From IMG/VR virus record IMGVR_UViG_3300031654_000003, positions 1-57,775 of that record: a stretch of 57,775 nt of DNA; one strand, 5' to 3'. Position numbers and translations under genes: made by a program. The stretch is from a virus. The notes below the pieces were generated by a model that was not told where the DNA came from, did no database searches, and worked only from the letters and a program-made list of their open reading frames with translations. Numbering within the stretch: the stretch's first letter is position 1; every line of letters starts with the position of its first letter. This document shows, piece by piece, positions 1 through 57,775 of this stretch.

Positions 1-126
1 TGATGTTTCTGTCAAAGTGCCGTGAGTGCCGGGGATGTTGCCATACTTCGGGAAAACTACCTCATAGCCTTTATTCTTACCCCATTCTTCTTTATTTGAA
101 ACAAACTGCCGAAAGCGATACATACT
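1..126. repeat. Terminal direct repeat, left copy (circular-contig overlap)
   Basis: These 126 bases are identical to 57631-57756. The repeat falls inside the capsid gene, and joining the two copies restores one continuous reading frame. This is expected when an assembler writes a circular or circularly permuted molecule as a line. It is probably not a biological terminal repeat, because nothing in the sequence distinguishes it from the rest of the gene. Confidence 0.95.
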
Positions 127-173
127 CTCCGTTGCTTCCAGAATATCTGCCGTAAGCCTGGGAAGGGTCAAAT
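1..173 (-). CDS. Major capsid protein, start of exon 2 (wraps to 57630)
   Basis: Read on the minus strand from 173, this is the first part of exon 2. It completes a Tyr codon (T from exon 1 plus AT) and encodes LTLPRLTADILEATES before the methionine at 123-121 that opens the long frame at the right end of the contig. An in-frame TAA at 180-178 lies in the intron just upstream, so without splicing the capsid N-terminus could not be made. The frame continues through position 1 into 57630 and ends at 56884. Confidence 0.85.
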
Positions 174-820
174 CAGTTTACTCTGACGCTTTCACGCCAG
201 ACTGGACCATATCTTCACCGGGTCTTTTCCAGTGCTCCACGTATGGCCTCTGAGGAGCGCCTTCCATTTAGGCTTCTTACTTTTTCGGCAAGCTCGATTT
301 CATAGGGGTCATAAGGAATCCGAGTGCATATAGGAGTTTCTTTGACTCTCTTTATTCTATGTTCAATGAAATCAAGCATAAGTTGTGCTCTTTCTCGCTT
401 TCCAATAAGATATGGCAAAACTAACTTGATAAGCTTTCGTGTATTCGCTAACTTATTAGTTTCCACTATCCATACTTGTTTTTTTGTTAATTTTGCTGAA
501 TGATTTCGATAGCGAAGATTAATTCCTGCTCGTTTGCAAATATCATAAGCCTTATCAGTCAATAACTTTTCTGTGTTATTTAAGCTAAAATTAGCTATAA
601 GGCGTCTGTATTTATCGCTTTTCTTATGGAAAGTAACACAAAACCAGAAAGAGCCTTCGCCATCAATAAGTCCACCCAAATAAGCCAATTCAACTTCAGA
701 TGGAAGGCTTTCCTGCTGATTGCCGATTGTTACATCCTGAAGATTGTTACAGTTAGGCAGTACTTCAGGCTTTACGGGTTCCCAGCATACAGTGGAGTTT
801 AAGGAGACCATTTTAACCAT
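174..820 (-). mobile_element. Group I self-splicing intron in the capsid gene
   Basis: The conserved core is readable on the minus strand: P element near 788-774 (ATGCTGGGAACCC), Q at 721-706 (AATCAGCAGG), R at 254-240 (CTCAGAGGCCATACG) and S at 215-204 (AAGATATGGTCC). P1 pairs exon bases 827-821 with the guide at 809-803 and puts a U-G pair at the splice site. P10 pairs the exon 2 start (ATTT) with the adjacent guide AAAT. P6 pairs 707-700 with 267-260 and has the endonuclease gene in its loop. P9 at 200-183 is a 7-bp hairpin with a GAAA tetraloop. The terminal G is at 174. Splicing removes 647 nt and joins the capsid frame exactly. Confidence 0.88.
215..820 (-). CDS. LAGLIDADG homing endonuclease encoded in the intron
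   Basis: This is a 201-aa frame with one LAGLIDADG-type motif, YLGGLIDGEGSF, at about residues 47-58. Its C-terminal helix (LPYLIGKRERAQLMLDFIE) resembles single-motif, homodimeric enzymes of the I-CreI type. Such enzymes cut intron-less alleles and so spread the intron. The first ATG is the first three bases of the intron, but residues 1-40 translate intron core sequence (P and Q), so the working start may be a later TTG near codon 45. The stop codon at 217-215 lies right before and overlaps the S element, so the gene fills the P6 loop and part of the 3' core. Confidence 0.85.
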   Translation of the reverse strand: MVKMVSLNSTVCWEPVKPEVLPNCNNLQDVTIGNQQESLPSEVELAYLGGLIDGEGSFWFCVTFHKKSDKYRRLIANFSLNNTEKLLTDKAYDICKRAGINLRYRNHSAKLTKKQVWIVETNKLANTRKLIKLVLPYLIGKRERAQLMLDFIEHRIKRVKETPICTRIPYDPYEIELAEKVRSLNGRRSSEAIRGALEKTR

Positions 821-863
821 AGCCTCCAGCCGTGTTTACGGCAAGTAATTGTTCAGTAGCCAT
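821..863 (-). CDS. Major capsid protein, exon 1
   Basis: Exon 1 encodes MATEQLLAVNTAGG plus the first base of a Tyr codon. A strong ribosome-binding site (AAGGAG) lies 8 bases before the ATG at 863-861. Read straight through, the frame stops at a TAA (815-813) two codons into the intron. The N-terminus resembles those of N4 gp56-type capsid proteins, which run from an AGG-type linker into a 'RFRQFV' segment, as this protein does after splicing. The scaffold gene ends 17 bp upstream. Confidence 0.85.
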
Positions 864-880
864 ATTACTTTCTCCTTATA

Positions 881-1693
881 TCAAATTGGTGATACACTTT
901 TGGTTCTTTCTCTCGCCGCCCTTGTTTTTTTGAGGTAATCCTGTTGTGTGAGCGGCGGCTCTACTGTTTTAGGAGCGGATATTCCTGAAGAACCAAGCCC
1001 CGCAGCCGCAGCAGCAGCCCCGGCAGCAGCCTTTTTCTTTCTCTCTTGCTCTGCTTTCTCCTGCTCGGTTTTAGCGACTGTTGCCCCTTCTTCCTGTAAG
1101 CCTTTGACGAAAGTACGTGCATCACTTATCGCGCCTTGGAGTGCAGTCTCTCTCTTCTCGCCTTTTTTGATTCGGTCATTGAAGAAATGAGTTACAAGCT
1201 GTTCTTTCGGGCCTTTATCTCCCAAGTCTGGAAATTGCTGCCTAAAACCTGTAACAAAGCTATTGGTTCGAATAATATTACTGACTTGACCAAGAACCTT
1301 CTGCATTTCCTTTTTATGCTCGGCGCGAGAGATGTAAGTTCCATCATCCTCACCGCCTGAAACGCTCAAATCACCTTCGCCTTGTAGTGTTTGAGCTTGG
1401 TTTTCAGCAGTACCGGATGGAGCTTCGCTTTCCCAATAAGGCTTGACGATTTCCAGGAGCTTTTTCGCCTCTTCTGCTTCCTGAGACGTCTTTGTAAACT
1501 GAGACTGGAGTTTTTTATGCTTCTCTTCCAGTTTCTTGTACTTATCTTCGGGGGTTTCTGTTTGCGTTTGACCTTCAGAAGTCTGTGTCCCAGCTTGAGA
1601 CTGGTCGGTAGTTTGCCCTTCCGGCGCAGTCTGCTGGGATTGACTATCCTGTCCTTCGGTCGTTACTGTTTGGTCTTGTTCTTGAATATCCAT
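881..1693 (-). CDS. Probable capsid scaffolding protein
   Basis: This 270-aa protein is very rich in Gln, Glu, Thr and Ser in its first 45 residues, then has a charged coiled-coil stretch at about 50-85. A short Ala-rich run lies at about 222-232, followed by a basic C-terminal tail. This composition is typical of internal scaffolds that guide procapsid assembly and are then lost. Its position directly before the major capsid gene fits that role. The ribosome-binding site is strong (AAAGGAG), and a terminator upstream suggests a transcript start in 1694-1760. No homology was searched, so the call rests on composition and position. Confidence 0.7.
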   Translation of the reverse strand: MDIQEQDQTVTTEGQDSQSQQTAPEGQTTDQSQAGTQTSEGQTQTETPEDKYKKLEEKHKKLQSQFTKTSQEAEEAKKLLEIVKPYWESEAPSGTAENQAQTLQGEGDLSVSGGEDDGTYISRAEHKKEMQKVLGQVSNIIRTNSFVTGFRQQFPDLGDKGPKEQLVTHFFNDRIKKGEKRETALQGAISDARTFVKGLQEEGATVAKTEQEKAEQERKKKAAAGAAAAAAGLGSSGISAPKTVEPPLTQQDYLKKTRAARERTKSVSPI

Positions 1694-1762
1694 TTTGTTA
1701 CTCCTTTTGAAACATGCGCCTGAGTCCCCAAAGGGTTGTTCAGACTGGTTTTTGAAACGGTT

Positions 1763-1812
1763 AAATAAAAAAAGCCCCTAAAGCTGCGCTATTTGCACAA
1801 CCATAGGGGCTA
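1763..1812 (-). terminator. Rho-independent terminator upstream of the scaffold gene
   Basis: On the minus strand AGCCCCTA pairs with TAGGGGCT (8 bp), followed by TTTTTTATTT. It would stop transcripts from the upstream small genes and so insulate scaffold and capsid expression. Confidence 0.85.
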
Positions 1813-1875
1813 TCATTTCAAGTTATCCCTAAACTCTATTTAATTGTCAGTCGAGTTTTGTTAGGTCACTTTCTC

Positions 1876-2070
1876 TCAACAAAAAATGTCTGGTTTTTGT
1901 CGCTCTATATCTTCTATTTCTTTAGGAGAGTATCCCTTCATTATCATTTCTATATTCCAAAAATATTTAGCAACTGATTTATCATCACAAATAATATCAT
2001 CAAAACCATCAAAATTAATACGTGTATTATGCCAGCTTTTACTTTTTTCATCTAATGGAAACTTATCCAT
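1876..2070 (-). CDS. Small hypothetical protein
   Basis: A 64-aa acidic protein with the segment KGYSPKEIEDIE, reminiscent of short helical regulators. It overlaps the end of the Tat-signal gene by 8 bases, suggesting translational coupling. Function unknown. Confidence 0.6.
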   Translation of the reverse strand: MDKFPLDEKSKSWHNTRINFDGFDDIICDDKSVAKYFWNIEMIMKGYSPKEIEDIERQKPDIFC

Positions 2071-2338
2071 TCAGTTTTGTCCCTTTTTTAATCATTCCAC
2101 ATTTAGGCAAAACTTCATATTCTCCAGAAAAAGGATTATATTTATAAACATTAGTTTCACTAAAAACTAATAAATCGACTTCAAGATTAGAACCAGAAGA
2201 GTCGCTATCTAATACCTTATAGCCCCAAATCTCCCCTGATTCTGAATCTTCTTGAGGCAATGCTTTCATCAATGACTTTACAAACGGCAAAGCCGCCAAA
2301 CCTGCAAATAAACTCTTTAGAAAACTTCTACGGTTCAT
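2063..2338 (-). CDS. Small exported protein with a Tat-type signal peptide
   Basis: The ATG at 2338 gives a 91-aa protein starting MNRRSFLKSLFAGLAALPFV. This is a twin-arginine signal (RRSFLK followed by a moderately hydrophobic stretch), so the product is probably folded in the cytoplasm and exported by the host Tat system. The mature part is short and acidic and has no recognised domain. The ATG overlaps the stop of the upstream membrane microprotein (ATGA). A longer frame from 2425 exists but would bury the signal, so it was not chosen. Confidence 0.7.
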   Translation of the reverse strand: MNRRSFLKSLFAGLAALPFVKSLMKALPQEDSESGEIWGYKVLDSDSSGSNLEVDLLVFSETNVYKYNPFSGEYEVLPKCGMIKKGTKLNG

Positions 2339-2442
2339 AGAAATTCCGCATACAAAAAAGCAAAAATAAAACATCCAATGGCTATAATGCCAAATAGAAA
2401 AGCTGCAAATTCTAATTTTGACCATTTTTTAATTGGTTTCAT
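2335..2442 (-). CDS. 35-aa single-pass membrane protein
   Basis: The frame encodes a basic N-terminus (MKPIKKWSK) followed by one hydrophobic helix (AAFLFGIIAIGCFIFAFLYA). The stop overlaps the start of the Tat-signal protein as ATGA, so the two are probably translated together. Function unknown. Confidence 0.6.
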   Translation of the reverse strand: MKPIKKWSKLEFAAFLFGIIAIGCFIFAFLYAEFL

Positions 2443-2454
2443 TTCTGCGCCTTT

Positions 2455-2640
2455 TTAACCGCCTGCAAACTCTTTCCTTGCTATCTTTATCCTCTCCCGC
2501 TCCGATTCTTTTACTATATCCTGTACCTCACCTTCATAAAAATTTATCTCAAGCTTTAACTGGCCTGTAAATTTCGGCTTATGCAGCTTCAAAGAACATA
2601 TTATAGCTTCTATCTCTTTTAGCACAACCTCAATGTTCAT
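2455..2640 (-). CDS. Small hypothetical protein
   Basis: A 61-aa protein, mostly predicted helical, Glu- and Lys-rich. It overlaps the upstream gene by 4 bases (ATGA type). No recognised domain. Confidence 0.55.
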   Translation of the reverse strand: MNIEVVLKEIEAIICSLKLHKPKFTGQLKLEINFYEGEVQDIVKESERERIKIARKEFAGG

Positions 2641-3008
2641 AATTGCAGTTCTACAATAGCACCTTTCTTAGATTCACATAAATGCTTAACCAACATTTTT
2701 TCAGTCTTTTCTGACATAGAATTAACAAAATGACGAATCATAACTAGATTATTACCAGCAACCCAAAAATCCCAATCGATAATTTGCCTGTTACAAAAGT
2801 GTTGAAGTTCTACTCCGACTTCATTACCACCATAAGGACCAAACAGTCTAACTTCGGGTTGATTCGTAACCAGTATTTTTGATACTGCTTGTTCATCTAA
2901 AGGGCGATACTTATCCCGCCAAAAATCATCGTTTCGTTTTAATTCAAGATAAAAAAACTTTTTAGTCACAAAAGGCCAAAGTTTCCCAATTATTCGTCTT
3001 AGTTTCAT
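2637..3008 (-). CDS. Hypothetical protein
   Basis: A 123-aa basic protein with no recognised motif or membrane segment. It is packed between other small genes in the stretch between portal and scaffold. Function unknown. Confidence 0.6.
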   Translation of the reverse strand: MKLRRIIGKLWPFVTKKFFYLELKRNDDFWRDKYRPLDEQAVSKILVTNQPEVRLFGPYGGNEVGVELQHFCNRQIIDWDFWVAGNNLVMIRHFVNSMSEKTEKMLVKHLCESKKGAIVELQL

Positions 3009-3009
3009 C

Positions 3010-3180
3010 TTAGCTAAAAATAAACCTTATAGAACCAAATGAGCCAAATTCTCCATTAACCAGAGATACATAATCTCCACGCTTTGTAAGTCTTTCTATG
3101 TGCCTATTAAAATAATACTTAGCTTTGGGAGTTAACATACGCAAATTGCCCTGAAACATTTTTTTGCTATTCTTACTCAT
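3010..3180 (-). CDS. Small basic hypothetical protein
   Basis: A 56-aa frame starting MSKNSKKMFQGNLRML. Its ATG overlaps the stop of the preceding gene, and it ends 1 base before the next gene starts. Tight coupling supports it as a real gene. Function unknown. Confidence 0.6.
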   Translation of the reverse strand: MSKNSKKMFQGNLRMLTPKAKYYFNRHIERLTKRGDYVSLVNGEFGSFGSIRFIFS

Positions 3181-3382
3181 TTTGAGGATTTGCTAAAATC
3201 ATTGTATAGATAACATTTCCATGTCGGCAATTTTTGTTTACTTCATAATAAGATATAATCGGCTCCAAAACCGTTCTATAACAAAATGGACAATAGTAAA
3301 GAAGCATTTTCATGGTTGCATTGCCCATTTCATCAAAATTGTAATACTTACTATTGAGTATAGGGTCAGTTTCTTTATTCAT
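3173..3382 (-). CDS. Small Cys-containing hypothetical protein
   Basis: A 69-aa protein with a CPFC motif and a later Cys/His pair (CRHG), which may bind zinc. It overlaps its neighbours by 8 bases on both sides. Function unknown. Confidence 0.6.
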   Translation of the reverse strand: MNKETDPILNSKYYNFDEMGNATMKMLLYYCPFCYRTVLEPIISYYEVNKNCRHGNVIYTMILANPQNE

Positions 3383-3674
3383 TTTGACCCTTTAATGCAG
3401 CCTCCTTCAAAATCTTATCAGCCTCCTCGCCCTCAGCTAACGTAGATTCCACTAACACAAAAATGGCATCTATGGCGTTTATGCTTTGCTGAACGTAGTT
3501 CAGGTCTATAATGTTCTCGAACTTCTTGCTGAGCATGGTCTTGATAAGCCCCTCCCGCCTTCCGGCAAGTGCCGGTCTAATTACTTCTGTCCAGCCGCGA
3601 GTCCTTATGGTCTCGTTTACCATACCAGCCCGCTCGGACATCTCTTGTAATTCGATTTCAGGTATCTCAACCAT
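3375..3674 (-). CDS. Hypothetical protein of the head-gene region
   Basis: A 99-aa acidic, helical protein. It overlaps the gene before it and the one after it by 8 bases each, so these genes form one translation-coupled run. No recognised domain. Confidence 0.6.
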   Translation of the reverse strand: MVEIPEIELQEMSERAGMVNETIRTRGWTEVIRPALAGRREGLIKTMLSKKFENIIDLNYVQQSINAIDAIFVLVESTLAEGEEADKILKEAALKGQNE

Positions 3675-3993
3675 TTCTACGCATTTGCTCCTTCTTCTGA
3701 CGCCTCTTGTCTATGTAGGCTTGACTGGCCTGTTTGGATAGGTCATCAGGCATACAAAGCTTTTGAACTTCTAAGGTATAATCGAACTTTTTGCCCTTGC
3801 CTTCATCACTTGACCTTATGCCGACAAGTTTGCAATCTGCCTGTACTTTCATCATTTTACCGATGTCTTGGTCATCAAAGCTGGATATACCACCCACGCC
3901 TTTATCGCTATAGTAAATTGTCGGATAGTATTTCTTCTTTGAAGATTTGCCAACTGCCTCAACTGGTTTCTCAGCTAAATCTATGGTTTTCAT
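3667..3993 (-). CDS. Hypothetical protein resembling small phage head-region proteins
   Basis: A 108-aa protein. The segment KKYYPTIYYSDKGVGG followed by a domain with alternating hydrophobic strands recalls small proteins often found between portal and capsid genes of podoviruses. The basic C-terminal tail (DKRRQKKEQMRR) recurs in shorter form in the 71-aa protein at 4193-4408. The role is not established. Confidence 0.6.
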   Translation of the reverse strand: MKTIDLAEKPVEAVGKSSKKKYYPTIYYSDKGVGGISSFDDQDIGKMMKVQADCKLVGIRSSDEGKGKKFDYTLEVQKLCMPDDLSKQASQAYIDKRRQKKEQMRRNG

Positions 3994-4196
3994 GTCACTT
4001 TCCTTTGCTTGTTACAGAGGGGTATTTTGTTTAGGCGTAATTCTTTACGCACACTATCAATAGTTAATCCCCATATTTCGCTTAATTTGCGTATTGAACG
4101 ACCATAAATAACGTATTCTCGATACCACCATTTCTTGCTGAATTGTCTTAAATCTTGGCATTTTATTCTTTCTATTTTTAGCCAATTTGCATTCAT
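3990..4196 (-). CDS. Small helix-turn-helix protein
   Basis: A 68-aa basic protein. The stretch YGRSIRKLSEIWGLTIDSV at about residues 31-49 fits a DNA-binding helix-turn-helix. It overlaps its neighbours by 4 bases at each end (ATGA type). It may be a local regulator or DNA-packaging accessory (inference). Confidence 0.55.
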   Translation of the reverse strand: MNANWLKIERIKCQDLRQFSKKWWYREYVIYGRSIRKLSEIWGLTIDSVRKELRLNKIPLCNKQRKVT

Positions 4197-4408
4197 TTCT
4201 TCGTCTTTCTCTGCTTCTCTCTCCGCTTATCTACATAAGCTTTCTGCTTTACGTCCTGAGCAGGCGTGCCAGTTGGAATAAATCCATGCTCGATTGCGTT
4301 CAGTAATCTCTTTTGGCTCTTGGCCTTCTTTTTTGTGGTATTCTTGGCTTTGACACCGTGCGGCGTTGATACTTGATATCCATCGACCTTTTTTATCTTA
4401 ACTGGCAT
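4193..4408 (-). CDS. Small basic protein
   Basis: A 71-aa, strongly basic protein starting MPVKIKKVDGYQVSTPHG. Short proteins with this kind of MPVK...GY start are common in phage head regions. The Lys/Arg-rich C-terminus suggests nucleic-acid contact. Function unknown. Confidence 0.6.
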   Translation of the reverse strand: MPVKIKKVDGYQVSTPHGVKAKNTTKKKAKSQKRLLNAIEHGFIPTGTPAQDVKQKAYVDKRREKQRKTKK

Positions 4409-4420
4409 GGGTTTATCTCC

Positions 4421-4588
4421 TTATCTTTCCTCTTTGGGTTCTACATAACATTCAGAACATACATGAAAACCACCACGATTAGTGACTAAAAAATACTCCC
4501 ACGGTCTCTCTCGGCACTTTTCGCAATAGATTATTTCATGCTCCTGCAATTGAGCCACTATGCTCTTCAGCTTTTTTAGAGTCAGCAT
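4421..4588 (-). CDS. 55-aa zinc-ribbon-like protein
   Basis: The frame has two Cys pairs, CEKC and CSEC, about 20 residues apart with an aromatic-rich linker, a usual zinc-ribbon layout. It starts inside the end of the gene at 4536-4709, in another frame. Confidence 0.55.
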   Translation of the reverse strand: MLTLKKLKSIVAQLQEHEIIYCEKCRERPWEYFLVTNRGGFHVCSECYVEPKEER

Positions 4589-4709
4589 TTTTTAACTTGT
4601 TATAACTTTCTACGGTTTGGCAACCACAATCAATCTTTGGTACAAAGTCCGATGCGCCTATGAAAATAGGAGGTTTGTTTTTCTGCTTTTCTTTGGTTTT
4701 TGTTTCCAT
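4536..4709 (-). CDS. Small hypothetical protein after portal
   Basis: A 57-aa frame starting METKTKEKQKNKPPIF, immediately after the portal stop. Its last 53 bases also encode the start of the zinc-ribbon-like protein in a different frame. Function unknown. Confidence 0.5.
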   Translation of the reverse strand: METKTKEKQKNKPPIFIGASDFVPKIDCGCQTVESYNKLKNADSKKAEEHSGSIAGA

Positions 4710-4710
4710 T

Positions 4711-6801
4711 TTAAGCTACCTTCAGCTTCGTCAATTCCTGCGGATTCATTCCAGCTACCTGCTTTCGGGCATCCTCTGCCGCCCTCTGCTGGATTGCCTG
4801 CGAAACGCCTGGGGGCAAAGCCTGTTGACCTGCTGGCTGACCAACTGGCGGCATCATTCCACCCACCTGCTGCATTGCTCCACCTGGCTGCATTCCTAAA
4901 CCTGCCTGTGGTGGCATCAAGGCTGGCTGTCCCTGCTCTAAAGCCTGACCACCCATCTGAGACTCGAACTCCTCATCCTCAATATAAACATCCCCGATGT
5001 TCCACACGTCCAAGAGTCGCTTCCAAAGGTCATTAACCTTTGTTCTTTGCTTAAGTTCTGGGCTTTTCAAAGACAACGTCAGGCTGTGCATCAGCTTTTC
5101 TACCTGCTCTCTTTGAAGGAGCAGGAGCGATAAACCACCAACATCGAACTGGTATTTCTTGTCGGTAAAGTTCCCGAACTGAACCATCATAGCGTAAGAA
5201 TCCTCAAGAATCCTCCTTATCGAGTTCTGCTCAAGGTCGCGGGCTATTACATCAAAATAACCATGCGATTCGGCAGTTTTAATTTGAACTTCACCAAGCG
5301 TTTTATCTTTTTTGCCCTCTAATCCACTAATAAATTCTGTCACGGCATGACCTTCTTGCATCTCTCTGTCAATTATCTCATAAGACTTAAATACATCTTG
5401 CTTCAAAGGAGTAACAATTACTTCTCGAATGACCTGTTTGCCGTCAGAATTAACCCTTATCTGCTTGCCTGGGTAAAGCCTCAGCATGGCCTGTGGGTTT
5501 TCTAAATCGTGTGGGTTGTACTCAAACATCTTGTTTACAGTGTAGTTCAGGTTGTCTATCGCCATATTGATGATGTTGTTCAAGGTAAGCTGCAACTTGG
5601 CCTCTGCCTGAACCAAAGAAACACCGGCTATCCCTCTGTGCGGATAGACGATTGGAATGGTAAAATTGTAAGGAATCTTCTTGTCTTTGAATGGAATATC
5701 CTGCTTGCTGATGAGGTACTGCTCGTTTGCCAGCATCATCAATTGGTCTTTCCTGGACTTCTTGCCGTCCTTCGAAACCACCTTGCCCCAGAATTGAAGG
5801 ACTTCCACCCTTTTATCCGAAAGATGAGTATGCTTACTCAGCCCCAGTCTTCTTGCTGTTTTGGCCTCTTCGTCACTATTTACGTAATCACCCTCTATCT
5901 TCCTAATTTCGGCCATGTCGAAGATTTCAGTCTCACCACCTTCTGCCATCGCTGAATTGGTATTTTCCGCCCATTCGTAAAGCTCAGACAAGTCCATTAC
6001 AATCCGCTCAACGATATATTTCGGTGGCTTCCTCTGAAAAGGCTTGTATGCAGGGTCAATATAAAGGTTCAAGACATCAACATTAGTGTACTCAACCAGC
6101 TTCTCCTCCTTGTCCCAAACCCTCTTTAGGCAACCGAAACCCAATAGAATCGCCGTCTTTATCATCTCGGCATAAGCTACCACAAAGTTAGTTTTCTTCA
6201 GAAGACTCTTAAATCTTCTTTCGGTCTCCCTCAACTCATCGTTCTTGTCATCAAGGTCAGCCTGAATATCTTTTAGCTCTTTCTGAAGCCCTATAACGGA
6301 TAGTTCAATCTCTCTTAAGTCTTCTCTGGGTCTTCCCATTGATGTTAGCTGTTGATATTGCTCAAAAGCGGCTCGAATTTGCCTTCTAATCTTCCTCATG
6401 CTGTTGTTTATCGCTGCAATCTCATCCTCATCATGCTCGACATTAAAAAGCTTTGAGACCTGAAGAATAGCCCTTTTAATCAGCATTGAGGCCCGTTCAA
6501 CAACCATAAACAGCTTGGGAATAAAGAGCTTTGACTGCCAGTTCTCTTTGAGTGAATTATCCTGCTTGTTCTGGTAGATATCCCAAAGCTCCCGCTGCTG
6601 AGTCCTTAAATCTTTGGTTGATTCATCAGCCTCTTTCTTGCCGTTTATAATATAGCTCTTGAGATAATCCTTGTCGTTAAGGCTGTCATCTACCTCTTGC
6701 TCGGCCTTCGGCTGCATCTTCTTCTTTAAGTCGGCAGCATCCTCGGCGTGCTCTTTTTCCTGCTCAGAAACACTTATGTTTTTACGACTTCGCTTTGCCA
6801 T
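4711..6801 (-). CDS. Portal protein
   Basis: A 696-aa protein, the usual size for a podoviral portal. Portals form the 12-subunit ring at one capsid vertex through which DNA enters and leaves. The N-terminal half contains NWQSKLFIPKLFMVVERA and a long charged coiled coil (about residues 120-200); the C-terminal 90 residues are Pro/Gly/Gln-rich. The gene follows the large terminase and precedes scaffold and capsid, the conserved packaging order. Portal sequences diverge strongly, so the call combines length, motif style and order. Confidence 0.82.
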   Translation of the reverse strand: MAKRSRKNISVSEQEKEHAEDAADLKKKMQPKAEQEVDDSLNDKDYLKSYIINGKKEADESTKDLRTQQRELWDIYQNKQDNSLKENWQSKLFIPKLFMVVERASMLIKRAILQVSKLFNVEHDEDEIAAINNSMRKIRRQIRAAFEQYQQLTSMGRPREDLREIELSVIGLQKELKDIQADLDDKNDELRETERRFKSLLKKTNFVVAYAEMIKTAILLGFGCLKRVWDKEEKLVEYTNVDVLNLYIDPAYKPFQRKPPKYIVERIVMDLSELYEWAENTNSAMAEGGETEIFDMAEIRKIEGDYVNSDEEAKTARRLGLSKHTHLSDKRVEVLQFWGKVVSKDGKKSRKDQLMMLANEQYLISKQDIPFKDKKIPYNFTIPIVYPHRGIAGVSLVQAEAKLQLTLNNIINMAIDNLNYTVNKMFEYNPHDLENPQAMLRLYPGKQIRVNSDGKQVIREVIVTPLKQDVFKSYEIIDREMQEGHAVTEFISGLEGKKDKTLGEVQIKTAESHGYFDVIARDLEQNSIRRILEDSYAMMVQFGNFTDKKYQFDVGGLSLLLLQREQVEKLMHSLTLSLKSPELKQRTKVNDLWKRLLDVWNIGDVYIEDEEFESQMGGQALEQGQPALMPPQAGLGMQPGGAMQQVGGMMPPVGQPAGQQALPPGVSQAIQQRAAEDARKQVAGMNPQELTKLKVA

Positions 6802-6803
6802 CT

Positions 6804-6917
6804 TTATTTGCTCTTATACGGCGTGCCTATTGGGCCTTTACGATTTCCTCTACCTAAGCCTCGGCCCATACCCTTACTACGAATCTTACTGCCTGGACAT
6901 TTCTTCTTCTTTGCCAT
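6804..6917 (-). CDS. 37-aa highly basic microprotein
   Basis: The frame starts MAKKKKCPGSKIRSKGMGRG and is dominated by Lys, Arg and Gly. It ends 2 bases before the portal start. It may bind DNA or RNA, or be a small head component (inference). A similar basic Gly-rich microprotein is at 29419-29508. Confidence 0.55.
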   Translation of the reverse strand: MAKKKKCPGSKIRSKGMGRGLGRGNRKGPIGTPYKSK

Positions 6918-6957
6918 TCAATTCCTTCACTAATTCATTAACATTAAAACGAGCTGA

Positions 6958-7209
6958 TCATTTATCGCACTCAAATTCCCTACTCCCGCGACTTAGACTT
7001 TTAAGTAAAGAAATATCAATCATTTCATCCGCATCCAGCTTAGCCTCAAACTCCCCGCACCAATCATTAAAATCAACAGGAGGCCATCTGGCACTAACAC
7101 CTGATGTTGAACTATATTTATTCTCCACTACGATTGGTGAACGTCTTCTACAACAAAGAATATCCCACCACTTACAATCTTTGCAGGTCTGTGTCTTTTC
7201 TTTACTCAC
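6958..7209 (-). CDS. Small Cys-rich protein
   Basis: An 83-aa protein with CKDCKWW near the N-terminus, a CC pair, and WCGEFEAK near the middle. The CKDCKWW...CGEF pattern is a known style of small phage zinc-binding proteins. Function unknown. Confidence 0.6.
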   Translation of the reverse strand: MSKEKTQTCKDCKWWDILCCRRRSPIVVENKYSSTSGVSARWPPVDFNDWCGEFEAKLDADEMIDISLLKSLSRGSREFECDK

Positions 7210-7230
7210 AAGCTCGTCCTCATTATTTTT

Positions 7231-7259
7231 TTGACAATTATTTTCTTCTTACTTATAAT
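7231..7259 (+). promoter_or_regulatory. Consensus sigma-70 promoter facing the terminase gene
   Basis: TTGACA at 7231-7236 and TATAAT at 7254-7259 are separated by exactly 17 bases, a perfect consensus. It points rightward, against the terminase gene. Transcripts would start near 7266. Confidence 0.75.
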
Positions 7260-7293
7260 AAAGCGAGCCGACCATCTGCCAAGGGTTACTTCC

Positions 7294-7431
7294 TTGCGTT
7301 GTCCTTGTGGTAAACCAGCCAAACAATATCACCATTATAAGGGCTATAGACCCGAATATTGGCTTTGCGTCATTGCTTTGTGTATAAAATGCCATTTTCT
7401 TGCAAATCAGAGTGAGGTATGCATCGAATAG
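7294..7431 (+). CDS. Possible 45-aa HNH/zinc-finger-like protein
   Basis: The frame contains CPCGKPAKQYHH and, after a short linker, LCIKCH. This is the zinc-binding half of small HNH-like phage proteins. A TTG at 7294 has AAGGG upstream. It lies behind the consensus promoter and overlaps the end of the terminase gene on the other strand. It could be a small intact protein or the remnant of a larger endonuclease. Confidence 0.4.
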   Translation: MRCPCGKPAKQYHHYKGYRPEYWLCVIALCIKCHFLANQSEVCIE

Positions 7432-8849
7432 CTGCAGGCTGCTCGGTCATCCTCCTGCTGGGGGCCATGACCCATATCATCAGGATAAATCGCCTCGCTG
7501 TCGTACTCAATATGGCTCAAGCCCCATAAACCGTAAATAAGACAATCAGCCCTATTAGGTGAATGGCCTATCCGGTCAGCTTTCTTTAGGATTTCCTTAG
7601 CCTCGACCTTGTAGCCCCTCGGAGTAAGCTCAAAACCTACCTGTGAAAGCTCCTCAATCAGAATAGGGTCATCGGGTATGCCAGCCTCCCTCTCGGCAAA
7701 AGCTCTTTTTGCCTCCCACCACATCTCTGCCCTGCGGTTGAAGAACTGTATGCCCTCAGAGTTCTTCGTTGAAGCCTCTCTGGAATCAGCCAAAAGAAGC
7801 TTCTCACCCATCTTGGAAAGCCACGTCCGGGTATCGGCGCCAATGCCTATCGGGTCCAAAACTACTGCCTGAGCCTTAATCTCCCTTCTCATTATCTGGC
7901 AATAAGCCGCTATCTGAGAGCCATCCTTCTCTTTGAAAAACTTATGCTTGATTATTTCACCGTTCTTAATCCCGTAGATTACGCCTTCATCATCACCGAA
8001 CTCACACGGATCACAGGCGATTATCGTCTTGTCCCGCATGGGTATATACTTATGATTTATCGCTTCTCTTATGTCGGAGTAGGGAATAACCTTGTCGGAT
8101 ATGTCGAGGTCTTCCCAGGAGTTTAGGACAAAGCGGTTAAATAAATGCGGAGCCTCTGTTTTCATTCTTATCTTGTCTTGGATATAATCGACAGGTAAAT
8201 TACTCTGATTATCGAATGTTGTTGCTTCAAAAAGCTCATATTGGTTCGGGCCGAAAGATTCCAAAACTTCTTCTCTATTCCATCCACTTTCCCTCATTAA
8301 CTCTCGAATATCTTCTTCTGTTGGTAGAGGTAAATCTTTTATCTTCCAAAACCGATAAATCCAATTATGACCTTTAGTATTAGCAATAATGCAACCAAAG
8401 TGCGGAACGTCCTCTCTCCGATTCCTTCCCCTTAGCATTTGAAACTCTTTATCCGTATCGAATTCCTCGGCTTGTTCCATTACAAACCCACCAAGGTTCA
8501 TATTCTGCAAAACTTCGCTACTTGCAATTTGCTCTCCATGCCTGAACATCAAAATTGAGCCATTATCAAAGTGAACATTCTTATCACTGCCAACTTTTAA
8601 TTTTGTATATTTCTCAAAATCAGGAATGGTCGAATCTTCAAGACGCATATATTCTTTACGAACAACAAGCCATTGATTATTGGGATAATCTTCACAATTC
8701 TTAACTGCCTTAAAAATACCAAACATTGTTTTGCCAGTCCCCCATCCAGCAACAAAAGCGGGAAAACTGGCTTGACTTCTCATAAAGCCAGACTGAAAAG
8801 GCTTCATCTTGATATGTCTAATATTTTCTTCAATTAAACTATTTTTCAT
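7407..8849 (-). CDS. terL: Terminase large subunit
   Basis: This is the packaging motor ATPase and nuclease. Walker A is AGWGTGKTMFG near the N-terminus and a Walker B-like segment is GGFVMEQAEEFD. The nuclease domain has IIACDPCEFGDDEG and VVLDPIGIGAD, with the Asp residues expected for the RNase H-like fold, and PNRADCLIYG near the end. Length (480 aa from ATG 8849) is normal. A longer frame to 8876 lies entirely inside the small-subunit gene. The chosen start overlaps the small subunit by 11 bases. Confidence 0.92.
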   Translation of the reverse strand: MKNSLIEENIRHIKMKPFQSGFMRSQASFPAFVAGWGTGKTMFGIFKAVKNCEDYPNNQWLVVRKEYMRLEDSTIPDFEKYTKLKVGSDKNVHFDNGSILMFRHGEQIASSEVLQNMNLGGFVMEQAEEFDTDKEFQMLRGRNRREDVPHFGCIIANTKGHNWIYRFWKIKDLPLPTEEDIRELMRESGWNREEVLESFGPNQYELFEATTFDNQSNLPVDYIQDKIRMKTEAPHLFNRFVLNSWEDLDISDKVIPYSDIREAINHKYIPMRDKTIIACDPCEFGDDEGVIYGIKNGEIIKHKFFKEKDGSQIAAYCQIMRREIKAQAVVLDPIGIGADTRTWLSKMGEKLLLADSREASTKNSEGIQFFNRRAEMWWEAKRAFAEREAGIPDDPILIEELSQVGFELTPRGYKVEAKEILKKADRIGHSPNRADCLIYGLWGLSHIEYDSEAIYPDDMGHGPQQEDDRAACSYSMHTSL

Positions 8850-9336
8850 CTTCAAGAACAATTTTAACAGAACCACCTAAATTCAGGTCTTTAATGTCTC
8901 TCATATCAGTAATATTTTTGGCTGTAAAAATAGTAAAATGCGAATTGTAAACACCAATACAGCCAGCTTGTATAAGAAAATCCTTTTGTATTTCTTTAGC
9001 GCGTGTATATGCCTCTAAGAACTCCTTATGATATGACCTATGGTCTTTATCTTGCCAATTATAAACAGTTGGATATGATACATTTATCCTTTTAGCGAAT
9101 TGAACAAGAGTAGGTAATTTCACGGCTACTCTTTTAAAATCACACCATACTAAATTACCTTCTGAATCATAATGCTCAAGTGGCTTATCTTCATAAGGCT
9201 CTTTGTTAAAGAATTCTATAATTTCATCGCAGTATTCAGACTTATACTTTGTTGGCGCTCCAGTATTATTTGTTATACCATCAGCCTTCTTTTTGTATTT
9301 GTACTTCTTTTTAGACCCTGTCCCTGTGGGTGTCAT
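8839..9336 (-). CDS. terS: Terminase small subunit
   Basis: A 165-aa protein. After a Lys-rich start comes the segment GAPTKYKSEYCDEIIEFFNK, then a helix-turn-helix (LVQFAKRINVSYPTVYNWQ, about residues 76-94) and an all-helical C-terminal part with an acidic tail. This matches small terminases that recognise phage DNA and load the large subunit. It directly precedes and overlaps terL. Confidence 0.88.
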   Translation of the reverse strand: MTPTGTGSKKKYKYKKKADGITNNTGAPTKYKSEYCDEIIEFFNKEPYEDKPLEHYDSEGNLVWCDFKRVAVKLPTLVQFAKRINVSYPTVYNWQDKDHRSYHKEFLEAYTRAKEIQKDFLIQAGCIGVYNSHFTIFTAKNITDMRDIKDLNLGGSVKIVLEDEK

Positions 9337-9401
9337 TTGAAATGCTTCTGTAAAGTTTTATGGTTTAAGGCTTTATCTTAATTAAAAGCCGCGTTTAGCC
9401 A

Positions 9402-9722
9402 TTATCTTAACTTCATCATATCGCCAATAATTGAACTTACATCCGAAATAACATCTGAAAATTGTTCATGATTGCCAACAAATCGATAATCACCATTGCC
9501 CGCTCCTGTATCCCTTGTAGTTAAACATCGCACTCCTCGCTCACAACAACTAATTTCTGTGATTTCGTGCATAAAACCAGTTAATATCTCTCGTTGGCTA
9601 TTGTTTTTAGTTCCAACTTTAATAGTCATATTATTAAAGCTAAAATGACTGCCTGATGTACTTTTGGCCTCTTTTACTCTCCAAGGTCTATTATTTATCC
9701 GAACTGTTTTAGGCAATCTCAT
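9402..9722 (-). CDS. Hypothetical protein with a HExxE-like motif
   Basis: A 106-aa protein with GFMHEITEISCCE in the middle and NHEQFSDVISDV near the end. The layout (small beta N-terminus, helix with HE, later helix) recalls short metalloprotease-like phage proteins, but the motif is not canonical and activity is uncertain. Confidence 0.55.
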   Translation of the reverse strand: MRLPKTVRINNRPWRVKEAKSTSGSHFSFNNMTIKVGTKNNSQREILTGFMHEITEISCCERGVRCLTTRDTGAGNGDYRFVGNHEQFSDVISDVSSIIGDMMKLR

Positions 9723-9922
9723 TTGAAAGCCTCTTTAAGCTGCTTGTAATCTTCATTTACGACCTTAGCGAGTCCTTTAAGATAATTTTGCACTGCTGTT
9801 TTTTGCTGTTCAACCCTGCCGCCGTTCTCAAATTCAAGCAAAAGGTCTGCCCGATTCATCTCCGTAAATATCCGACTATGAGCTATATCAACTATCTGAA
9901 AGTCTATTTGTACTGCTGTCAT
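9719..9922 (-). CDS. Small hypothetical protein
   Basis: A 67-aa helical protein that overlaps the next gene by 4 bases. No recognised domain. Confidence 0.5.
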   Translation of the reverse strand: MTAVQIDFQIVDIAHSRIFTEMNRADLLLEFENGGRVEQQKTAVQNYLKGLAKVVNEDYKQLKEAFK

Positions 9923-9982
9923 TGCTATTTTGTTTGTTAAACATTTGTATTTTAAGGACTTAAATTAATTAAGCCACATTCT

Positions 9983-10318
9983 TTACTCTTGTTTTTCCAG
10001 CATACCAGCTCTTGATTCATTTAATTTATAACACTTGCGGGGATTTATTGATTTTTCCCAAGCAACCGTTTCCTCTAAAAGTCCTTGTGATATTAAAAAC
10101 CATACAGTATGTTTGTTTATCACCATTCGACCACCAATTCTAAGATAACTATAAGCATGAGGTAAACTTTCCTTAACTTCCGCAAACTCATAAGCCAGCC
10201 TATTTCTGCTTTTTATTGAGATTTCAAATATCCTGTAATCTGGATATTGCTTCATTATCTCAAAGATATATGATGCTTGTGCCGAAAACTTAATGTTATG
10301 ACCAACAGTTTTAATCAT
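9983..10318 (-). CDS. Hypothetical protein, possibly winged-helix
   Basis: A 111-aa basic protein. The segment around RIGGRMVINKHTVWFLISQGLL could form a small DNA-binding fold, but no family was recognised. It overlaps the upstream gene by 4 bases. Confidence 0.5.
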   Translation of the reverse strand: MIKTVGHNIKFSAQASYIFEIMKQYPDYRIFEISIKSRNRLAYEFAEVKESLPHAYSYLRIGGRMVINKHTVWFLISQGLLEETVAWEKSINPRKCYKLNESRAGMLEKQE

Positions 10319-10524
10319 TGCCCGAAAGCCTCTCTTTTCTTAGAAGCTCTAATCCATCCACAATGCCCCAATAAATACTCATAGGCACAATCTAAACTCT
10401 TCAGCATATCCATATTTGTATTTGGTTTTAGCTCTTTAATTTTACCCTCAATTTCTCCAATTAAGTTCTCTATGATGTCGAGCGTCATTAAATTCGAATC
10501 GCCGTTGTTATCTGGTTCGGGCAT
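10315..10524 (-). CDS. Small hypothetical protein
   Basis: A 69-aa acidic protein starting MPEPDNNGDSN. The MPEPDN start is shared with the 35-aa frame at 11704-11811, so the two gene starts may derive from a common segment. Function unknown. Confidence 0.5.
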   Translation of the reverse strand: MPEPDNNGDSNLMTLDIIENLIGEIEGKIKELKPNTNMDMLKSLDCAYEYLLGHCGWIRASKKREAFGQ

Positions 10525-10813
10525 TGCTATTTACGAAGTTTAATTTTCTTCGGCCTCGTCCATAATTAGAATATGGGTCTTTAATGAAATGCTTATCTTC
10601 ATTCAAAGCCAAAACTCTATATCCTCCTTTGGGTTCCCAGTCGACTCCAAACATTTCTGGGATTTCCTCAAGCAATTCTACAAATTTTTCCTGCCATTCA
10701 TTTGGCATAGATTGAAGAACTGTTCTCGGCAAAACCAAGTAATTTGCATAACTTAAACTAAAATAGTCATGTATTGGTTCTTTGATTTGTAATATATGTT
10801 GAGTTTCTTTCAT
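10508..10813 (-). CDS. Hypothetical protein
   Basis: A 101-aa protein with SMPNEWQEKFVELLEEI and a later KDPYSNYGRGRRK segment. It follows the XRE regulator with a 1-base overlap, so the two may be a regulatory or toxin-antitoxin pair. This is suggested by order only. Confidence 0.5.
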   Translation of the reverse strand: MKETQHILQIKEPIHDYFSLSYANYLVLPRTVLQSMPNEWQEKFVELLEEIPEMFGVDWEPKGGYRVLALNEDKHFIKDPYSNYGRGRRKLNFVNSNARTR

Positions 10814-11103
10814 TATTTAACCCCTGTTCGGGCATTGCTAACGCTTTCTCTGCGGTCCAACTCAAAAAAAATATCTGAAACAGTTCGTAAAGTCATGTTT
10901 CGTGAACCACGAAGAAGTTGCGTAATATGGCTTTTATTGGTGTCTAACATGTTCGCCAATTGCGACTTGCTTATGCCTTTTTGCTCCATCTCTTTCAAAA
11001 TCAACTCTGTTACATCGAGTATAAGTTCTTCCTGGCTCGTTAATTTTGCAAGTTCGCGGTCGTCTTTCAACTCTTTCTCGATTTGTTTCATTAAATCGCT
11101 CAT
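10813..11103 (-). CDS. XRE-family helix-turn-helix regulator
   Basis: A 96-aa protein. The segment GISKSQLANMLDTNKSHITQ (about residues 43-62) is a classic Cro/CI-type helix-turn-helix. The N-terminus is a charged helix. It could be the lysogeny regulator or the antitoxin half of a two-gene module with the gene that follows. It overlaps the gene before it (ATGA). Confidence 0.75.
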   Translation of the reverse strand: MSDLMKQIEKELKDDRELAKLTSQEELILDVTELILKEMEQKGISKSQLANMLDTNKSHITQLLRGSRNMTLRTVSDIFFELDRRESVSNARTGVK

Positions 11104-11255
11104 GCTTCACCTCGCTTTACAGACCGTGTTCTATTCGCATAATATTCATTCTTTATTGTGACGCCTATATCAATTTCACTCATAAATGTCTCATTGCCCT
11201 TTTTCTTGAATCCGTTTGTCACCTTCCAAGCAGGCCCATCTCTAAAACAAAACAT
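11100..11255 (-). CDS. Small basic hypothetical protein
   Basis: A 51-aa frame starting MFCFRDGPAWKVTNGFKKKG. Its stop overlaps the start of the XRE regulator (ATGA), so it probably belongs to the same transcript. Function unknown. Confidence 0.45.
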   Translation of the reverse strand: MFCFRDGPAWKVTNGFKKKGNETFMSEIDIGVTIKNEYYANRTRSVKRGEA

Positions 11256-11272
11256 TCTTCATAACTCACCAA

Positions 11273-11302
11273 ACAAAAAAGGCTCACCGCCTGCTATTCA
11301 CA
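11273..11302 (-). repeat. Intergenic repeat, copy A
   Basis: About 30 bases that recur with two small differences at 11574-11602. On the minus strand each copy reads TGTGAATAGCAGGCG then a GCCT-pairing arm and a T-run, so it may act as a weak terminator. Confidence 0.55.
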
Positions 11303-11527
11303 ACACATTCGCATATCTGAATTTATGGTTTTGCCGTCGTTATTCATGTAATAAACTTGGTCGCCCTGCGATAACTGTATTGTAACACTGCCAAGTTGTT
11401 GTGATTCAATGTATAAACTATATTCAACAGGTTCATTTGCTGCTTCTCCAGTTTTTACAATACTTGCCGAAAAACAATCCCAAAACTTATCTGAATCTGC
11501 TTTGTTGTTAATAATTCGTACAATCAT
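11294..11527 (-). CDS. Hypothetical protein
   Basis: A 77-aa protein with mixed strands and a C-terminal CC pair. Its 3' end runs into repeat copy A. No recognised domain. Confidence 0.5.
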   Translation of the reverse strand: MIVRIINNKADSDKFWDCFSASIVKTGEAANEPVEYSLYIESQQLGSVTIQLSQGDQVYYMNNDGKTINSDMRMCCE

Positions 11528-11573
11528 TTTCTGCCTGCCTTTCTATCTGTTTGCCTATCTATCTCGGTTTTAA

Positions 11574-11602
11574 ACAAAAGAGGCTCACGCCTGCTATTCA
11601 CA
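11574..11602 (-). repeat. Intergenic repeat, copy B
   Basis: Near-identical to 11273-11302. It contains the 4-bp AGGC/GCCT hairpin and a T-run on the minus strand. Shorter relatives (GGGCGAGCCTGTTTTATT) occur at about 11706-11723 and 11986-12003. Confidence 0.55.
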
Positions 11603-11696
11603 GGAAATATGGCTGCCTATCCGTTGGGATTCTGCGGCTATCCCCTTGGGCATTTAACGCAAACCCGCTCCACAGCTCATAGGTAAGACGCACCAT
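11598..11696 (-). CDS. 32-aa microprotein (tentative)
   Basis: The frame MVRLTYELWSGFALNAQGDS... has AAGGA 5 bases upstream and ends at the edge of repeat copy B. It could be real or chance. Confidence 0.35.
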   Translation of the reverse strand: MVRLTYELWSGFALNAQGDSRRIPTDRQPYFL

Positions 11697-11703
11697 ATAT
11701 CCT

Positions 11704-11811
11704 TTATTTCAATAAAACAGGCTCGCCCATTTTGTTCTCTATATCCTTGAGCGGGTCTTTGGTCTTTGTATCACCGCTTGTAATAACAAAGTCGTTATCT
11801 GGCTCTGGCAT
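11704..11811 (-). CDS. 35-aa microprotein
   Basis: An acidic frame starting MPEPDNDFVITSGDTKTKDP with a good AAGGTG site. It starts inside the end of the preceding gene. The first six residues match those of the gene at 10315-10524. Confidence 0.45.
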   Translation of the reverse strand: MPEPDNDFVITSGDTKTKDPLKDIENKMGEPVLLK

Positions 11812-11956
11812 TTGTCACCTTTTTAAGCTCTTTCTTATCACGAAAACCAACTCCCGCAATATAGTAATATCCTTTATCAACAACCCTCTCTATTGTCCCA
11901 GGAATCGGCAACTGTGCCTTTTCGTTTTTCCCTATTACTAAATCTCCGACTTTCAT
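11795..11956 (-). CDS. Small SH3-like hypothetical protein
   Basis: Starting at ATG 11956 the 53-aa protein reads MKVGDLVIGKNEKAQLPIPG, then a strand-rich body with YYYIAGVGFRDKKEL. The MKVGDLV...GxG pattern is typical of small SH3-like barrels. Function unknown. Confidence 0.55.
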   Translation of the reverse strand: MKVGDLVIGKNEKAQLPIPGTIERVVDKGYYYIAGVGFRDKKELKKVTNARAR

Positions 11957-11984
11957 TCTCTGACTCCCGCGTGGTGCCGAATAC

Positions 11985-12020
11985 AAATAAAACAGGCTCG
12001 CCCACGTTAATGAACGAGCC
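11985..12020 (-). terminator. Rho-independent terminator after the structured RNA
   Basis: On the minus strand GGCTCG (12020-12015) pairs with CGAGCC (12000-11995) around an inner GTT/AAC pair, followed by TGTTTTATTT. It ends the structured RNA that lies upstream. Confidence 0.75.
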
Positions 12021-12040
12021 CAAGCTCACAGGGATTTTCA

Positions 12041-12285
12041 TGGTCTAAAAATCGTCTGTTATTCACAAAAGGGATTTTATTGGGCAGATAGCCCAAGCAA
12101 TGGTCAAGGACAAAGCTTTGTATAGCATAACCTATATGTTGTTTAGTTGTACCCGTTGAAGTCTGCGTTTTGATTCTGCCCATTTGCAGCCCTCATGCTC
12201 TTGTCCATTCGTCTTTGACGAATTCACCTTAAGCACCATCCCTGCGAGGTTTTCAACAACGCTCAACACAGACTTTTTTAGACCA
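12041..12285 (-). ncRNA. Structured non-coding RNA, unknown class
   Basis: No gene fits this stretch. An 11-bp perfect stem (TGGTCTAAAAA at 12041-12051 with TTTTTAGACCA at 12275-12285) closes a 245-nt element. Inside are TTCGTC/GACGAA, a GGACAAGAGC/GCTTTGTCC stem with one bulge, a TTGGGC/GCCCAA hairpin, and GTCTGTGTT pairing with AACGCAGAC. The last stem contains a U-G pair on the minus strand, which would be an A-C mismatch on the plus strand, so the minus strand is the RNA. A promoter lies upstream and a terminator downstream. It could be a regulatory RNA of the phage; the family is not recognised. Confidence 0.65.
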
Positions 12286-12305
12286 TTAGTACAATACATA
12301 ACCAG

Positions 12306-12334
12306 AACTTAGCAGATGAACCTTGATTTGTCAA
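12306..12334 (-). promoter_or_regulatory. Sigma-70-type promoter for the structured RNA
   Basis: On the minus strand TTGACA (12334-12329), 17 bases, then TAAGTT (12311-12306). The -35 overlaps the small palindrome CTTGA-tttg-TCAAG (12322-12335), a possible operator. Confidence 0.65.
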
Positions 12335-12372
12335 GAAAATATTTGGGGGAAAAGGTGAAAAATATTGAGGAG

Positions 12373-12591
12373 CTAAAATTCTTGAAAAGGTAATTTTCTA
12401 TATTTTGGTAATGGTATAACATTAATATCTCCATTTGGCATTCTTTGCGTGATCATTTGCCTATCCAAATCTCCAAATCTTCTGTGCATTATATATTTAG
12501 CTATACCTATATCTTGGTCTGAATTTGAATAGCCAGCAATTCTCCATCCTTTTGATTGTAAATCTATAATAACATTTCGGCTAACTATCAT
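12373..12591 (-). CDS. Small hypothetical protein
   Basis: A 72-aa basic protein with a DIGIAKYIMHRRFGDLDRQM segment. No recognised family. It lies just upstream of the promoter of the structured RNA. Confidence 0.5.
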   Translation of the reverse strand: MIVSRNVIIDLQSKGWRIAGYSNSDQDIGIAKYIMHRRFGDLDRQMITQRMPNGDINVIPLPKYRKLPFQEF

Positions 12592-12647
12592 TTTTCCGCC
12601 TTTCTCCGTCCTTACTCATTATTATTCTTTCAGTTCAGGACGAACAG

Positions 12648-12824
12648 CTATGCCATTAATTCCAAAACCATCAAATACCGTTCGTCAATTTTACCTGTTT
12701 CGGCAAATTCACTTATTTTTTCTTTTGAAATTCCTGTTCCCATCACCAATATATCTAATTGGTTTCTTGCTATTCTTTGAACTACAGCAATTTGTAACTC
12801 ATTTTTTCTTTGGTCATTTATCAT
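12648..12824 (-). CDS. 58-aa helical protein
   Basis: The frame starts MINDQRKNELQIAVVQRIAR and continues with alternating helical segments. It has a good GAGGTG site and follows a strong terminator. It may be a short DNA-binding helix-turn-helix protein (inference). Confidence 0.55.
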   Translation of the reverse strand: MINDQRKNELQIAVVQRIARNQLDILVMGTGISKEKISEFAETGKIDERYLMVLELMA

Positions 12825-12840
12825 TTTTACACCTCACAAT

Positions 12841-12896
12841 AAAAAGCCCGCCCAGTTATGACAAACGCTGCGAAGCGGTATGTCTACCAGACGGGC
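12841..12896 (-). terminator. Rho-independent terminator
   Basis: On the minus strand an 11-bp stem with several G-U pairs (12896-12886 with 12856-12846) is followed by TTTTTATT. It overlaps the end of the gene that starts at 13047. Confidence 0.8.
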
Positions 12897-13047
12897 TGTA
12901 AATATATCCTTTGCCTGCAATCCAAATAAACTTTTTATTACAAAAGCGACAACGTGGATTATCAGTGTTTGGTATCTGGTGAAATTTGCCTTTTATGCAA
13001 GGTGTTTTTGTAATAGGAATATCGGATTGTTTCGCAGCGTTCATCAT
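12856..13047 (-). CDS. Small zinc-binding-type protein
   Basis: A 63-aa protein with CIKGKFH and CRFCNKKF, giving three Cys and one His that could hold zinc. The promoter at 13054-13082 would start transcription at or very near its ATG, so it may be leaderless. The last codons run through the terminator stem. Confidence 0.55.
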   Translation of the reverse strand: MMNAAKQSDIPITKTPCIKGKFHQIPNTDNPRCRFCNKKFIWIAGKGYIYSPSGRHTASQRLS

Positions 13048-13053
13048 GTTCGT

Positions 13054-13082
13054 ATTATCGGCTACCCGTTTTCAGAAGTCAA
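13054..13082 (-). promoter_or_regulatory. Sigma-70-type promoter
   Basis: TTGACT (13082-13077), 17 bases, GATAAT (13059-13054) on the minus strand. A perfect inverted repeat GTCAAGA-AAAA-TCTTGAC at 13078-13095 overlaps the -35, a likely operator or stem. Confidence 0.65.
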
Positions 13083-13115
13083 GAAAAATCTTGACATAAT
13101 ATTAAAAATACCCAG

Positions 13116-13310
13116 TTACCTTAATGCTAAAATTGAAATTTTATTCCACAATCTAATTGCTCCTTTTCTTGATTTTGAGTAACCAACTTTGAATCTGCAT
13201 GATATTTGAGTATGGCATTTAACATACCAACGCCTGAAATGAAGGCTGCCTAAAGATTGTTTAATCGTTAATTTAGTACCACCACATTTAGGACAAGGAT
13301 TTATCTTCAT
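13116..13310 (-). CDS. Lar-like zinc-ribbon protein
   Basis: From ATG 13310 the 64-aa protein reads MKINPCPKCGG, then a VKCHTQISC segment and ends with GAIRLWNKIS. CPxCGG near the start and A(I/V)xxWN near the end are the marks of the small restriction-alleviation (Lar) type family, which modulates host restriction enzymes in some phages. The fit is by pattern only. Confidence 0.6.
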   Translation of the reverse strand: MKINPCPKCGGTKLTIKQSLGSLHFRRWYVKCHTQISCRFKVGYSKSRKGAIRLWNKISILALR

Positions 13311-13605
13311 TCTTAATATCCGATATATCAGCCAATACTTCATGTTTAGGATTAAATCTTATATCAAAATATTTTCTTCGGTCATAAGGCATAAAACTCC
13401 AAAGCGCTTGTATCTCAAAATCTTTGTAACCATTATTTACAAGCAAATTGTAGGCTCTGTCGATATCAGAACCTTCATTCATGGCAATTTGTATATATGG
13501 ATTTGGTAAGTGGCCACAAGAACACTCTGTATCGAATCCGTTATCTCTAAGCAGTTTCACTAATTCTTTCAAAGGTTCTTCTATTTGGTCATATAAGTTA
13601 CCCAT
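13288..13605 (-). CDS. Hypothetical phage protein
   Basis: A 105-aa protein with LLRDNGFDTECSCGH near the start and RKYFDIRF near the end. This layout (G-F-x-T-x-C-S-C-G-H, then a beta strand) occurs in small phage proteins of unknown function. Confidence 0.6.
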   Translation of the reverse strand: MGNLYDQIEEPLKELVKLLRDNGFDTECSCGHLPNPYIQIAMNEGSDIDRAYNLLVNNGYKDFEIQALWSFMPYDRRKYFDIRFNPKHEVLADISDIKNEDKSLS

Positions 13606-13618
13606 ACTTTCGCCTTAA

Positions 13619-13876
13619 TCAAAAAGGAATATCATCCTCTGGCGGCACGTAATTCTCATCATAATCTGGATTAGGCCTATATTCGGTCGGCTTTTCTTCG
13701 GATCGTGGCTCCTGGCTTGCGTGAGCAAAGGGAATAGCCTCTGTATCGTCTATATCAAGATTCTTCAAGCTCCTTCCATGTAGCTCTCCAGACAGATATT
13801 GCTTTAGCCAAGCCTTGCCTTTGGTATTGGGACCCGTAAGTATAATCTCATGTGCTCTTAGAACTGATGGCTTCAT
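13619..13876 (-). CDS. Short paralogue with an SSB-type C-terminal tail
   Basis: An 85-aa protein with LTGPNTKGKAWLKQYL and, at the end, NPDYDENYVPPEDDIPF. Both parts match the 209-aa protein at 15358-15987 (GPNTAGRRF; NPDYDPEYVPPNDDIPF), so it is a shortened paralogue. The DDIPF end is like the tail by which bacterial SSB proteins recruit replication and repair enzymes. It may act as a small adaptor to host proteins (inference). Confidence 0.6.
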   Translation of the reverse strand: MKPSVLRAHEIILTGPNTKGKAWLKQYLSGELHGRSLKNLDIDDTEAIPFAHASQEPRSEEKPTEYRPNPDYDENYVPPEDDIPF

Positions 13877-14195
13877 GCTTTAGCCGTTCTATCAATAAAC
13901 CTTCCAAAAGAATCATATACACAATAATATCGTTGGTTTTTTCCAACCATTGTTCTATGTCTTGATTTTTACCTTGCTCCAATTCGTTTAAGAAATCATA
14001 TAAAGCGACAATATGTTTAGTGACAAAGCCCATCAAAGCCTTTTCTGGCGTACAATGTAATAAATTGGCCGCCTGCTTAAAATTGCTTAATCTGTCACCA
14101 TCATGAGCATATTCTTTAGCTTTGCTACCTGCGGTTTTTTCTATTAAATACAACCGATTCTTCAGGATATGTTTTTCAAAATATTCTGCGTCCAT
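13848..14195 (-). CDS. MazG-like / phage helical protein
   Basis: A 115-aa all-helical protein. The pattern of DRLSNFKQAANLL, FVTKHIVALYDFL and EKTNDIIVYMILLEGLL is the style of small phage proteins with a MazG-like four-helix fold, often of unknown function. The glutamates needed for NTP hydrolysis are not clearly present. Confidence 0.55.
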   Translation of the reverse strand: MDAEYFEKHILKNRLYLIEKTAGSKAKEYAHDGDRLSNFKQAANLLHCTPEKALMGFVTKHIVALYDFLNELEQGKNQDIEQWLEKTNDIIVYMILLEGLLIERLKHEAISSKST

Positions 14196-14248
14196 TTTTG
14201 TCCTTTATTTCACGCTGAGTTCATTCGTTCAATCTGCTGCTAAAATAA

Positions 14249-14620
14249 TTACCACCATAAATGCCTAAAATATTTACCAAACAATCGTAGTCCGCTTCCA
14301 ATTTTTATATCTATAGTTTTAGAGTAAATCTCATCTTTTACTATATTCTCAAAAGCAAAAATCATCTTATCTAATATTTCTTCCCATTTGCTTTCCGTAA
14401 GACATCCTGGCATTCCTATATCTATTTCCCTAAATCTTTTAAGGCGGGGCAGAATAAATTCAGCAATAACTAAATGTAAAGACCAAGTTTCACTATCCGA
14501 AAATCCCCATTTCTTTAACTGTTTTAAGTGTTTTTTGTATCTTCTGTCTGCTTTATTAAGATACAAAGGTTTTTTTAGGGACCAATTAGACTTATATTTA
14601 TTATTTTTTTTCTTATCCAT
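14249..14620 (-). CDS. Hypothetical protein
   Basis: A 123-aa basic protein with no recognised motif. The segment GFSDSETWSLHLVIAEFILP suggests a helical core. It lies between the methyltransferase and a MazG-like gene. Confidence 0.55.
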   Translation of the reverse strand: MDKKKNNKYKSNWSLKKPLYLNKADRRYKKHLKQLKKWGFSDSETWSLHLVIAEFILPRLKRFREIDIGMPGCLTESKWEEILDKMIFAFENIVKDEIYSKTIDIKIGSGLRLFGKYFRHLWW

Positions 14621-14653
14621 ACTTCACGCTGAATTCATCCGGTTAATCTGCTT

Positions 14654-15337
14654 TCATTTTCCTACAGGAAATAATGGCTGCTGGCCTTGCCTTGCCTCTT
14701 TGACGGGAACGCCAGTATCGACAGCCTCTAATCTTTGGCGGGCAATCTCGCAGTATTCAGGGGAAATGTCTATGCCGATAAATCGGCGACCAAGCATTTT
14801 AGCGGCTACACAGGTAGTGCCAGAGCCGCAAAAAGGGTCGAGAATGATATCATTTAATTTTGACCTGTTTTTAATTATATTTAATGGGAAACCTAAATCT
14901 TGCCCCCAATAATGATATTGTTTTTCTGCTTTTTCTTGAGTAAAATCTGTACTATCCCAATACAATAATTCATTATTTGCATTTCCTTTTGTCCAAGTAA
15001 TAACTGGCTTAGAGCTGCCAAATATCTTTTTACTCCAAAAACGAGGCCAACCATTATTGTGTTTTATATTAAATAACCAAAACCAATTAAGATAATTACT
15101 CATACCTACAATGATTTTATTAAGATAATTAGACCCACAATAAGCATATAAAAATCGACCAGTTTTAAGCAATTGCAAGCTTATTTCTGCTAATTTAATA
15201 TAACTAATTATATGTTCTTTAGAATATGGCGGGTCTGTTAAAATAAGGTCAATACATTCATCCGGCCAATCCTTCATAACTTCCAGACAATCCCCGCAGA
15301 TTATTTTATTCACAAATTTTTCTTCAAACTGATTCAT
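14654..15337 (-). CDS. DNA adenine/cytosine-N4 methyltransferase (beta-type order)
   Basis: A 227-aa protein. The catalytic motif TDPPY is at residues 34-38 and the S-adenosylmethionine site ([11 protein letters not shown], then [15 protein letters not shown]) is in the C-terminal third. This order, catalytic before cofactor motif, is that of beta-class N6-adenine or N4-cytosine DNA methyltransferases. No restriction partner is adjacent, so it probably shields phage DNA from host restriction or marks it for regulation. Recognition sequence unknown. Confidence 0.9.
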
Positions 15338-15357
15338 ACAAAATTATATGCTTGCAG

Positions 15358-15987
15358 TTAAAATGGTATATCATCATTAGGCGGCACGTATTCAGGGTCG
15401 TAATCAGGATTCTCAAATGCCTTGCTTGCCATTTCTTGAACAGAACCGATTCGACCAATAGACAATAAAAATCTTCTGCCCGCAGTATTCGGCCCGTTTA
15501 ATATTCGATTTTCTGCTTCTTTCTTTGCTTCATTGCCCCACAATGGATTTTCTTCAAGACTTTCAGCAGATATGATTGGACGCCAGCGACCGCCTTCTTT
15601 CTGTTCCCATTCTTTAGCTTTTTGTTCAAGATATTCTATTTCTTTACCCGTTAAGGATGTGGGAACAAATACAATCCATTGTCTATCTTCCCAATCTGGA
15701 TGATTTGGTGGGGCTTGAACACAACGCAAATAACAATAAGGAAGTTCTGGAATATTAGAAACCGCCTTATCAAAAACAATTATCTTTTGCTTAATAAATC
15801 TGCCAATGCTTGGTTTTTTACCAATATCTTCTTGGGATTCAAGCCACTCTTTTAATCTTTGTCTTGTTTTATAGAGATTGCATTTTTTGAGTTTTTCAAT
15901 CCAAGACTCCAATTCGGTTTTTGTAGGTTCCCAGTTAGGCCACAAAGGCTTAATTTCTTCTGCAAAGAATTTTTCAACTTCATTCAT
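15358..15987 (-). CDS. Replication accessory protein with SSB-type tail
   Basis: A 209-aa protein. The N-terminus is helical and rich in Trp and Lys, the middle has a small strand-rich part, and residues about 165-209 carry the GPNTAGRRF segment and the tail NPDYDPEYVPPNDDIPF. It overlaps the initiator gene by 4 bases, so the two are made together. Position and tail suggest a helicase loader or adaptor that docks to host replication proteins (inference). A shortened paralogue is at 13619. Confidence 0.6.
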   Translation of the reverse strand: MNEVEKFFAEEIKPLWPNWEPTKTELESWIEKLKKCNLYKTRQRLKEWLESQEDIGKKPSIGRFIKQKIIVFDKAVSNIPELPYCYLRCVQAPPNHPDWEDRQWIVFVPTSLTGKEIEYLEQKAKEWEQKEGGRWRPIISAESLEENPLWGNEAKKEAENRILNGPNTAGRRFLLSIGRIGSVQEMASKAFENPDYDPEYVPPNDDIPF

Positions 15988-16730
15988 AGCCTGCCCTCTT
16001 CTTTAAGTTCCTCAATCATTTTTTCAGTTGATTTTGTACGATTATCATATTTGCCTTCTAAGACTTTGACATAGTTCGTATCGTTTGATATTAACCACTC
16101 TAAAGTTGCAGTCCATTTGCGTTCATTTTCTCCGCAACAAAATCGACTTTCGGCTATTTTATCAACGACAGTTTTCCAATTTTCTAAAAACACGGGGTCT
16201 TTGAATCTTATATTTAGTTTTGTTCTCCGCGTGTCGGATAAAACTCGTATTTCTTTGAGTTTCTTTTTGGAGTTCCAGTATTGAACAAAATCATTTCCAA
16301 GATTATTCGGCGAAATTGTGTTATCTTTACTTCTATTCTCTTCTTTTAAATTCTCTTCTTTTAAATTAGGCGGGAACGTTCCAGGATTATTCGGCGAACA
16401 TTCTTGGAATGGTAGCGGAGCGGGTAGCTTAGATGGTTGTGGTTTATCTATCCTTTGATGTTTCAAGAAGTTATATAAATATCCATAATGGCTTCCATTA
16501 ACTTGATAGAGCTGAATTTTGCTCTTTAACTCTTCCAAGAGCATTCCAAGATTAATCTTGGAATCGTATGGGAATATCTGTGCTTTTAACAAGGATTCAT
16601 TGGCTTTGAACCGGCCTTCATCATCTGCAAAATTCCATAATCCTATATACAAAAGTCTTGCATAAGGACTCCAATTTCCTATTTCCTCATCAGACCAAAA
16701 TTCAGGGTCTATCATCCTTTTGCGAGGCAT
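15984..16730 (-). CDS. Replication initiator-like protein
   Basis: From ATG 16730 the 248-aa protein begins MPRKRMIDPEFWSDEEIGNW and continues ARLLYIGLWNFADDEGRF. The same kind of N-terminal winged-helix start is seen in phage replisome-organiser proteins (lambda O/DnaD-type). A Pro/Asn/Glu-rich linker at about 105-150 leads to a helical C-terminal domain. It probably binds the phage origin and recruits helicase (inference). A longer frame to 16805 runs through the attenuator stem and was not used. Confidence 0.7.
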   Translation of the reverse strand: MPRKRMIDPEFWSDEEIGNWSPYARLLYIGLWNFADDEGRFKANESLLKAQIFPYDSKINLGMLLEELKSKIQLYQVNGSHYGYLYNFLKHQRIDKPQPSKLPAPLPFQECSPNNPGTFPPNLKEENLKEENRSKDNTISPNNLGNDFVQYWNSKKKLKEIRVLSDTRRTKLNIRFKDPVFLENWKTVVDKIAESRFCCGENERKWTATLEWLISNDTNYVKVLEGKYDNRTKSTEKMIEELKEEGRL

Positions 16731-16744
16731 TATCCATCCATGCA

Positions 16745-16802
16745 AAATAAAAGCCGGCAACGTAGATATGAGCGCACAAGTCGCAGAATTGCCGCTGCCG
16801 GC
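16745..16802 (-). terminator. Attenuator-like terminator before the replication operon
   Basis: On the minus strand GCCGGCA (16802-16796) pairs with TGCCGGC (16759-16753), followed by TTTTATTTT. It lies between the promoter at 16852-16880 and the initiator start at 16730, so transcripts must pass it to express replication genes. Confidence 0.7.
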
Positions 16803-16851
16803 CATTCTTTACCGATTAAGATTGTAAACTTGATTACTCATATCTGCCCCC

Positions 16852-16880
16852 AAAATACCGACCTCAAAAGCAAGTGTCAA
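16852..16880 (-). promoter_or_regulatory. Sigma-70-type promoter of the leftward replication operon
   Basis: TTGACA (16880-16875), 17 bases, TATTTT (16857-16852) on the minus strand. It drives the operon led by the initiator and is divergent from the rightward early genes. Confidence 0.65.
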
Positions 16881-16955
16881 GATTATTTCCTAAAAATTCT
16901 GTCATTTCGAGATTTTTCTCTAAAGTTAATATGGAGAACTTTCGATAATAGAGGC

Positions 16956-17150
16956 ATGAGTAAGATTCAGGCGAGGTTAATTCTGGCTCAACACTTGATG
17001 TGGGGAACACGAAACGAGTTTGAACGAACCAAATATTTGGAGCTTATTGTTTATTACCGAAACATTATTAAGTTAGTTGAGAGGATTAAAAATGGAGAAA
17101 TTGGCAAAAATCTGGAATCGAATGGAGAAAAAACTGGCACGGATGGTTGA
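16956..17150 (+). CDS. Small hypothetical protein, first rightward gene
   Basis: From ATG 16956, with GAGG upstream, a 64-aa basic, helical protein starting MSKIQARLILAQHLMWGTRN. A longer frame to 16740 runs across the divergent promoter region and was not chosen. Function unknown. Confidence 0.55.
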   Translation: MSKIQARLILAQHLMWGTRNEFERTKYLELIVYYRNIIKLVERIKNGEIGKNLESNGEKTGTDG

Positions 17151-17277
17151 AATTCTATTTCTGTTGATGGCTATCTGGCTCTGTATAAATACCAACGGCT
17201 GCTCCGGCACTTTCCACGGGATAGGCACGGACATCAAAAACGGCGGGGCGTATGTAGAAAAGCACGTCCAACCATAA
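17092..17277 (+). CDS. Entericidin-like small lipoprotein
   Basis: From ATG 17092 a 61-aa protein has a basic start, one hydrophobic segment (MVEILFLLMAIWLCI) and a Cys (NTNGC), followed by SGTFHGIGTDIKNGGAYVE. The part after the Cys matches the entericidin style (C-N-T-x-x-G-x-G-x-D-I-x-x-G-G), small bacterial lipoproteins linked to cell lysis and its control. The lipobox is weak (TNG-C). It starts within the preceding gene. In a phage it could affect host envelope stability (inference). Confidence 0.6.
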   Translation: MEKLAKIWNRMEKKLARMVEILFLLMAIWLCINTNGCSGTFHGIGTDIKNGGAYVEKHVQP

Positions 17278-17293
17278 TAAATTAGGAAGCTAT

Positions 17294-17329
17294 ATACTAA
17301 TTTTTAACATTTTAGTATTAAATTAGTAT
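17294..17329. promoter_or_regulatory. 10-bp inverted repeat, possible operator
   Basis: ATACTAATTT (17294-17303) and AAATTAGTAT (17320-17329) form a perfect inverted repeat around a 16-base AT-rich spacer that holds a further AGTAT. It has the size and symmetry of a dimer-bound operator. Confidence 0.45.
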
Positions 17330-17347
17330 TTGGCATGGATGGTTTAT

Positions 17348-17397
17348 GCCCCAGTCCCGCAAGGGATGCCTAACGGCAGGATGGGGCTTTTCTTATT
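17348..17397 (+). terminator. Rho-independent terminator (branched stem)
   Basis: GCCCCA pairs with TGGGGC and encloses two small hairpins (TCCC-GCAA-GGGA and TGCC-TAAC-GGCA), then TTTTCTTATTT. It ends the short early transcript with the lipoprotein gene. Confidence 0.8.
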
Positions 17398-17411
17398 TGG
17401 GAGGAATCCCC

Positions 17412-17451
17412 GCCCCCGCCATTCCAATAAGAGCAACGGCGGGGGCTTTTT
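17412..17451 (+). terminator. Second tandem rho-independent terminator
   Basis: A perfect 9-bp stem GCCCCCGCC/GGCGGGGGC followed by TTTTT. Two terminators in a row suggest a firm stop. Confidence 0.85.
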
Positions 17452-17738
17452 AGGGGGGTGAAGATTAATAGCAAAGCCTGTCAATCTTCTTTAATAGGGT
17501 CAAGTCTATCGAGCCATGCTCTTACTTTTATACATACACAGCTCAAAACAAAGGCTATGATTTCTAAAGTCCAAAACGAAATATACTTAATTAATTTAGT
17601 CATGCTGCCAATCATACGAAATGATTTTCCCGCCGCTATTAATGTAAGTGGGTATTTTTAAGATTTCGCTATTATTTAGTCAAGACTTACCATATATAAT
17701 CGCCTTTGATACAGCTATTTGAAGTATTGGGGGGCAAT
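17452..17738. other. Intergenic region without a confident gene
   Basis: A rightward 67-aa frame (17458-17661) exists but has no good start and an unusual composition, so it is not called. A TATAAT at 17695-17700 has no good -35. I see nothing else clear here. Confidence 0.5.
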
Positions 17739-17939
17739 ATGAGCAAGCCACAAAAAACAATCAATTTTGGCGATGAACAGGATATTGAAGAAATCAACCG
17801 GATTTTGAGGTCTTTTTCTTCCGAGAGGCGACACCTTGTCTTAAAGGTGCTTCGAGTGCACCAATCAAACCAAGACATAGCTGCCGGTCAGGATTGTTTG
17901 TCGATTTCAAAATGTATTGATAATTTATTGGTAGATTAG
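17739..17939 (+). CDS. Small hypothetical protein (tentative)
   Basis: A 66-aa acidic, helical frame starting MSKPQKTINFGDEQDIEEIN. Most of it overlaps the leftward gene at 17794-18060 on the other strand, so at most one of the two is likely to be a major product. The G-run before the ATG is a weak ribosome-binding site. Confidence 0.4.
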   Translation: MSKPQKTINFGDEQDIEEINRILRSFSSERRHLVLKVLRVHQSNQDIAAGQDCLSISKCIDNLLVD

Positions 17940-18060
17940 CAAATGTCTCGATTGCAGCCTCCAATATCCTGTATTTCGGCTTGCCGAGCCTTCCATATAA
18001 TTGGTCAAACATATCTGCAAATTCCTCACTAATATCAAAGCTAAAAGAAATTCTTCGCAT
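17794..18060 (-). CDS. Possible ribbon-helix-helix-type regulator
   Basis: An 88-aa protein starting MRRISFSFDISEEFADMFDQ, with the short strand followed by two helices expected for ribbon-helix-helix DNA-binding proteins. AAGGAG lies 6 bases before the ATG. It faces the rightward promoter at 18178-18206 and could control it (inference). Confidence 0.6.
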   Translation of the reverse strand: MRRISFSFDISEEFADMFDQLYGRLGKPKYRILEAAIETFANLPINYQYILKSTNNPDRQLCLGLIGALEAPLRQGVASRKKKTSKSG

Positions 18061-18177
18061 TTTTTCTCCTTTTTTTATATAAATCTAAATCTTTACAAAT
18101 TAAGAATAATCAAGCATTTACAGCACTTTCAACCCTAAAATATGATTATTATTCAAGACTTTTCTACTGGATTTTCC

Positions 18178-18206
18178 TTGACTTTTACCAACACTATTTG
18201 TAAAAT
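18178..18206 (+). promoter_or_regulatory. Sigma-70-type promoter of the ParB-like operon
   Basis: TTGACT (18178-18183), 17 bases, TAAAAT (18201-18206). Transcripts would start near 18213 and carry the leader ORF and then the ParB-like gene. Confidence 0.6.
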
Positions 18207-18232
18207 ACCCGTAACAATATAGGAGATTGTCC

Positions 18233-18335
18233 TATGGCAGAAACAGTTAATAAACCACAAAAGACTTTGAGGCTCAGAGAGTACGCTGTTTCTGCCAAGA
18301 AAACATACCTCTGCTTTCTGAGCCTTCTTATTTTT
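18233..18335 (+). promoter_or_regulatory. Interleaved stems, possible attenuator
   Basis: The 12-bp repeat (TGGCAGAAACAG/CTGTTTCTGCCA) and the 8-bp repeat (GGCTCAGA/TCTGAGCC) overlap in a-b-a'-b' order, so they form either a pseudoknot or two exclusive folds. The second is followed by TTCTTATTTTTT, as in a terminator. Confidence 0.5.
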
Positions 18336-18350
18336 TGGAGTCCTCCATGA
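18234..18350 (+). CDS. 38-aa leader peptide or microprotein
   Basis: The frame starts MAETVNKPQKTLRLREYAVS with a strong AGGAG site and ends with a hydrophobic stretch (TYLCFLSLLIFW). The DNA also carries two interleaved inverted repeats: TGGCAGAAACAG with CTGTTTCTGCCA, and GGCTCAGA with TCTGAGCC followed by a T-rich run. It therefore looks like an attenuator leader as much as a gene. Confidence 0.5.
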   Translation: MAETVNKPQKTLRLREYAVSAKKTYLCFLSLLIFWSPP

Positions 18351-18420
18351 CAGCGAATGTACTGTTTTGCTGCCATGATAGGAATTATACATAGTTTATC
18401 TAAATTAACAAGGGAAATTT

Positions 18421-19368
18421 ATGAAAATCAAAGTCGCTGATTTAGAACCTAATCCATATCGCAAAATAAAAGAATATCCTATTGATAGAATAAAGGTTGA
18501 AGCTCTAAAGACTTCAATCAAAGAAAAGGGATTTTGGGCCTCTTTACCAGCGAGAAAAAATAATGGCAAATATGAATTAGCTTGTGGACATCATAGATGG
18601 TTTGCTTTGAAAGAACTCGGAATTGAAGAAGTTGAAATAACGATAGAAGATTATACCGATGGTGAGATGATACGCATTATGGCAGAGGAAAATCTTGACT
18701 GGTCAACAAGTCCGGCAGTAACCACACAAACGATTCAAACAGCTAAAGAATATATTGATAATGAATTACAAAAAAGTGAATGGTCAACATCTGATAAAAA
18801 TATCAGATGTTTGTTCATAAATCAAACAGCTTTTACTGAAAGTAAAACGAAAGGTGTAGGTAGAGATATTATCCTTAAATTTCTCGGCGGCAATTGGAAA
18901 TCTTGGATGGTTCAAGAGGCTTTGGTCTTTATCAAAGATTATGATACATATCTTGATAAAGAAGCGGTTGAAACTATTCCTACCATGTTTCAGGCTCGTA
19001 CATTTCGCCAGAACGTAGAAACCTACGAGATACCCAAAAAGCAACAACGCCAACTTGCGAAAAAAATAAGAGAAAAAGATATTGGCAAAAGAGATATTCC
19101 GAAATTTGTCAGGGACAATGCTACAAAACCACAGGACAAAAAGAAAAAAGATATCCAATCAGAACGAATTAAAAAACTGATTGAAAACATAGACTCTCAA
19201 TCACGGTCTTTATTCAACAATATAATCAATCTACGAAGGTATATGAAACAGATGGAAATTGAAGAAATAAGAGGCGTGAAAGTTTGGTTGGCAAAAAGTT
19301 CATTAAATAGATTGTTTAAGGAATTGGAAAGATTAAGAGAAGGGAGTCAACATGAGGCCGTTAGCTGA
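18421..19368 (+). CDS. ParB-like partition/nuclease-domain protein
   Basis: A 315-aa protein. The N-terminal domain has the ParB/sulfiredoxin-type segments LKTSIKEKGFWASLPARK and YELACGHHRWFALKELGI, then IRIMAEEN. A helical DNA-binding part follows, and the last 100 residues are charged and helical. In phages such proteins act in plasmid-type partition, transcription control or as nucleases. No ParA is adjacent, so partition alone seems less likely. It overlaps the next gene by 17 bases. Confidence 0.8.
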   Translation: MKIKVADLEPNPYRKIKEYPIDRIKVEALKTSIKEKGFWASLPARKNNGKYELACGHHRWFALKELGIEEVEITIEDYTDGEMIRIMAEENLDWSTSPAVTTQTIQTAKEYIDNELQKSEWSTSDKNIRCLFINQTAFTESKTKGVGRDIILKFLGGNWKSWMVQEALVFIKDYDTYLDKEAVETIPTMFQARTFRQNVETYEIPKKQQRQLAKKIREKDIGKRDIPKFVRDNATKPQDKKKKDIQSERIKKLIENIDSQSRSLFNNIINLRRYMKQMEIEEIRGVKVWLAKSSLNRLFKELERLREGSQHEAVS

Positions 19369-19861
19369 AATAACTGATAATTGTTTAGAATATATGAAAC
19401 CACATGAATTATGGTCTTGGGAGGATTGGTGGGAGAAAGTCATTAAAAATGGCGAAATACCTTCTCGTAAAACATACGCTTATGAAAAGTTTATAGATGA
19501 GCGTAATAAGATAAAAATAAATATAAACAACGAATTAAAAAGAAGGAAAGTGCCAGAAAGATTAATGTGTCCAGGTTCAGGTCAAGGAATTTATTTAGTT
19601 TGCGAAGATGATGTCGCTGAAATTACCGCAGACAAAAGAGTTAGGAAAATTGTTAGCACTTTTGAGATAAGCCACAAGGAAATGTCGCTATTAGCTGTAT
19701 GCAATAAAATTAGCGAAGAAGATAAAAAAATGTTACTTCGGTTAAGTGACATGGTTGAATTACAACAAAACACAATGATAGGAACAATGTCCAAAATGCG
19801 GTCTTTACCACCAGCAACAAAAAAACGCCTATTAAAAAAATTAGGCATAGATAGTAAATAG
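19352..19861 (+). CDS. Hypothetical protein, partner of the ParB-like gene
   Basis: A 169-aa protein with YMKPHELWSWEDWWEKVIKN near the start and a Lys-rich C-terminus. It is translation-coupled to the ParB-like gene. No domain recognised, though the start could be a small DNA-binding fold. Confidence 0.6.
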   Translation: MRPLAEITDNCLEYMKPHELWSWEDWWEKVIKNGEIPSRKTYAYEKFIDERNKIKININNELKRRKVPERLMCPGSGQGIYLVCEDDVAEITADKRVRKIVSTFEISHKEMSLLAVCNKISEEDKKMLLRLSDMVELQQNTMIGTMSKMRSLPPATKKRLLKKLGIDSK

Positions 19862-19868
19862 TGCTGCC

Positions 19869-19961
19869 ATGACCGAATTATATGGATTTATTGAGAAAAG
19901 TCAAGATATTAAAAAAGGCTATAGCCTACTTTTGCCTTTTTTGAGGTTAAATTATGGATAA
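19869..19961 (+). CDS. 30-aa microprotein (tentative)
   Basis: The frame MTELYGFIEKSQDIKKGYSL... runs through a stem AAAAAAGGC/GCCTTTTTT (about 19909-19949), which may be a weak terminator. Either reading is possible. Confidence 0.3.
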   Translation: MTELYGFIEKSQDIKKGYSLLLPFLRLNYG

Positions 19962-20169
19962 AAATGATATTGATATTTTTAGTCGATGTACTGCTGAATT
20001 TAGAAATTCGGTAATAGTTTTTGGTGAAATATTAAAACTTGATATCGAAAAGCAATCAATGGAAGCAGCCAATAGAGAAAGACAATCTCATGGTTATTCT
20101 GATGCTTACGGAGAAGATGCTTTTGTAACATTATCTAATCGTATGGAAGAAATAATAAAACGTGGATGA
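19954..20169 (+). CDS. Small hypothetical protein
   Basis: A 71-aa acidic, helical protein starting MDKNDIDIFSRC. No recognised domain. Confidence 0.5.
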   Translation: MDKNDIDIFSRCTAEFRNSVIVFGEILKLDIEKQSMEAANRERQSHGYSDAYGEDAFVTLSNRMEEIIKRG

Positions 20170-20207
20170 AGTTGAGTTGGATTTAAGAAAGTCAAGGAGA
20201 AAAGATT

Positions 20208-20456
20208 ATGGCTAAATTTGAAATAGGACAAGAAGTTGCCGTAAAAAAAGGCAAAACATCAAACTTGACATTGCACATAATGGAACGCCAAGAATTTACC
20301 TGTTTCTCTGGTACACAGATAATCTATAAAGGACGTGTTTGGTTTGATGATTCACATTTTCCCACTAAACGCTGGACTTTGACATCAAAAGATACAATGA
20401 CATTTTACGAAGATGAACTTGAGCTATTGACAGAAAAACCCGTTGAGCCGGATTAG
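20208..20456 (+). CDS. Small SH3-like hypothetical protein
   Basis: An 82-aa, strand-rich protein starting MAKFEIGQEVAVKKG, a form common in small SH3-like phage proteins, with a short acidic tail. Preceded by a clear AAGGAG. Function unknown. Confidence 0.6.
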   Translation: MAKFEIGQEVAVKKGKTSNLTLHIMERQEFTCFSGTQIIYKGRVWFDDSHFPTKRWTLTSKDTMTFYEDELELLTEKPVEPD

Positions 20457-20703
20457 CATTGTAATTATTAACTTTTATGAAAGGGCAAACCTATGAATGC
20501 GAGAAAACATCATGAGAACGTATTAAATTATCGAACCGGCCACTGTAGGCCAATTTACAACAACAAATAACCGCCGCGACACCGGCCAGAAAAGTGAAAC
20601 AAAATAATAGAAGCATAAAATTTTTGGGCGTCCCGTACACTAACGGCCAAGAATAGAAAGCTCCGAGGGCGGGAGTAGGGGCGGAATTATAAAAGAGGTC
20701 TAT
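20457..20703. other. Gap with only a weak 24-aa frame
   Basis: A 24-aa frame at 20493 (MNARKHHENVLNYRTG...) is the only candidate. The remainder is G/C-richer than its surroundings but shows no clear gene or hairpin. Confidence 0.4.
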
Positions 20704-21207
20704 ATGCGGCAATATCGGGGAATGACGAAAGAGAAGAAATGGATTTACGGCTATTACTTCGCAGATGATGAAGAAGGTACAGCTTTTATTATTCGAGACG
20801 TTGATTGTACTGGTGGGCTGATTAGGGAGGATGACCGATATGGACGATTTATTAAAGATTTCGTTGAGGTTGACCCAGAAACGGTAGGGGAGTTCACCGG
20901 CCTTCACGATAAAAACGGCAAAGAAATCTATGGGGTAGTCGGAGAAAAAGGCGGGGATATTTGCAAGATTAAAGGAGGAACGAGTATATTTGTTGGAGGT
21001 GTACATCAAGGGAAATGGGAATGGGAACATATTTGCATGATACAATATCAACAAAATTCATGTCATTGGATTGGACAAATTATCGGAAATATAAAATCCA
21101 TATCATTACTTGATTGGTATGAATACGAGGTTATCGGTAATCAGTTTGAGCATCCCGACCTTTTCCCTGAGGGACAGGTAGCGGAGAAAGACAATGAATC
21201 TGTTTAA
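20704..21207 (+). CDS. YopX-family protein
   Basis: A 167-aa protein. The start (MRQYRGMTKEKKWIYGY), the middle (GEFTGLHDKNGKEIYG) and the end (YEYEVIGNQFEHPDLF) follow the YopX family pattern, small beta-barrel-rich proteins common in phages and prophages. Their role is not established. Confidence 0.8.
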   Translation: MRQYRGMTKEKKWIYGYYFADDEEGTAFIIRDVDCTGGLIREDDRYGRFIKDFVEVDPETVGEFTGLHDKNGKEIYGVVGEKGGDICKIKGGTSIFVGGVHQGKWEWEHICMIQYQQNSCHWIGQIIGNIKSISLLDWYEYEVIGNQFEHPDLFPEGQVAEKDNESV

Positions 21208-21304
21208 GCTCATTTTGTTTTGGGTATTAGAGATAATAGCCTTTGTCTGGAGCCTTCCTTGTATCCCTTTGCGAGCAGGGCTGGATAGGCTCGATAAGGA
21301 GTAA
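21194..21304 (+). CDS. 36-aa membrane microprotein
   Basis: Starting MNLFKLILFWVLEIIAFVWS, the frame has one hydrophobic segment and a charged end. It overlaps the YopX gene by 14 bases and has GGAG upstream. Function unknown. Confidence 0.5.
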   Translation: MNLFKLILFWVLEIIAFVWSLPCIPLRAGLDRLDKE

Positions 21305-21306
21305 AA

Positions 21307-21564
21307 ATGCGAATAAGTGAACTTAAAACAACAAAAGAAGTGGCATACAAACTTTGTATTCCAGTTTCGATATTGAGAAATAATGTATCAACAGGAATTA
21401 TACCTAAACCCAAAATTCGTATAGGCATGTCTTTTTTATGGACACCAGAGGAAGTTGAGATGGCTCGGCAAATAAGAAATAAAATATCAACTGGAGATAA
21501 TAGACGTGCTGGTCAAAAAGCAGCTTTTTTGATGTTAGAAAATACAAACGAGGCTGAAAAATGA
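21307..21564 (+). CDS. Helix-turn-helix (MerR-like) protein
   Basis: An 85-aa protein. LKTTKEVAYKLCIPVSILRN followed by GIIPKPKI and LWTPEEVEMARQI is the MerR/excisionase-type winged-helix pattern. It may be an excisionase for the nearby integrase or a local regulator. Confidence 0.65.
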   Translation: MRISELKTTKEVAYKLCIPVSILRNNVSTGIIPKPKIRIGMSFLWTPEEVEMARQIRNKISTGDNRRAGQKAAFLMLENTNEAEK

Positions 21565-21803
21565 CCGAGAAAAAAATAGAAGATTTATCAAAAGAGGAAT
21601 TGCTTATTCTTGTTAAGCAGATGGAGATAACTCAATTTCGCTTAATTGTAGAAAATGCTTTTTTGCAGCAATATTTTCCTGTTGTTGTTTTACATCAAGA
21701 AAAAATATTAGATTATTTGGATAGGCATTTGGCTATTATGAAAGATTTAATAACTTTATACACACAACTAAAACCAGATAATAAGCCCGCCAAGCAAGGC
21801 TGA
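21561..21803 (+). CDS. Small coiled-coil protein
   Basis: An 80-aa helical protein starting MTEKKIEDLSKEELLILVKQ. It overlaps the HTH gene by 4 bases (ATGA). Function unknown. Confidence 0.55.
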   Translation: MTEKKIEDLSKEELLILVKQMEITQFRLIVENAFLQQYFPVVVLHQEKILDYLDRHLAIMKDLITLYTQLKPDNKPAKQG

Positions 21804-21814
21804 AAGAGAGAAAA

Positions 21815-22078
21815 ATGGCTGAGAAATTAAATGCGATAGAATGCAAAATTGGAATTGGAGATAAAATCATTACTACTTTTATGGACTTTGATGGAGCAGG
21901 TATTTTAATCAAGCCATCAAGTTCTAACCATAAAATAGGCGAGTATGCTATCAAGGAATTGCATCCAGGAATACATAAGCCTGAAAATGGAGAAATTTAT
22001 CTCAAATTCACTAAAAGAGATAGTCTTTTAGTTCTTATAGAAGCAGCAATTAAAGCATATTTTGAATTAAAAGATTAA
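21815..22078 (+). CDS. Hypothetical protein
   Basis: An 87-aa protein with a strand-rich first half and a helical end. It lies between regulators and the integrase. No recognised family. Confidence 0.55.
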   Translation: MAEKLNAIECKIGIGDKIITTFMDFDGAGILIKPSSSNHKIGEYAIKELHPGIHKPENGEIYLKFTKRDSLLVLIEAAIKAYFELKD

Positions 22079-22116
22079 CAATAACGCTCTTTGACAATTT
22101 AAGGAACGGTTTGCAG

Positions 22117-23088
22117 CTAACAATCAAGTACCTTAGTAGCATCAGCAAGGTCAGCAGTTAGGATATGGGCATAAATCTGCTCTGTAGTACGTATGGATTT
22201 ATGTCCTAACAATCTTGACACTACTATCACAGGGACACCCTTACGAAGAAGCTGTGTTGCAAAGTAATGACGCAGTGAATGAGGCCCGAACTTTGGAACT
22301 CCAGCTTTCTGGGCGAGTCGAGAAAATGATAGCCACAAAGCGTTGCGAGTACCGAGTTTTAGCTTCGGCAGAACTTGGCAGGCAGTTTCATTTAAGGGAA
22401 TAGTCCTTTGTTTTCGGCCTTTGCCGACAATAGTGATGGTGTTCATTTCAAGGTTAATATCCTTAGCTGATAACTTTGAAAACTCAGTTGCCCGAAGTCC
22501 GGTATTTGCTAAAAAGATTATCCGGTCCCGTGCTAAAGGCGTAGCAACATCCAATATCTTCTGATATTCCTCTGGTTCAATAAAACGTGAGGCAGGGGGG
22601 TCTTCTTTCAGCATCTTGACTTTCATAGCCGGATTAGGAATATCGTACCGATCTGAATTGTACCGACAGAATGCCTTAATGGGTGTCAAGTGTGCATTGA
22701 GAGTACGATTGATATCTCCCTTGTCTCTAAGCCGATGAAGATACTCCTGAATGTAATGAGGTTCTATCTGCTGAATACGATAGATGGTTTTGGGCAGAGA
22801 TTCGATAAACTTCGATAAGACATATTGGTAATGCTGCTGGGTTCTTGATGTATGACGCTTGCAGTAAGTCAGGTAGTCAGATAATGCTTGATTAATGGAT
22901 TCGCTGGGTGCAACCTCACTGTTGCGCCACAATCTTTCCTGTTCTTCGATGTCTGCGAAGAACTTAATGGCCTGGGCTTTCTCATAAAAAACCTTAGAGC
23001 CGGAAAAGATGATGTGCAATTTTCGGTTGGTGGCACGCCAACGAACCCGCCACTTTTTCAATTCTCTGATATATCCATAGCTTGCCAT
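22117..23088 (-). CDS. int: Tyrosine-family site-specific integrase
   Basis: From ATG 23088 the 323-aa protein begins MASYGYIRELKKWRVRWRAT. It has an N-terminal DNA-binding part and the catalytic domain with all residues of the family: Arg in NTGLRATEF, Lys in VGKGRKQR, His and Arg in HSLRHYFA, His in LGHKSIRTTEQ and Tyr in EQIYAH. It joins attP to a host site and reverses the reaction with an excisionase. attP lies about 115 bp upstream. It is the only leftward gene in the rightward block. A longer frame to 23145 was not used. Confidence 0.95.
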   Translation of the reverse strand: MASYGYIRELKKWRVRWRATNRKLHIIFSGSKVFYEKAQAIKFFADIEEQERLWRNSEVAPSESINQALSDYLTYCKRHTSRTQQHYQYVLSKFIESLPKTIYRIQQIEPHYIQEYLHRLRDKGDINRTLNAHLTPIKAFCRYNSDRYDIPNPAMKVKMLKEDPPASRFIEPEEYQKILDVATPLARDRIIFLANTGLRATEFSKLSAKDINLEMNTITIVGKGRKQRTIPLNETACQVLPKLKLGTRNALWLSFSRLAQKAGVPKFGPHSLRHYFATQLLRKGVPVIVVSRLLGHKSIRTTEQIYAHILTADLADATKVLDC

Positions 23089-23202
23089 CTTGACAGCACC
23101 ACGACAAAAATCTTGACAGAGTTTTGACAAAAGCAAAATCGGCAAATATTTTCTGCGCAGTCTGGAGTTCTAAATTCTTTATCCTCAATTGTTTACGCAT
23201 AA

Positions 23203-23243
23203 GCGGGCGAGGAGAATCGGACTCCTGACGACCAGCTTGGGAA
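23203..23243 (-). other. Probable attP, tRNA-Gly(CCC) 3'-half identity
   Basis: On the minus strand the 41 bases fit the 3' half of a tRNA: anticodon loop TTCCCAA, then GCTGG, a variable arm, T-stem AGGAG/CTCCT around TCCGATT, and acceptor CGCCCGC. No 5' half is present, so it is not a tRNA gene. Integration at such a segment restores the host tRNA. Confidence 0.75.
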
Positions 23244-23356
23244 ATATATTAACATTCCCAAAATACCTTTTTATTAAGCAATATCGGCGATTAAAACCTT
23301 CAAAAACCACAAAATCAAGTCATTATTTGACATGACTTTGACAAGCTGCAAGAAAA

Positions 23357-23960
23357 TAGCCAGTGGCGGATGGAGTCAAAATTGGTGACTACTGGTCTGG
23401 CCAGCCCCTGATGCAGAATCACTCGCAGAGTAGGAAAGCTCTGTCCACTGGCTACAAATCTGCTGGCGGCGGCGTAAGTATGCGGCACGAGGGAACTATC
23501 GGTTGCCTAACAGAAAAACGCAATTCGCACCGATAGCCGAATTGCTAAACGTTATACAGGTAAAATCCTGTTCGCCAGCAGATGTTATTGTACCGTAAGG
23601 TATCCCATAGGGACTGCAAACCTAACAATACACATAGCCCCTGACGGAATATAAGCCCCAGCCAGCGGTGGGCTAAAACACTGGCAGAGTTTTTAACACC
23701 AGAACGGGGCGGGCGACGGAGACATTCGGATAAGTCCCGCCCTATGATTGTAAAGCCTATGTCAATTTTTGAACGCCGGAGAATTGATGGCATGTGACTA
23801 AGCTACGTAAGTGATTGAGGCGTGACGGTCGCCAGAGGCGGCAACTTTGAAAACTTAATACGCCAAGGACGGGACGGAAAGGAAGGATCCTGTCCTACGG
23901 AGAGCAACTATTAAACCTTTGACTCTGTTATGGTACAGACTATACGTCCCCCTTGGCTTT
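23357..23960 (+). ncRNA. Large ornate non-coding RNA (GOLLD/ROOL-like candidate)
   Basis: About 600 nt with no good gene and many strong stems: 10 bp (TAGCCAGTGG 23357-23366 with 23445-23454), 11 bp (ATCTGCTGGCG 23458-23468 with 23573-23583), a pseudoknot inside it (CTATCGGT/ACCGATAG interleaved with CAATTCG/CGAATTG), hairpins ACAGG/CCTGT and TACC-GTAA-GGTA, a second pseudoknot (AGCCC/GGGCT with GCCAG/CTGGC), GGGCGGG/CCCGCCC, AGGACGGGA/TCCTGTCCT (one G-U pair that favours the plus strand) and a last GCCAAGG/CCTTGGC stem before TTTT. Size, phage setting and pseudoknots are like the GOLLD and ROOL RNAs. Family membership is not proved. Confidence 0.75.
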
Positions 23961-23978
23961 TATGAGAAAGGATTTATT

Positions 23979-24209
23979 ATGTCTAAAAAATTATCAGCAC
24001 GCGAAAAAAGGACAAAGGAACAAACACAATTGTTTAACCAAATTTGTAGTTATATGAGGCTTAATCAAGCCGTAACAAAATTCGGCAAAAACAAAGTTGC
24101 TTGGGCAATGAATAGATTCGTCACAAAACAACGTGACCTGAAAAATCTATTAGAAAAGCAAAAGAAACTTGAAGGTGACCTTGCCGAAGTGAAATCGAAA
24201 ATCGGTTAA
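23979..24209 (+). CDS. Small basic coiled-coil protein
   Basis: From ATG 23979 a 76-aa Lys-rich helical protein starting MSKKLSAREKRTKEQTQL, with AAAGGA upstream. It starts directly after the large RNA. Function unknown. Confidence 0.6.
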   Translation: MSKKLSAREKRTKEQTQLFNQICSYMRLNQAVTKFGKNKVAWAMNRFVTKQRDLKNLLEKQKKLEGDLAEVKSKIG

Positions 24210-24214
24210 AGAAG

Positions 24215-24523
24215 ATGTATAGCGAACATTCATTCCAAATACATAAAGAGCAATGCTCAGACCCGAACTGCGAGGTTGAGAGTTCTGATTTGAAGTATTG
24301 TGAGTGCGGCAAGGGATTCTGCCGAGCTTGTGCTGACACTGAATTTCATGCCTGTGAAGATTGCGGCTCGGAAGGCTGTGGTGACTGTGTCGTTTACAGC
24401 AGGGAATTTGAGATATGGATATGCGGCGGCTGTCTGCATGATAAGCAATTAGAGGCAGCAGCTACAAAGGCTAAAACAGGCAGCATATTTGCTTTTAGAA
24501 ATTATCTGAAAAGAAGGAGCTAA
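24215..24523 (+). CDS. Cys-rich multi-zinc-finger protein
   Basis: A 102-aa protein with Cys pairs at CSDPNC, CECGKGFCRAC, HACEDCGSEGCGDC and CGGC, enough for two or three zinc sites. The crossed pattern resembles small B-box, FYVE or RING-type folds. In a phage this could be a protein-interaction module. Function unknown. Confidence 0.6.
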   Translation: MYSEHSFQIHKEQCSDPNCEVESSDLKYCECGKGFCRACADTEFHACEDCGSEGCGDCVVYSREFEIWICGGCLHDKQLEAAATKAKTGSIFAFRNYLKRRS

Positions 24524-24525
24524 AA

Positions 24526-24669
24526 ATGCCATTCAAATCTTATAGAGAACAATCAAGAAATATAAATTGGGGAACTGACAAAACAGCATCATGGTTTAGT
24601 AATGCACGAAATTACTCGTCGGCTATATACAAAAGAGGAACTTGTTTTATAAAGTTTAGAAAAAAATGA
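24526..24669 (+). CDS. Small basic protein
   Basis: A 47-aa frame starting MPFKSYREQSRNINWGTD, with a strong AAGGAG and a 4-base overlap with the next gene. Function unknown. Confidence 0.55.
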   Translation: MPFKSYREQSRNINWGTDKTASWFSNARNYSSAIYKRGTCFIKFRKK

Positions 24670-25001
24670 AAACTCTCTTTGACCAATCTGTTAAGTATCC
24701 GCCGGCAAGCCATAAGAACGACCCTATTACATCGTTCAAGGCTGAAGATAAGCATAAGCAATCCGGCAAATTTCAATACAGTGTTAATCAAGTAAGAGAA
24801 GCAATAATAAGATATCAAAGAACAATGATGAGACCGGATTTCACAGCCAAAGAACTGGCGGCGTTTATAAGCGAAGAAGAACAAATTGATTACTTCAGGC
24901 TTTATTATGTTATCGAAAAAAGACTGAGCGTGCTTGAACATATTTTAATAAAGAGGACATCGGAAGAACGCAATGGTTGCAAGGTTTGGCAGATTATTTG
25001 A
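24666..25001 (+). CDS. Winged-helix-type phage protein
   Basis: A 111-aa protein. After a short start, SVNQVREAIIRYQ, FTAKELAAFISEEEQIDYF and VIEKRLSVLEHILI give the usual winged-helix layout of small phage proteins encoded near recombination genes. It may bind DNA. Confidence 0.6.
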   Translation: MKTLFDQSVKYPPASHKNDPITSFKAEDKHKQSGKFQYSVNQVREAIIRYQRTMMRPDFTAKELAAFISEEEQIDYFRLYYVIEKRLSVLEHILIKRTSEERNGCKVWQII

Positions 25002-25009
25002 GGTGAAGC

Positions 25010-25243
25010 ATGTTTGAAGAATTTGAAAAACACTGGAAACTTGTAGAGGAAAAACACGCAAATAAATGTGCAGATATAGCTTCAAAGAATACGGCGATTG
25101 AGTACATTCAATGGCAAAAAAGATTACGCAAAGAAGAATGGGAAGAATCCCTGCGATTGATTATTAAAAAATGGATGCAAAAGCCAGCAATACCAATGTC
25201 TGAATTGATTGACTGGATTAAACAAGAGCTTGGCGAAAGTTAG
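25010..25243 (+). CDS. Small hypothetical protein
   Basis: A 77-aa charged helical protein. Tight spacing (8 bases) to both neighbours suggests one operon. Function unknown. Confidence 0.55.
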   Translation: MFEEFEKHWKLVEEKHANKCADIASKNTAIEYIQWQKRLRKEEWEESLRLIIKKWMQKPAIPMSELIDWIKQELGES

Positions 25244-25251
25244 AGGGCAAA

Positions 25252-25926
25252 ATGGCTATAACAAAAGCACATCAAAGATATAGATTGAAACCAACAACGG
25301 AATTTCCAAAAGGTCGTATAGTACCAGGTGTTACTACTATTATAGATATTCTTAACAAGCCTGCACTTGTACCTTGGGCCAACAGAATCGGCTTGCAGGG
25401 AATTGATGTCAAGCGGTACGTTGACGACAAGGCCGATATAGGAACTCTCGCCCATGCCATGATAATAAACCAGCTACTCGGCAAGAAAACTGATACATCA
25501 GAATATAGCCAAAATCAAATAGATGCTGCCGAGAATGCCTGTCTTAGTTTCTATGAATGGCAGAAAAAACATAATCTTTTAATCACATCGGCAGAGGAAC
25601 CTTTGATAAGCCAGCAATACGGATTTGGTGGACAGTACGATATTTACGGAGTCATAGATAATACAAATGAGTTGTTAGACCTCAAAACAGGCTCTGGAAT
25701 CTGGCTTGACCATTATTACCAAATGGGAGGATATTTACTATTACTCAAGGAATACAATCGACCTGTTGACCAAGTACGAATCTTGAATATCCCACGCACC
25801 GAATCCGAAACATTTCAGGAAGTTACTTTATCGAAACCGGTGATGGAATTGGCGAAAATTATTTTTCTTCAATGTTTAGCAATTTACAATACTACAAAAG
25901 AAATGAACAGATTGGTAAAAAAATAA
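25252..25926 (+). CDS. PD-(D/E)XK exonuclease (RecB/Cas4-like)
   Basis: A 224-aa protein. The motif series IGTLAHAM (His 68), GGQYDIYGVID (Asp 130), LLDLKTG (Asp 143, Lys 145) and the QxxxY segment YYQMGGY follows the RecB/Cas4-type nuclease family. Together with the SSB-like gene downstream it is the likely recombination pair of the phage: nuclease resection plus single-strand binding. The HNH gene overlaps its stop. Confidence 0.85.
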   Translation: MAITKAHQRYRLKPTTEFPKGRIVPGVTTIIDILNKPALVPWANRIGLQGIDVKRYVDDKADIGTLAHAMIINQLLGKKTDTSEYSQNQIDAAENACLSFYEWQKKHNLLITSAEEPLISQQYGFGGQYDIYGVIDNTNELLDLKTGSGIWLDHYYQMGGYLLLLKEYNRPVDQVRILNIPRTESETFQEVTLSKPVMELAKIIFLQCLAIYNTTKEMNRLVKK

Positions 25927-26423
25927 TGATAAAGAAATTTGTACCTACAAAAGAAATACAGCGATTGTACAAAGAAGGATTATCTTTGAATGAAATTGGG
26001 GAACACATAGGTATATCTGGGCAGTCAGTCTGGATGCGATTAACAAAGTCTAAAATGAAGTTGCGAACTATATCCGAAGCCCAAAAAATAGCATACAAAA
26101 AAGGTCGGATGAAAAGTCAGAGGGGAGAAGATAATAATCAATGGAAGGGTGGACGATATCCAGATTCAAGAGGTTATATATATCTGTACACAGGAGTTAG
26201 AAATCGGAAAGTTTTTGAACATAGACTTATCTGGGAGAAACATCACGGCAAAATCCCGGATGGATGGATTATTCATCATTTGAATGGAATAAGAGATGAT
26301 AACAGAATAGAAAATTTGCAAGCTATACCCAGAAAACGCCACAATTCCATGTCAATAGTTGAACCATATCAAGAACGAATAAGAAAACTTGAGCAACAGT
26401 TGGCAAGGCTAATGAAAAGATGA
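25926..26423 (+). CDS. HNH homing-type endonuclease
   Basis: A 165-aa protein. An N-terminal helix-turn-helix (EIQRLYKEGLSLNEIGEHIG, then SGQSVWMRL) is followed by the HNH domain: VFEHRLIWEKHHG, WIIHHLNGIRDDNRIENL. The two His, Asn and following Asn are the expected metal and catalytic residues. It sits between two recombination genes, overlapping the stop of the first (TAATG), as expected for a free-standing homing endonuclease. Confidence 0.85.
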   Translation: MIKKFVPTKEIQRLYKEGLSLNEIGEHIGISGQSVWMRLTKSKMKLRTISEAQKIAYKKGRMKSQRGEDNNQWKGGRYPDSRGYIYLYTGVRNRKVFEHRLIWEKHHGKIPDGWIIHHLNGIRDDNRIENLQAIPRKRHNSMSIVEPYQERIRKLEQQLARLMKR

Positions 26424-26590
26424 GACGCATAACTTTACAGCAAATTGAAGAACTATCGGAGCGGGAAAGATTACAGCTTAGAGCCTATATCAATAATCAT
26501 TTAGGTAGTTTGTATAAAAGAATGAACCAAAAATCAGACGTAGAAAGACAAATAGAAAGTGAGGCAAAAGATTATGTCATTGATGGCTAA
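26420..26590 (+). CDS. Small helical protein
   Basis: A 56-aa frame starting MRRITLQQIEELSERERLQL, overlapping the HNH gene by 4 bases and the SSB-like gene by 17. Function unknown. Confidence 0.55.
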   Translation: MRRITLQQIEELSERERLQLRAYINNHLGSLYKRMNQKSDVERQIESEAKDYVIDG

Positions 26591-27215
26591 AAGAGAAGAA
26601 AATCAGCAATTTCCACCGATTGAAGGTGGAACATATCAGGCAGTATGTTATTCGGTAATTGATTTCGGCACACAACACAATGATTATTACGATAAGGACA
26701 TGCGCCAAGTCTGTATAACATGGGAAATTCCAGAACTACGAATACAGATTGAAAGAAATGGGGAAAAACTGAATTTGCCACGGGCAATCTCCAAAACATA
26801 TACCTTATCTCTTGGTGAAAAATCTCATTTATATAGAGATTTAGTTGCTTGGCGAGGCAGGGAATTTACACAAAATGAACTAATTGGATTTGATATTCTT
26901 ACGGTCATAAGAGCAAACTGTATTCTGCAAATTATCAATACGACAAAGGGCGATAAAACATACGCCAATATAGCAGCAGTTGCAAAAATAATGTTCAACA
27001 TGAGAAAACTTGAACCCGAAAATCCCATCGCTATATTTTCAATGGCAGATGGACTTGAAATACCACAGGACATACCTGATTGGCAAAAAGATATAATCCG
27101 TAAATCCAGAGAATATCAAGCTGTCCAGAATGCCAAAAGTAATCCTGCTCTAAAAAAAGCTCAAGAAGATTATGCTTCCGAACCAGAATTAGATAACGAT
27201 GATATTCCCTTTTGA
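26574..27215 (+). CDS. Single-stranded-DNA-binding-like protein
   Basis: A 213-aa protein from ATG 26574 (GTGAGG upstream). Residues about 15-140 are strand-rich with a typical start (IEGGTYQAVCYSVIDFGTQ) seen in phage replication proteins. The last residues, ELDNDDIPF, are the acidic plus IPF tail of SSB proteins, which binds exonucleases, helicases and repair enzymes. It follows the nuclease and is the third protein here with a DDIPF end. Confidence 0.75.
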   Translation: MSLMAKREENQQFPPIEGGTYQAVCYSVIDFGTQHNDYYDKDMRQVCITWEIPELRIQIERNGEKLNLPRAISKTYTLSLGEKSHLYRDLVAWRGREFTQNELIGFDILTVIRANCILQIINTTKGDKTYANIAAVAKIMFNMRKLEPENPIAIFSMADGLEIPQDIPDWQKDIIRKSREYQAVQNAKSNPALKKAQEDYASEPELDNDDIPF

Positions 27216-27229
27216 CACAGAAATAAAAA

Positions 27230-27688
27230 ATGTTGGAGCTACACGGAATAGTCAAGGACGGCAGGCTCTTGTTTCCCATCAGCCAGATAGAATTAAGAAC
27301 GCGATTGCTGGCTTCTATGAAGAACGGAACAAGAGTAATAGAGACTCTACGGCGTGAAGGTAGGTTTAAATCATATAGTCAAGTTAAAGCCCATTGGGGT
27401 CTTGTAGTTGAAATGATTAGGCAAAGAATGATTGAACTTGGCTGGGATATATGTGGCGTAGCCCCTAATAAACAAATGATACATGAAATATTAACTTTAG
27501 CTTGTGCTGGGGTAGGTGATAGTGGAGAGATTGTAAGACTTAGCGAACAAACCTCTGTGCAATCAAGTCAATGCTTTGAGAATTGCAGGGCATGGGCGGC
27601 TACACAATTAAATCTTGATATACCCGATCCAGACCCCCGATGGAGAGAAGTCAAGGATGGAACCAGCAAGCAGAACCATACATTATGA
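27230..27688 (+). CDS. Possible recombination protein (NinB/Orf-like)
   Basis: A 152-aa protein. The helical layout (FKSYSQVKAHWGLVVEMIRQ; MIHEILTLACAGV; QCFENCRAWAATQLNLDIPD) resembles NinB/Orf-type recombination mediators, which help load recombinases. The match is by layout only. The next gene begins inside its end. Confidence 0.4.
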   Translation: MLELHGIVKDGRLLFPISQIELRTRLLASMKNGTRVIETLRREGRFKSYSQVKAHWGLVVEMIRQRMIELGWDICGVAPNKQMIHEILTLACAGVGDSGEIVRLSEQTSVQSSQCFENCRAWAATQLNLDIPDPDPRWREVKDGTSKQNHTL

Positions 27689-28115
27689 ATGGCGAAACAA
27701 GCCAGAAAAATGCACTATCGGCGGCAAAACCTGCGAGTTCAAAAGCCAGATAGAGCGTAAATGGGCTTTATATCTGCAATATCTCCACGATTTAGGTGCA
27801 ATAGATGGATGGGAATATGAGCCAAAAACATTTCATTTCAAAGAACGCTATGGGATGAAGCATCAATATACTCCCGATTTTATTGTAGCAGAGGACGGCG
27901 AAATTATTTATCACGAAGTCAAGACTTCTTTGCGGCAAAAAGATATTAGTAGATTCCGCCGATTAGTAATGGATTTTCCAGAAACAAAGATGGTTCTTAT
28001 CCTACCGAATGACGCCAAAAATATGAAACAGAAATTGTTAAAGCAACAAGCCTTAAAATATATAGAACGAATTGCCTATTGCAATCCATTATTCAAGAAA
28101 TTCAGCATAAAGTAA
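27657..28115 (+). CDS. PD-(D/E)XK nuclease (DUF1064-like)
   Basis: From ATG 27657 the 152-aa protein has FKSQIERKWALYLQYL (Glu 33), GWEYEPKTFHF, YTPDFIV (Asp 74) and IIYHEVKTSL (Glu 87, Lys 89). This E...D...ExK series with a spacing of about 40 and 13 residues is that of small phage PD-(D/E)XK endonucleases of the DUF1064 style, candidates for Holliday-junction resolution. It overlaps the previous gene. Confidence 0.75.
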   Translation: MEPASRTIHYEWRNKPEKCTIGGKTCEFKSQIERKWALYLQYLHDLGAIDGWEYEPKTFHFKERYGMKHQYTPDFIVAEDGEIIYHEVKTSLRQKDISRFRRLVMDFPETKMVLILPNDAKNMKQKLLKQQALKYIERIAYCNPLFKKFSIK

Positions 28116-28139
28116 ACGGGTCGAGGCAAGGAAGTATTT

Positions 28140-28409
28140 ATGAGCAAGGATGCCGAAACAGTTGAGCTTGTATGCGAAGGAGAGGGCGGGTACGACCTTA
28201 AAATCAGTTATGTTACTGATAGCATACTTATAAGTTTAGTAAATAGGTCCAAAGAAGATGATAATGCCGCTTCAATATTTGATTTTGAAACAGCCGAAAA
28301 AGCAGCTAACTTTATACTGAATGTTTGCAAAACTCATGCTAAAAAAACTAAATATCATTTCAAAGCCCGCCAAAGCGATAGGGCGGTACATGGAAAGAAT
28401 ATCCGATGA
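28140..28409 (+). CDS. Hypothetical protein
   Basis: An 89-aa protein with a strand-rich first half (LVCEGEGGYDLKISYVTDSI) and a helical end. Overlaps the next gene by 4 bases. Confidence 0.55.
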   Translation: MSKDAETVELVCEGEGGYDLKISYVTDSILISLVNRSKEDDNAASIFDFETAEKAANFILNVCKTHAKKTKYHFKARQSDRAVHGKNIR

Positions 28410-28789
28410 ACGAAAACGTGATTAAATTATTAAAATTAGCAAAATACCAAATGGGTATTAGAACAATGAAATTTTTTATTGACCAAGCACTTGCCGAACT
28501 CCAAAAAGGAATTTCTAACGGGACTGAGCCGAGCGAGTTTACAAAAATACAAAGAATAGCCATACAACAATGTGTTGATGCTTATGAAACTACTGAATGG
28601 TTGCCTATTGGTGTACTTCGTCTTGAAGAAGCCTGTGATATTATCGACCGCCAAAAGCAGAGAATAGCAGAACTGGAAGGCGAACAGGATAACTTAAAGG
28701 AAATATACGATAAGTTGCATATAGACTTTGTTAATCGAGGATTAAAAATTCAAGAACTGGAGTCAGAAAATGCCAAAGACAAAGGATGA
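28406..28789 (+). CDS. Coiled-coil hypothetical protein
   Basis: A 127-aa protein. The first half is helical with two short loops, and the last 45 residues form a coiled coil (IDRQKQRIAELEGEQDNLKE). Overlaps its neighbours. Confidence 0.55.
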   Translation: MNENVIKLLKLAKYQMGIRTMKFFIDQALAELQKGISNGTEPSEFTKIQRIAIQQCVDAYETTEWLPIGVLRLEEACDIIDRQKQRIAELEGEQDNLKEIYDKLHIDFVNRGLKIQELESENAKDKG

Positions 28790-29138
28790 TAGAATCCAAA
28801 AAGTGCTGGAAATATTAAATTTGCCAGCAGAAGAACAATTAACTTGGGTAGCATTAAATAATAATATTATACAGATTGATGTTTGGGAATGGGATGGTGT
28901 AAATAATATTGTTATACCAATTGAGATTAATTGGCGCATTCTTGCCGACCTTGCGTTCAGGATGAGGGATGAAGCATGTTCAAGAGATTCTATTTATTGG
29001 GAAAAAGCTGTTTATAAAGTTTATCAAAAGTCATTTACAAGAGAATATGATAATGTGTTTTTGTGGATGACAGAATTTGCTCAGCCGATTCACTGGATTT
29101 GTGCCTCAATAATCGCAGAGATTCTGAATGAAAAATAA
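28770..29138 (+). CDS. Hypothetical protein
   Basis: A 122-aa Trp-rich protein. It starts within the end of the coiled-coil gene and overlaps the lipoprotein gene by 11 bases. No recognised family. Confidence 0.55.
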   Translation: MPKTKDDRIQKVLEILNLPAEEQLTWVALNNNIIQIDVWEWDGVNNIVIPIEINWRILADLAFRMRDEACSRDSIYWEKAVYKVYQKSFTREYDNVFLWMTEFAQPIHWICASIIAEILNEK

Positions 29139-29364
29139 AATACTATCCGTTATGATATTGTTGCTTCTATCAGGCTGTCAATACTGGTATAATCCTTCTG
29201 TAAAGCTGGAGAACGCAAAAAAGGACTATAAGTTATCTGCCCAGACAGACGACCTTGAATACTCGATGTTTCTCAAAGGCTATAAGAAAGTCGAGCCACC
29301 GAAAGAGGCCAGAAAAGACTGGCTGTTAATCGGCCTTAAAATTGTGCCTGTGGCGGGAGAATAA
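29128..29364 (+). CDS. Small lipoprotein at the end of the rightward block
   Basis: A 78-aa protein with a signal-peptidase II type start: basic MKNK, hydrophobic ILSVMILLLL, then SGC. The mature part is charged. It would be anchored in a membrane. Roles could include superinfection exclusion or a lysis-linked function. It meets the leftward lysis operon at the terminator that follows. Confidence 0.65.
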   Translation: MKNKILSVMILLLLSGCQYWYNPSVKLENAKKDYKLSAQTDDLEYSMFLKGYKKVEPPKEARKDWLLIGLKIVPVAGE

Positions 29365-29390
29365 AAGCGCCCGAATAAATCGAGCGCTTT
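29364..29390 (-). terminator. Terminator between converging operons
   Basis: AAAGCGC and GCGCTTT (7 bp, with an inner CGA/TCG pair) form a stem between the two operons. On the minus strand it is followed by TATTC, so it best ends the leftward late operon, and could stop both. Confidence 0.65.
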
Positions 29391-29418
29391 CCAGAGGAAT
29401 AAAATGTGTAGAAAACAA

Positions 29419-29508
29419 TTATTTGCAGCCACCGCGTTTTAGGCCGCCACGTTTTTTGCTGGGCCTTGGGCTTCTTTTTCTCGGCCCGCGTTTGTCTCTA
29501 TCTGGCAT
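29419..29508 (-). CDS. 29-aa highly basic microprotein
   Basis: The frame starts MPDRDKRGPRKRSPRPSKKR and ends GGLKRGGCK. Nearly half the residues are Lys or Arg. It is the last gene of the leftward operon and has a fair ribosome-binding site. Its role is unknown, but a small nucleic-acid-binding protein is plausible. Confidence 0.55.
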   Translation of the reverse strand: MPDRDKRGPRKRSPRPSKKRGGLKRGGCK

Positions 29509-29522
29509 TGCTTACTCCTTTC

Positions 29523-29708
29523 TTACCAGCAGATATGTCCTATTATAACACCTGCAATGAACGGAACAAACCAGCCATAGTCGTGACTTTCCATTATGTT
29601 TCTTAAAAACTGTGATATTGTCGGGTACTTTTTTTTGCGATCCAACCAAATATCAATAATAATAACTGCGATAACAATTGCTATGCAAATCCATTTTGTA
29701 GTTGTCAT
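29523..29708 (-). CDS. Two-pass small membrane protein (holin-like)
   Basis: From ATG 29708 a 61-aa protein has two hydrophobic helices (WICIAIVIAVIIIDIWL; WFVPFIAGVIIGHICW) joined by a charged loop. Two helices in about 60 residues near the spanin genes fits a class II holin, which times lysis by permeabilising the inner membrane. The call is structural and positional. Confidence 0.55.
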   Translation of the reverse strand: MTTTKWICIAIVIAVIIIDIWLDRKKKYPTISQFLRNIMESHDYGWFVPFIAGVIIGHICW

Positions 29709-29781
29709 TTTCTTCCCCAATAAAGGCGGCCAGAGCCATTAAAGTTTATTTATATATTGTGGTTATTTTCTTCGCTGGCTT

Positions 29782-29988
29782 CTAACCGCCACTTTCTTTC
29801 GGCTTGCTCAATTCAACGAGAATATCAGCCTTAGCTCTTTCAATTTCGTTAAAAGTATCTTCCGGCCCGAAAACCTCTATCCATGCCTTTATACCAAGTT
29901 CTATAATATTTTCTCGGATAGAGTCGATAGCCTCATCTCTTTTGTGAATCCAGCGTGTGATTTCTCGACTGCATGGACAATCACTCAT
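29782..29988 (-). CDS. Small hypothetical protein of the lysis region
   Basis: A 68-aa acidic, helical protein with CPCS near the start. It follows the outer spanin with a 4-base overlap. Function unknown. Confidence 0.5.
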   Translation of the reverse strand: MSDCPCSREITRWIHKRDEAIDSIRENIIELGIKAWIEVFGPEDTFNEIERAKADILVELSKPKESGG

Positions 29989-30248
29989 GGTTCTTTTATC
30001 AATCCTTCCTGTATGCAGAGCATTTCGCAGTTTACAAAATAATCGTATCTGCCAGGGCTAATAAGAATCATCCTTGTATTTACGGTCACTGGCTGATTAG
30101 GCTCAATAATCAACACCCTCTTTTCGGAGCTTATCACGTAAACCTGCGATTGTTTTTGACAGCCGCTCACGCTCACAATAAATGCCGTCAAGAGTATCAG
30201 TTTGATTAAGAGCCAATGCCTGAATATGCTTTTCTTTAAGCTGCGCAT
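29985..30248 (-). CDS. Outer-membrane spanin subunit (Rz1-like lipoprotein)
   Basis: From ATG 30248 the 87-aa protein has a signal ending in VSVSGC, a lipobox, so it is an outer-membrane lipoprotein. Its start lies inside the inner-membrane spanin gene in another frame, the classic Rz/Rz1 layout. Together the two join the membranes and cause the last step of lysis in a diderm host. Confidence 0.65.
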   Translation of the reverse strand: MRSLKKSIFRHWLLIKLILLTAFIVSVSGCQKQSQVYVISSEKRVLIIEPNQPVTVNTRMILISPGRYDYFVNCEMLCIQEGLIKEP

Positions 30249-30387
30249 CTTTTTCCTTTGCTTCGTACAGGTCATTTTTTAACTTTAGAATCTGGGCGGT
30301 TTTCCCTGTCTTGTTTTTAAGATACCAGAGAATAATATTGCCAAGGACAGATACAGCCAAGGCTATGTAACCTATTGCCGCAAGCAT
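30103..30387 (-). CDS. Inner-membrane spanin subunit (Rz-like)
   Basis: A 94-aa protein with one N-terminal membrane helix (IGYIALAVSVLGNIILWYL) followed by a long charged coiled coil (LKNDLYEAKEKDAQLKEKHI), the normal Rz architecture. The outer subunit begins inside it. Confidence 0.65.
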   Translation of the reverse strand: MLAAIGYIALAVSVLGNIILWYLKNKTGKTAQILKLKNDLYEAKEKDAQLKEKHIQALALNQTDTLDGIYCERERLSKTIAGLRDKLRKEGVDY

Positions 30388-30391
30388 TTAA

Positions 30392-30577
30392 CTATTCCGG
30401 TATTTCCAGTTCAACACCGAAAACCTTTGCCATCATTTCAATACCCCAGTCATCCCACTTGTTGTCGGTTTTAAGTGCCTGATTGTAGAGTTCCTGCAAA
30501 AGCTTTTTCAGGCCGGCCTTGAAAGCATCTACCATCTGAGGACTCATCTGCTTTAGTAATGTAAGTAACCAAGTCAT
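30392..30577 (-). CDS. Small hypothetical protein of the lysis region
   Basis: A 61-aa protein with an amphipathic start (MTWLLTLLKQMSPQMVDAFK) and an acidic end. It lies between the holin-like and spanin genes and could be a lysis regulator (position only). Confidence 0.5.
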   Translation of the reverse strand: MTWLLTLLKQMSPQMVDAFKAGLKKLLQELYNQALKTDNKWDDWGIEMMAKVFGVELEIPE

Positions 30578-30579
30578 AA

Positions 30580-30855
30580 CTATTCCTTTCTATTTGGATT
30601 GCCATTATTTTTGATTAAATTCTTTACTTCATTCAAATCGTTTTTTAGCTCCATGTGACGGTTTTCCGCTCTTTGTTCTGAATCTTTTATATATAACCTT
30701 AATTGTTTATGGTCTCGCTCGTTAGTTTCTCTAACTATACTACAAAGATTATTTCCCACTCTGGTTTTTGAAGTCCATATAATGACTCCAACCAAAATAG
30801 AAAACATTCCGCCTAACGAACTTAACAATACCGCCAAGTCAATTTGTGCTAACAT
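30580..30855 (-). CDS. Small membrane protein with coiled coil (holin-like)
   Basis: A 91-aa protein with one N-terminal hydrophobic segment (LAVLLSSLGGMFSILVGVII) and a charged coiled coil behind it. The layout resembles XhlA-type haemolysin/holin partners. It opens the lysis cassette. Confidence 0.55.
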   Translation of the reverse strand: MLAQIDLAVLLSSLGGMFSILVGVIIWTSKTRVGNNLCSIVRETNERDHKQLRLYIKDSEQRAENRHMELKNDLNEVKNLIKNNGNPNRKE

Positions 30856-30894
30856 TACTTTCCCTTCACCATAAAAGTTGTCCTTTCTGTTTAA

Positions 30895-32187
30895 TTAGAA
30901 ATAGTGCCAGTCTTTAAGCTTTGAAATTTTCTTCTTAGCTAACCGAAAGACATCCGTTCTGAACTGCATATCGGGAACCTTAATTTTCTCGATTCGCTTA
31001 TAGATATCTTTCTCAAGCTCATCCAAAGTTTTAGCTTTGCCTGTAACCTCTGCCACAACTCCGTCAACACCAGCGGTTACTAACTTGTCATCTTCGTACT
31101 TGGCATCCAAAAGCCAGATATGGTCAAGACTGTTTATCCGTATTGGTTTATTGGCAGACTTGGCTACCCCATCATCATTCGGATACGGCGGGATAGAAAC
31201 ACGAACCGCTCCGAGATAATCATAACTCGGCTTTAGCTCTGGAATCTCACCTGAAGCCAGTTCCGAAAAGAACTGACCAATCTCCATATTCAAGCCCTCA
31301 CACAAGGCGTACAGGGCTGAATAACCTGTTCTGGCTGTGTACTCAAGAAAGTAGGGCAGCTTGTCCTTTTCAGAGATAATTGTGTTTATATCTAAAGGCC
31401 CATTGTATTTGTACCGTTTCAGGAACGATTCCATCATCTTTAATGTCAACCTGTAAATTGTGGCCGTTGTAGGCTCCGTCCTCTTGGCCCATTTGTTCGG
31501 GGCTTTTTCCGGCCAGAACCATACGGTTGAAGAAGTACAGCCGGTATTAGGTCCATAGTCGCCATCGAGGAACCGTTTTGTCTCCAAAGTTGAATTTATA
31601 CTGTTCGGTACAAGCTCACCGTTTACATACCAAGCCTCAGTTGATATTTCTACGCCCTCAATTTTTTCCTGAAGGACGAAATCAATCTTTGCCGTCCAGG
31701 TCTTAGAGAAATACTCCAGCATTTCCGCAAGGTCTTCCTGGTCGTCCGGGACATAGGTAAAGGCCGGTGATTTGTTGTCCTGTGGTTTAAAGACCCATAG
31801 TTTCTCGGATTTATTTACGAAATCTATGGCCTTATCAAAAGAGCTAAACCTCTCCCATTTCGGCATCTTTATCCCGCATAGATTCGCCAATTTCATTCCG
31901 AAATCGCGTTTTAACTCCATTGTATCGTTGAGCCTGCCAGCACCATAAACCTTAAAACCGCTCTTTTTAATCTGGTCTGCTAAAGCTCCCTGGCCGACCA
32001 TGTCGAAAATACAAATAGTATCTTTAGTCAGTTTTGAGGTCGGAGAATCTATGCGGGTCAATATTCCCTTGTAACTATCCTGAGCATTCTTTTTCTTTAT
32101 AAAGAAATCGCAGGAATGACCTTCATTGGCTATTCGATACAAAAGTGCTAAAGCATCGCCTGAACTTGAGATAAGTCTGAATTTCAT
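30895..32187 (-). CDS. ATP-grasp ligase, PurD/GARS-like
   Basis: A 430-aa protein. Its ATP-grasp features are WVFKPQDNKS (Lys 134), LQEKIEGVEISTEAW and GDYGPNTG (about 209-216), the last being the glycine-phosphoribosylamine ligase (PurD) signature. GPLDINTI and YFLEYTARTG fit the metal and nucleotide part. ATP-grasp enzymes join an acid to an amine using ATP. Here it lies between virion and lysis genes, not with nucleotide metabolism, so the substrate could be something other than phosphoribosylamine. Confidence 0.75.
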   Translation of the reverse strand: MKFRLISSSGDALALLYRIANEGHSCDFFIKKKNAQDSYKGILTRIDSPTSKLTKDTICIFDMVGQGALADQIKKSGFKVYGAGRLNDTMELKRDFGMKLANLCGIKMPKWERFSSFDKAIDFVNKSEKLWVFKPQDNKSPAFTYVPDDQEDLAEMLEYFSKTWTAKIDFVLQEKIEGVEISTEAWYVNGELVPNSINSTLETKRFLDGDYGPNTGCTSSTVWFWPEKAPNKWAKRTEPTTATIYRLTLKMMESFLKRYKYNGPLDINTIISEKDKLPYFLEYTARTGYSALYALCEGLNMEIGQFFSELASGEIPELKPSYDYLGAVRVSIPPYPNDDGVAKSANKPIRINSLDHIWLLDAKYEDDKLVTAGVDGVVAEVTGKAKTLDELEKDIYKRIEKIKVPDMQFRTDVFRLAKKKISKLKDWHYF

Positions 32188-32225
32188 TTGACTTTAGTTA
32201 TTAAAATAGATATGCTCTAATTTAT

Positions 32226-32477
32226 ATGAGAACTGCAAAAATTATATTTTGGGTACTTGTTATACTTATTGGAATTGAATCCCTTAATTTTATAATTCGT
32301 TATTTTGTTTTTAGTCCAGAATCTGCAATTCAATGGTTCTTAAGTGAATGGAAAATAGGTTATGGAATGGCACTTTGCTTAGGTATACCAACCATTATAA
32401 TCTGCTTTGTTTCATGGCTACTTGATTACCGCAAAAAATGTCATTTCCAAAAAATGATGAATAAAAATAAATCTTAG
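32226..32477 (+). CDS. Two-pass membrane protein on the opposite strand
   Basis: An 83-aa protein with two hydrophobic segments (IIFWVLVILIGIESLNFII; MALCLGIPTIIICFVSWLL) and a basic end. It is rightward inside a leftward operon and fills the gap between two genes, as many late-added 'moron' genes do. It could alter the host envelope or block other phages. Confidence 0.5.
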   Translation: MRTAKIIFWVLVILIGIESLNFIIRYFVFSPESAIQWFLSEWKIGYGMALCLGIPTIIICFVSWLLDYRKKCHFQKMMNKNKS

Positions 32478-35400
32478 TCCTCCCGACCGACAATTTCAAT
32501 TCTCTCTTTCTCCAAGGCTTCCATGAGATCTTTTAATGTATATCCTTCTTTTTTGAGATGATCCATGAACTTTAACTTTTCACTTTTGGGCATTGTTTTC
32601 CAGTAATAATTCAAAGGCACAACAAACTGCATAATCCTGTCGGATGCGCCCTGAGACGTTGTATATCTTTGAGTTTTTATCATGGTTTCAACTGCCGATT
32701 TGAAATCTCCCTTTTGAAGCAGTTCATCAATCTCCTGGTCGGTTTTTTCTTTTTCATAACCGAGTTCCGCTCTGAAGTCCCACATCATCTGCGTAAACTT
32801 ACCACCTGGTGCACCACGTCTTATCCATGTTCCGGTAAAAGGCATAACCCATTCGGGCCAGGTTGGAACATATCCAGGCCGACCTGCCCATACGCTTGAA
32901 GGTGTAATACCCTTAATAAAGTATGAGGCTCTTTCCTTTATGGCTTCTAATGGCGGTGTTCCTTTGCGGCTTATCTGTTTATGCTGCCAGGCACTATAGT
33001 TAAATAAAACCTCAAAGGAATGTTTGAGCATGGGTTCAAGTTTATTGTAAAGAGTTTTGCCCGGCTCAGTAGTCCAGCCGATATAATCACGAATGTAGCG
33101 AAAGAATGGAGCTACGACATATATCCTTTGCCCCTTATTGTTATCCAGTCCCGTATCAACATCGTACCAATGCCCCTTTTCGTTCTGGAATGTAAGATGT
33201 AATGGTTCGGGTTTGCCTTTGATTGTCTTTCGCTTTTTGAGTGCGTTAGTTGCAGTCAGAAATCCTAATTGTGCGAGATTTGAAAAAAAGAGTAGTCCGA
33301 ATATGCCCTTTAGAAGATGCTTTGTAAAGTCTTTACCTATCCGCTTTTGCTCCTCTCTTGGCAGGGATTTCATACCCAAACCCTTTTTGCCATAAGTGGC
33401 AGCCTTAACGACCATATCAATATTTGAAAAAGTCCAGTTCCGGGCAAAAAAGACAATAGAGCCAGCTTCACGCTGGAATTTTGTAAACCATGTATGAGGC
33501 AAGGTTCCCAAGAGTGTATTTATATAATGAGCAGCAACTTTATCAACTTGGTCTTGAATCCATTTCGGCTGCTCTTTTGCTATTCTCTTCGTAAGAAATT
33601 CAAATAGACCCAACTGGGCATTTCTTACCGTCCCTTGCCATAAATGTTCATCCGACCATTCTTCTAACTTATTGAGTGGCTTAAATATTTCTTTCCAAGT
33701 AGCAGATTCACCCATTGCTTTACGCAATTCCTGAGCTATGCCATAACCAGATTGCAATTGAAGCCCTGCACTAACCGCCCTTTCGGCCAATTCATCTTTG
33801 CTCTTATAGAGAACCTTTCCCCTTTTTTGCACAGAGATTAATTTGTATGGATTAAAATTGACCTCATCAAAAACATCAGACCAGATATTCCAACTATGGA
33901 TAAGCGGGTTATACATAATCAATCGCTTTATCCGACCACGAATCGACATATATCCCCTTGTTAGCTGACCTCGACTTACCCAGGGGGAGAAAGCATCATT
34001 TAGAATTTTAGCAACTTCAGGGTCAGCTTTCGCTGGCATACTTATGAGCATTGGTTTCTCTGCCGCTTCACCAACATAAAGAAATCTTTGAAGGCCGGGA
34101 ACATTAACCCACTGATATTCATTTTCCCATACTTTAAGTTTCTCTGGCTTGCGGGGTCTGCCCATAATTAGAGGCATACCATCTTCTCGCTCCATATTCT
34201 TAAGAAGCTCTATCAAATTACGATTCGCTATTGTTTTATAAAGCTGATACTTATAGACGGCATTCTTTAGGATAGGGTCTGTAATCGGGTGAAGTCCTGC
34301 TGATTCTGCCTCATCCATAGTCTTGAAAACTCTTTGTTTACCAAAGCGGAACCGTTTACCCAGCTTGCCGCCTTGTGGGTAAAGTGTCCGCATAAGACGT
34401 GTCTGGCTATCCTTATATAAATGCGGAGTATAATCTTCTACCCAGGATTGTAAGATTCCTTCCTTCTTTGCGAGGTTCTTCATCTCCTCATAGTCGGCCT
34501 TGAGGGCATTTCCGGCCTCTTTTACTTGGTCTGGAAGCTGGTCGAATTGTTCCTGATACTTTGCAGGATTATCCAAATATCTATCGACAATCTCTAACTG
34601 CTTCGATGTTGCAGGGACTTTCTTTAATGTCATTTTCGCCCAGTCTGCATACATCCCTGCCTTATTTGTTTCTGCTCTCCATTTTTCAATCGCTCCAAAC
34701 ACATCGGTAATAATGTCTCGCTCTGGCTCGTTGAGTTTAGCAAAGGCCGTTTTCATACGACTTGATAGTTCTTGAAATTCAGCAAGTGAGGGAATACGTG
34801 CAAATCCAGGTCTTACAACAGCAGCCTTTTTGATTTCCTTGATTTGCTCATTAACCTCATTTTCGACAGATGCAGGGACTTCATAAGCATTTGCTTGTGA
34901 TGAAGGCAAGGTTTCTGTAGGTACTTTTACGATTTCTTTTTCCCTTGCTCCTTCTGCTGGTTTTTCCTTAGCTTGCGGCATAGCTGCCAGAGCTTCTTGT
35001 GATTTTTTGTATTCTCCTAAAACATTTATGTTGCTTTCAACCTTGCCTTGTGGTATATTGACAATATGGCTAATTGCTTTTGTGCTAATTGTGGCAGGCT
35101 TGTTCATCGCCGCCCTTCTGTTTTCAAGGGCAATGGACGCACTTTCTGCTCCAACAGGTGTCGTGGTTTGTTCATAAGGCAAAGAAAGAATATCAAGTGT
35201 ACCACTTGTGGCAAGATTATCCAAAGAATTCCTTATAGACTTAAACGTTCTAAGTTTCAATTTTGTAGTCGCACTTGCTATATCCTTCATAAGAGAGTCG
35301 GCAGTATCGATTCTAAGGGATATGCTGCCATCTGCATTAACAAGAAAAGGTTCTTTATTCATAGACTTATCATGGAGGCTTATCTTGGTAGGAAACTTAA

Positions 35401-36994
35401 TTTTAATGAGATTGTTCACCACATCAACGGTGTCAGGACTGATAATAGAATTTCTAATCTCCGGTTGATGAAGAGAGGCGAGCATACTACGCATCATAGA
35501 GGTTTGAGTTGGGATATCGAAATCGCTAAGTCTCTTATTTCCAGTGGACAAACTCTTGCCAAAGTTGCTAATAGATTTAATATCACCAGCCAAGCGATTC
35601 AGAGTGCTTTTCGTGTAAGGGGCATTAATATTAGGAGTTTGAGAAATTAATGCTTCTTTTTCCTCATCGGCAGTCGGGGCGGGCTTTTCAACAAGGGGCT
35701 TTCCTTCGACAACGCCTTTTTCTTGTTCCGTTATAATTTCAGGTTGTGGCGGAAAGCCCCGTTTCGCCTCTGCTATTTGCTCAAGGCCAGTTACAGGCTT
35801 TGATAATTCTTCTAATGCTCCCCGTCTTGGCACATAAACCCGTCTGCCTTGTTCTGTGATAACCTTGCCCCTTTCAAGAGGCGGCCTTGGTGCTTCTGGG
35901 GCTATCTTGGTAGGCTCAAGAGGAGTTCGCAAGCCTACGCCTCGCTGCACAACGGGAACAGGCATTGTGGGGGCTGTTTTAAATGTTGGAGAAACTCTGG
36001 CTAATGGGTATTTGCCGAATCCTTTAACTTTAACCTGCTCTGCGGGTATTGGTGCTGGCTTGGCCTCTGCCGCCGTGCCGAATCCGGCATATTTTCGCAT
36101 TACTCTTTCCCATTCAGCAGGATTGCCCTGCTTTTTAAGATTTAAGGCTTTGTTTATCTCTGCTCTTGCCTGAGTTCGTGCTCTTACTGCATGTTCAGAG
36201 GCCGAGACACTCTGGTCGAAGGTTTCAACGCCCCGTAAGAAACTAACAAGCTTTTGTAATCCTACCTCACCCGCTCCGAACAAAACCCCAACGCCGCCTT
36301 CAAAATGTACGCCCTTCCAGTTTACGGGCTTACCTGTAGAAATCTTCTTTGCGAACTCTTCGGTTGCACCACGCGCACCAAAAGTCAAACCACCGCCAAG
36401 AATTGCCTTTAATGCCTGCCGTGCCGGTATCTTTGAAACACCCACACCTATTAACTTGCCTACTTGTCGCAGGCTTGTAGCGAATTTAACCATCTCGGCA
36501 GCACTCATCTCTCGCGGTGTAGGTTCGAAACCAGTTATTTTGTTTACAGCCTCACTCAAAGTATCAGATTCGGAAATCTTGCTTGTTACTACATCGGGAA
36601 GGTAAAGACCTAAACCGCTTACGGCAGAGGAAAGATAATGAAGTCCCAATCTGCCAAGTCTTTTGCCGCCTTCATAGCCTGGCATTTTTTCAAGAGTGCC
36701 GGATAATTGGAATTTTATCTTTTCTTTCAGGTCAGGACTCCATGCTTTAATCTCTTGCTCACCCTCTGTCGGCCATGTTCCCGTATAGCCTGTTCCACCG
36801 AAAGATACCCTTCTTCCCTGAGTTAAATCAGAGAATCGGCCTTGTGGCTTTTCTTCAGGAGCTTGAACCTGCTTAGCCAAATCAGGGTCTTCAAGCCAGT
36901 TCTGGGCGATTTTGGCAATACCGGCAAAGTCCTGTTCAGGCTGTAGCGTAGGTGTTACAGCTTTGGTTTTGGTAAGGTCGCTGAATCGTCCCAT
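32474..36994 (-). CDS. Large virion (ejection-type) protein
   Basis: A 1506-aa protein, the largest here. It has a Gly/Pro-rich N-terminus (a repeated GRFSDLT motif at 2-8 and about 52-58), an Ala-rich helical part, a long Pro/Glu-rich middle and a charged, helical C-terminal half. Size and position, next to other ejection-type genes and before lysis, fit the large internal proteins of podoviruses that enter the host with DNA. Residues about 449-643 are the antisense of an HNH gene and look like an insertion in a tolerant linker. Confidence 0.65.
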   Translation of the reverse strand: MGRFSDLTKTKAVTPTLQPEQDFAGIAKIAQNWLEDPDLAKQVQAPEEKPQGRFSDLTQGRRVSFGGTGYTGTWPTEGEQEIKAWSPDLKEKIKFQLSGTLEKMPGYEGGKRLGRLGLHYLSSAVSGLGLYLPDVVTSKISESDTLSEAVNKITGFEPTPREMSAAEMVKFATSLRQVGKLIGVGVSKIPARQALKAILGGGLTFGARGATEEFAKKISTGKPVNWKGVHFEGGVGVLFGAGEVGLQKLVSFLRGVETFDQSVSASEHAVRARTQARAEINKALNLKKQGNPAEWERVMRKYAGFGTAAEAKPAPIPAEQVKVKGFGKYPLARVSPTFKTAPTMPVPVVQRGVGLRTPLEPTKIAPEAPRPPLERGKVITEQGRRVYVPRRGALEELSKPVTGLEQIAEAKRGFPPQPEIITEQEKGVVEGKPLVEKPAPTADEEKEALISQTPNINAPYTKSTLNRLAGDIKSISNFGKSLSTGNKRLSDFDIPTQTSMMRSMLASLHQPEIRNSIISPDTVDVVNNLIKIKFPTKISLHDKSMNKEPFLVNADGSISLRIDTADSLMKDIASATTKLKLRTFKSIRNSLDNLATSGTLDILSLPYEQTTTPVGAESASIALENRRAAMNKPATISTKAISHIVNIPQGKVESNINVLGEYKKSQEALAAMPQAKEKPAEGAREKEIVKVPTETLPSSQANAYEVPASVENEVNEQIKEIKKAAVVRPGFARIPSLAEFQELSSRMKTAFAKLNEPERDIITDVFGAIEKWRAETNKAGMYADWAKMTLKKVPATSKQLEIVDRYLDNPAKYQEQFDQLPDQVKEAGNALKADYEEMKNLAKKEGILQSWVEDYTPHLYKDSQTRLMRTLYPQGGKLGKRFRFGKQRVFKTMDEAESAGLHPITDPILKNAVYKYQLYKTIANRNLIELLKNMEREDGMPLIMGRPRKPEKLKVWENEYQWVNVPGLQRFLYVGEAAEKPMLISMPAKADPEVAKILNDAFSPWVSRGQLTRGYMSIRGRIKRLIMYNPLIHSWNIWSDVFDEVNFNPYKLISVQKRGKVLYKSKDELAERAVSAGLQLQSGYGIAQELRKAMGESATWKEIFKPLNKLEEWSDEHLWQGTVRNAQLGLFEFLTKRIAKEQPKWIQDQVDKVAAHYINTLLGTLPHTWFTKFQREAGSIVFFARNWTFSNIDMVVKAATYGKKGLGMKSLPREEQKRIGKDFTKHLLKGIFGLLFFSNLAQLGFLTATNALKKRKTIKGKPEPLHLTFQNEKGHWYDVDTGLDNNKGQRIYVVAPFFRYIRDYIGWTTEPGKTLYNKLEPMLKHSFEVLFNYSAWQHKQISRKGTPPLEAIKERASYFIKGITPSSVWAGRPGYVPTWPEWVMPFTGTWIRRGAPGGKFTQMMWDFRAELGYEKEKTDQEIDELLQKGDFKSAVETMIKTQRYTTSQGASDRIMQFVVPLNYYWKTMPKSEKLKFMDHLKKEGYTLKDLMEALEKERIEIVGRED
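35066..35650 (+). CDS. HNH endonuclease encoded antisense inside the large virion gene
   Basis: A 194-aa protein. Two Cys4-type zinc sites come first (CANCGRL...CSNRC and CTTCGK...CSRTC), then an HNH domain (FFIHRLIMEAYLG, then HHINGVRTDNRISNLRLM) and a C-terminal helix-turn-helix (SGQTLAKVANRFNITSQAIQ). All expected residues are present and the composition is that of a real protein, so this is not a shadow frame. The opposite strand is also open across its whole length. Confidence 0.8.
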   Translation: MANCFCANCGRLVHRRPSVFKGNGRTFCSNRCRGLFIRQRKNIKCTTCGKIIQRIPYRLKRSKFQFCSRTCYILHKRVGSIDSKGYAAICINKKRFFIHRLIMEAYLGRKLNFNEIVHHINGVRTDNRISNLRLMKRGEHTTHHRGLSWDIEIAKSLISSGQTLAKVANRFNITSQAIQSAFRVRGINIRSLRN

Positions 36995-36997
36995 TAT

Positions 36998-37987
36998 TTA
37001 TTCACCTTCTTGCAATCTGCGAAGGATTTCGTTTATGTTGTTCGGGTTAAGGGTTAGAGCTTGCTTTATTTCTTGTTTGTCAATATCCTCAAGGCTTTCC
37101 CAGTACAAACCCAGCTGGCTTGCTTTGGCCTTCTGCTCCGGTGTAAATTTAGGCCATATATCCTGTATCTCTTTGGGTACTTCATAAGCCTTGCTCGGTG
37201 GTTCAAACATTTTCTGGGCTACACTTTCAATGCCGGTCGGCCTTTCTTTTCCTTTTATTCTCTCTCCCAGTCCCGGCCTATCTCTTAGCGATGTTCCTGT
37301 TGGCGCAGTAGTTGTAGGTACTGGTGGTTTTTGCCCGAACATCTCAGGATGTTGCTGATAAAACATTGCAGTAAACGGGTCCATAGATACAGGAATATTC
37401 GTTTCTACTGGCTCTCCCGTATATGGATAATCCATTCGCAACATATTTGTGTCACCCTTAAAGAATTTAGGCGTAGGCATTCTCGGCGTTATATCTAAGT
37501 CGCCATAGCCCATTCGCTGCATAATTGAACGAAAAGCCGGAGATTGCAGAACTTTCGGGTCGATTTTGCTAAAGTCAATCAATTCTCCAAGTTTCTGTTT
37601 TGCCCTTTGTGGTTCTTTTTCCGTCAATTGTTGTAATAGAGCCTGCTCAAGTTCAGAGCCACCACCTCTGGCCGGTGCAAACGGATTTAGCCTGTCAACA
37701 ATACCCCCTAAGCCGGTCGGTCTTTTTGCAGTCATTTCCGAAATGGCACGTAATGCCTCTTGAAGATTAGCTTGCATATCACCTTCTCTGGCAAGTATCG
37801 GGGATACCTGTTGAAACTGCTGCTGAGTTTGCCGCTGCTGCTTGCCTTGACCATAGATTTTTCCTAACATATTTCCAATGGCTTGAGCGAGAAGGAGTTT
37901 GTTTTGTCCTGCATTCTCGCTTAAATCCTGTATTCCGCCACCACCACTAATCGGTAATCTCGGCGTGTAAAAAGGTACGTTTATCAT
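36998..37987 (-). CDS. Virion-associated protein (ejection group)
   Basis: A 329-aa protein with Gly/Gln/Pro-rich segments, a helical middle and a charged C-terminus (KAKASQLGLYWESLEDIDKQ). It lies 3 bp before the large ejection-type gene. No fold was recognised; the call rests on position. Confidence 0.55.
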   Translation of the reverse strand: MINVPFYTPRLPISGGGGIQDLSENAGQNKLLLAQAIGNMLGKIYGQGKQQRQTQQQFQQVSPILAREGDMQANLQEALRAISEMTAKRPTGLGGIVDRLNPFAPARGGGSELEQALLQQLTEKEPQRAKQKLGELIDFSKIDPKVLQSPAFRSIMQRMGYGDLDITPRMPTPKFFKGDTNMLRMDYPYTGEPVETNIPVSMDPFTAMFYQQHPEMFGQKPPVPTTTAPTGTSLRDRPGLGERIKGKERPTGIESVAQKMFEPPSKAYEVPKEIQDIWPKFTPEQKAKASQLGLYWESLEDIDKQEIKQALTLNPNNINEILRRLQEGE

Positions 37988-37999
37988 AATTTGGTTCTC

Positions 38000-38824
38000 C
38001 TAACCTGCTCCTGCTGTTCCTGCTGTCGCTGATTTTCCCCCCATTCCTCCTGCTGCCATTGCAGCGATATAAGCAGCCATACCCAAATCTGTCAGCCCGC
38101 CGCCAGTCTTGACGCCGCCTGGGCTATAAGTTGCAAGGGCAAGGGCGGTATCAAGAGGTATCCCTAAGTCTGTAAGCTGCCTAATCCATTCCTGATACTG
38201 GGCATCAAGTCCGGTTTGCTCAACCTCTCTGGGCAAGGCCCCGTACTGCTGGCTTGCTGCTATTCGACCAAGTGGAGCTTGCTCACCATATTGCATAAAC
38301 TCTAAAGCCTGTGGAACTACACCAAGTCTCCGTGCTCTTTCGGCTTCCTGCATCGCACCAAGAGTTTGTGCGATATTGCCAAGGGCGGATTCTTCAAGCT
38401 CTCTTTCCTGCTGCAATCTTCCACCACCGAAAAAAGCATCTCTGGCTGAGCTTGTAGCTGCAAGCCTGTCTTTGGCTCTTTGAAGCTCCCGCTCCAAGTT
38501 GGTTCGATAGGCTTGGTAATATTCTGAAGTGAACGGGTCATATTCCTCACCCAAAGTCTTGGTAAGCTCACTTTCGGCAAGACCATAAAGCGGTGTTTCG
38601 GTAGGCATTCTGCTGCTAAGATACTTATTAAGAGATTCAAGACCAAATTGCTCAAACTCACTCAAAGGAGCAGTAAGCTCACCTGGATATGGTGTACCTG
38701 CCAATGATAATCTCTCTAATGCCCCACCTTTGGCTGCTTCGGCAAGACTGCCCGTATATGCCCTTTGACCAGGAAATGCTTCCGGCAACGCTTCAACTTT
38801 TTCTTTCTTAACTAAAAGTCCCAT
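38000..38824 (-). CDS. Internal virion protein (ejection group)
   Basis: A 274-aa protein rich in Ala, Leu, Glu and Arg, with a long amphipathic helical centre and a Gly/Ala-rich, mildly hydrophobic C-terminus (MAAYIAAMAAGGMGG). This is the style of podoviral ejection proteins that open a path in the host membrane. It precedes two other virion genes. Confidence 0.6.
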   Translation of the reverse strand: MGLLVKKEKVEALPEAFPGQRAYTGSLAEAAKGGALERLSLAGTPYPGELTAPLSEFEQFGLESLNKYLSSRMPTETPLYGLAESELTKTLGEEYDPFTSEYYQAYRTNLERELQRAKDRLAATSSARDAFFGGGRLQQERELEESALGNIAQTLGAMQEAERARRLGVVPQALEFMQYGEQAPLGRIAASQQYGALPREVEQTGLDAQYQEWIRQLTDLGIPLDTALALATYSPGGVKTGGGLTDLGMAAYIAAMAAGGMGGKSATAGTAGAG

Positions 38825-38840
38825 CTTTATAACTCCTTTT

Positions 38841-39194
38841 TCAGAACAGGCACAAGCTCACAGTGACATTTGGGGTCGAGCACTTGAACTTAATCACTGT
38901 CGTACTCCAATCGGCAAAATCAGTTGCATCCACGTATGCTATGTCTGCTTTATTTATTTTTATTACCATAAAACCTCTCGGCACTCTTCCGAGGTGGTGA
39001 GATAGTGTCACGGTAGTATCCGCATCTCCCGTATCATCGACAGTTAATTCTTCGGAACGATTAAAAGGAATAGAGGTAATCTTCTTGAGGGCATTGAGAA
39101 TAAATTTTGTAAACTCATCAGCCCAATTTTTTACACCTTCCTGCTCGATATCACTGGTGCTCGGCAGGATTTCCTTGCCGGTCAGTTTTTTCAT
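38841..39194 (-). CDS. Small tail-region protein
   Basis: A 117-aa protein. The pattern HHLGRVPRGFMVI and the strand-rich end recall short podoviral tail or fibre-joining proteins. Its stop lies close to the ejection gene. The role is not established. Confidence 0.6.
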   Translation of the reverse strand: MKKLTGKEILPSTSDIEQEGVKNWADEFTKFILNALKKITSIPFNRSEELTVDDTGDADTTVTLSHHLGRVPRGFMVIKINKADIAYVDATDFADWSTTVIKFKCSTPNVTVSLCLF

Positions 39195-39196
39195 GC

Positions 39197-41149
39197 CTAA
39201 AGCCTTTCACCAGCTTCCTGCCAGTAGAGAATCGCCTTTTCAAATTCTACGTGCTCACTGGATTCGGCGTTTCTAAAGCGGAGCCTGAACTTGCGGCAGT
39301 TTATTTTGAACTTAGTCACTTGCGGAATCTCAAGACTTGTACTGTCATCAAGTGTTGTTAAAAGTGTCCAGCTTTTACCCTTATCGGTAGAGTAATAAAT
39401 TTGAAGGCTTGGCCCCGTATAGTATGTATCAAGACGAACTATCCGTTGGCGTGCCTGCCATTTCGTAAAAACAAAGTCTTTGGTATCGAAATAAGCATCT
39501 ATGGCATTGTCATCATCATTATTCAATAAGGCCGAATACTCATATATATAACCATCTTCATCACCAAAAAGAGTTAAAGGTGTCTGGCTTAGAATGGTTC
39601 GGTCGCCTATCCGCCAGTTCAAATTTCTTATCTTATCGGTCAAGTCCCCTATTGTTGTCGCAGTTTCGAGGAAGTAATAGCCGAATGCGGTCATGGTATT
39701 ATGCAGGCTGTGCTTGAACCACTTGGTAATATCGTAGTTAAAAGACCAGACCAAAGGGGTCGTGAAAAGCCAGTATTCCTTTTGCTCCTCGATGATAAGA
39801 CTGAAACACTTGTTTATATCAGAAGGAATTAGCTTTGAGAAAAGCTCTTTTCTTATCGCTTTTGATATGGATACCGAGTTAATTCCACTAAAAACATAGA
39901 CATCATCCCATCCGAGATAGCCAAGCTCATTTCCTATAATTGAAATCGTTCTGCCTGCGGCACATCCCATCCCCTTCGCCTCACCGTCAAATTCAAATAT
40001 CTCGCTATCACTTGTGGGATAGCCGATAAGAACCGACCTTTCCTTGAATATTATTAAATGGTCATCATCGAGCAGTACCGCACCGGCAACCCAGTCAGAG
40101 CCGGTTAAATCTTTATAGCTTGCATTTCCAGTTGTCCAGTTTTCAGGGTCGGCAGTGTCCGACCATCTGTCTCGCTGATGGTAAGAATCTGAACCTTCTG
40201 TTGTTCTTAATAAGTGCAAATAGGTCTTGAACTGAATTAAATGTTTTGCTAAAGGGGGAGAGCCGCCCAAGTCCTCGAAAGTTGCACCATCATACTTCTT
40301 TATACTATCTATGCCGTTTGAGCATACCCACCACAAATCCGATTCGGTTTTCTTTCGGATATAATCATAGTAAAAATAATCGGCAGCCGTTCCCGTAAAA
40401 CATTTGAAAACCCTTATGTCGTCAATTATTATGTCACATTCCCCGAAGTCCTCGGCGGCCTGCAGTCCTATAGAAGCGATAGAATCCAAGTCGGTCGTGA
40501 GTCCCGACCCATCACGCATATCGAGCAAAACCTCAGTCCATGTATCGGCGGTCAGTGCGGGAAGGTCTATTTCACGCAGCGGTGAATCACAGGCGGCGGT
40601 ATTGTCTATGAGGAATTGCAGTTGGCCGGCTGTAAGGGCAATAGATGATTTTATCCAGAACCGTATGTGGTTATAGCTGCTTATATCCCCTATGGCACTA
40701 TCATGGTATGCCAAAATACCAGTTGTGAAATCAGCATTCGGCGAAATTTTTACCGAATATGTCCCCTCTTTTATATCCGTATCTTCAAGCTCTGAGGTAA
40801 CATTAGCAGAAGCAGTCCAGTTGATTTCGCAGTCATCAATGGATGTATGTTCCGTTAAATAGTCCCAATTCTTCGTTGATGTATTCCATTTATAAATATC
40901 TCTTATTGTCATAGTTAAGAGATACTGGCCGCCAGAGTATTTATAGAACTGGTCAATGCCCATCACTGCACCGGAAAGAGGCAGATTGCCCCCCATCTTT
41001 TTGTAGCCATAGCGTTTTTTGAGCAGACCATCTTCGTAAAAGAAGTTCTGGCAGTCCGTCATCTCAATAGAGGAAATCAGGTCGGATTGCTCATCGTAAC
41101 GGATGCCCCCACGAGGGGCGAGAATCGGTTCTGTCTGTATTGGTTGCAT
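39197..41149 (-). CDS. Tail hub/nozzle-like protein (probable)
   Basis: A 650-aa protein from ATG 41149, which is coupled to the previous gene by TAATG. It has many repeated strand segments and the start TDCQNFFYEDGLLKKRYGYK, common in large podoviral tail proteins. A jelly-roll or carbohydrate-binding-like part (about 80-240) lies between propeller-like segments. Likely a tail nozzle or stabiliser. Confidence 0.55.
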   Translation of the reverse strand: MQPIQTEPILAPRGGIRYDEQSDLISSIEMTDCQNFFYEDGLLKKRYGYKKMGGNLPLSGAVMGIDQFYKYSGGQYLLTMTIRDIYKWNTSTKNWDYLTEHTSIDDCEINWTASANVTSELEDTDIKEGTYSVKISPNADFTTGILAYHDSAIGDISSYNHIRFWIKSSIALTAGQLQFLIDNTAACDSPLREIDLPALTADTWTEVLLDMRDGSGLTTDLDSIASIGLQAAEDFGECDIIIDDIRVFKCFTGTAADYFYYDYIRKKTESDLWWVCSNGIDSIKKYDGATFEDLGGSPPLAKHLIQFKTYLHLLRTTEGSDSYHQRDRWSDTADPENWTTGNASYKDLTGSDWVAGAVLLDDDHLIIFKERSVLIGYPTSDSEIFEFDGEAKGMGCAAGRTISIIGNELGYLGWDDVYVFSGINSVSISKAIRKELFSKLIPSDINKCFSLIIEEQKEYWLFTTPLVWSFNYDITKWFKHSLHNTMTAFGYYFLETATTIGDLTDKIRNLNWRIGDRTILSQTPLTLFGDEDGYIYEYSALLNNDDDNAIDAYFDTKDFVFTKWQARQRIVRLDTYYTGPSLQIYYSTDKGKSWTLLTTLDDSTSLEIPQVTKFKINCRKFRLRFRNAESSEHVEFEKAILYWQEAGERL

Positions 41150-42210
41150 TAAGGTATTTCCATAACCAATAATTGTGCAGGACAAATAGTTCCATAGGAC
41201 GTTAAGGCGCTTCCGGCATTTTCTCGCGCCTGTAATGTGACTGTATAAGTACCCGCATTCAGACCTGCCTGTTTTGTCTTTATTGGAATTGTGTTGTTAG
41301 ATGTACTAATACTAAGGTCGGCAAACTCTTTTATGTCATGTTCAGTGCCATCATCATAGCAGACTTTTATATCACCTGATTGTGCTCCTCCACCCGCAGC
41401 TAAACCAATTACGGCTTCTACAATCAATGTTCCACCAACCGTTGTAATATCCAAAGTGCAAATAACTTGATAAGATGTAGTGAGAACGACATTTGTTGTA
41501 GATGGCGTAGCTTCTACTACCTGTGATTTTGCCTTTATCTGGTCATCGGTATATTTCTTTATTGATTGTTGTGTGGCAAGTTGTGTGGCCGAATCCGAGA
41601 CCATATCATCTTCATCAAGAACAGCAACGGAATTGGCAACATCAATATCTCCGGCAGAGGCAAACTCAATGGCAACCTTGCTCGGCGCATCGCTATCATC
41701 ACCATCATTAAGGACAATGCGAAAGCGGCCTTTCTGGTCGTCAGAAGTCCCATCGTGTGCAAACTCGATATAACCAAGTGTTGTGACCTCTCCACCGGAC
41801 TGCTCACCTTTGGCTACTATTCTTGACTCTCTGCCGCCATCACCATCTTCCTCCGTTGTGTTGTGTAGGATAGGATATGGGGTTGTACTCTTTCCTAATA
41901 GTAATTGACCGCCTTCCGTTAGCTGTCTTTCGTCACCATCTTCATCTTTCCAGAACAACTCACACTTGCTGTCATCAGAGGCTTTCGCGGCCAAAGCTAT
42001 CTTGTTTTCGGCAGGTGTATCTATAGAAGCTTGTTCCCTGAAAAGGCCAATGTTAATACCAACATCCGTCTCGCCGGTGTTAAAGCCCTCGAACATACCC
42101 TCAAGACGCTCGGCAACATCGACTCGCACACCGACGATAAAGTTGTCTATCTCATAACCGTAATTGTCATTTGTCGGTGTTGCTTCGCTCCAGTCCCGTG
42201 TATATGCCAT
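41149..42210 (-). CDS. Tail fibre-like protein
   Basis: A 353-aa protein with many short strands and Gly/Asp/Thr-rich segments (LNDGDDSDAPSKVAIEFASA) and a C-terminal strand-rich domain. The style is that of a fibre or tail-decoration protein. A terminator separates it from the HNH gene that precedes it. Confidence 0.55.
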   Translation of the reverse strand: MAYTRDWSEATPTNDNYGYEIDNFIVGVRVDVAERLEGMFEGFNTGETDVGINIGLFREQASIDTPAENKIALAAKASDDSKCELFWKDEDGDERQLTEGGQLLLGKSTTPYPILHNTTEEDGDGGRESRIVAKGEQSGGEVTTLGYIEFAHDGTSDDQKGRFRIVLNDGDDSDAPSKVAIEFASAGDIDVANSVAVLDEDDMVSDSATQLATQQSIKKYTDDQIKAKSQVVEATPSTTNVVLTTSYQVICTLDITTVGGTLIVEAVIGLAAGGGAQSGDIKVCYDDGTEHDIKEFADLSISTSNNTIPIKTKQAGLNAGTYTVTLQARENAGSALTSYGTICPAQLLVMEIP

Positions 42211-42228
42211 TTCTTATTCTCCCAAAAT

Positions 42229-42267
42229 AAAAAACTCCAGAATCCCGATTACTCAGGAAACTGGAGT
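42229..42267 (-). terminator. Terminator after the HNH-AP2 gene
   Basis: ACTCCAG (42267-42261) pairs with CTGGAGT (42240-42234) on the minus strand, followed by TTTTTATTTT. The other strand also has a T-run, so it may work both ways. Confidence 0.8.
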
Positions 42268-42312
42268 CTTTTTCAACCTTCCCAGTAGGTCTATTAAAAA
42301 CTATTTATATTT

Positions 42313-42783
42313 TTATACTATATTCAAATGAGCAAAATCTCCAAAACGTTCTTTGGCTTTTTCATTATAAGTAAGCGCAGCATCTATTTCATTTTCGTAA
42401 TATCCGAGATGTGTTTTTTGTATATAAGCCTCCCATTTTTTACTATTTTTACTCCAACTAACACCTTTATATTGTGAGCTTTTATTTGGCATTTTTATTC
42501 GATTATAATGATTTTGTGCAGTTACACAAATACGCAAGTTTGAACGGCGATTATCAAGACCATTATGATTTATGTGGTCTATTTGAAAGCCTACTGGGAT
42601 TTCAAATAATATTTCACGGTGCATAGTTATAGTTGTATATTTTCCATTTTTATGAATACATCTCATGGCATAGAAAGTATTACGAAATTTTGCTGCACAC
42701 CATTTATATTGATTAATTCTTTCATAATCTTCGTTATCGACTATTGCGAATTTTCCTTGAGTTAGAGGAATTAACTTTGACAT
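42313..42783 (-). CDS. HNH endonuclease with AP2 domain
   Basis: A 156-aa protein. The HNH part is FQIDHINHNGLDNRRSNLR (about residues 66-84). The C-terminal AP2-type DNA-binding domain has SQYKGVSWSKNSKKWEAYI and YENEIDAALTYN. This combination is typical of free-standing homing endonucleases. It has its own promoter and terminator, so it is a self-contained insertion between two tail genes. Confidence 0.9.
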   Translation of the reverse strand: MSKLIPLTQGKFAIVDNEDYERINQYKWCAAKFRNTFYAMRCIHKNGKYTTITMHREILFEIPVGFQIDHINHNGLDNRRSNLRICVTAQNHYNRIKMPNKSSQYKGVSWSKNSKKWEAYIQKTHLGYYENEIDAALTYNEKAKERFGDFAHLNIV

Positions 42784-42878
42784 CTTACTATCTCCTGTAA
42801 TAGTTCCTGATAATATTTGTTGGGGCAGGCCAGTTCAGGATGCACTGGCTTTTCGGGAGCTACCCTATCCCAACCAAT

Positions 42879-42906
42879 ATTATAAATTAAACAATTCATT
42901 TGTCAA
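42879..42906 (-). promoter_or_regulatory. Near-consensus promoter of the HNH-AP2 gene
   Basis: TTGACA (42906-42901), 16 bases, TATAAT (42884-42879) on the minus strand. The leader holds a GCCAGT/ACTGGC hairpin and a strong AGGAGA ribosome-binding site. Confidence 0.75.
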
Positions 42907-42915
42907 TCTTTTTCT

Positions 42916-43650
42916 TTATGGTGCTAAACTCTGTCCGGGTGCGGGCTGTAATCCTTCCTCAATTCCACCCTTCTTTTTTTCATCTTCCACGATCATCTCG
43001 AAAAGTCTCTCTTTGGCTTTATCGTTAAAATATCCTGCAAGTGCATCCTTCGACCACTCAAAACCAAGTGCAGTCGCCTTCCATTCAACTATCTCTGGAT
43101 AATTTTCCGTCAGGTAATTCGTGTCGTCATCGTCAGATAACGTAATAAGATACCCGTAATACTCGAAGTTTATCGTAAAAGCCTCATCGTTATTCGCACT
43201 ATGGTCTGGAAGCGGATAGAACCAAATATCACCCTGGTCTATGCAGTAATGTGATGGAATACCCTTGTCGGCAATATCAACAAATTTTGTTCTCTGCTCT
43301 ATCTCCGACTTGTAAAGTTTCGTTAGCTTCTTTCGACAGTCGTTGTAGTCTATAAGCTCGCAAATCCCATCGCTTTTTTCCGCTTTGAATTTCATAATGC
43401 TACTGGCTGCATCCTCTGTCGGCAGGTCGTATCTTCTCTGCTCATTAACAGTAGAAGCCTCCACCTCCGTCTCAAGAAAGCTAAAATTATGGTTTAAGGT
43501 CTTACCTGTGGGCAGAAGCAGAATACCGTTGCAAACCCAGCGTTGCGCACTATTTATCCATTCGTTCAGTTTTGCCGGAGTAAGATTTACAAAGTCATCG
43601 CCTTCAAGAGCATCATTTACATTTGTTCGTATTTCAGAGAAAGTTGACAT
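42916..43650 (-). CDS. Head-tail adaptor protein
   Basis: A 244-aa protein. Segments SEIRTNVNDALEGDDFVNLT, LNEWINSAQRW, GDIWFYPLPD and YLTENYPEIVEWKATALG follow the style of podoviral adaptor (gp4-like) proteins that bind below the portal and close the head. The gene lies just before the tail genes. Confidence 0.65.
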   Translation of the reverse strand: MSTFSEIRTNVNDALEGDDFVNLTPAKLNEWINSAQRWVCNGILLLPTGKTLNHNFSFLETEVEASTVNEQRRYDLPTEDAASSIMKFKAEKSDGICELIDYNDCRKKLTKLYKSEIEQRTKFVDIADKGIPSHYCIDQGDIWFYPLPDHSANNDEAFTINFEYYGYLITLSDDDDTNYLTENYPEIVEWKATALGFEWSKDALAGYFNDKAKERLFEMIVEDEKKKGGIEEGLQPAPGQSLAP

Positions 43651-43661
43651 ATCAGTTCACC

Positions 43662-45098
43662 TTATTTTCTTGAGATAGTTACAAATTTGGGCTCAAACTC
43701 ACTCTCTGGGTCTTCCCATTCGGCGGAACTTGCCGCAACGGGCTTTCGCCACAGATACCATCGTTCCACCTCATTGAGAACATCACTTAACCCAACAGAA
43801 TCATGTACGTTAATGAGAAGAAAAACCCCCAAAGGATACATCTCAACTTCATCTTCTAACTGGACATTATCGTGCAGACTTACCAACAAAGGACTCATAC
43901 GACTCAGAGAATAATCAGTAGCAGTCACATCATCCGAAACATTCAGAACCAAAAGCGTAAGTTTTGAATTAGCATTATCAGATAAACTAAGGCTTTCTAC
44001 GACACTGACTTTTAAGAGACTTAAGCACTGTTCTATAAAATCAGTCAGCGATATGTTATCTTCGACACTGATTTTCAGGGGATTACTTTTAACCGTCTTG
44101 TCTTCCGTTAAGGAGACATTATCAGAGACACTAATAATCAAAAAAGACCATAAAACCTTAACATCTTCACTGAGAGATACCGAATCTGACACATCAACTT
44201 TCAGCCATGCCAGATTACCAATCGTGCTTTCAGTCAGGGATATTGATTCGTATGCCTCTGCTTTTAAGGGGCTTAGAAACTGATTTATGCAATCAGCCAG
44301 TGATACGTTATCGTCAACGCTTAATTTAAGGAGAGTCAGGGCTTGATTATTGAAGTCGGATACCGAAACGCTATCGCCCACATTTATAAACAAATAGCCA
44401 ATAATAACATTGAAACCTTCGGACAAAAACACTTCGTCCGATACGTCAATTTTTAGAAGAGATAACTTGCCAGTTATGTAATCGGCCAAAGATACTGAAT
44501 CAAACACGCTTGTTTTCAGCAGGCCAAAAAACCCATTAACATAATCGGTAAGACTGGCACTATCAAAAACCAGCAGTTTCAGCGGATTGACAAATATACT
44601 TAGGTAATCGTTAAGATTAAAGGTATCAAAGACCGACAGCTTCAAAGGGTTGCTCTTGACTGTTTTTTCTTCGGTTAGTGAAACATTGTCGTGAACACTA
44701 ATAAAAATAGGCTTTACATCGTAGAAGTTAAATTCGGACAAATAGAGATTTTTACCTGAAATCGTTTGCTGGACTCTTGCCTTGCTGACTGTCTGCTCAG
44801 AACCTATTTCTATCTCTATCCAAACTCCTTCTGCGGGGTTTGTGACATTGTAAATATTGTGCCAGTCCTCACTATAATAAACATCGACCCTAACGTTGCA
44901 GCCCGAAGTAGTAAATGTTGCGATATAAATTCGTACCTTATTACATACTATGGCTGATGAAAGAAGAAGCTCCAAATATTTGTTGTAATTTGTAAACAGA
45001 TTTGTTGCGAATGTTATGGTACTATCATCGTAGGCGTAATTTTCATACGACCATCCACTATCAGGGTCACTATAACTGGTTGGAGAAATCCATCCCAT
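43662..45098 (-). CDS. Repeat-containing tail or fibre protein
   Basis: A 478-aa protein. The first 130 residues are strand-rich, like a sugar-binding or galactose-binding domain. From about residue 130 a roughly 24-residue unit (LLKLSVxDxVSLxDxxN type) repeats about ten times or more. Such repeats probably form a rod or solenoid. The neighbour at 45100 has the same repeat. Likely a host-contact fibre. Confidence 0.6.
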   Translation of the reverse strand: MGWISPTSYSDPDSGWSYENYAYDDSTITFATNLFTNYNKYLELLLSSAIVCNKVRIYIATFTTSGCNVRVDVYYSEDWHNIYNVTNPAEGVWIEIEIGSEQTVSKARVQQTISGKNLYLSEFNFYDVKPIFISVHDNVSLTEEKTVKSNPLKLSVFDTFNLNDYLSIFVNPLKLLVFDSASLTDYVNGFFGLLKTSVFDSVSLADYITGKLSLLKIDVSDEVFLSEGFNVIIGYLFINVGDSVSVSDFNNQALTLLKLSVDDNVSLADCINQFLSPLKAEAYESISLTESTIGNLAWLKVDVSDSVSLSEDVKVLWSFLIISVSDNVSLTEDKTVKSNPLKISVEDNISLTDFIEQCLSLLKVSVVESLSLSDNANSKLTLLVLNVSDDVTATDYSLSRMSPLLVSLHDNVQLEDEVEMYPLGVFLLINVHDSVGLSDVLNEVERWYLWRKPVAASSAEWEDPESEFEPKFVTISRK

Positions 45099-45099
45099 T

Positions 45100-46827
45100 T
45101 TATGTAGTTACCTTAGACCAAGTTACTGAAGAATCGCCTGCCGGCAGCGACCATATCGCAGTTGATTCATCTTCACTTTCCGGCCTTTGCCAACTGGCCG
45201 AATCGGCTCGTCTCCGTATAATATCACTTACCGAAACGGAATCGAAAACGCATATCAAAAGGCCATAAAAAGGCTTTTCAGCAGATACATTGTCACCCAG
45301 CCCAACAACATCGTAAGCGATAACACGAATCGGACCGATAAATACTCTGGACAAAGCATCGACAGCCTGAATGCTATCGTAAACATTGACGTTAATGTTT
45401 AACCTGAAAGTCACTACTGAAACAGCATCCGCCGTTTCAATGCTCTCGTATAGACTTATCAGAAGTGGTGTGACATGACACAGAATACTATCGGAAACCG
45501 TCAAATCTTCGGAAACGCTCAACAATAACAAATTCAATTTCACATCTTCGGAATCAGAGAGAGATATGCTTTCGTCAATACTGATTTTCAGCAGACTTAG
45601 AAATTGGCTTATAGATTCAGTTACAGATACACTGTCATTCACATTCAGTTTAAGCAGATTAAGAAATTGATTGTTGTATTCGGAGACCGAAATATCTTCA
45701 TACAAACTGACCTTTAGCTGTGCTAATCTGGCGGTTAAGTCTTCAGACAAGGATAATTCATCATAGACATCTGCGAAAAGGTAATTGAGAATGATATTAA
45801 CATAATCTGCCAGAGATATATCGTCCGATACGCCGGCTTTCAACTGTGCCAGTCTGTTAGTTATGTCCTCAGTTAAAGATACCGAGTCATACAATTCTAA
45901 TTTTAGCGGATTAAGAAAACTATTGATGTAATCAGCAAGGCTGGATGTATCGTAAACCGATAGTTTTAAGGGATTGCTTTTGATTGTCTCATCTTCAGTC
46001 AGTGAAATGCCGTCGTAAACATTTACCGAAAGCGGGCCGGTCACAACAGAAGTCGCCGCTGTCCATAATTCAATCGGCTCTTGATCAAACATGCAGAATG
46101 GATCTCGGTAAAGTAGAGCAATTTCAGAGGAAGACAAGGCGCGATTGTAAATTGATACATGACTAATCAGTCCTTTCCATATATTATCTACAACCACGCC
46201 TCTTGAGTTACCATTACCAAAGTGAAGTTCTTCGCCGACATCCAAATTCCCAGCGGCAGTATGACCGCTCGCACTTGCTACCAAGACTCCATCCAAGTAA
46301 AAATACATACCTGCTGGATTAAGTACGACTATAATTTGATGCCATAAATTATCGGCTTCGATAGTAGTGTAAGATACAAGGTCAAAACCAGCACCCCCAT
46401 CTCCGCGTATTCTAAAATATAACTTATTTGCTGTACCAGTTATAGCCCCTGTATTGTCATCAAGACCAATTTGTAACACAGGGTCATAAGTTCCTGCCTC
46501 ATAAGTCATGCTGACAAGTTCCTGATAATCTGTCGATGTTGCAATATTTTTAGCATAAGCAACAATAGTCAATCCTCGACCAGCTGTAATGCTGCCAAAG
46601 TTATAAATGAATTTAGAATCCACGTAATCTGTCAGGTTTGCGATTTGAATTGCTGAACCATATTTTCCAGATGACCAAGAGCCAACTAAATCACCAGATG
46701 GATAACGGCCGCTCGCATCAAAGACCTTACCACCGCTTCCTTCATTAAAAAGCCAGCATCCGACAAGACCACGCGAGAGCGGATGTCCTCTATTTACTCG
46801 AATAAATTTTTGAGGTTTCAGTATCAT
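45100..46827 (-). CDS. LamG/lectin-domain fibre protein with repeats
   Basis: A 575-aa protein. Residues about 15-240 form a concanavalin A-like (LamG) domain: LVGCWLFNEGSGGKVFDASG, LWHQIIVVLNPAGMYFYLDG and a final ISHVSIYNRALSSSEI. The rest is about ten or more of the roughly 24-residue VSLTE/DYxN repeats seen in the next gene, one base apart. A host-glycan-binding tip plus a repeat rod is the likely design. Confidence 0.75.
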   Translation of the reverse strand: MILKPQKFIRVNRGHPLSRGLVGCWLFNEGSGGKVFDASGRYPSGDLVGSWSSGKYGSAIQIANLTDYVDSKFIYNFGSITAGRGLTIVAYAKNIATSTDYQELVSMTYEAGTYDPVLQIGLDDNTGAITGTANKLYFRIRGDGGAGFDLVSYTTIEADNLWHQIIVVLNPAGMYFYLDGVLVASASGHTAAGNLDVGEELHFGNGNSRGVVVDNIWKGLISHVSIYNRALSSSEIALLYRDPFCMFDQEPIELWTAATSVVTGPLSVNVYDGISLTEDETIKSNPLKLSVYDTSSLADYINSFLNPLKLELYDSVSLTEDITNRLAQLKAGVSDDISLADYVNIILNYLFADVYDELSLSEDLTARLAQLKVSLYEDISVSEYNNQFLNLLKLNVNDSVSVTESISQFLSLLKISIDESISLSDSEDVKLNLLLLSVSEDLTVSDSILCHVTPLLISLYESIETADAVSVVTFRLNINVNVYDSIQAVDALSRVFIGPIRVIAYDVVGLGDNVSAEKPFYGLLICVFDSVSVSDIIRRRADSASWQRPESEDESTAIWSLPAGDSSVTWSKVTT

Positions 46828-46831
46828 AATT

Positions 46832-47242
46832 TTATGAAGCTACCGGAATCGTAGCAGTGCGATACCTTGTTGTGATGGTTACGGCACTGCTTTCTGTAGT
46901 ATTATTCCAGTCGTGCATAACCTTGAACTTGCCATATTGTCGCGGGTCAACGAAAATACGTTCTCTCCTTGTTGCATTTTGAGTAAATACCATCTCAGGG
47001 CCATTTACGATATCCGCTTGAACTTGATACGTTTCGTTACACTCACCGAGAATAGCTATCTCAAGCCCTCCCGTTGCTTTAGCATGGTCGGAATAGGTAG
47101 CCTCTATCGAGACTTCGCATCCTGCTTTGCCATCAAGGTCTATTTCATCACTAATTTCAAGAATCGTGCCAGCAGTTGTTAATGTAACTGCCTCAACTCC
47201 ACATTGTGCCCATGCTCCCCAGTTATATCCTGTATCAGCCAT
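46832..47242 (-). CDS. Small virion-type protein
   Basis: A 136-aa, strand-rich protein with no charged extremes, starting MADTGYNWGAWAQCGVEAVT. It precedes the lectin-domain protein and resembles small tail decoration proteins. The role is not established. Confidence 0.5.
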   Translation of the reverse strand: MADTGYNWGAWAQCGVEAVTLTTAGTILEISDEIDLDGKAGCEVSIEATYSDHAKATGGLEIAILGECNETYQVQADIVNGPEMVFTQNATRRERIFVDPRQYGKFKVMHDWNNTTESSAVTITTRYRTATIPVAS

Positions 47243-47260
47243 CTTTCTTCCTTTCTTGAG

Positions 47261-48085
47261 CTATAATAGCGGGTACTGTCGGCCCGTTTGAAGGTCTATG
47301 TGGCGACAGAAAATGTTCGTATCGCAGAGGAACGGATATTTCTTTCTGCCTATTTTCGGCCAGCCGGAACGCCTAAGAACATTCTGCTCTATTACACGCT
47401 TGCACCATGCGAGGTCTGATGTCCCCGCTTCCTGTTTCCAGCCGTGATTACTGGCGTCAAACCATGACCTGCCAGGCGTTTCAAATATCTTTCGAACCTT
47501 TCGCGGCGGGTTTATGCCTACAACATATTCCTCACTCTCCTGCCACATTAACTTCAGGATTGAGCAATGAATCAAAAGACAGCCGGTAGGCACACCATCC
47601 GCCCATACTTTCTCGCCTAACTTGAAGCCATCAAAAGCACCGTTGCCATGTCCACGATAGAGTACAGGCTCCTTATGCGGAGTCTTTAGATAGTAAAGAC
47701 CACTGACAACCGGAATCGTAGCGTCTTTCATGTAGTGATTGAGCCTGATAAACAGGTCGGGCGGAACAATTACATCGTCCTCATGCAATAAAACCCATTC
47801 ATAGTTCTGGCGGATAGCCTCGTCCGCGATAACATTCTGGGCATCGGCAACGAGATAGTGCATGGGGATAACAGCACCTATCCCGCAGGACAAATGACCA
47901 GCAGACCAGTTACAGGGCACTATCTGACTGTAGCGGGCGACAGACCATTCCAAACGCACAATTCCCAAAGAGGCTGTGCCTATCAGAATCCTATTTCTCG
48001 GATTGCCGTTCGCTCCGCTGTAAATCAGCTTTGTTTTTTCTCTTGATTTCGACTTTGCACGCATCGCTAATACTCGCTCTATCAC
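47261..48085 (-). CDS. GT-A-type glycosyltransferase
   Basis: A 274-aa protein. The nucleotide-sugar site is around YEWVLLHEDDVIVPPDLF with the acidic EDD motif. The acceptor part has PVVSGLYYL and GVPTGCLLI. The start is GTG 48085 or an ATG 21 bases later. The enzyme moves a sugar from a nucleotide sugar to an acceptor. It is the last gene of the sugar island. Confidence 0.75.
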   Translation of the reverse strand: MIERVLAMRAKSKSREKTKLIYSGANGNPRNRILIGTASLGIVRLEWSVARYSQIVPCNWSAGHLSCGIGAVIPMHYLVADAQNVIADEAIRQNYEWVLLHEDDVIVPPDLFIRLNHYMKDATIPVVSGLYYLKTPHKEPVLYRGHGNGAFDGFKLGEKVWADGVPTGCLLIHCSILKLMWQESEEYVVGINPPRKVRKIFETPGRSWFDASNHGWKQEAGTSDLAWCKRVIEQNVLRRSGWPKIGRKKYPFLCDTNIFCRHIDLQTGRQYPLL

Positions 48086-48131
48086 TTGGAGTTTTGGTTT
48101 TCGGTATCAATTTGATAATCAATGTTTTCAT

Positions 48132-48296
48132 TTAAGTATCTGTAATTCTTAGTTTTTCTTCTTGCCAATTATCAGGGTATTTTGACTTAAGATATTCGTC
48201 CCCAAATATTGTAAAGGTTAGTTTTTCTACATCTTTATCTGATTCTTCTTCATTGTCTTTTATGACAATATGACAATGCCGTATTTCATTTTGCAT
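48132..48296 (-). CDS. Small acidic hypothetical protein
   Basis: A 54-aa frame starting MQNEIRHCHIVIKDNEEESD. It overlaps the end of the methyltransferase by 11 bases. Function unknown. Confidence 0.5.
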   Translation of the reverse strand: MQNEIRHCHIVIKDNEEESDKDVEKLTFTIFGDEYLKSKYPDNWQEEKLRITDT

Positions 48297-48780
48297 TTTT
48301 ACGTGGCTCCAAAATAACTTCTATACAGCCTACCGGATTAGGCATATTTCTAACTATCTTCCAGGGCTTTGTGCCGATAGGAGCATGGACAAAATAAGCA
48401 TAATCAGGGTCAAAGAAAGTAAACGTCAATTCGTTAGGACAGCCGTAATGGGCAGGGTGAGCAGCATCAAGATAGGTTCCGGCATAAGGGCAAGAAATCA
48501 AAAGCTGACCGTCCGGCTGAATTATCCGCCACAGTTCGTCCATCACAGCGAACCGATACTTCGGCTCTATATGCTCCCAGCAGTGCGATAGCAAGACCTG
48601 AAAGCATGAATTGCTCGGCACAGGCCAGGGAATCTTCTGAATGTCGTGGACAATATCAACACCAGGCAGTTTTTGAATATCAAGCCCTATCCAGCCCTTC
48701 TGAACATTAAATCCGGCTCCCACGTCCAGTCTTGCCCCAGACTTTTTCTTGAAAAGTTTGTTGTATTTTTTAGCTGGCAT
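48286..48780 (-). CDS. Class I SAM-dependent methyltransferase (short)
   Basis: A 164-aa protein. The cofactor motif is ARLDVGAGFNVQKGWIGLDI, followed by VLLSHCWEHI and an ISCPYAGTY strand. The substrate domain is small, so it may modify a sugar or a small acceptor. Confidence 0.75.
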   Translation of the reverse strand: MPAKKYNKLFKKKSGARLDVGAGFNVQKGWIGLDIQKLPGVDIVHDIQKIPWPVPSNSCFQVLLSHCWEHIEPKYRFAVMDELWRIIQPDGQLLISCPYAGTYLDAAHPAHYGCPNELTFTFFDPDYAYFVHAPIGTKPWKIVRNMPNPVGCIEVILEPRKNAK

Positions 48781-48803
48781 TGCAAACCTATTATTTAAGA
48801 TAT

Positions 48804-49271
48804 TTAAGAGGTAGTATATCTCAATTCGTAACTGCAGTTGATATCCTGGTCAGTTCCGAGCGAGGATGAGGCAAACGTATTACCAGCAATTATGCTGCCA
48901 TCCGAAGCTGCAAACACACCGATATTCTTCAAGGCCGCCACTGAGCCGAGTGTACCATCAAAAGAAACGGACATACGAGCGGTAAGACTGCTCAGTATAG
49001 ATGAGTATGCAAACTCTGACCAATACTTGCTCAGGCTGCCATCCAGTTCTACTGCGCTCGAAGCAGGAACATCGCCCGTACCCAAAAGAAGCCCTGCCGC
49101 CTGTACTGAAGCCGCATTCCCTATAGGTGCTGCACAAATGCAGTTATTAAGACCGTAATTGGTAATCTGGTTTTTCGCCCATCCGCTATCGCCGCGTATT
49201 TTGCCAGTTTTCTTATCGACAATCTGGACACGGAAGAAACCATTTAAACTAATCCTGTCATTCTTTCTCAT
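48804..49271 (-). CDS. Virion-type protein inside the sugar island
   Basis: A 155-aa protein with the layout NQITNYGLNN, LLLGTGDVPASS, SVSFDGTLGSVAALKNIGVF and a late 'SIIAGNTFASSS' part. This is the pattern of phage head- or tail-decoration proteins with an N-x-I-T-N-x-G-L start and a G-T-G motif. Sugar genes lie on both sides, so it is a candidate acceptor. Confidence 0.55.
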   Translation of the reverse strand: MRKNDRISLNGFFRVQIVDKKTGKIRGDSGWAKNQITNYGLNNCICAAPIGNAASVQAAGLLLGTGDVPASSAVELDGSLSKYWSEFAYSSILSSLTARMSVSFDGTLGSVAALKNIGVFAASDGSIIAGNTFASSSLGTDQDINCSYELRYTTS

Positions 49272-49284
49272 TGTTATTTTCTCC

Positions 49285-49443
49285 TTAAGTTACTGTGTTT
49301 TTTCTTTTGGTATATTTTCTTTTTTGCCTGACTGGTTCAAGCTGACTATATTCAATAAAATCTAAAGGTTTTACTGTGACTACCTTTTTTGGAGGGTCTG
49401 TTTCAAAATAAATACCACCATCAATTATTTTTGGGTCTGTCAT
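49285..49443 (-). CDS. 52-aa basic protein
   Basis: The frame starts MTDPKIIDGGIYFETDPPKK and ends with a Lys/Arg-rich tail. It starts within the end of the fused enzyme. Function unknown. Confidence 0.5.
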   Translation of the reverse strand: MTDPKIIDGGIYFETDPPKKVVTVKPLDFIEYSQLEPVRQKRKYTKRKNTVT

Positions 49444-51028
49444 CTTTCCACCTTTTGTAATGTTTCAAAAATGCTTTATAAACTGTTTCCGCCCGTATAT
49501 TGTGGGCACATCTTACGACTTCTACATCCAGCATCCCCTTGCCTTCAGGATTGGGTATTTTCAGTATCTCTTTGGGACAGCTATTAGTGTAGATTAATTT
49601 ATGGCAGGGGTGACACTTGCAGTTTTCCGGCTTGAGACTCGTGCAATTCTGCCAGTATTTTGTTAAGTTTTCCTCGGAAGAATGACTCAAAAATACTATC
49701 TTGGGCGTGTTGTAGCACGAAGCAGCGTTGAGTATTCCAGTCTCCGGCCCTATTACAAGGTCTGCATACTTTGTCAGCAGCATTGCATCCCGAACGGTAA
49801 TGACACCGGCTTTGGGTATGACATTTTTGCCTCTCGGCTCTATCTTCTGGCAATCGGTATCACCGACCATGACGATTCTTACATCATCGTGGTTCTTGGC
49901 GATTTCACCAACGATAAAAGGCGTCCAGGGATAATGCTTGTGAAAAGATGAGCCACACAAAGACCATTCAATCAGAAAGTAATCTTTAAGTGCATGACGG
50001 AAACTTCTGACCATGTATTCTTCAAGTTCTGTGAAATGAAGTTCCGGCAACTGGCCTTTCATCTTCGGAAAACCGGCGACCTCCATAGTCTTGTCTATGT
50101 AGTTCACATTGCATTCCATGTGCCTTTTATTGTGTGGCCAGTCAAAAGCATCCGTACCCTCCAGCTTCAAGAGGCTTCCCTCGACCGAGCCACTGAAGTT
50201 CACGACCTTTTCAAACCCTTGCCCTATCTCTTTCCAGTATTCACCCAATTCATCAATCGGGATTACATCTTTAGGCTGAATCAGAAATTCATCTATATAC
50301 GGACATTCCCTAAGTACCTGTGCGGAATACTCGGTACAGTTATAAACGATGTGATAGCCCTGTTTCTTTAGCTCTCTAAGTGCGGGAGTCACCCATACGG
50401 CATCACCCAGAGCACCTAACCTAACTATAAGACATTCCTTATTCGTTACTTTCTTACGAGGGAAAACAAGCGACTTGTATCCATTTGGCTTAAATAATAG
50501 CTCAAAAGGTCTGCGAAGCAGTGATACCTTCTTTTGGCATACAAGTAACCAACTATATTCATTTGATTCGTTATGTCGTGTAGCTGAAATGAGTTTTGCA
50601 TTACCGAACTTCTCGATAATCTTCCAGACATCCTGCCAGTGAAGGTCTCTTTTATGGTTCGGATTAGCTCCTGCCGTTCCGATTCGAGGATAATAATCCG
50701 GGTCGGGCCCGTAAAGAATCAGATAGCCCCCATACCTTATAACCCTCCACCACTCAGACAATGCCCCTTTTATATCGTAAAGGTCTTCGAGACAATGCGA
50801 ACTAAAGACATAGTCGAAATAATCGTTACTGAATATCTTAAGAGCCTCCGGCAAGCTAAGGTCAATAGCCATCTGTGCAGCTTCACCTGCAATGTCAATT
50901 CCTATGGCTTGCGGGCAGACCTTTTCATTGGCACATCCTAAATCAAGGCCAACTCCCTTGAGGTAGCTTACAATTCTATGCCTGCATTTGCGGACTTCGA
51001 GACCCTGAGATAATTCAAGAGACCACAT
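49421..51028 (-). CDS. Methyltransferase fused to GT9-type glycosyltransferase
   Basis: A 535-aa fusion. Residues about 20-175 are a class I methyltransferase (GVGLDLGCANEKVC; YVFSSHCLEDLYDIKGALSE). Residues about 195-535 resemble family-9 heptosyltransferases: CLIVRLGALGDAVWVTPALR at the start, then a Rossmann-like half with LVIGPETGILNAASCYNTP. Family 9 enzymes build LPS core. Here the pair may add and cap a sugar on a virion or envelope glycan. Confidence 0.75.
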   Translation of the reverse strand: MWSLELSQGLEVRKCRHRIVSYLKGVGLDLGCANEKVCPQAIGIDIAGEAAQMAIDLSLPEALKIFSNDYFDYVFSSHCLEDLYDIKGALSEWWRVIRYGGYLILYGPDPDYYPRIGTAGANPNHKRDLHWQDVWKIIEKFGNAKLISATRHNESNEYSWLLVCQKKVSLLRRPFELLFKPNGYKSLVFPRKKVTNKECLIVRLGALGDAVWVTPALRELKKQGYHIVYNCTEYSAQVLRECPYIDEFLIQPKDVIPIDELGEYWKEIGQGFEKVVNFSGSVEGSLLKLEGTDAFDWPHNKRHMECNVNYIDKTMEVAGFPKMKGQLPELHFTELEEYMVRSFRHALKDYFLIEWSLCGSSFHKHYPWTPFIVGEIAKNHDDVRIVMVGDTDCQKIEPRGKNVIPKAGVITVRDAMLLTKYADLVIGPETGILNAASCYNTPKIVFLSHSSEENLTKYWQNCTSLKPENCKCHPCHKLIYTNSCPKEILKIPNPEGKGMLDVEVVRCAHNIRAETVYKAFLKHYKRWKDDRPKNN

Positions 51029-51052
51029 AATATTTTCTTGCTACTTGTTTGT

Positions 51053-51178
51053 TTAAGATTTTCTGCATCGCTTACATTTGACGTGATTTCTTTTATCTGT
51101 CAAATCATCTGGTATCCAGCAAAGTGCGCCACAAGCAGCTACCCAACGATTCTTAAATCTTTTCGCATAATGTTTCAT
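51053..51178 (-). CDS. 41-aa zinc-finger-like protein
   Basis: The frame begins MKHYAKRFKNRWVAACGALC and ends with CKRCRKS. The CGALC...CKRC pairs suggest a small zinc ribbon. A gap-filling gene, function unknown. Confidence 0.5.
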   Translation of the reverse strand: MKHYAKRFKNRWVAACGALCWIPDDLTDKRNHVKCKRCRKS

Positions 51179-51190
51179 TATTTACCTTTC

Positions 51191-52132
51191 TTAGAATAAC
51201 TCCTCTATCTGCGGGTAAATTAAACTTGTATCGTATTTGCTTACGAAATTAAGATAATCAAAAGAATCGTAATCGCCCTCTAATATTTCGAGGGCTTCAT
51301 CTATCGTGTTAAAGATAAGGTTTTCAGGGAAAAGGTCTTTAGCTCCAGGCCAATTATGTATTAAAGGCTTTATGCCGACCGCCATGCTTTCAATAATTGC
51401 ATTTGGGTGACCTTCGACAATGCTCGTATTCAAACTGAAGCTCTTATCTGCCAGAAAGCCCTGAACATCATCATAATTCTTCATCGGGGCGATTCGGTTC
51501 TCTGCTCTCATAGCTTTTGTAATGCTGTCGAAATAAAATCCGGTTCGCGGATCGCCCTTCGTGCCAGCCGGATAAATCGAGTAGTCATAAGGCATATAGA
51601 AAGCGAACTGAGCCAAAAGCTGAACGCCTTTTTTGTAGCAAAGACTGTTTACCCATGCTATTTTCTTGTTCGGACTTCTCTTTACAAACTTCCATTCATC
51701 GAGGTCGATAGCATTGGGTATAAAATGAGTGGGCGTCTTAAAGCCGTCCTTGATACCTGCGGCGGAGTTAAGCGAATCTGCATTTGCAAGAAAACACTTT
51801 CTTATAGAATCATTGACGAAAATCAGATGGTCAATATTAGGCCAGTTTATCTGCCAGGGATACGGAGTGTCCCAGAGTTCATAGCTTCGCAGGTATGCAA
51901 TGTACTTTTTGCCTTTTTTCTTTTTCTGCTCGCTGCAATGCTTGAGAAAGCCATCCGACCACATGAAAAAGACAATATCCGCCCAATCAATTACATCTTC
52001 AGTATTTTTACCATTTACTTGTCTTGGGTATTTATAGACCTTGACATCGTATTTCTGGCCGAAGTATGTCTTGAAATACCTCAGCCAACAGTTCTCCCAA
52101 GGGCTGCAAAGTAAGATTTTTGTTTTAGGCAT
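51191..52132 (-). CDS. GT-B-type glycosyltransferase
   Basis: A 313-aa protein. The late part NTSIVEGHPNAIIESMAVGIKPLIHNWPGA is the E-x7-E donor-site region of group 1/4 enzymes. The N-terminal half is a Rossmann-type acceptor domain. It transfers a sugar, donor and acceptor unknown. Confidence 0.8.
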   Translation of the reverse strand: MPKTKILLCSPWENCWLRYFKTYFGQKYDVKVYKYPRQVNGKNTEDVIDWADIVFFMWSDGFLKHCSEQKKKKGKKYIAYLRSYELWDTPYPWQINWPNIDHLIFVNDSIRKCFLANADSLNSAAGIKDGFKTPTHFIPNAIDLDEWKFVKRSPNKKIAWVNSLCYKKGVQLLAQFAFYMPYDYSIYPAGTKGDPRTGFYFDSITKAMRAENRIAPMKNYDDVQGFLADKSFSLNTSIVEGHPNAIIESMAVGIKPLIHNWPGAKDLFPENLIFNTIDEALEILEGDYDSFDYLNFVSKYDTSLIYPQIEELF

Positions 52133-52137
52133 GGTCT

Positions 52138-53502
52138 TTAAGCTACTTCCAAAATGGGATGCTGGGCAATTTTAGATATCTGGCTCATAGATTCTTCAAT
52201 GGTGACTAAATCTGTATAGTCTATGTCTGTGCCAGTTTCTAATTTCTTGAATAGTGCATAGTAATAAAACATCTCCTCAAAAGGCTTGTCCTTCATCAAA
52301 GAGGACAGGTATGTAAGCATCATAACTGTATTATCAACACGAGGTTCAAACCGAATGGATTCCCATAGCTTGAAGAGTGTACCCTTTCTGGTAAAATCAT
52401 GTGTCAATTCATTACCACGCAGCATCATGGTATTGTCCTGACCACTATGGACAAACCAGTCGTGCTTGAAAATATTGGCTATGATTTGCCTGCTCAAACG
52501 CTGGTTATAAAGACTATTGGCTACGCCTTTAGGCAATCTTTCAGCTATGATTTCAAGATTTCTGGTCACTGACGTTTCCAAATATGGACATCGTGAGAAA
52601 GGCGGTTCAAGCTCCCACTGAATGATTCGCCAGTCACTATCAAACGAGACGGAGCATACATTCTCATCCAGCCTGAAAGAATGACTTGGAATATTAATTG
52701 TATTCAGGAACCGATTCAGGCCGAAGAAATAACGTATATCAAGCTTGTTCTGCACAAAGTCCATCCAGTACCGGATAACTTCATTCTTCATCTCGCCGAG
52801 CGAGGCCGTATTGCAGAATAGCTCAAAGTGACTATCAAGAACTACATCCACAAACTTAGTGGGAATAAAGATAAAATCGTAATAATCAAGAGCATTTTCA
52901 GCAGCATCCATTGAGGTTACATAGTAAGCCCTCGCATTAGGAAAATTCAGTCTCAAAAAAAGCGAAGAAAAGTAAAGTGCTTCAGGTATATCTACAATAA
53001 AATAGCTGACATGAGGAAAGAACAGTTTCATCGTGCGGGCAAGTCCACCGTAACCTGCTCCAAGCTCGATAACATTAAAATTATCACAGGAGAACTGGCA
53101 ATATTTCTGTATCTCTAAACTCAGAGCAACTGTACGCAGAAAGTCCGGCGACAACATACGACCGCATCCACGCATTACACAATTCTGCGGGTTGGAGACG
53201 AAGGATTCCTGTATTGAAAAATCCAAATCATTCAGACCATGCAGATAATCAACATACCAGTCCACCATCCTGTTTTTCAGGTCTGTATTTGGCGTGTTAA
53301 CCAAGAACATATCCGTGTTTTGGACGGCATTAATCTTTTCTTCAGCACTATCATCCCTGTAAATAATCTCCTGAAGTTTACCTATATTGGAACCACCCCA
53401 GAAATAGTTCAGGGGATATGACTTCTCATATCCAGTTTCTTTGTAGATAGACTTTATGTTCTCGAAAAACTTTTTAGTCTCTTGGAGAATGTCATTTGCC
53501 AT
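52138..53502 (-). CDS. Putative sugar O-methyltransferase
   Basis: A 454-aa protein. The cofactor part FNVIELGAGYGGLARTMKLF followed by YFIVDIPEALYFSSLFLRLN is the signature of sugar O-methyltransferases found in glycan clusters. The large helical N-terminal part is usual for them. It could cap glycans with methyl groups. Confidence 0.75.
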   Translation of the reverse strand: MANDILQETKKFFENIKSIYKETGYEKSYPLNYFWGGSNIGKLQEIIYRDDSAEEKINAVQNTDMFLVNTPNTDLKNRMVDWYVDYLHGLNDLDFSIQESFVSNPQNCVMRGCGRMLSPDFLRTVALSLEIQKYCQFSCDNFNVIELGAGYGGLARTMKLFFPHVSYFIVDIPEALYFSSLFLRLNFPNARAYYVTSMDAAENALDYYDFIFIPTKFVDVVLDSHFELFCNTASLGEMKNEVIRYWMDFVQNKLDIRYFFGLNRFLNTINIPSHSFRLDENVCSVSFDSDWRIIQWELEPPFSRCPYLETSVTRNLEIIAERLPKGVANSLYNQRLSRQIIANIFKHDWFVHSGQDNTMMLRGNELTHDFTRKGTLFKLWESIRFEPRVDNTVMMLTYLSSLMKDKPFEEMFYYYALFKKLETGTDIDYTDLVTIEESMSQISKIAQHPILEVA

Positions 53503-54127
53503 AGTGTATCGAGTAATACTGCTTGCCGAACTCTGCTCTCAATCTATCTATCTCCTGATGGGCTTCTTTACGCCGCTTGGTGGAGATAGCACCATCCCAT
53601 CTGCGGTACATTACGAGGGGAACACTGATTCGTTTGAACTTCAGACCTTTGCGATAAAGCTCGAACCAGAACAGATACTCAGCCATTATCGGGTAATCTT
53701 CACGGAATCGAGAATCGCCTATTTTCTCCCGCCTGACGGCCGTACTGAAGGTGTCGATGTAATTGCCGTAATTGGTAAGGAAATCAATATTAAACGGCGG
53801 GGGAGATGAAATCTTGTTGAATCTGTTTTTCTCATTGATTCCGATATAGCCTGCATAGAAAACATCAAAATCCTTATACTTATCCGCGTACATGGCAAGG
53901 ATTTCACACTTTTCGAGCAGCAGCACATCATCGTCATACGCCCATGTAATTAGCTCGCCCTGTGCCGTATCCAGAGCTTTATTGGTTATTTCGCTGGTCG
54001 TAAGACCAGGTTCCGTGACCTTTATGACCTCAATGTCCTTGAGTGTTTGGTATCTTACTGATTCGTCCGCCAGCTTGCTCATCCAGTTGTCCCGTATAGA
54101 GGGGTATACAATTGTCATTTTTGGCAT
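53492..54127 (-). CDS. GT-A-type glycosyltransferase, copy 1
   Basis: A 211-aa protein starting MPKMTIVYPSIRDNWMSKLA, with AYDDDVLLLEKCEILAMY as the acidic donor site. It is closely related to its neighbour at 54115. It overlaps the neighbours by 11-13 bases. Likely adds a sugar to the same chain. Confidence 0.8.
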   Translation of the reverse strand: MPKMTIVYPSIRDNWMSKLADESVRYQTLKDIEVIKVTEPGLTTSEITNKALDTAQGELITWAYDDDVLLLEKCEILAMYADKYKDFDVFYAGYIGINEKNRFNKISSPPPFNIDFLTNYGNYIDTFSTAVRREKIGDSRFREDYPIMAEYLFWFELYRKGLKFKRISVPLVMYRRWDGAISTKRRKEAHQEIDRLRAEFGKQYYSIHYGK

Positions 54128-54783
54128 ACTCTCTCTACGTAATCCTTTCTGTAAGTACGGCCTTGATAGAATTGTTCACCAAGTTCCATCCTTATTCTTT
54201 CATGCTCCTGTATTTTTTCTTCGTGGTATTTTGCCGTGCGGGAACCTGACCATTCCCTGACAAGAGCCAAGGGGACTCCAATCTGCTTGAATTTCAGTCC
54301 TTTTTGGTACAGGTCGTAGAAGAAAAGATACTCATCGGTCAACGGATAATCCGTGCGGAACCTGATATCACCTATCTTTTCCCTTCTTACCGCTGTGGTA
54401 ATCGTGCTGATGAAATTACCCATAGAAACAAACAGGCCGATATTGAAGATTGGCGGACTCCAAATCGCCATGAGCTTATTGTTTTCATCAATAATAATAT
54501 GACTGGAATAAAAGACGTCGTAATCAGGGTATTTGTCCGCATACATCGCCAGAATCTCGCATTTTGAAAGAAGGAGAACATCATCATCGTATGCCCAAGT
54601 CACCAATTCGCCTTTGGCGATATCCAAAGCTCTGTTCGCAGCCTCGCCAGGCGTTATATCAGGGTCTCTAATCTCTAATATCTCCATGTCCTTTAGCGTC
54701 TGGTGCCGAATAGAGAGCATGGCAAGCTCGCTCATCTTGTCGTTTCTTATCGAAGGGTAGATAACCGTCATCTTGGGAGACAT
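54115..54783 (-). CDS. GT-A-type glycosyltransferase, copy 2
   Basis: A 222-aa paralogue of the preceding protein: MSPKMTVIYPSIRNDKMSEL, then AYDDDVLLLSKCEILAMYAD. The shared DDD site and very similar flanks point to a duplication, with possible divergence in donor or acceptor. Confidence 0.8.
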   Translation of the reverse strand: MSPKMTVIYPSIRNDKMSELAMLSIRHQTLKDMEILEIRDPDITPGEAANRALDIAKGELVTWAYDDDVLLLSKCEILAMYADKYPDYDVFYSSHIIIDENNKLMAIWSPPIFNIGLFVSMGNFISTITTAVRREKIGDIRFRTDYPLTDEYLFFYDLYQKGLKFKQIGVPLALVREWSGSRTAKYHEEKIQEHERIRMELGEQFYQGRTYRKDYVERVCQK

Positions 54784-55328
54784 TTACAAAACACCATGAA
54801 ATTGTATGACTCTTTTCGTGAGATAGCGTAATTCTCGAACCTTATCAGCTTAAAACCAAGAGATGTAAGTATGTTTATCAGTTCCACTACGGTAACGACT
54901 TCATCTATGGGCTGGCTTGGGTCGGTCTGCTCCGGCTGATTGAAGATTAAAAGACCGGAACCTTTGACTGTTTCCGAAATATTAACCAAACTCATATAAT
55001 GCTGGTCAAAAGGTATATGTTCCAGAACATCAAAGCAGGTGACAATGTCATACTTATCATCCGGCAGTCCCGTTAAAATATCCCTTGCTATAAATTCCGT
55101 CTGTGGAAACCTCTTTTGCTGAGCTTCAACGTCAGTATCAACACCAGTAACATGGGTGAACATACTCATAAGAAATGTCAGGTAACCATCCCCGCAGCCG
55201 ACATCAAGAACGCTAAGGCTCAACTTGAGATAAGGCAGAACAAGACTCATTATCACCTGTTTTCGTGGGGTAATTTTGAGCTGACTGACTTTTTGCTTAT
55301 AAAATTCTTTAACTTCCGCCGTTGTCAT
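54768..55328 (-). CDS. Class I SAM-dependent methyltransferase
   Basis: A 186-aa protein. LSVLDVGCGDGYLTFLMS, then VTGVDTD and YDIVTCFDVLEHIPFD are the usual class I motifs. The rest is the standard C-terminal substrate part. It overlaps copy 2 of the glycosyltransferase. Confidence 0.82.
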   Translation of the reverse strand: MTTAEVKEFYKQKVSQLKITPRKQVIMSLVLPYLKLSLSVLDVGCGDGYLTFLMSMFTHVTGVDTDVEAQQKRFPQTEFIARDILTGLPDDKYDIVTCFDVLEHIPFDQHYMSLVNISETVKGSGLLIFNQPEQTDPSQPIDEVVTVVELINILTSLGFKLIRFENYAISRKESYNFMVFCKCLPR

Positions 55329-55368
55329 ACACTATATTTTTTGATAATTTGCATCCAATTAGCCAATA

Positions 55369-56430
55369 TTAAGCACCCTTTATAATCTTGTAGAACTCCT
55401 CTAAGACGTGGATATGCTTCTCCATCGTATAATCGAGCCTGTGATTAAAGACGTTTTTCTGTAGTTCCTGTCTTTCGTCCCATCTTGACTTGATTTCATC
55501 CACACTCTTGACCGATATACCAAATCCATTCTCCTCTACGAACTTGCCGACCTCCTCGGCGTTCAGTGCGATAACAGGGATTCCGCCGGCGAGATACTCG
55601 AAAAGCTTGTTGGGAAAAGCAAGATTCCATTCACGATATTCAGAAAGATTGCCGCATAGCCCCCAATCGTGAAAGCCCAGATACATCAGCATTCTTTCGT
55701 AAGGCAGGCCATCGTGCAGGATACAGATATCCTTGTAGCAGCTCTTTACTTTCTCATTGCTGGCTTTGGGTGAATAAATATGGAAATCCAAGCCAGATTC
55801 CTTGAAAGCATTGCACAATTCGACATAGGTGCAGTAGTGCATAAAATCCGCTTGCTCCGGTGTATCTATTCTTCCCTCGTAAACTATGCCGCCTACGGAT
55901 CGCCAGCTATTAAATTGATAGAACTGCTCGTTTACGTAAGAAGGCAGAACACATGAGGGTTTTGGGCTTGCGATTATCTCTTGACATTTCCGACCTACGA
56001 ATACCAAGCCATCAGCCACATCGAATGTTAATCTTTCTTCCGCCGATTTGTGCCTGTCCTCGGTACTCCTGAGAAACATCGAGTCGTGTATATCGAGAAC
56101 TGCCGGAATGTTCGGCAAAACTTCTTTTGCGACAAGAATCGGCCATGAAGGTTCGTTATGGACATGGATTATATCTGCGTCCCGATGTAACCTAAGTGTC
56201 TCTCTTAACTGGCTTGCAGTGGCAAACTGGCTTGCTGTCGTACACTGTGGAGCTATGCTCGGTAGTTTATTGCCTACAATATGGACTTCATGCCCCTTAT
56301 CCAAAAGGGCTATCGCCTGCTTCTGAAGCCGGACGCAGCAGTGAAATCCAATTTTGACAATTTTTATAATCTTGTCCTTAACCGGCAAGTTATGGGAGCG
56401 ACCCAAAAAGAGCCGCTCCCTAAAATCCAA
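55369..56430 (-). CDS. GT-B-type glycosyltransferase, first gene of the island
   Basis: A 353-aa protein. Likely start TTG 56430, with GGGGA before it. Group 1/4 motifs include ALLDKGHEVHIVG, DIIHVHNEPSW, IVYEGRIDTPEQAD and FPNKLFEYLAGGIPVIAL, with the two Glu of the donor site. The codons just after the start form a 7-bp hairpin (GGGAGCG/CGCTCCC, 56420-56394), which may limit translation or transcript flow from the strong capsid unit. Confidence 0.8.
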   Translation of the reverse strand: MDFRERLFLGRSHNLPVKDKIIKIVKIGFHCCVRLQKQAIALLDKGHEVHIVGNKLPSIAPQCTTASQFATASQLRETLRLHRDADIIHVHNEPSWPILVAKEVLPNIPAVLDIHDSMFLRSTEDRHKSAEERLTFDVADGLVFVGRKCQEIIASPKPSCVLPSYVNEQFYQFNSWRSVGGIVYEGRIDTPEQADFMHYCTYVELCNAFKESGLDFHIYSPKASNEKVKSCYKDICILHDGLPYERMLMYLGFHDWGLCGNLSEYREWNLAFPNKLFEYLAGGIPVIALNAEEVGKFVEENGFGISVKSVDEIKSRWDERQELQKNVFNHRLDYTMEKHIHVLEEFYKIIKGA

Positions 56431-56439
56431 TTTTCCCCA

Positions 56440-56838
56440 CTATGCTGAATCGTAGGTCTGTTGATAGTCAAAGAAGTAGAAGAACGAACCACTATCGCCA
56501 ACTACCTTGACTCCCGGCTGGACAACCTGATTCTTCGCAATTGTCGTTGCCGTCTCCGGCGCACAACCAGTAGCCTCACCACTACCCAACGATGTCTTGC
56601 CAGGAACAAAAGTGGCTAATTCAGTGCCGCCTTCTGTTCTTAGCATGAATGAGGTCGATGAGGAACACACTATATCACTGGCCGCCGAAATAATACCAAA
56701 CCTCACCAGCTTGGCCTTAAAAGGCAACCGGAAGAACTCTTCTGCAACAACAGCAGAGGCACCTATATCATCTTTGGTAGGGAATTTATGTGTCTGAACC
56801 ACGCTATAGCGCGGGTCTGTATATGCTTCGCCTCCCAT
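56440..56838 (-). CDS. Small head protein, possible decoration protein
   Basis: A 132-aa, strand-rich protein starting MGGEAYTDPRYSVVQTHKFP. It directly follows the major capsid gene and precedes the sugar island, the usual place for a decoration or cement protein. It is a candidate acceptor for the island's sugars. Confidence 0.55.
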   Translation of the reverse strand: MGGEAYTDPRYSVVQTHKFPTKDDIGASAVVAEEFFRLPFKAKLVRFGIISAASDIVCSSSTSFMLRTEGGTELATFVPGKTSLGSGEATGCAPETATTIAKNQVVQPGVKVVGDSGSFFYFFDYQQTYDSA

Positions 56839-56883
56839 ATTATTTCTCCTTAAAATGGATTAGTTATTTAGTTACAAAGACCG

Positions 56884-57756
56884 TTACAGGCTTGTTCCGT
56901 GAATGATGTGTGGAGCCCAGCCTTTGTTTGCATCAATGCTGTCGCCAGTACCAGAAGCACCGCACCAGATAATCTTAAAGGCCAGATATGCCAGCCACAG
57001 TATCCACTTCTGACGACCACCTTCCTCTTCGTAGGACCTCATCTCAGGTAACATGGAATCCAATTCCATCACGGAGTCATCACCGAACACAACAGACTCG
57101 CCATACACGGAACCAAGAGAGTTCGACAGAACATTTGTGTCCTGGACGAACCGGCAGTTGTAAACCTTGCCGGCCTCAGCCGTTAATCTCTGCTCCGGCT
57201 TGGTGTAGCGATAAACATCCTGCCAGTTTGTATCATCCTTAAGCCCGCGAAGTGCATTGACAGAGGCTATACAAACATAGTTGCCTTCCTTGTCATACGG
57301 TGGAACCTTCCAGCTTGCTAACTGGTCACACATATTCTTGACGTGAAAGACATTAAGGTTGCTTGTAGCCGTTCCACCAGCAGTGCCGTTCGTGGTCAAA
57401 GTTCCGGCTGTACTCGTCGAGCATACGTACTTGGCCAAGGTAGCCCTGAACTGTGTGGCAACCGCCCGGTCGAGAGTGTCGGCCTGATGGTTCCTCAAAA
57501 CCTTATGAAGCATATTGTCAACGTTGTATTCAGCCAAGGTTTCGAGCTTTTCTGTAAAGGGAATTTTTAAGCCATATTCACCGATTGTGGCCGTTCCCCG
57601 TGCGACAACAACCTGACCTATCGGCATGGTTGATGTTTCTGTCAAAGTGCCGTGAGTGCCGGGGATGTTGCCATACTTCGGGAAAACTACCTCATAGCCT
57701 TTATTCTTACCCCATTCTTCTTTATTTGAAACAAACTGCCGAAAGCGATACATACT
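56884..57756 (-). CDS. Major capsid protein, main part (N4 gp56-like)
   Basis: The long frame from Met 57753 gives 289 aa; codons further upstream belong to exon 2 and are duplicated at 1-126. Motifs YRFRQFVSNKEEWGKNKGYE, VVARGTATIGEYGLKIPFTE, VLRNHQADTLDRAVATQFRA and GDSVMELDSMLPEMR-like parts are those of the N4 gp56-type capsid protein family with the HK97 fold. The full spliced protein has 320 residues. The 3' end is near the small head gene at 56838. Confidence 0.92.
   Translation of the reverse strand, partial: SMYRFRQFVSNKEEWGKNKGYEVVFPKYGNIPGTHGTLTETSTMPIGQVVVARGTATIGEYGLKIPFTEKLETLAEYNVDNMLHKVLRNHQADTLDRAVATQFRATLAKYVCSTSTAGTLTTNGTAGGTATSNLNVFHVKNMCDQLASWKVPPYDKEGNYVCIASVNALRGLKDDTNWQDVYRYTKPEQRLTAEAGKVYNCRFVQDTNVLSNSLGSVYGESVVFGDDSVMELDSMLPEMRSYEEEGGRQKWILWLAYLAFKIIWCGASGTGDSIDANKGWAPHIIHGTSL
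57631..57756. repeat. Terminal direct repeat, right copy
   Basis: Identical to 1-126. It shows that the contig closes on itself. One copy should be removed to give the 57,630-bp circular unit. Confidence 0.95.
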
Positions 57757-57775
57757 AATGATACGGCGACCACCG
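57757..57775. other. Illumina P5 adapter remnant (not phage DNA)
   Basis: The last 19 bases (AATGATACGGCGACCACCG) are the start of the standard Illumina P5 adapter. They begin exactly where the overlap ends and do not match the sequence after position 126. Confidence 0.95.

Follow-up and report, generated by a model that had tools for sequence, protein, structure and literature searches.

The major capsid protein (MCP) gene of this virus, which is of the N4-gp56 type, almost certainly carries a mobile group I intron. The element sits directly behind the first base of codon 15 and comes with a predicted splicing and homing mechanism. The window studied here is the whole stretch of 57,775 nt (IMG/VR record IMGVR_UViG_3300031654_000003). 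We computed the gene structure, the ribozyme core, the endonuclease fold, the set of intronless relatives and the related introns at the same site, and from these we infer splicing in vivo, DNA cutting and homing. The identity of the element as a group I intron, its splice sites and the resulting 320-aa capsid protein are all supported by the analysis.

The MCP gene lies on the minus strand and spans the circular join of the contig. It starts at 863 and runs into an in-frame stop at codon 17; excision of 820-174 (647 nt) yields an open 320-aa frame, MATEQLLAVNTAGG-Y-LTLPRLTADIL, in which the ligated codon 15 (U/AU, the slash marking here and below the splice point) restores Tyr. These coordinates and the protein length had been given in a preliminary description of the window, and all of them were reproduced. 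The long remainder of the unspliced gene matches phrog_1357 'major head protein'. Against TIGR04387 (N4-gp56 MCP) the spliced protein scores 66.8 bits, compared with 59.9 bits without exon 1, and reaches the curated cutoff of 60 for membership of this family only once spliced. Gene callers truncate this abundant virion protein; its corrected gene model is:

872..876, minus strand: Shine-Dalgarno AGGAG of the capsid gene, 8 nt upstream of the ATG (direct sequence)
821..863, minus strand: MCP exon 1, 14 complete codons and the first base of codon 15, Tyr (gene model, alignment, junction scan)
1..173, minus strand: MCP exon 2, first part (gene model)
56884..57630, minus strand: remainder of MCP exon 2 up to the stop codon (gene model; phrog_1357 and TIGR04387)

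One short gene behind the capsid gene, a cluster at 54115-56430 (minus strand) encodes a glycosyltransferase of family 4, a methyltransferase and a glycosyltransferase of family 2, and is a possible capsid glycosylation module; glycosyltransferase genes also directly follow the MCP gene in phage LittleE and in locus L119. Elsewhere in the window, positions 42805-42875 (minus strand) match the Rfam int-alpA RNA (RF02996) at 35.5 bits, just under its gathering score of 35.8.

The intervening sequence shows the U.G pair of P1 at the 5' splice site, a terminal G, and a conserved core of P3, P4, P6, P7 and P8 in the P3/P7 pseudoknot order, as expected of a group I intron. Its parts are:

174..820, minus strand: group I intron, 647 nt, terminal G at 174 (Rfam RF00028 at 30.9 bits; helices; intronless relatives)
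803..827, minus strand: P1, exon GGAGGCU (827-821) with guide GGUCUCC (809-803), U.G at the splice site (exact pairing)
813-810 with 173-170, minus strand: P10, AAAU with exon 2 AUUU (read by eye)
783..797, minus strand: 5' strands of P3, CUCCAC (797-792), and P4, UGCUG (787-783) (exact pairing)
702..718, minus strand: P4 3' strand CAGCA (718-714), P6 GGA (713-711) and P6a 5' strand GCCUUCC (708-702)
within 229..265, minus strand: P6a 3' strand (265-259) and P6 (256-254) (exact pairing)
within 229..265, minus strand: P7 5' strand GGCCAUA (248-242), P3 3' strand GUGGAG (240-235) and P8 5' strand (234-229)
205..221, minus strand: P8 3' strand (221-216) and P7 3' strand UAUGGUC (211-205) (pairing; compensatory relative to L119)
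183..200, minus strand: P9 hairpin with GAAA loop (Rfam match, pairing)

All helices pair exactly, with lengths of 7 bp for P1, 6 for P3, 5 for P4, 3 for P6, 7 for P6a, 7 for P7, 6 for P8 and 7 for P9. The P1 U-G pair, the core elements and the GAAA-capped P9 of the preliminary description were thereby recovered, along with its P10 pairing by eye. The same description had P6 carrying the endonuclease gene, which is right for the conserved domain, located in the P6a loop, but not for the whole open reading frame (ORF), which overlaps the ribozyme core at both ends. Two core helices show compensatory changes in related introns. P3 pairs as CUCCAC/GUGGAG in the window, CCUUAC/GUAGGG in L115 and GCCUGC/GCAGGC in L010, while P7 pairs as GGCCAUA/UAUGGUC in the window and GACUAUA/UAUAGUC in L119. 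The full architecture occurred in none of 3000 dinucleotide shuffles, a test that was written around the observed structure and lends it supportive weight. The 5' strand of P7 and the 3' strand of P3 are one base apart (242, 240), leaving P7.1/P7.2 absent between them; the window intron is therefore not of group IA and may be IB or IC, even though IA2 is the most frequent subtype in viruses (PMC11835236).

A covariance search, proposed earlier as a check, found Rfam Intron_gpI at 383-183 (minus strand) with 30.9 bits (E-value 8e-6 in 1 kb and 4.6e-4 in the whole window). This is under the RF00028 gathering score of 50, which is a database cutoff rather than a structural criterion, and a search at the gathering threshold misses the intron. 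The capsid intron of LittleE, proven by RT-PCR, reaches 30.7 bits with the same model and thus also falls under the gathering score; because this proven intron fails too, the low score reflects a limit of sensitivity and not a structural defect. A 436-nt insertion in P6a together with a divergent core plausibly accounts for it.

The splice junction is supported by intronless relatives, a line of evidence that was new to this follow-up and upholds the splice sites proposed before. Four IMG/VR relatives (L007 and L088-L090) are unbroken over residues 1-319, at 58-60% identity and with a matching N-terminus, and are continuous through the junction, where the alignment shows an invariant Gly-Gly followed by Tyr or Phe. 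The closest relative, L010, reads MAGEQLLATNTLGGYSTLPRLTAQI uninterrupted at this point. Among isolate relatives, the proteins of Vibrio phage 219E41.1 and Escherichia phage PTXU04 start with MAGQ(V/L)W...LGGFMYSDQL, which lines up with the spliced MATEQLLAVNTAGGYLTLPRL. Of 54 frame-keeping U...G junctions that we scored, only 821/174 has both a P1 of 7 bp with the U.G pair and a top-ranked match to the relatives.

Other readings of this region were also weighed. According to the first, the intron has lost its activity, leaving exon 1 as a relic, and translation of the capsid protein begins at TTG 171 or ATG 57753. Strong expression is required of capsid genes, and a GGAG does precede ATG 57753 at short spacing; exon 1, however, still has a strong AGGAG, an N-terminus typical of the family and a splice junction that is intact, and both the ribozyme core and the endonuclease are intact. 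The start at 57753, which the preliminary description had named as the alternative, adjoins adapter sequence and would drop 31 residues that are present throughout the family, and we regard an inactive intron as very unlikely. The probability is equally low that the intron is real and a neighbouring junction such as 816/169 is used. That junction keeps the frame and gives a protein score nearly as good, but its P1 would have 4 bp against 7, it would leave the GGAGGCU/GGUCUCC guide unused, and the related intron of L121 has a similarly formed guide at the same place.

The exons lie at opposite ends of the record, as the preliminary description had explained by a contig join, and the frame is open across the 126-base overlap of these ends. 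Closing the window by removal of the 126-bp end overlap and a 19-base tail gives a circle of 57,630 bp:

57631..57756, no strand: terminal repeat forming the circular join, identical to 1-126
57757..57775, no strand: AATGATACGGCGACCACCG, which we take to be an Illumina P5 adapter remnant and an artefact (direct sequence reading)

The topology of the record in IMG/VR is linear, probably because the adapter tail hides the terminal repeat. The presumed adapter remnant at 57757-57775 both masks the repeat and gives the open capsid ORF a false GGRRIIS N-terminus, and the case shows that adapter-tailed circular contigs can hide such split genes. That the interruption itself is an assembly artefact of the contig ends is extremely improbable. 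The join does sit at the ends, with adapter sequence on one of them; however, the intron and both splice sites are internal to the contig (174-863) and away from the join, the two ends have 126 identical bases in common across which the capsid frame is open, and related introns are held by other assemblies.

The intron contains one long ORF, open from the first intron base (820) to 215 and hence running through the ribozyme core at both ends:

215..820, minus strand: intron ORF, 201 aa, predicted single-motif LAGLIDADG homing endonuclease (PF00961, phrog_5046, PDB, AlphaFold)
about 341-688, minus strand: conserved endonuclease domain, with the motif LGGLIDGEG at about 653-679

Candidate starts are ATG 820, ATG 811 and TTG 688. 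On the unspliced RNA, the UAA stop at 815-813 adjoins AUG 811, and coupled re-initiation is therefore possible. The ORF matches phrog_5046 (7e-15) and PF00961 (LAGLIDADG_1; E-value 1e-3, just under the Pfam cutoff), and its best PDB sequence match is an I-CreI derivative (3e-4). The AlphaFold model has a mean pLDDT of 73, mostly above 80 across residues 41-160, and resembles I-CreI in Foldseek (E-value about 1e-6, TM 0.7 by target length). In this model the protein has the predicted alpha-beta-beta-alpha-beta-beta-alpha fold of single-motif LAGLIDADG enzymes, with the catalytic acidic residue in LGGLIDGEG. Inteins carry LAGLIDADG domains too, but the chance that the insertion acts at the protein level, as an intein or otherwise, is practically nil, as the capsid frame ends three codons past Gly-Gly, the ORF is in a different frame, Pfam shows no Hint splicing domain, and a group I core is present.

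As a mobile group I intron, the element would work as follows. In the pre-mRNA, the 5' splice site would be held in P1 by the U.G pair, and exogenous guanosine would cleave after U821. The freed exon would then attack after G174, and ligation would remake the Tyr codon and with it a capsid protein of 320 aa. The intron-encoded LAGLIDADG protein, a predicted homodimer, may cut at the conserved Gly-Gly-aromatic codons in those capsid genes of co-infecting phages that lack the intron, and repair of the cut gene would copy the intron in. In the same MCP family, no close relative was found with the window intron at the window site; gain by homing was thus not directly seen.

Altogether, the N4-gp56-type MCP family contains at least 11 introns, including that of the window, at six or more sites. 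The further introns were placed by their U...G ends, and these counts do not represent a random sample; at the 80 loci that MCP similarity had retrieved first, most of the other genes are intact. Single-protein scans of IMG/VR and GTDB genomes returned no close relatives of the MCP or the endonuclease, and alignments were required as queries. The placed introns are:

L155 and L162: splice after Gly-Gly, phase 0; LAGLIDADG ORFs
L061: after codon 28; LAGLIDADG_2 ORF
L115: in codon 31 (window numbering); LAGLIDADG ORF
L132 and L194: between FR and QF; LAGLIDADG ORFs
L010, L109 and L120: after (Y/W)G, about codon 92; LAGLIDADG in L010 and L120, HNH in L109
Vibrio phage 1.232.O (L004, MG592596), 3773-4085: MCP intron near the 3' end (AW/YY); 83.1 bits, above gathering

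The L010 intron has a P1 of 7 bp. The L120 splice at EWG/ was read by eye, script scoring having preferred shorter exons, and L154 was left out of the placed introns, its junction solving not being clean. At L010 (2365-3000, LAGLIDADG) and L109 (2390-2994, HNH), the introns occupy an identical MCP nucleotide, which points to an exchange of endonuclease type or to repeated insertion at one site.

An endonuclease alignment (A3) was used as the query for a second set of 80 loci. The DNA closest to the window intron is that of L119 (76.5% over 98 nt), followed by L192 (76%, in another gene), L121 (85% over 47 nt) and L122. The L119 intron interrupts an HK97-type capsid gene (phrog_10 / Phage_capsid), and the HK97-type genes of L121, L123 and L124 cluster with it. 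In these three genes, the aromatic codon is split behind its first base, at the same nucleotide as in the window (window GGAGGC T/AT TTG; L121 GGAGGG T/TT TTA; L123 GGTGGG T/TC TTA; L124 GGTGGG T/TT CTG), and in L119 the splice is at G/GY. The R element CCTCAGAGGCCATACG, which includes the 5' strand of P7, is common to the window, L123 and L124. Most of the same-site introns (L119, L123, L124, L155 and L162) go undetected by Rfam and are supported by splice logic, P1 and common core words. The endonuclease tree gives no support to a clade of the window with L119, L121, L123 and L124 and does not reject it either (p-AU 0.45); with L119 left out, that clade becomes marginal (p-AU 0.057). Related LAGLIDADG introns were also seen in L122 and L131, apparently in another type of capsid-like gene, where they follow the first 7-8 codons (..YG/).

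The occurrence of same-nucleotide LAGLIDADG introns in HK97-type genes suggests that a homing lineage targets a capsid motif common to MCP families. A broader version, in which a lineage of LAGLIDADG group I introns is specialised on tailed-phage capsid genes and crosses unrelated phages and MCP families through the Gly-Gly-aromatic motif of N4-gp56-type and HK97-type proteins, is tentative, its chances in our judgement falling slightly short of even. If it holds, the endonuclease would cut both an intronless N4-gp56-type gene and an HK97-type gene with GGTGGGTTC, conserved capsid codons would serve as a shared landing site by which one selfish intron moves between phages with otherwise little similarity, and capsid genes would be a main reservoir of LAGLIDADG introns among environmental phages.

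By our own tally, half of the endonuclease loci (40 of 80) are inside a capsid gene or directly adjacent to one, with several capsid families represented; the query alignment consisted of capsid-intron endonucleases, and this enrichment is thus partly ascertained. The 40 loci comprise 15 of N4-gp56 type, 13 of phrog_267 type, four of HK97 type and three in the L125/L141/L146 cluster, together with L130, L145, L154, L178 and L187. In a control started from non-capsid LAGLIDADG proteins, a capsid gene adjoined in roughly 13 of 63 cases, and the idea that capsid association is exclusive to the window lineage was accordingly rejected. Relatives of four isolate MCPs occurred at none of 79 control loci, compared with nine of 80. 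At the phrog_267-type loci (L127, L128, L133 and ten similar ones), the LAGLIDADG gene lies directly upstream of an apparently intact capsid gene, and it would be either free-standing or located in a leader intron.

Among known systems, I-CreI and other single-motif LAGLIDADG homing endonucleases resemble the predicted window enzyme in fold, single motif and intron-encoded origin, although identity is only about 18-20%. A close parallel at the gene level is LittleE (JF937101, L087), in which splicing of the major capsid gene intron was proven by RT-PCR and N-terminal sequencing (PMC3706429). As in the window, a capsid group I intron with a LAGLIDADG ORF is found at Gly-Gly-Tyr codons, with U before the intron, G at its end and a nearly equal Rfam score (30.7 vs 30.9). 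In contrast to the window, the LittleE MCP is of HK97 type, splicing occurs at GG/Y, one nucleotide earlier (phase 0), the ORF is on the opposite strand, exon 1 is long (165 codons) and the endonuclease is only distantly related. Within the family of the window MCP, a group I intron breaks the annotated MCP of Vibrio phage 1.232.O; this intron has 313 nt, is located near the 3' end and has no ORF inside but an HNH gene just downstream. It is unannotated in the published record, where the 289-aa MCP as annotated is cut short, the real C-terminus being encoded by a small downstream exon.

The crAss-like Delta and Zeta phages carry group I introns in their MCP genes, several per gene, located via endonuclease domains (PMC7886860); they belong to a different phage order and have a different MCP. 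The position of the window intron, described earlier as unusual, is less so in light of LittleE, the crAss-like phages and the many further cases found here. More generally, some gut phages are dense in group I introns (PMC12363816), endonucleases have been described in the vicinity of essential phage genes (PMC10448857), and co-infecting phages can compete by means of an intron endonuclease (PMC11620839). In mirusviruses, too, endonucleases favour particular virion genes, in that case within spliceosomal introns (PMC12768974). Within the incomplete coverage of our literature search, no report was found of related introns at one capsid codon across MCP families. Introns in capsid genes are thus already known, while the sharing of a site across capsid families is a lead from this comparison.
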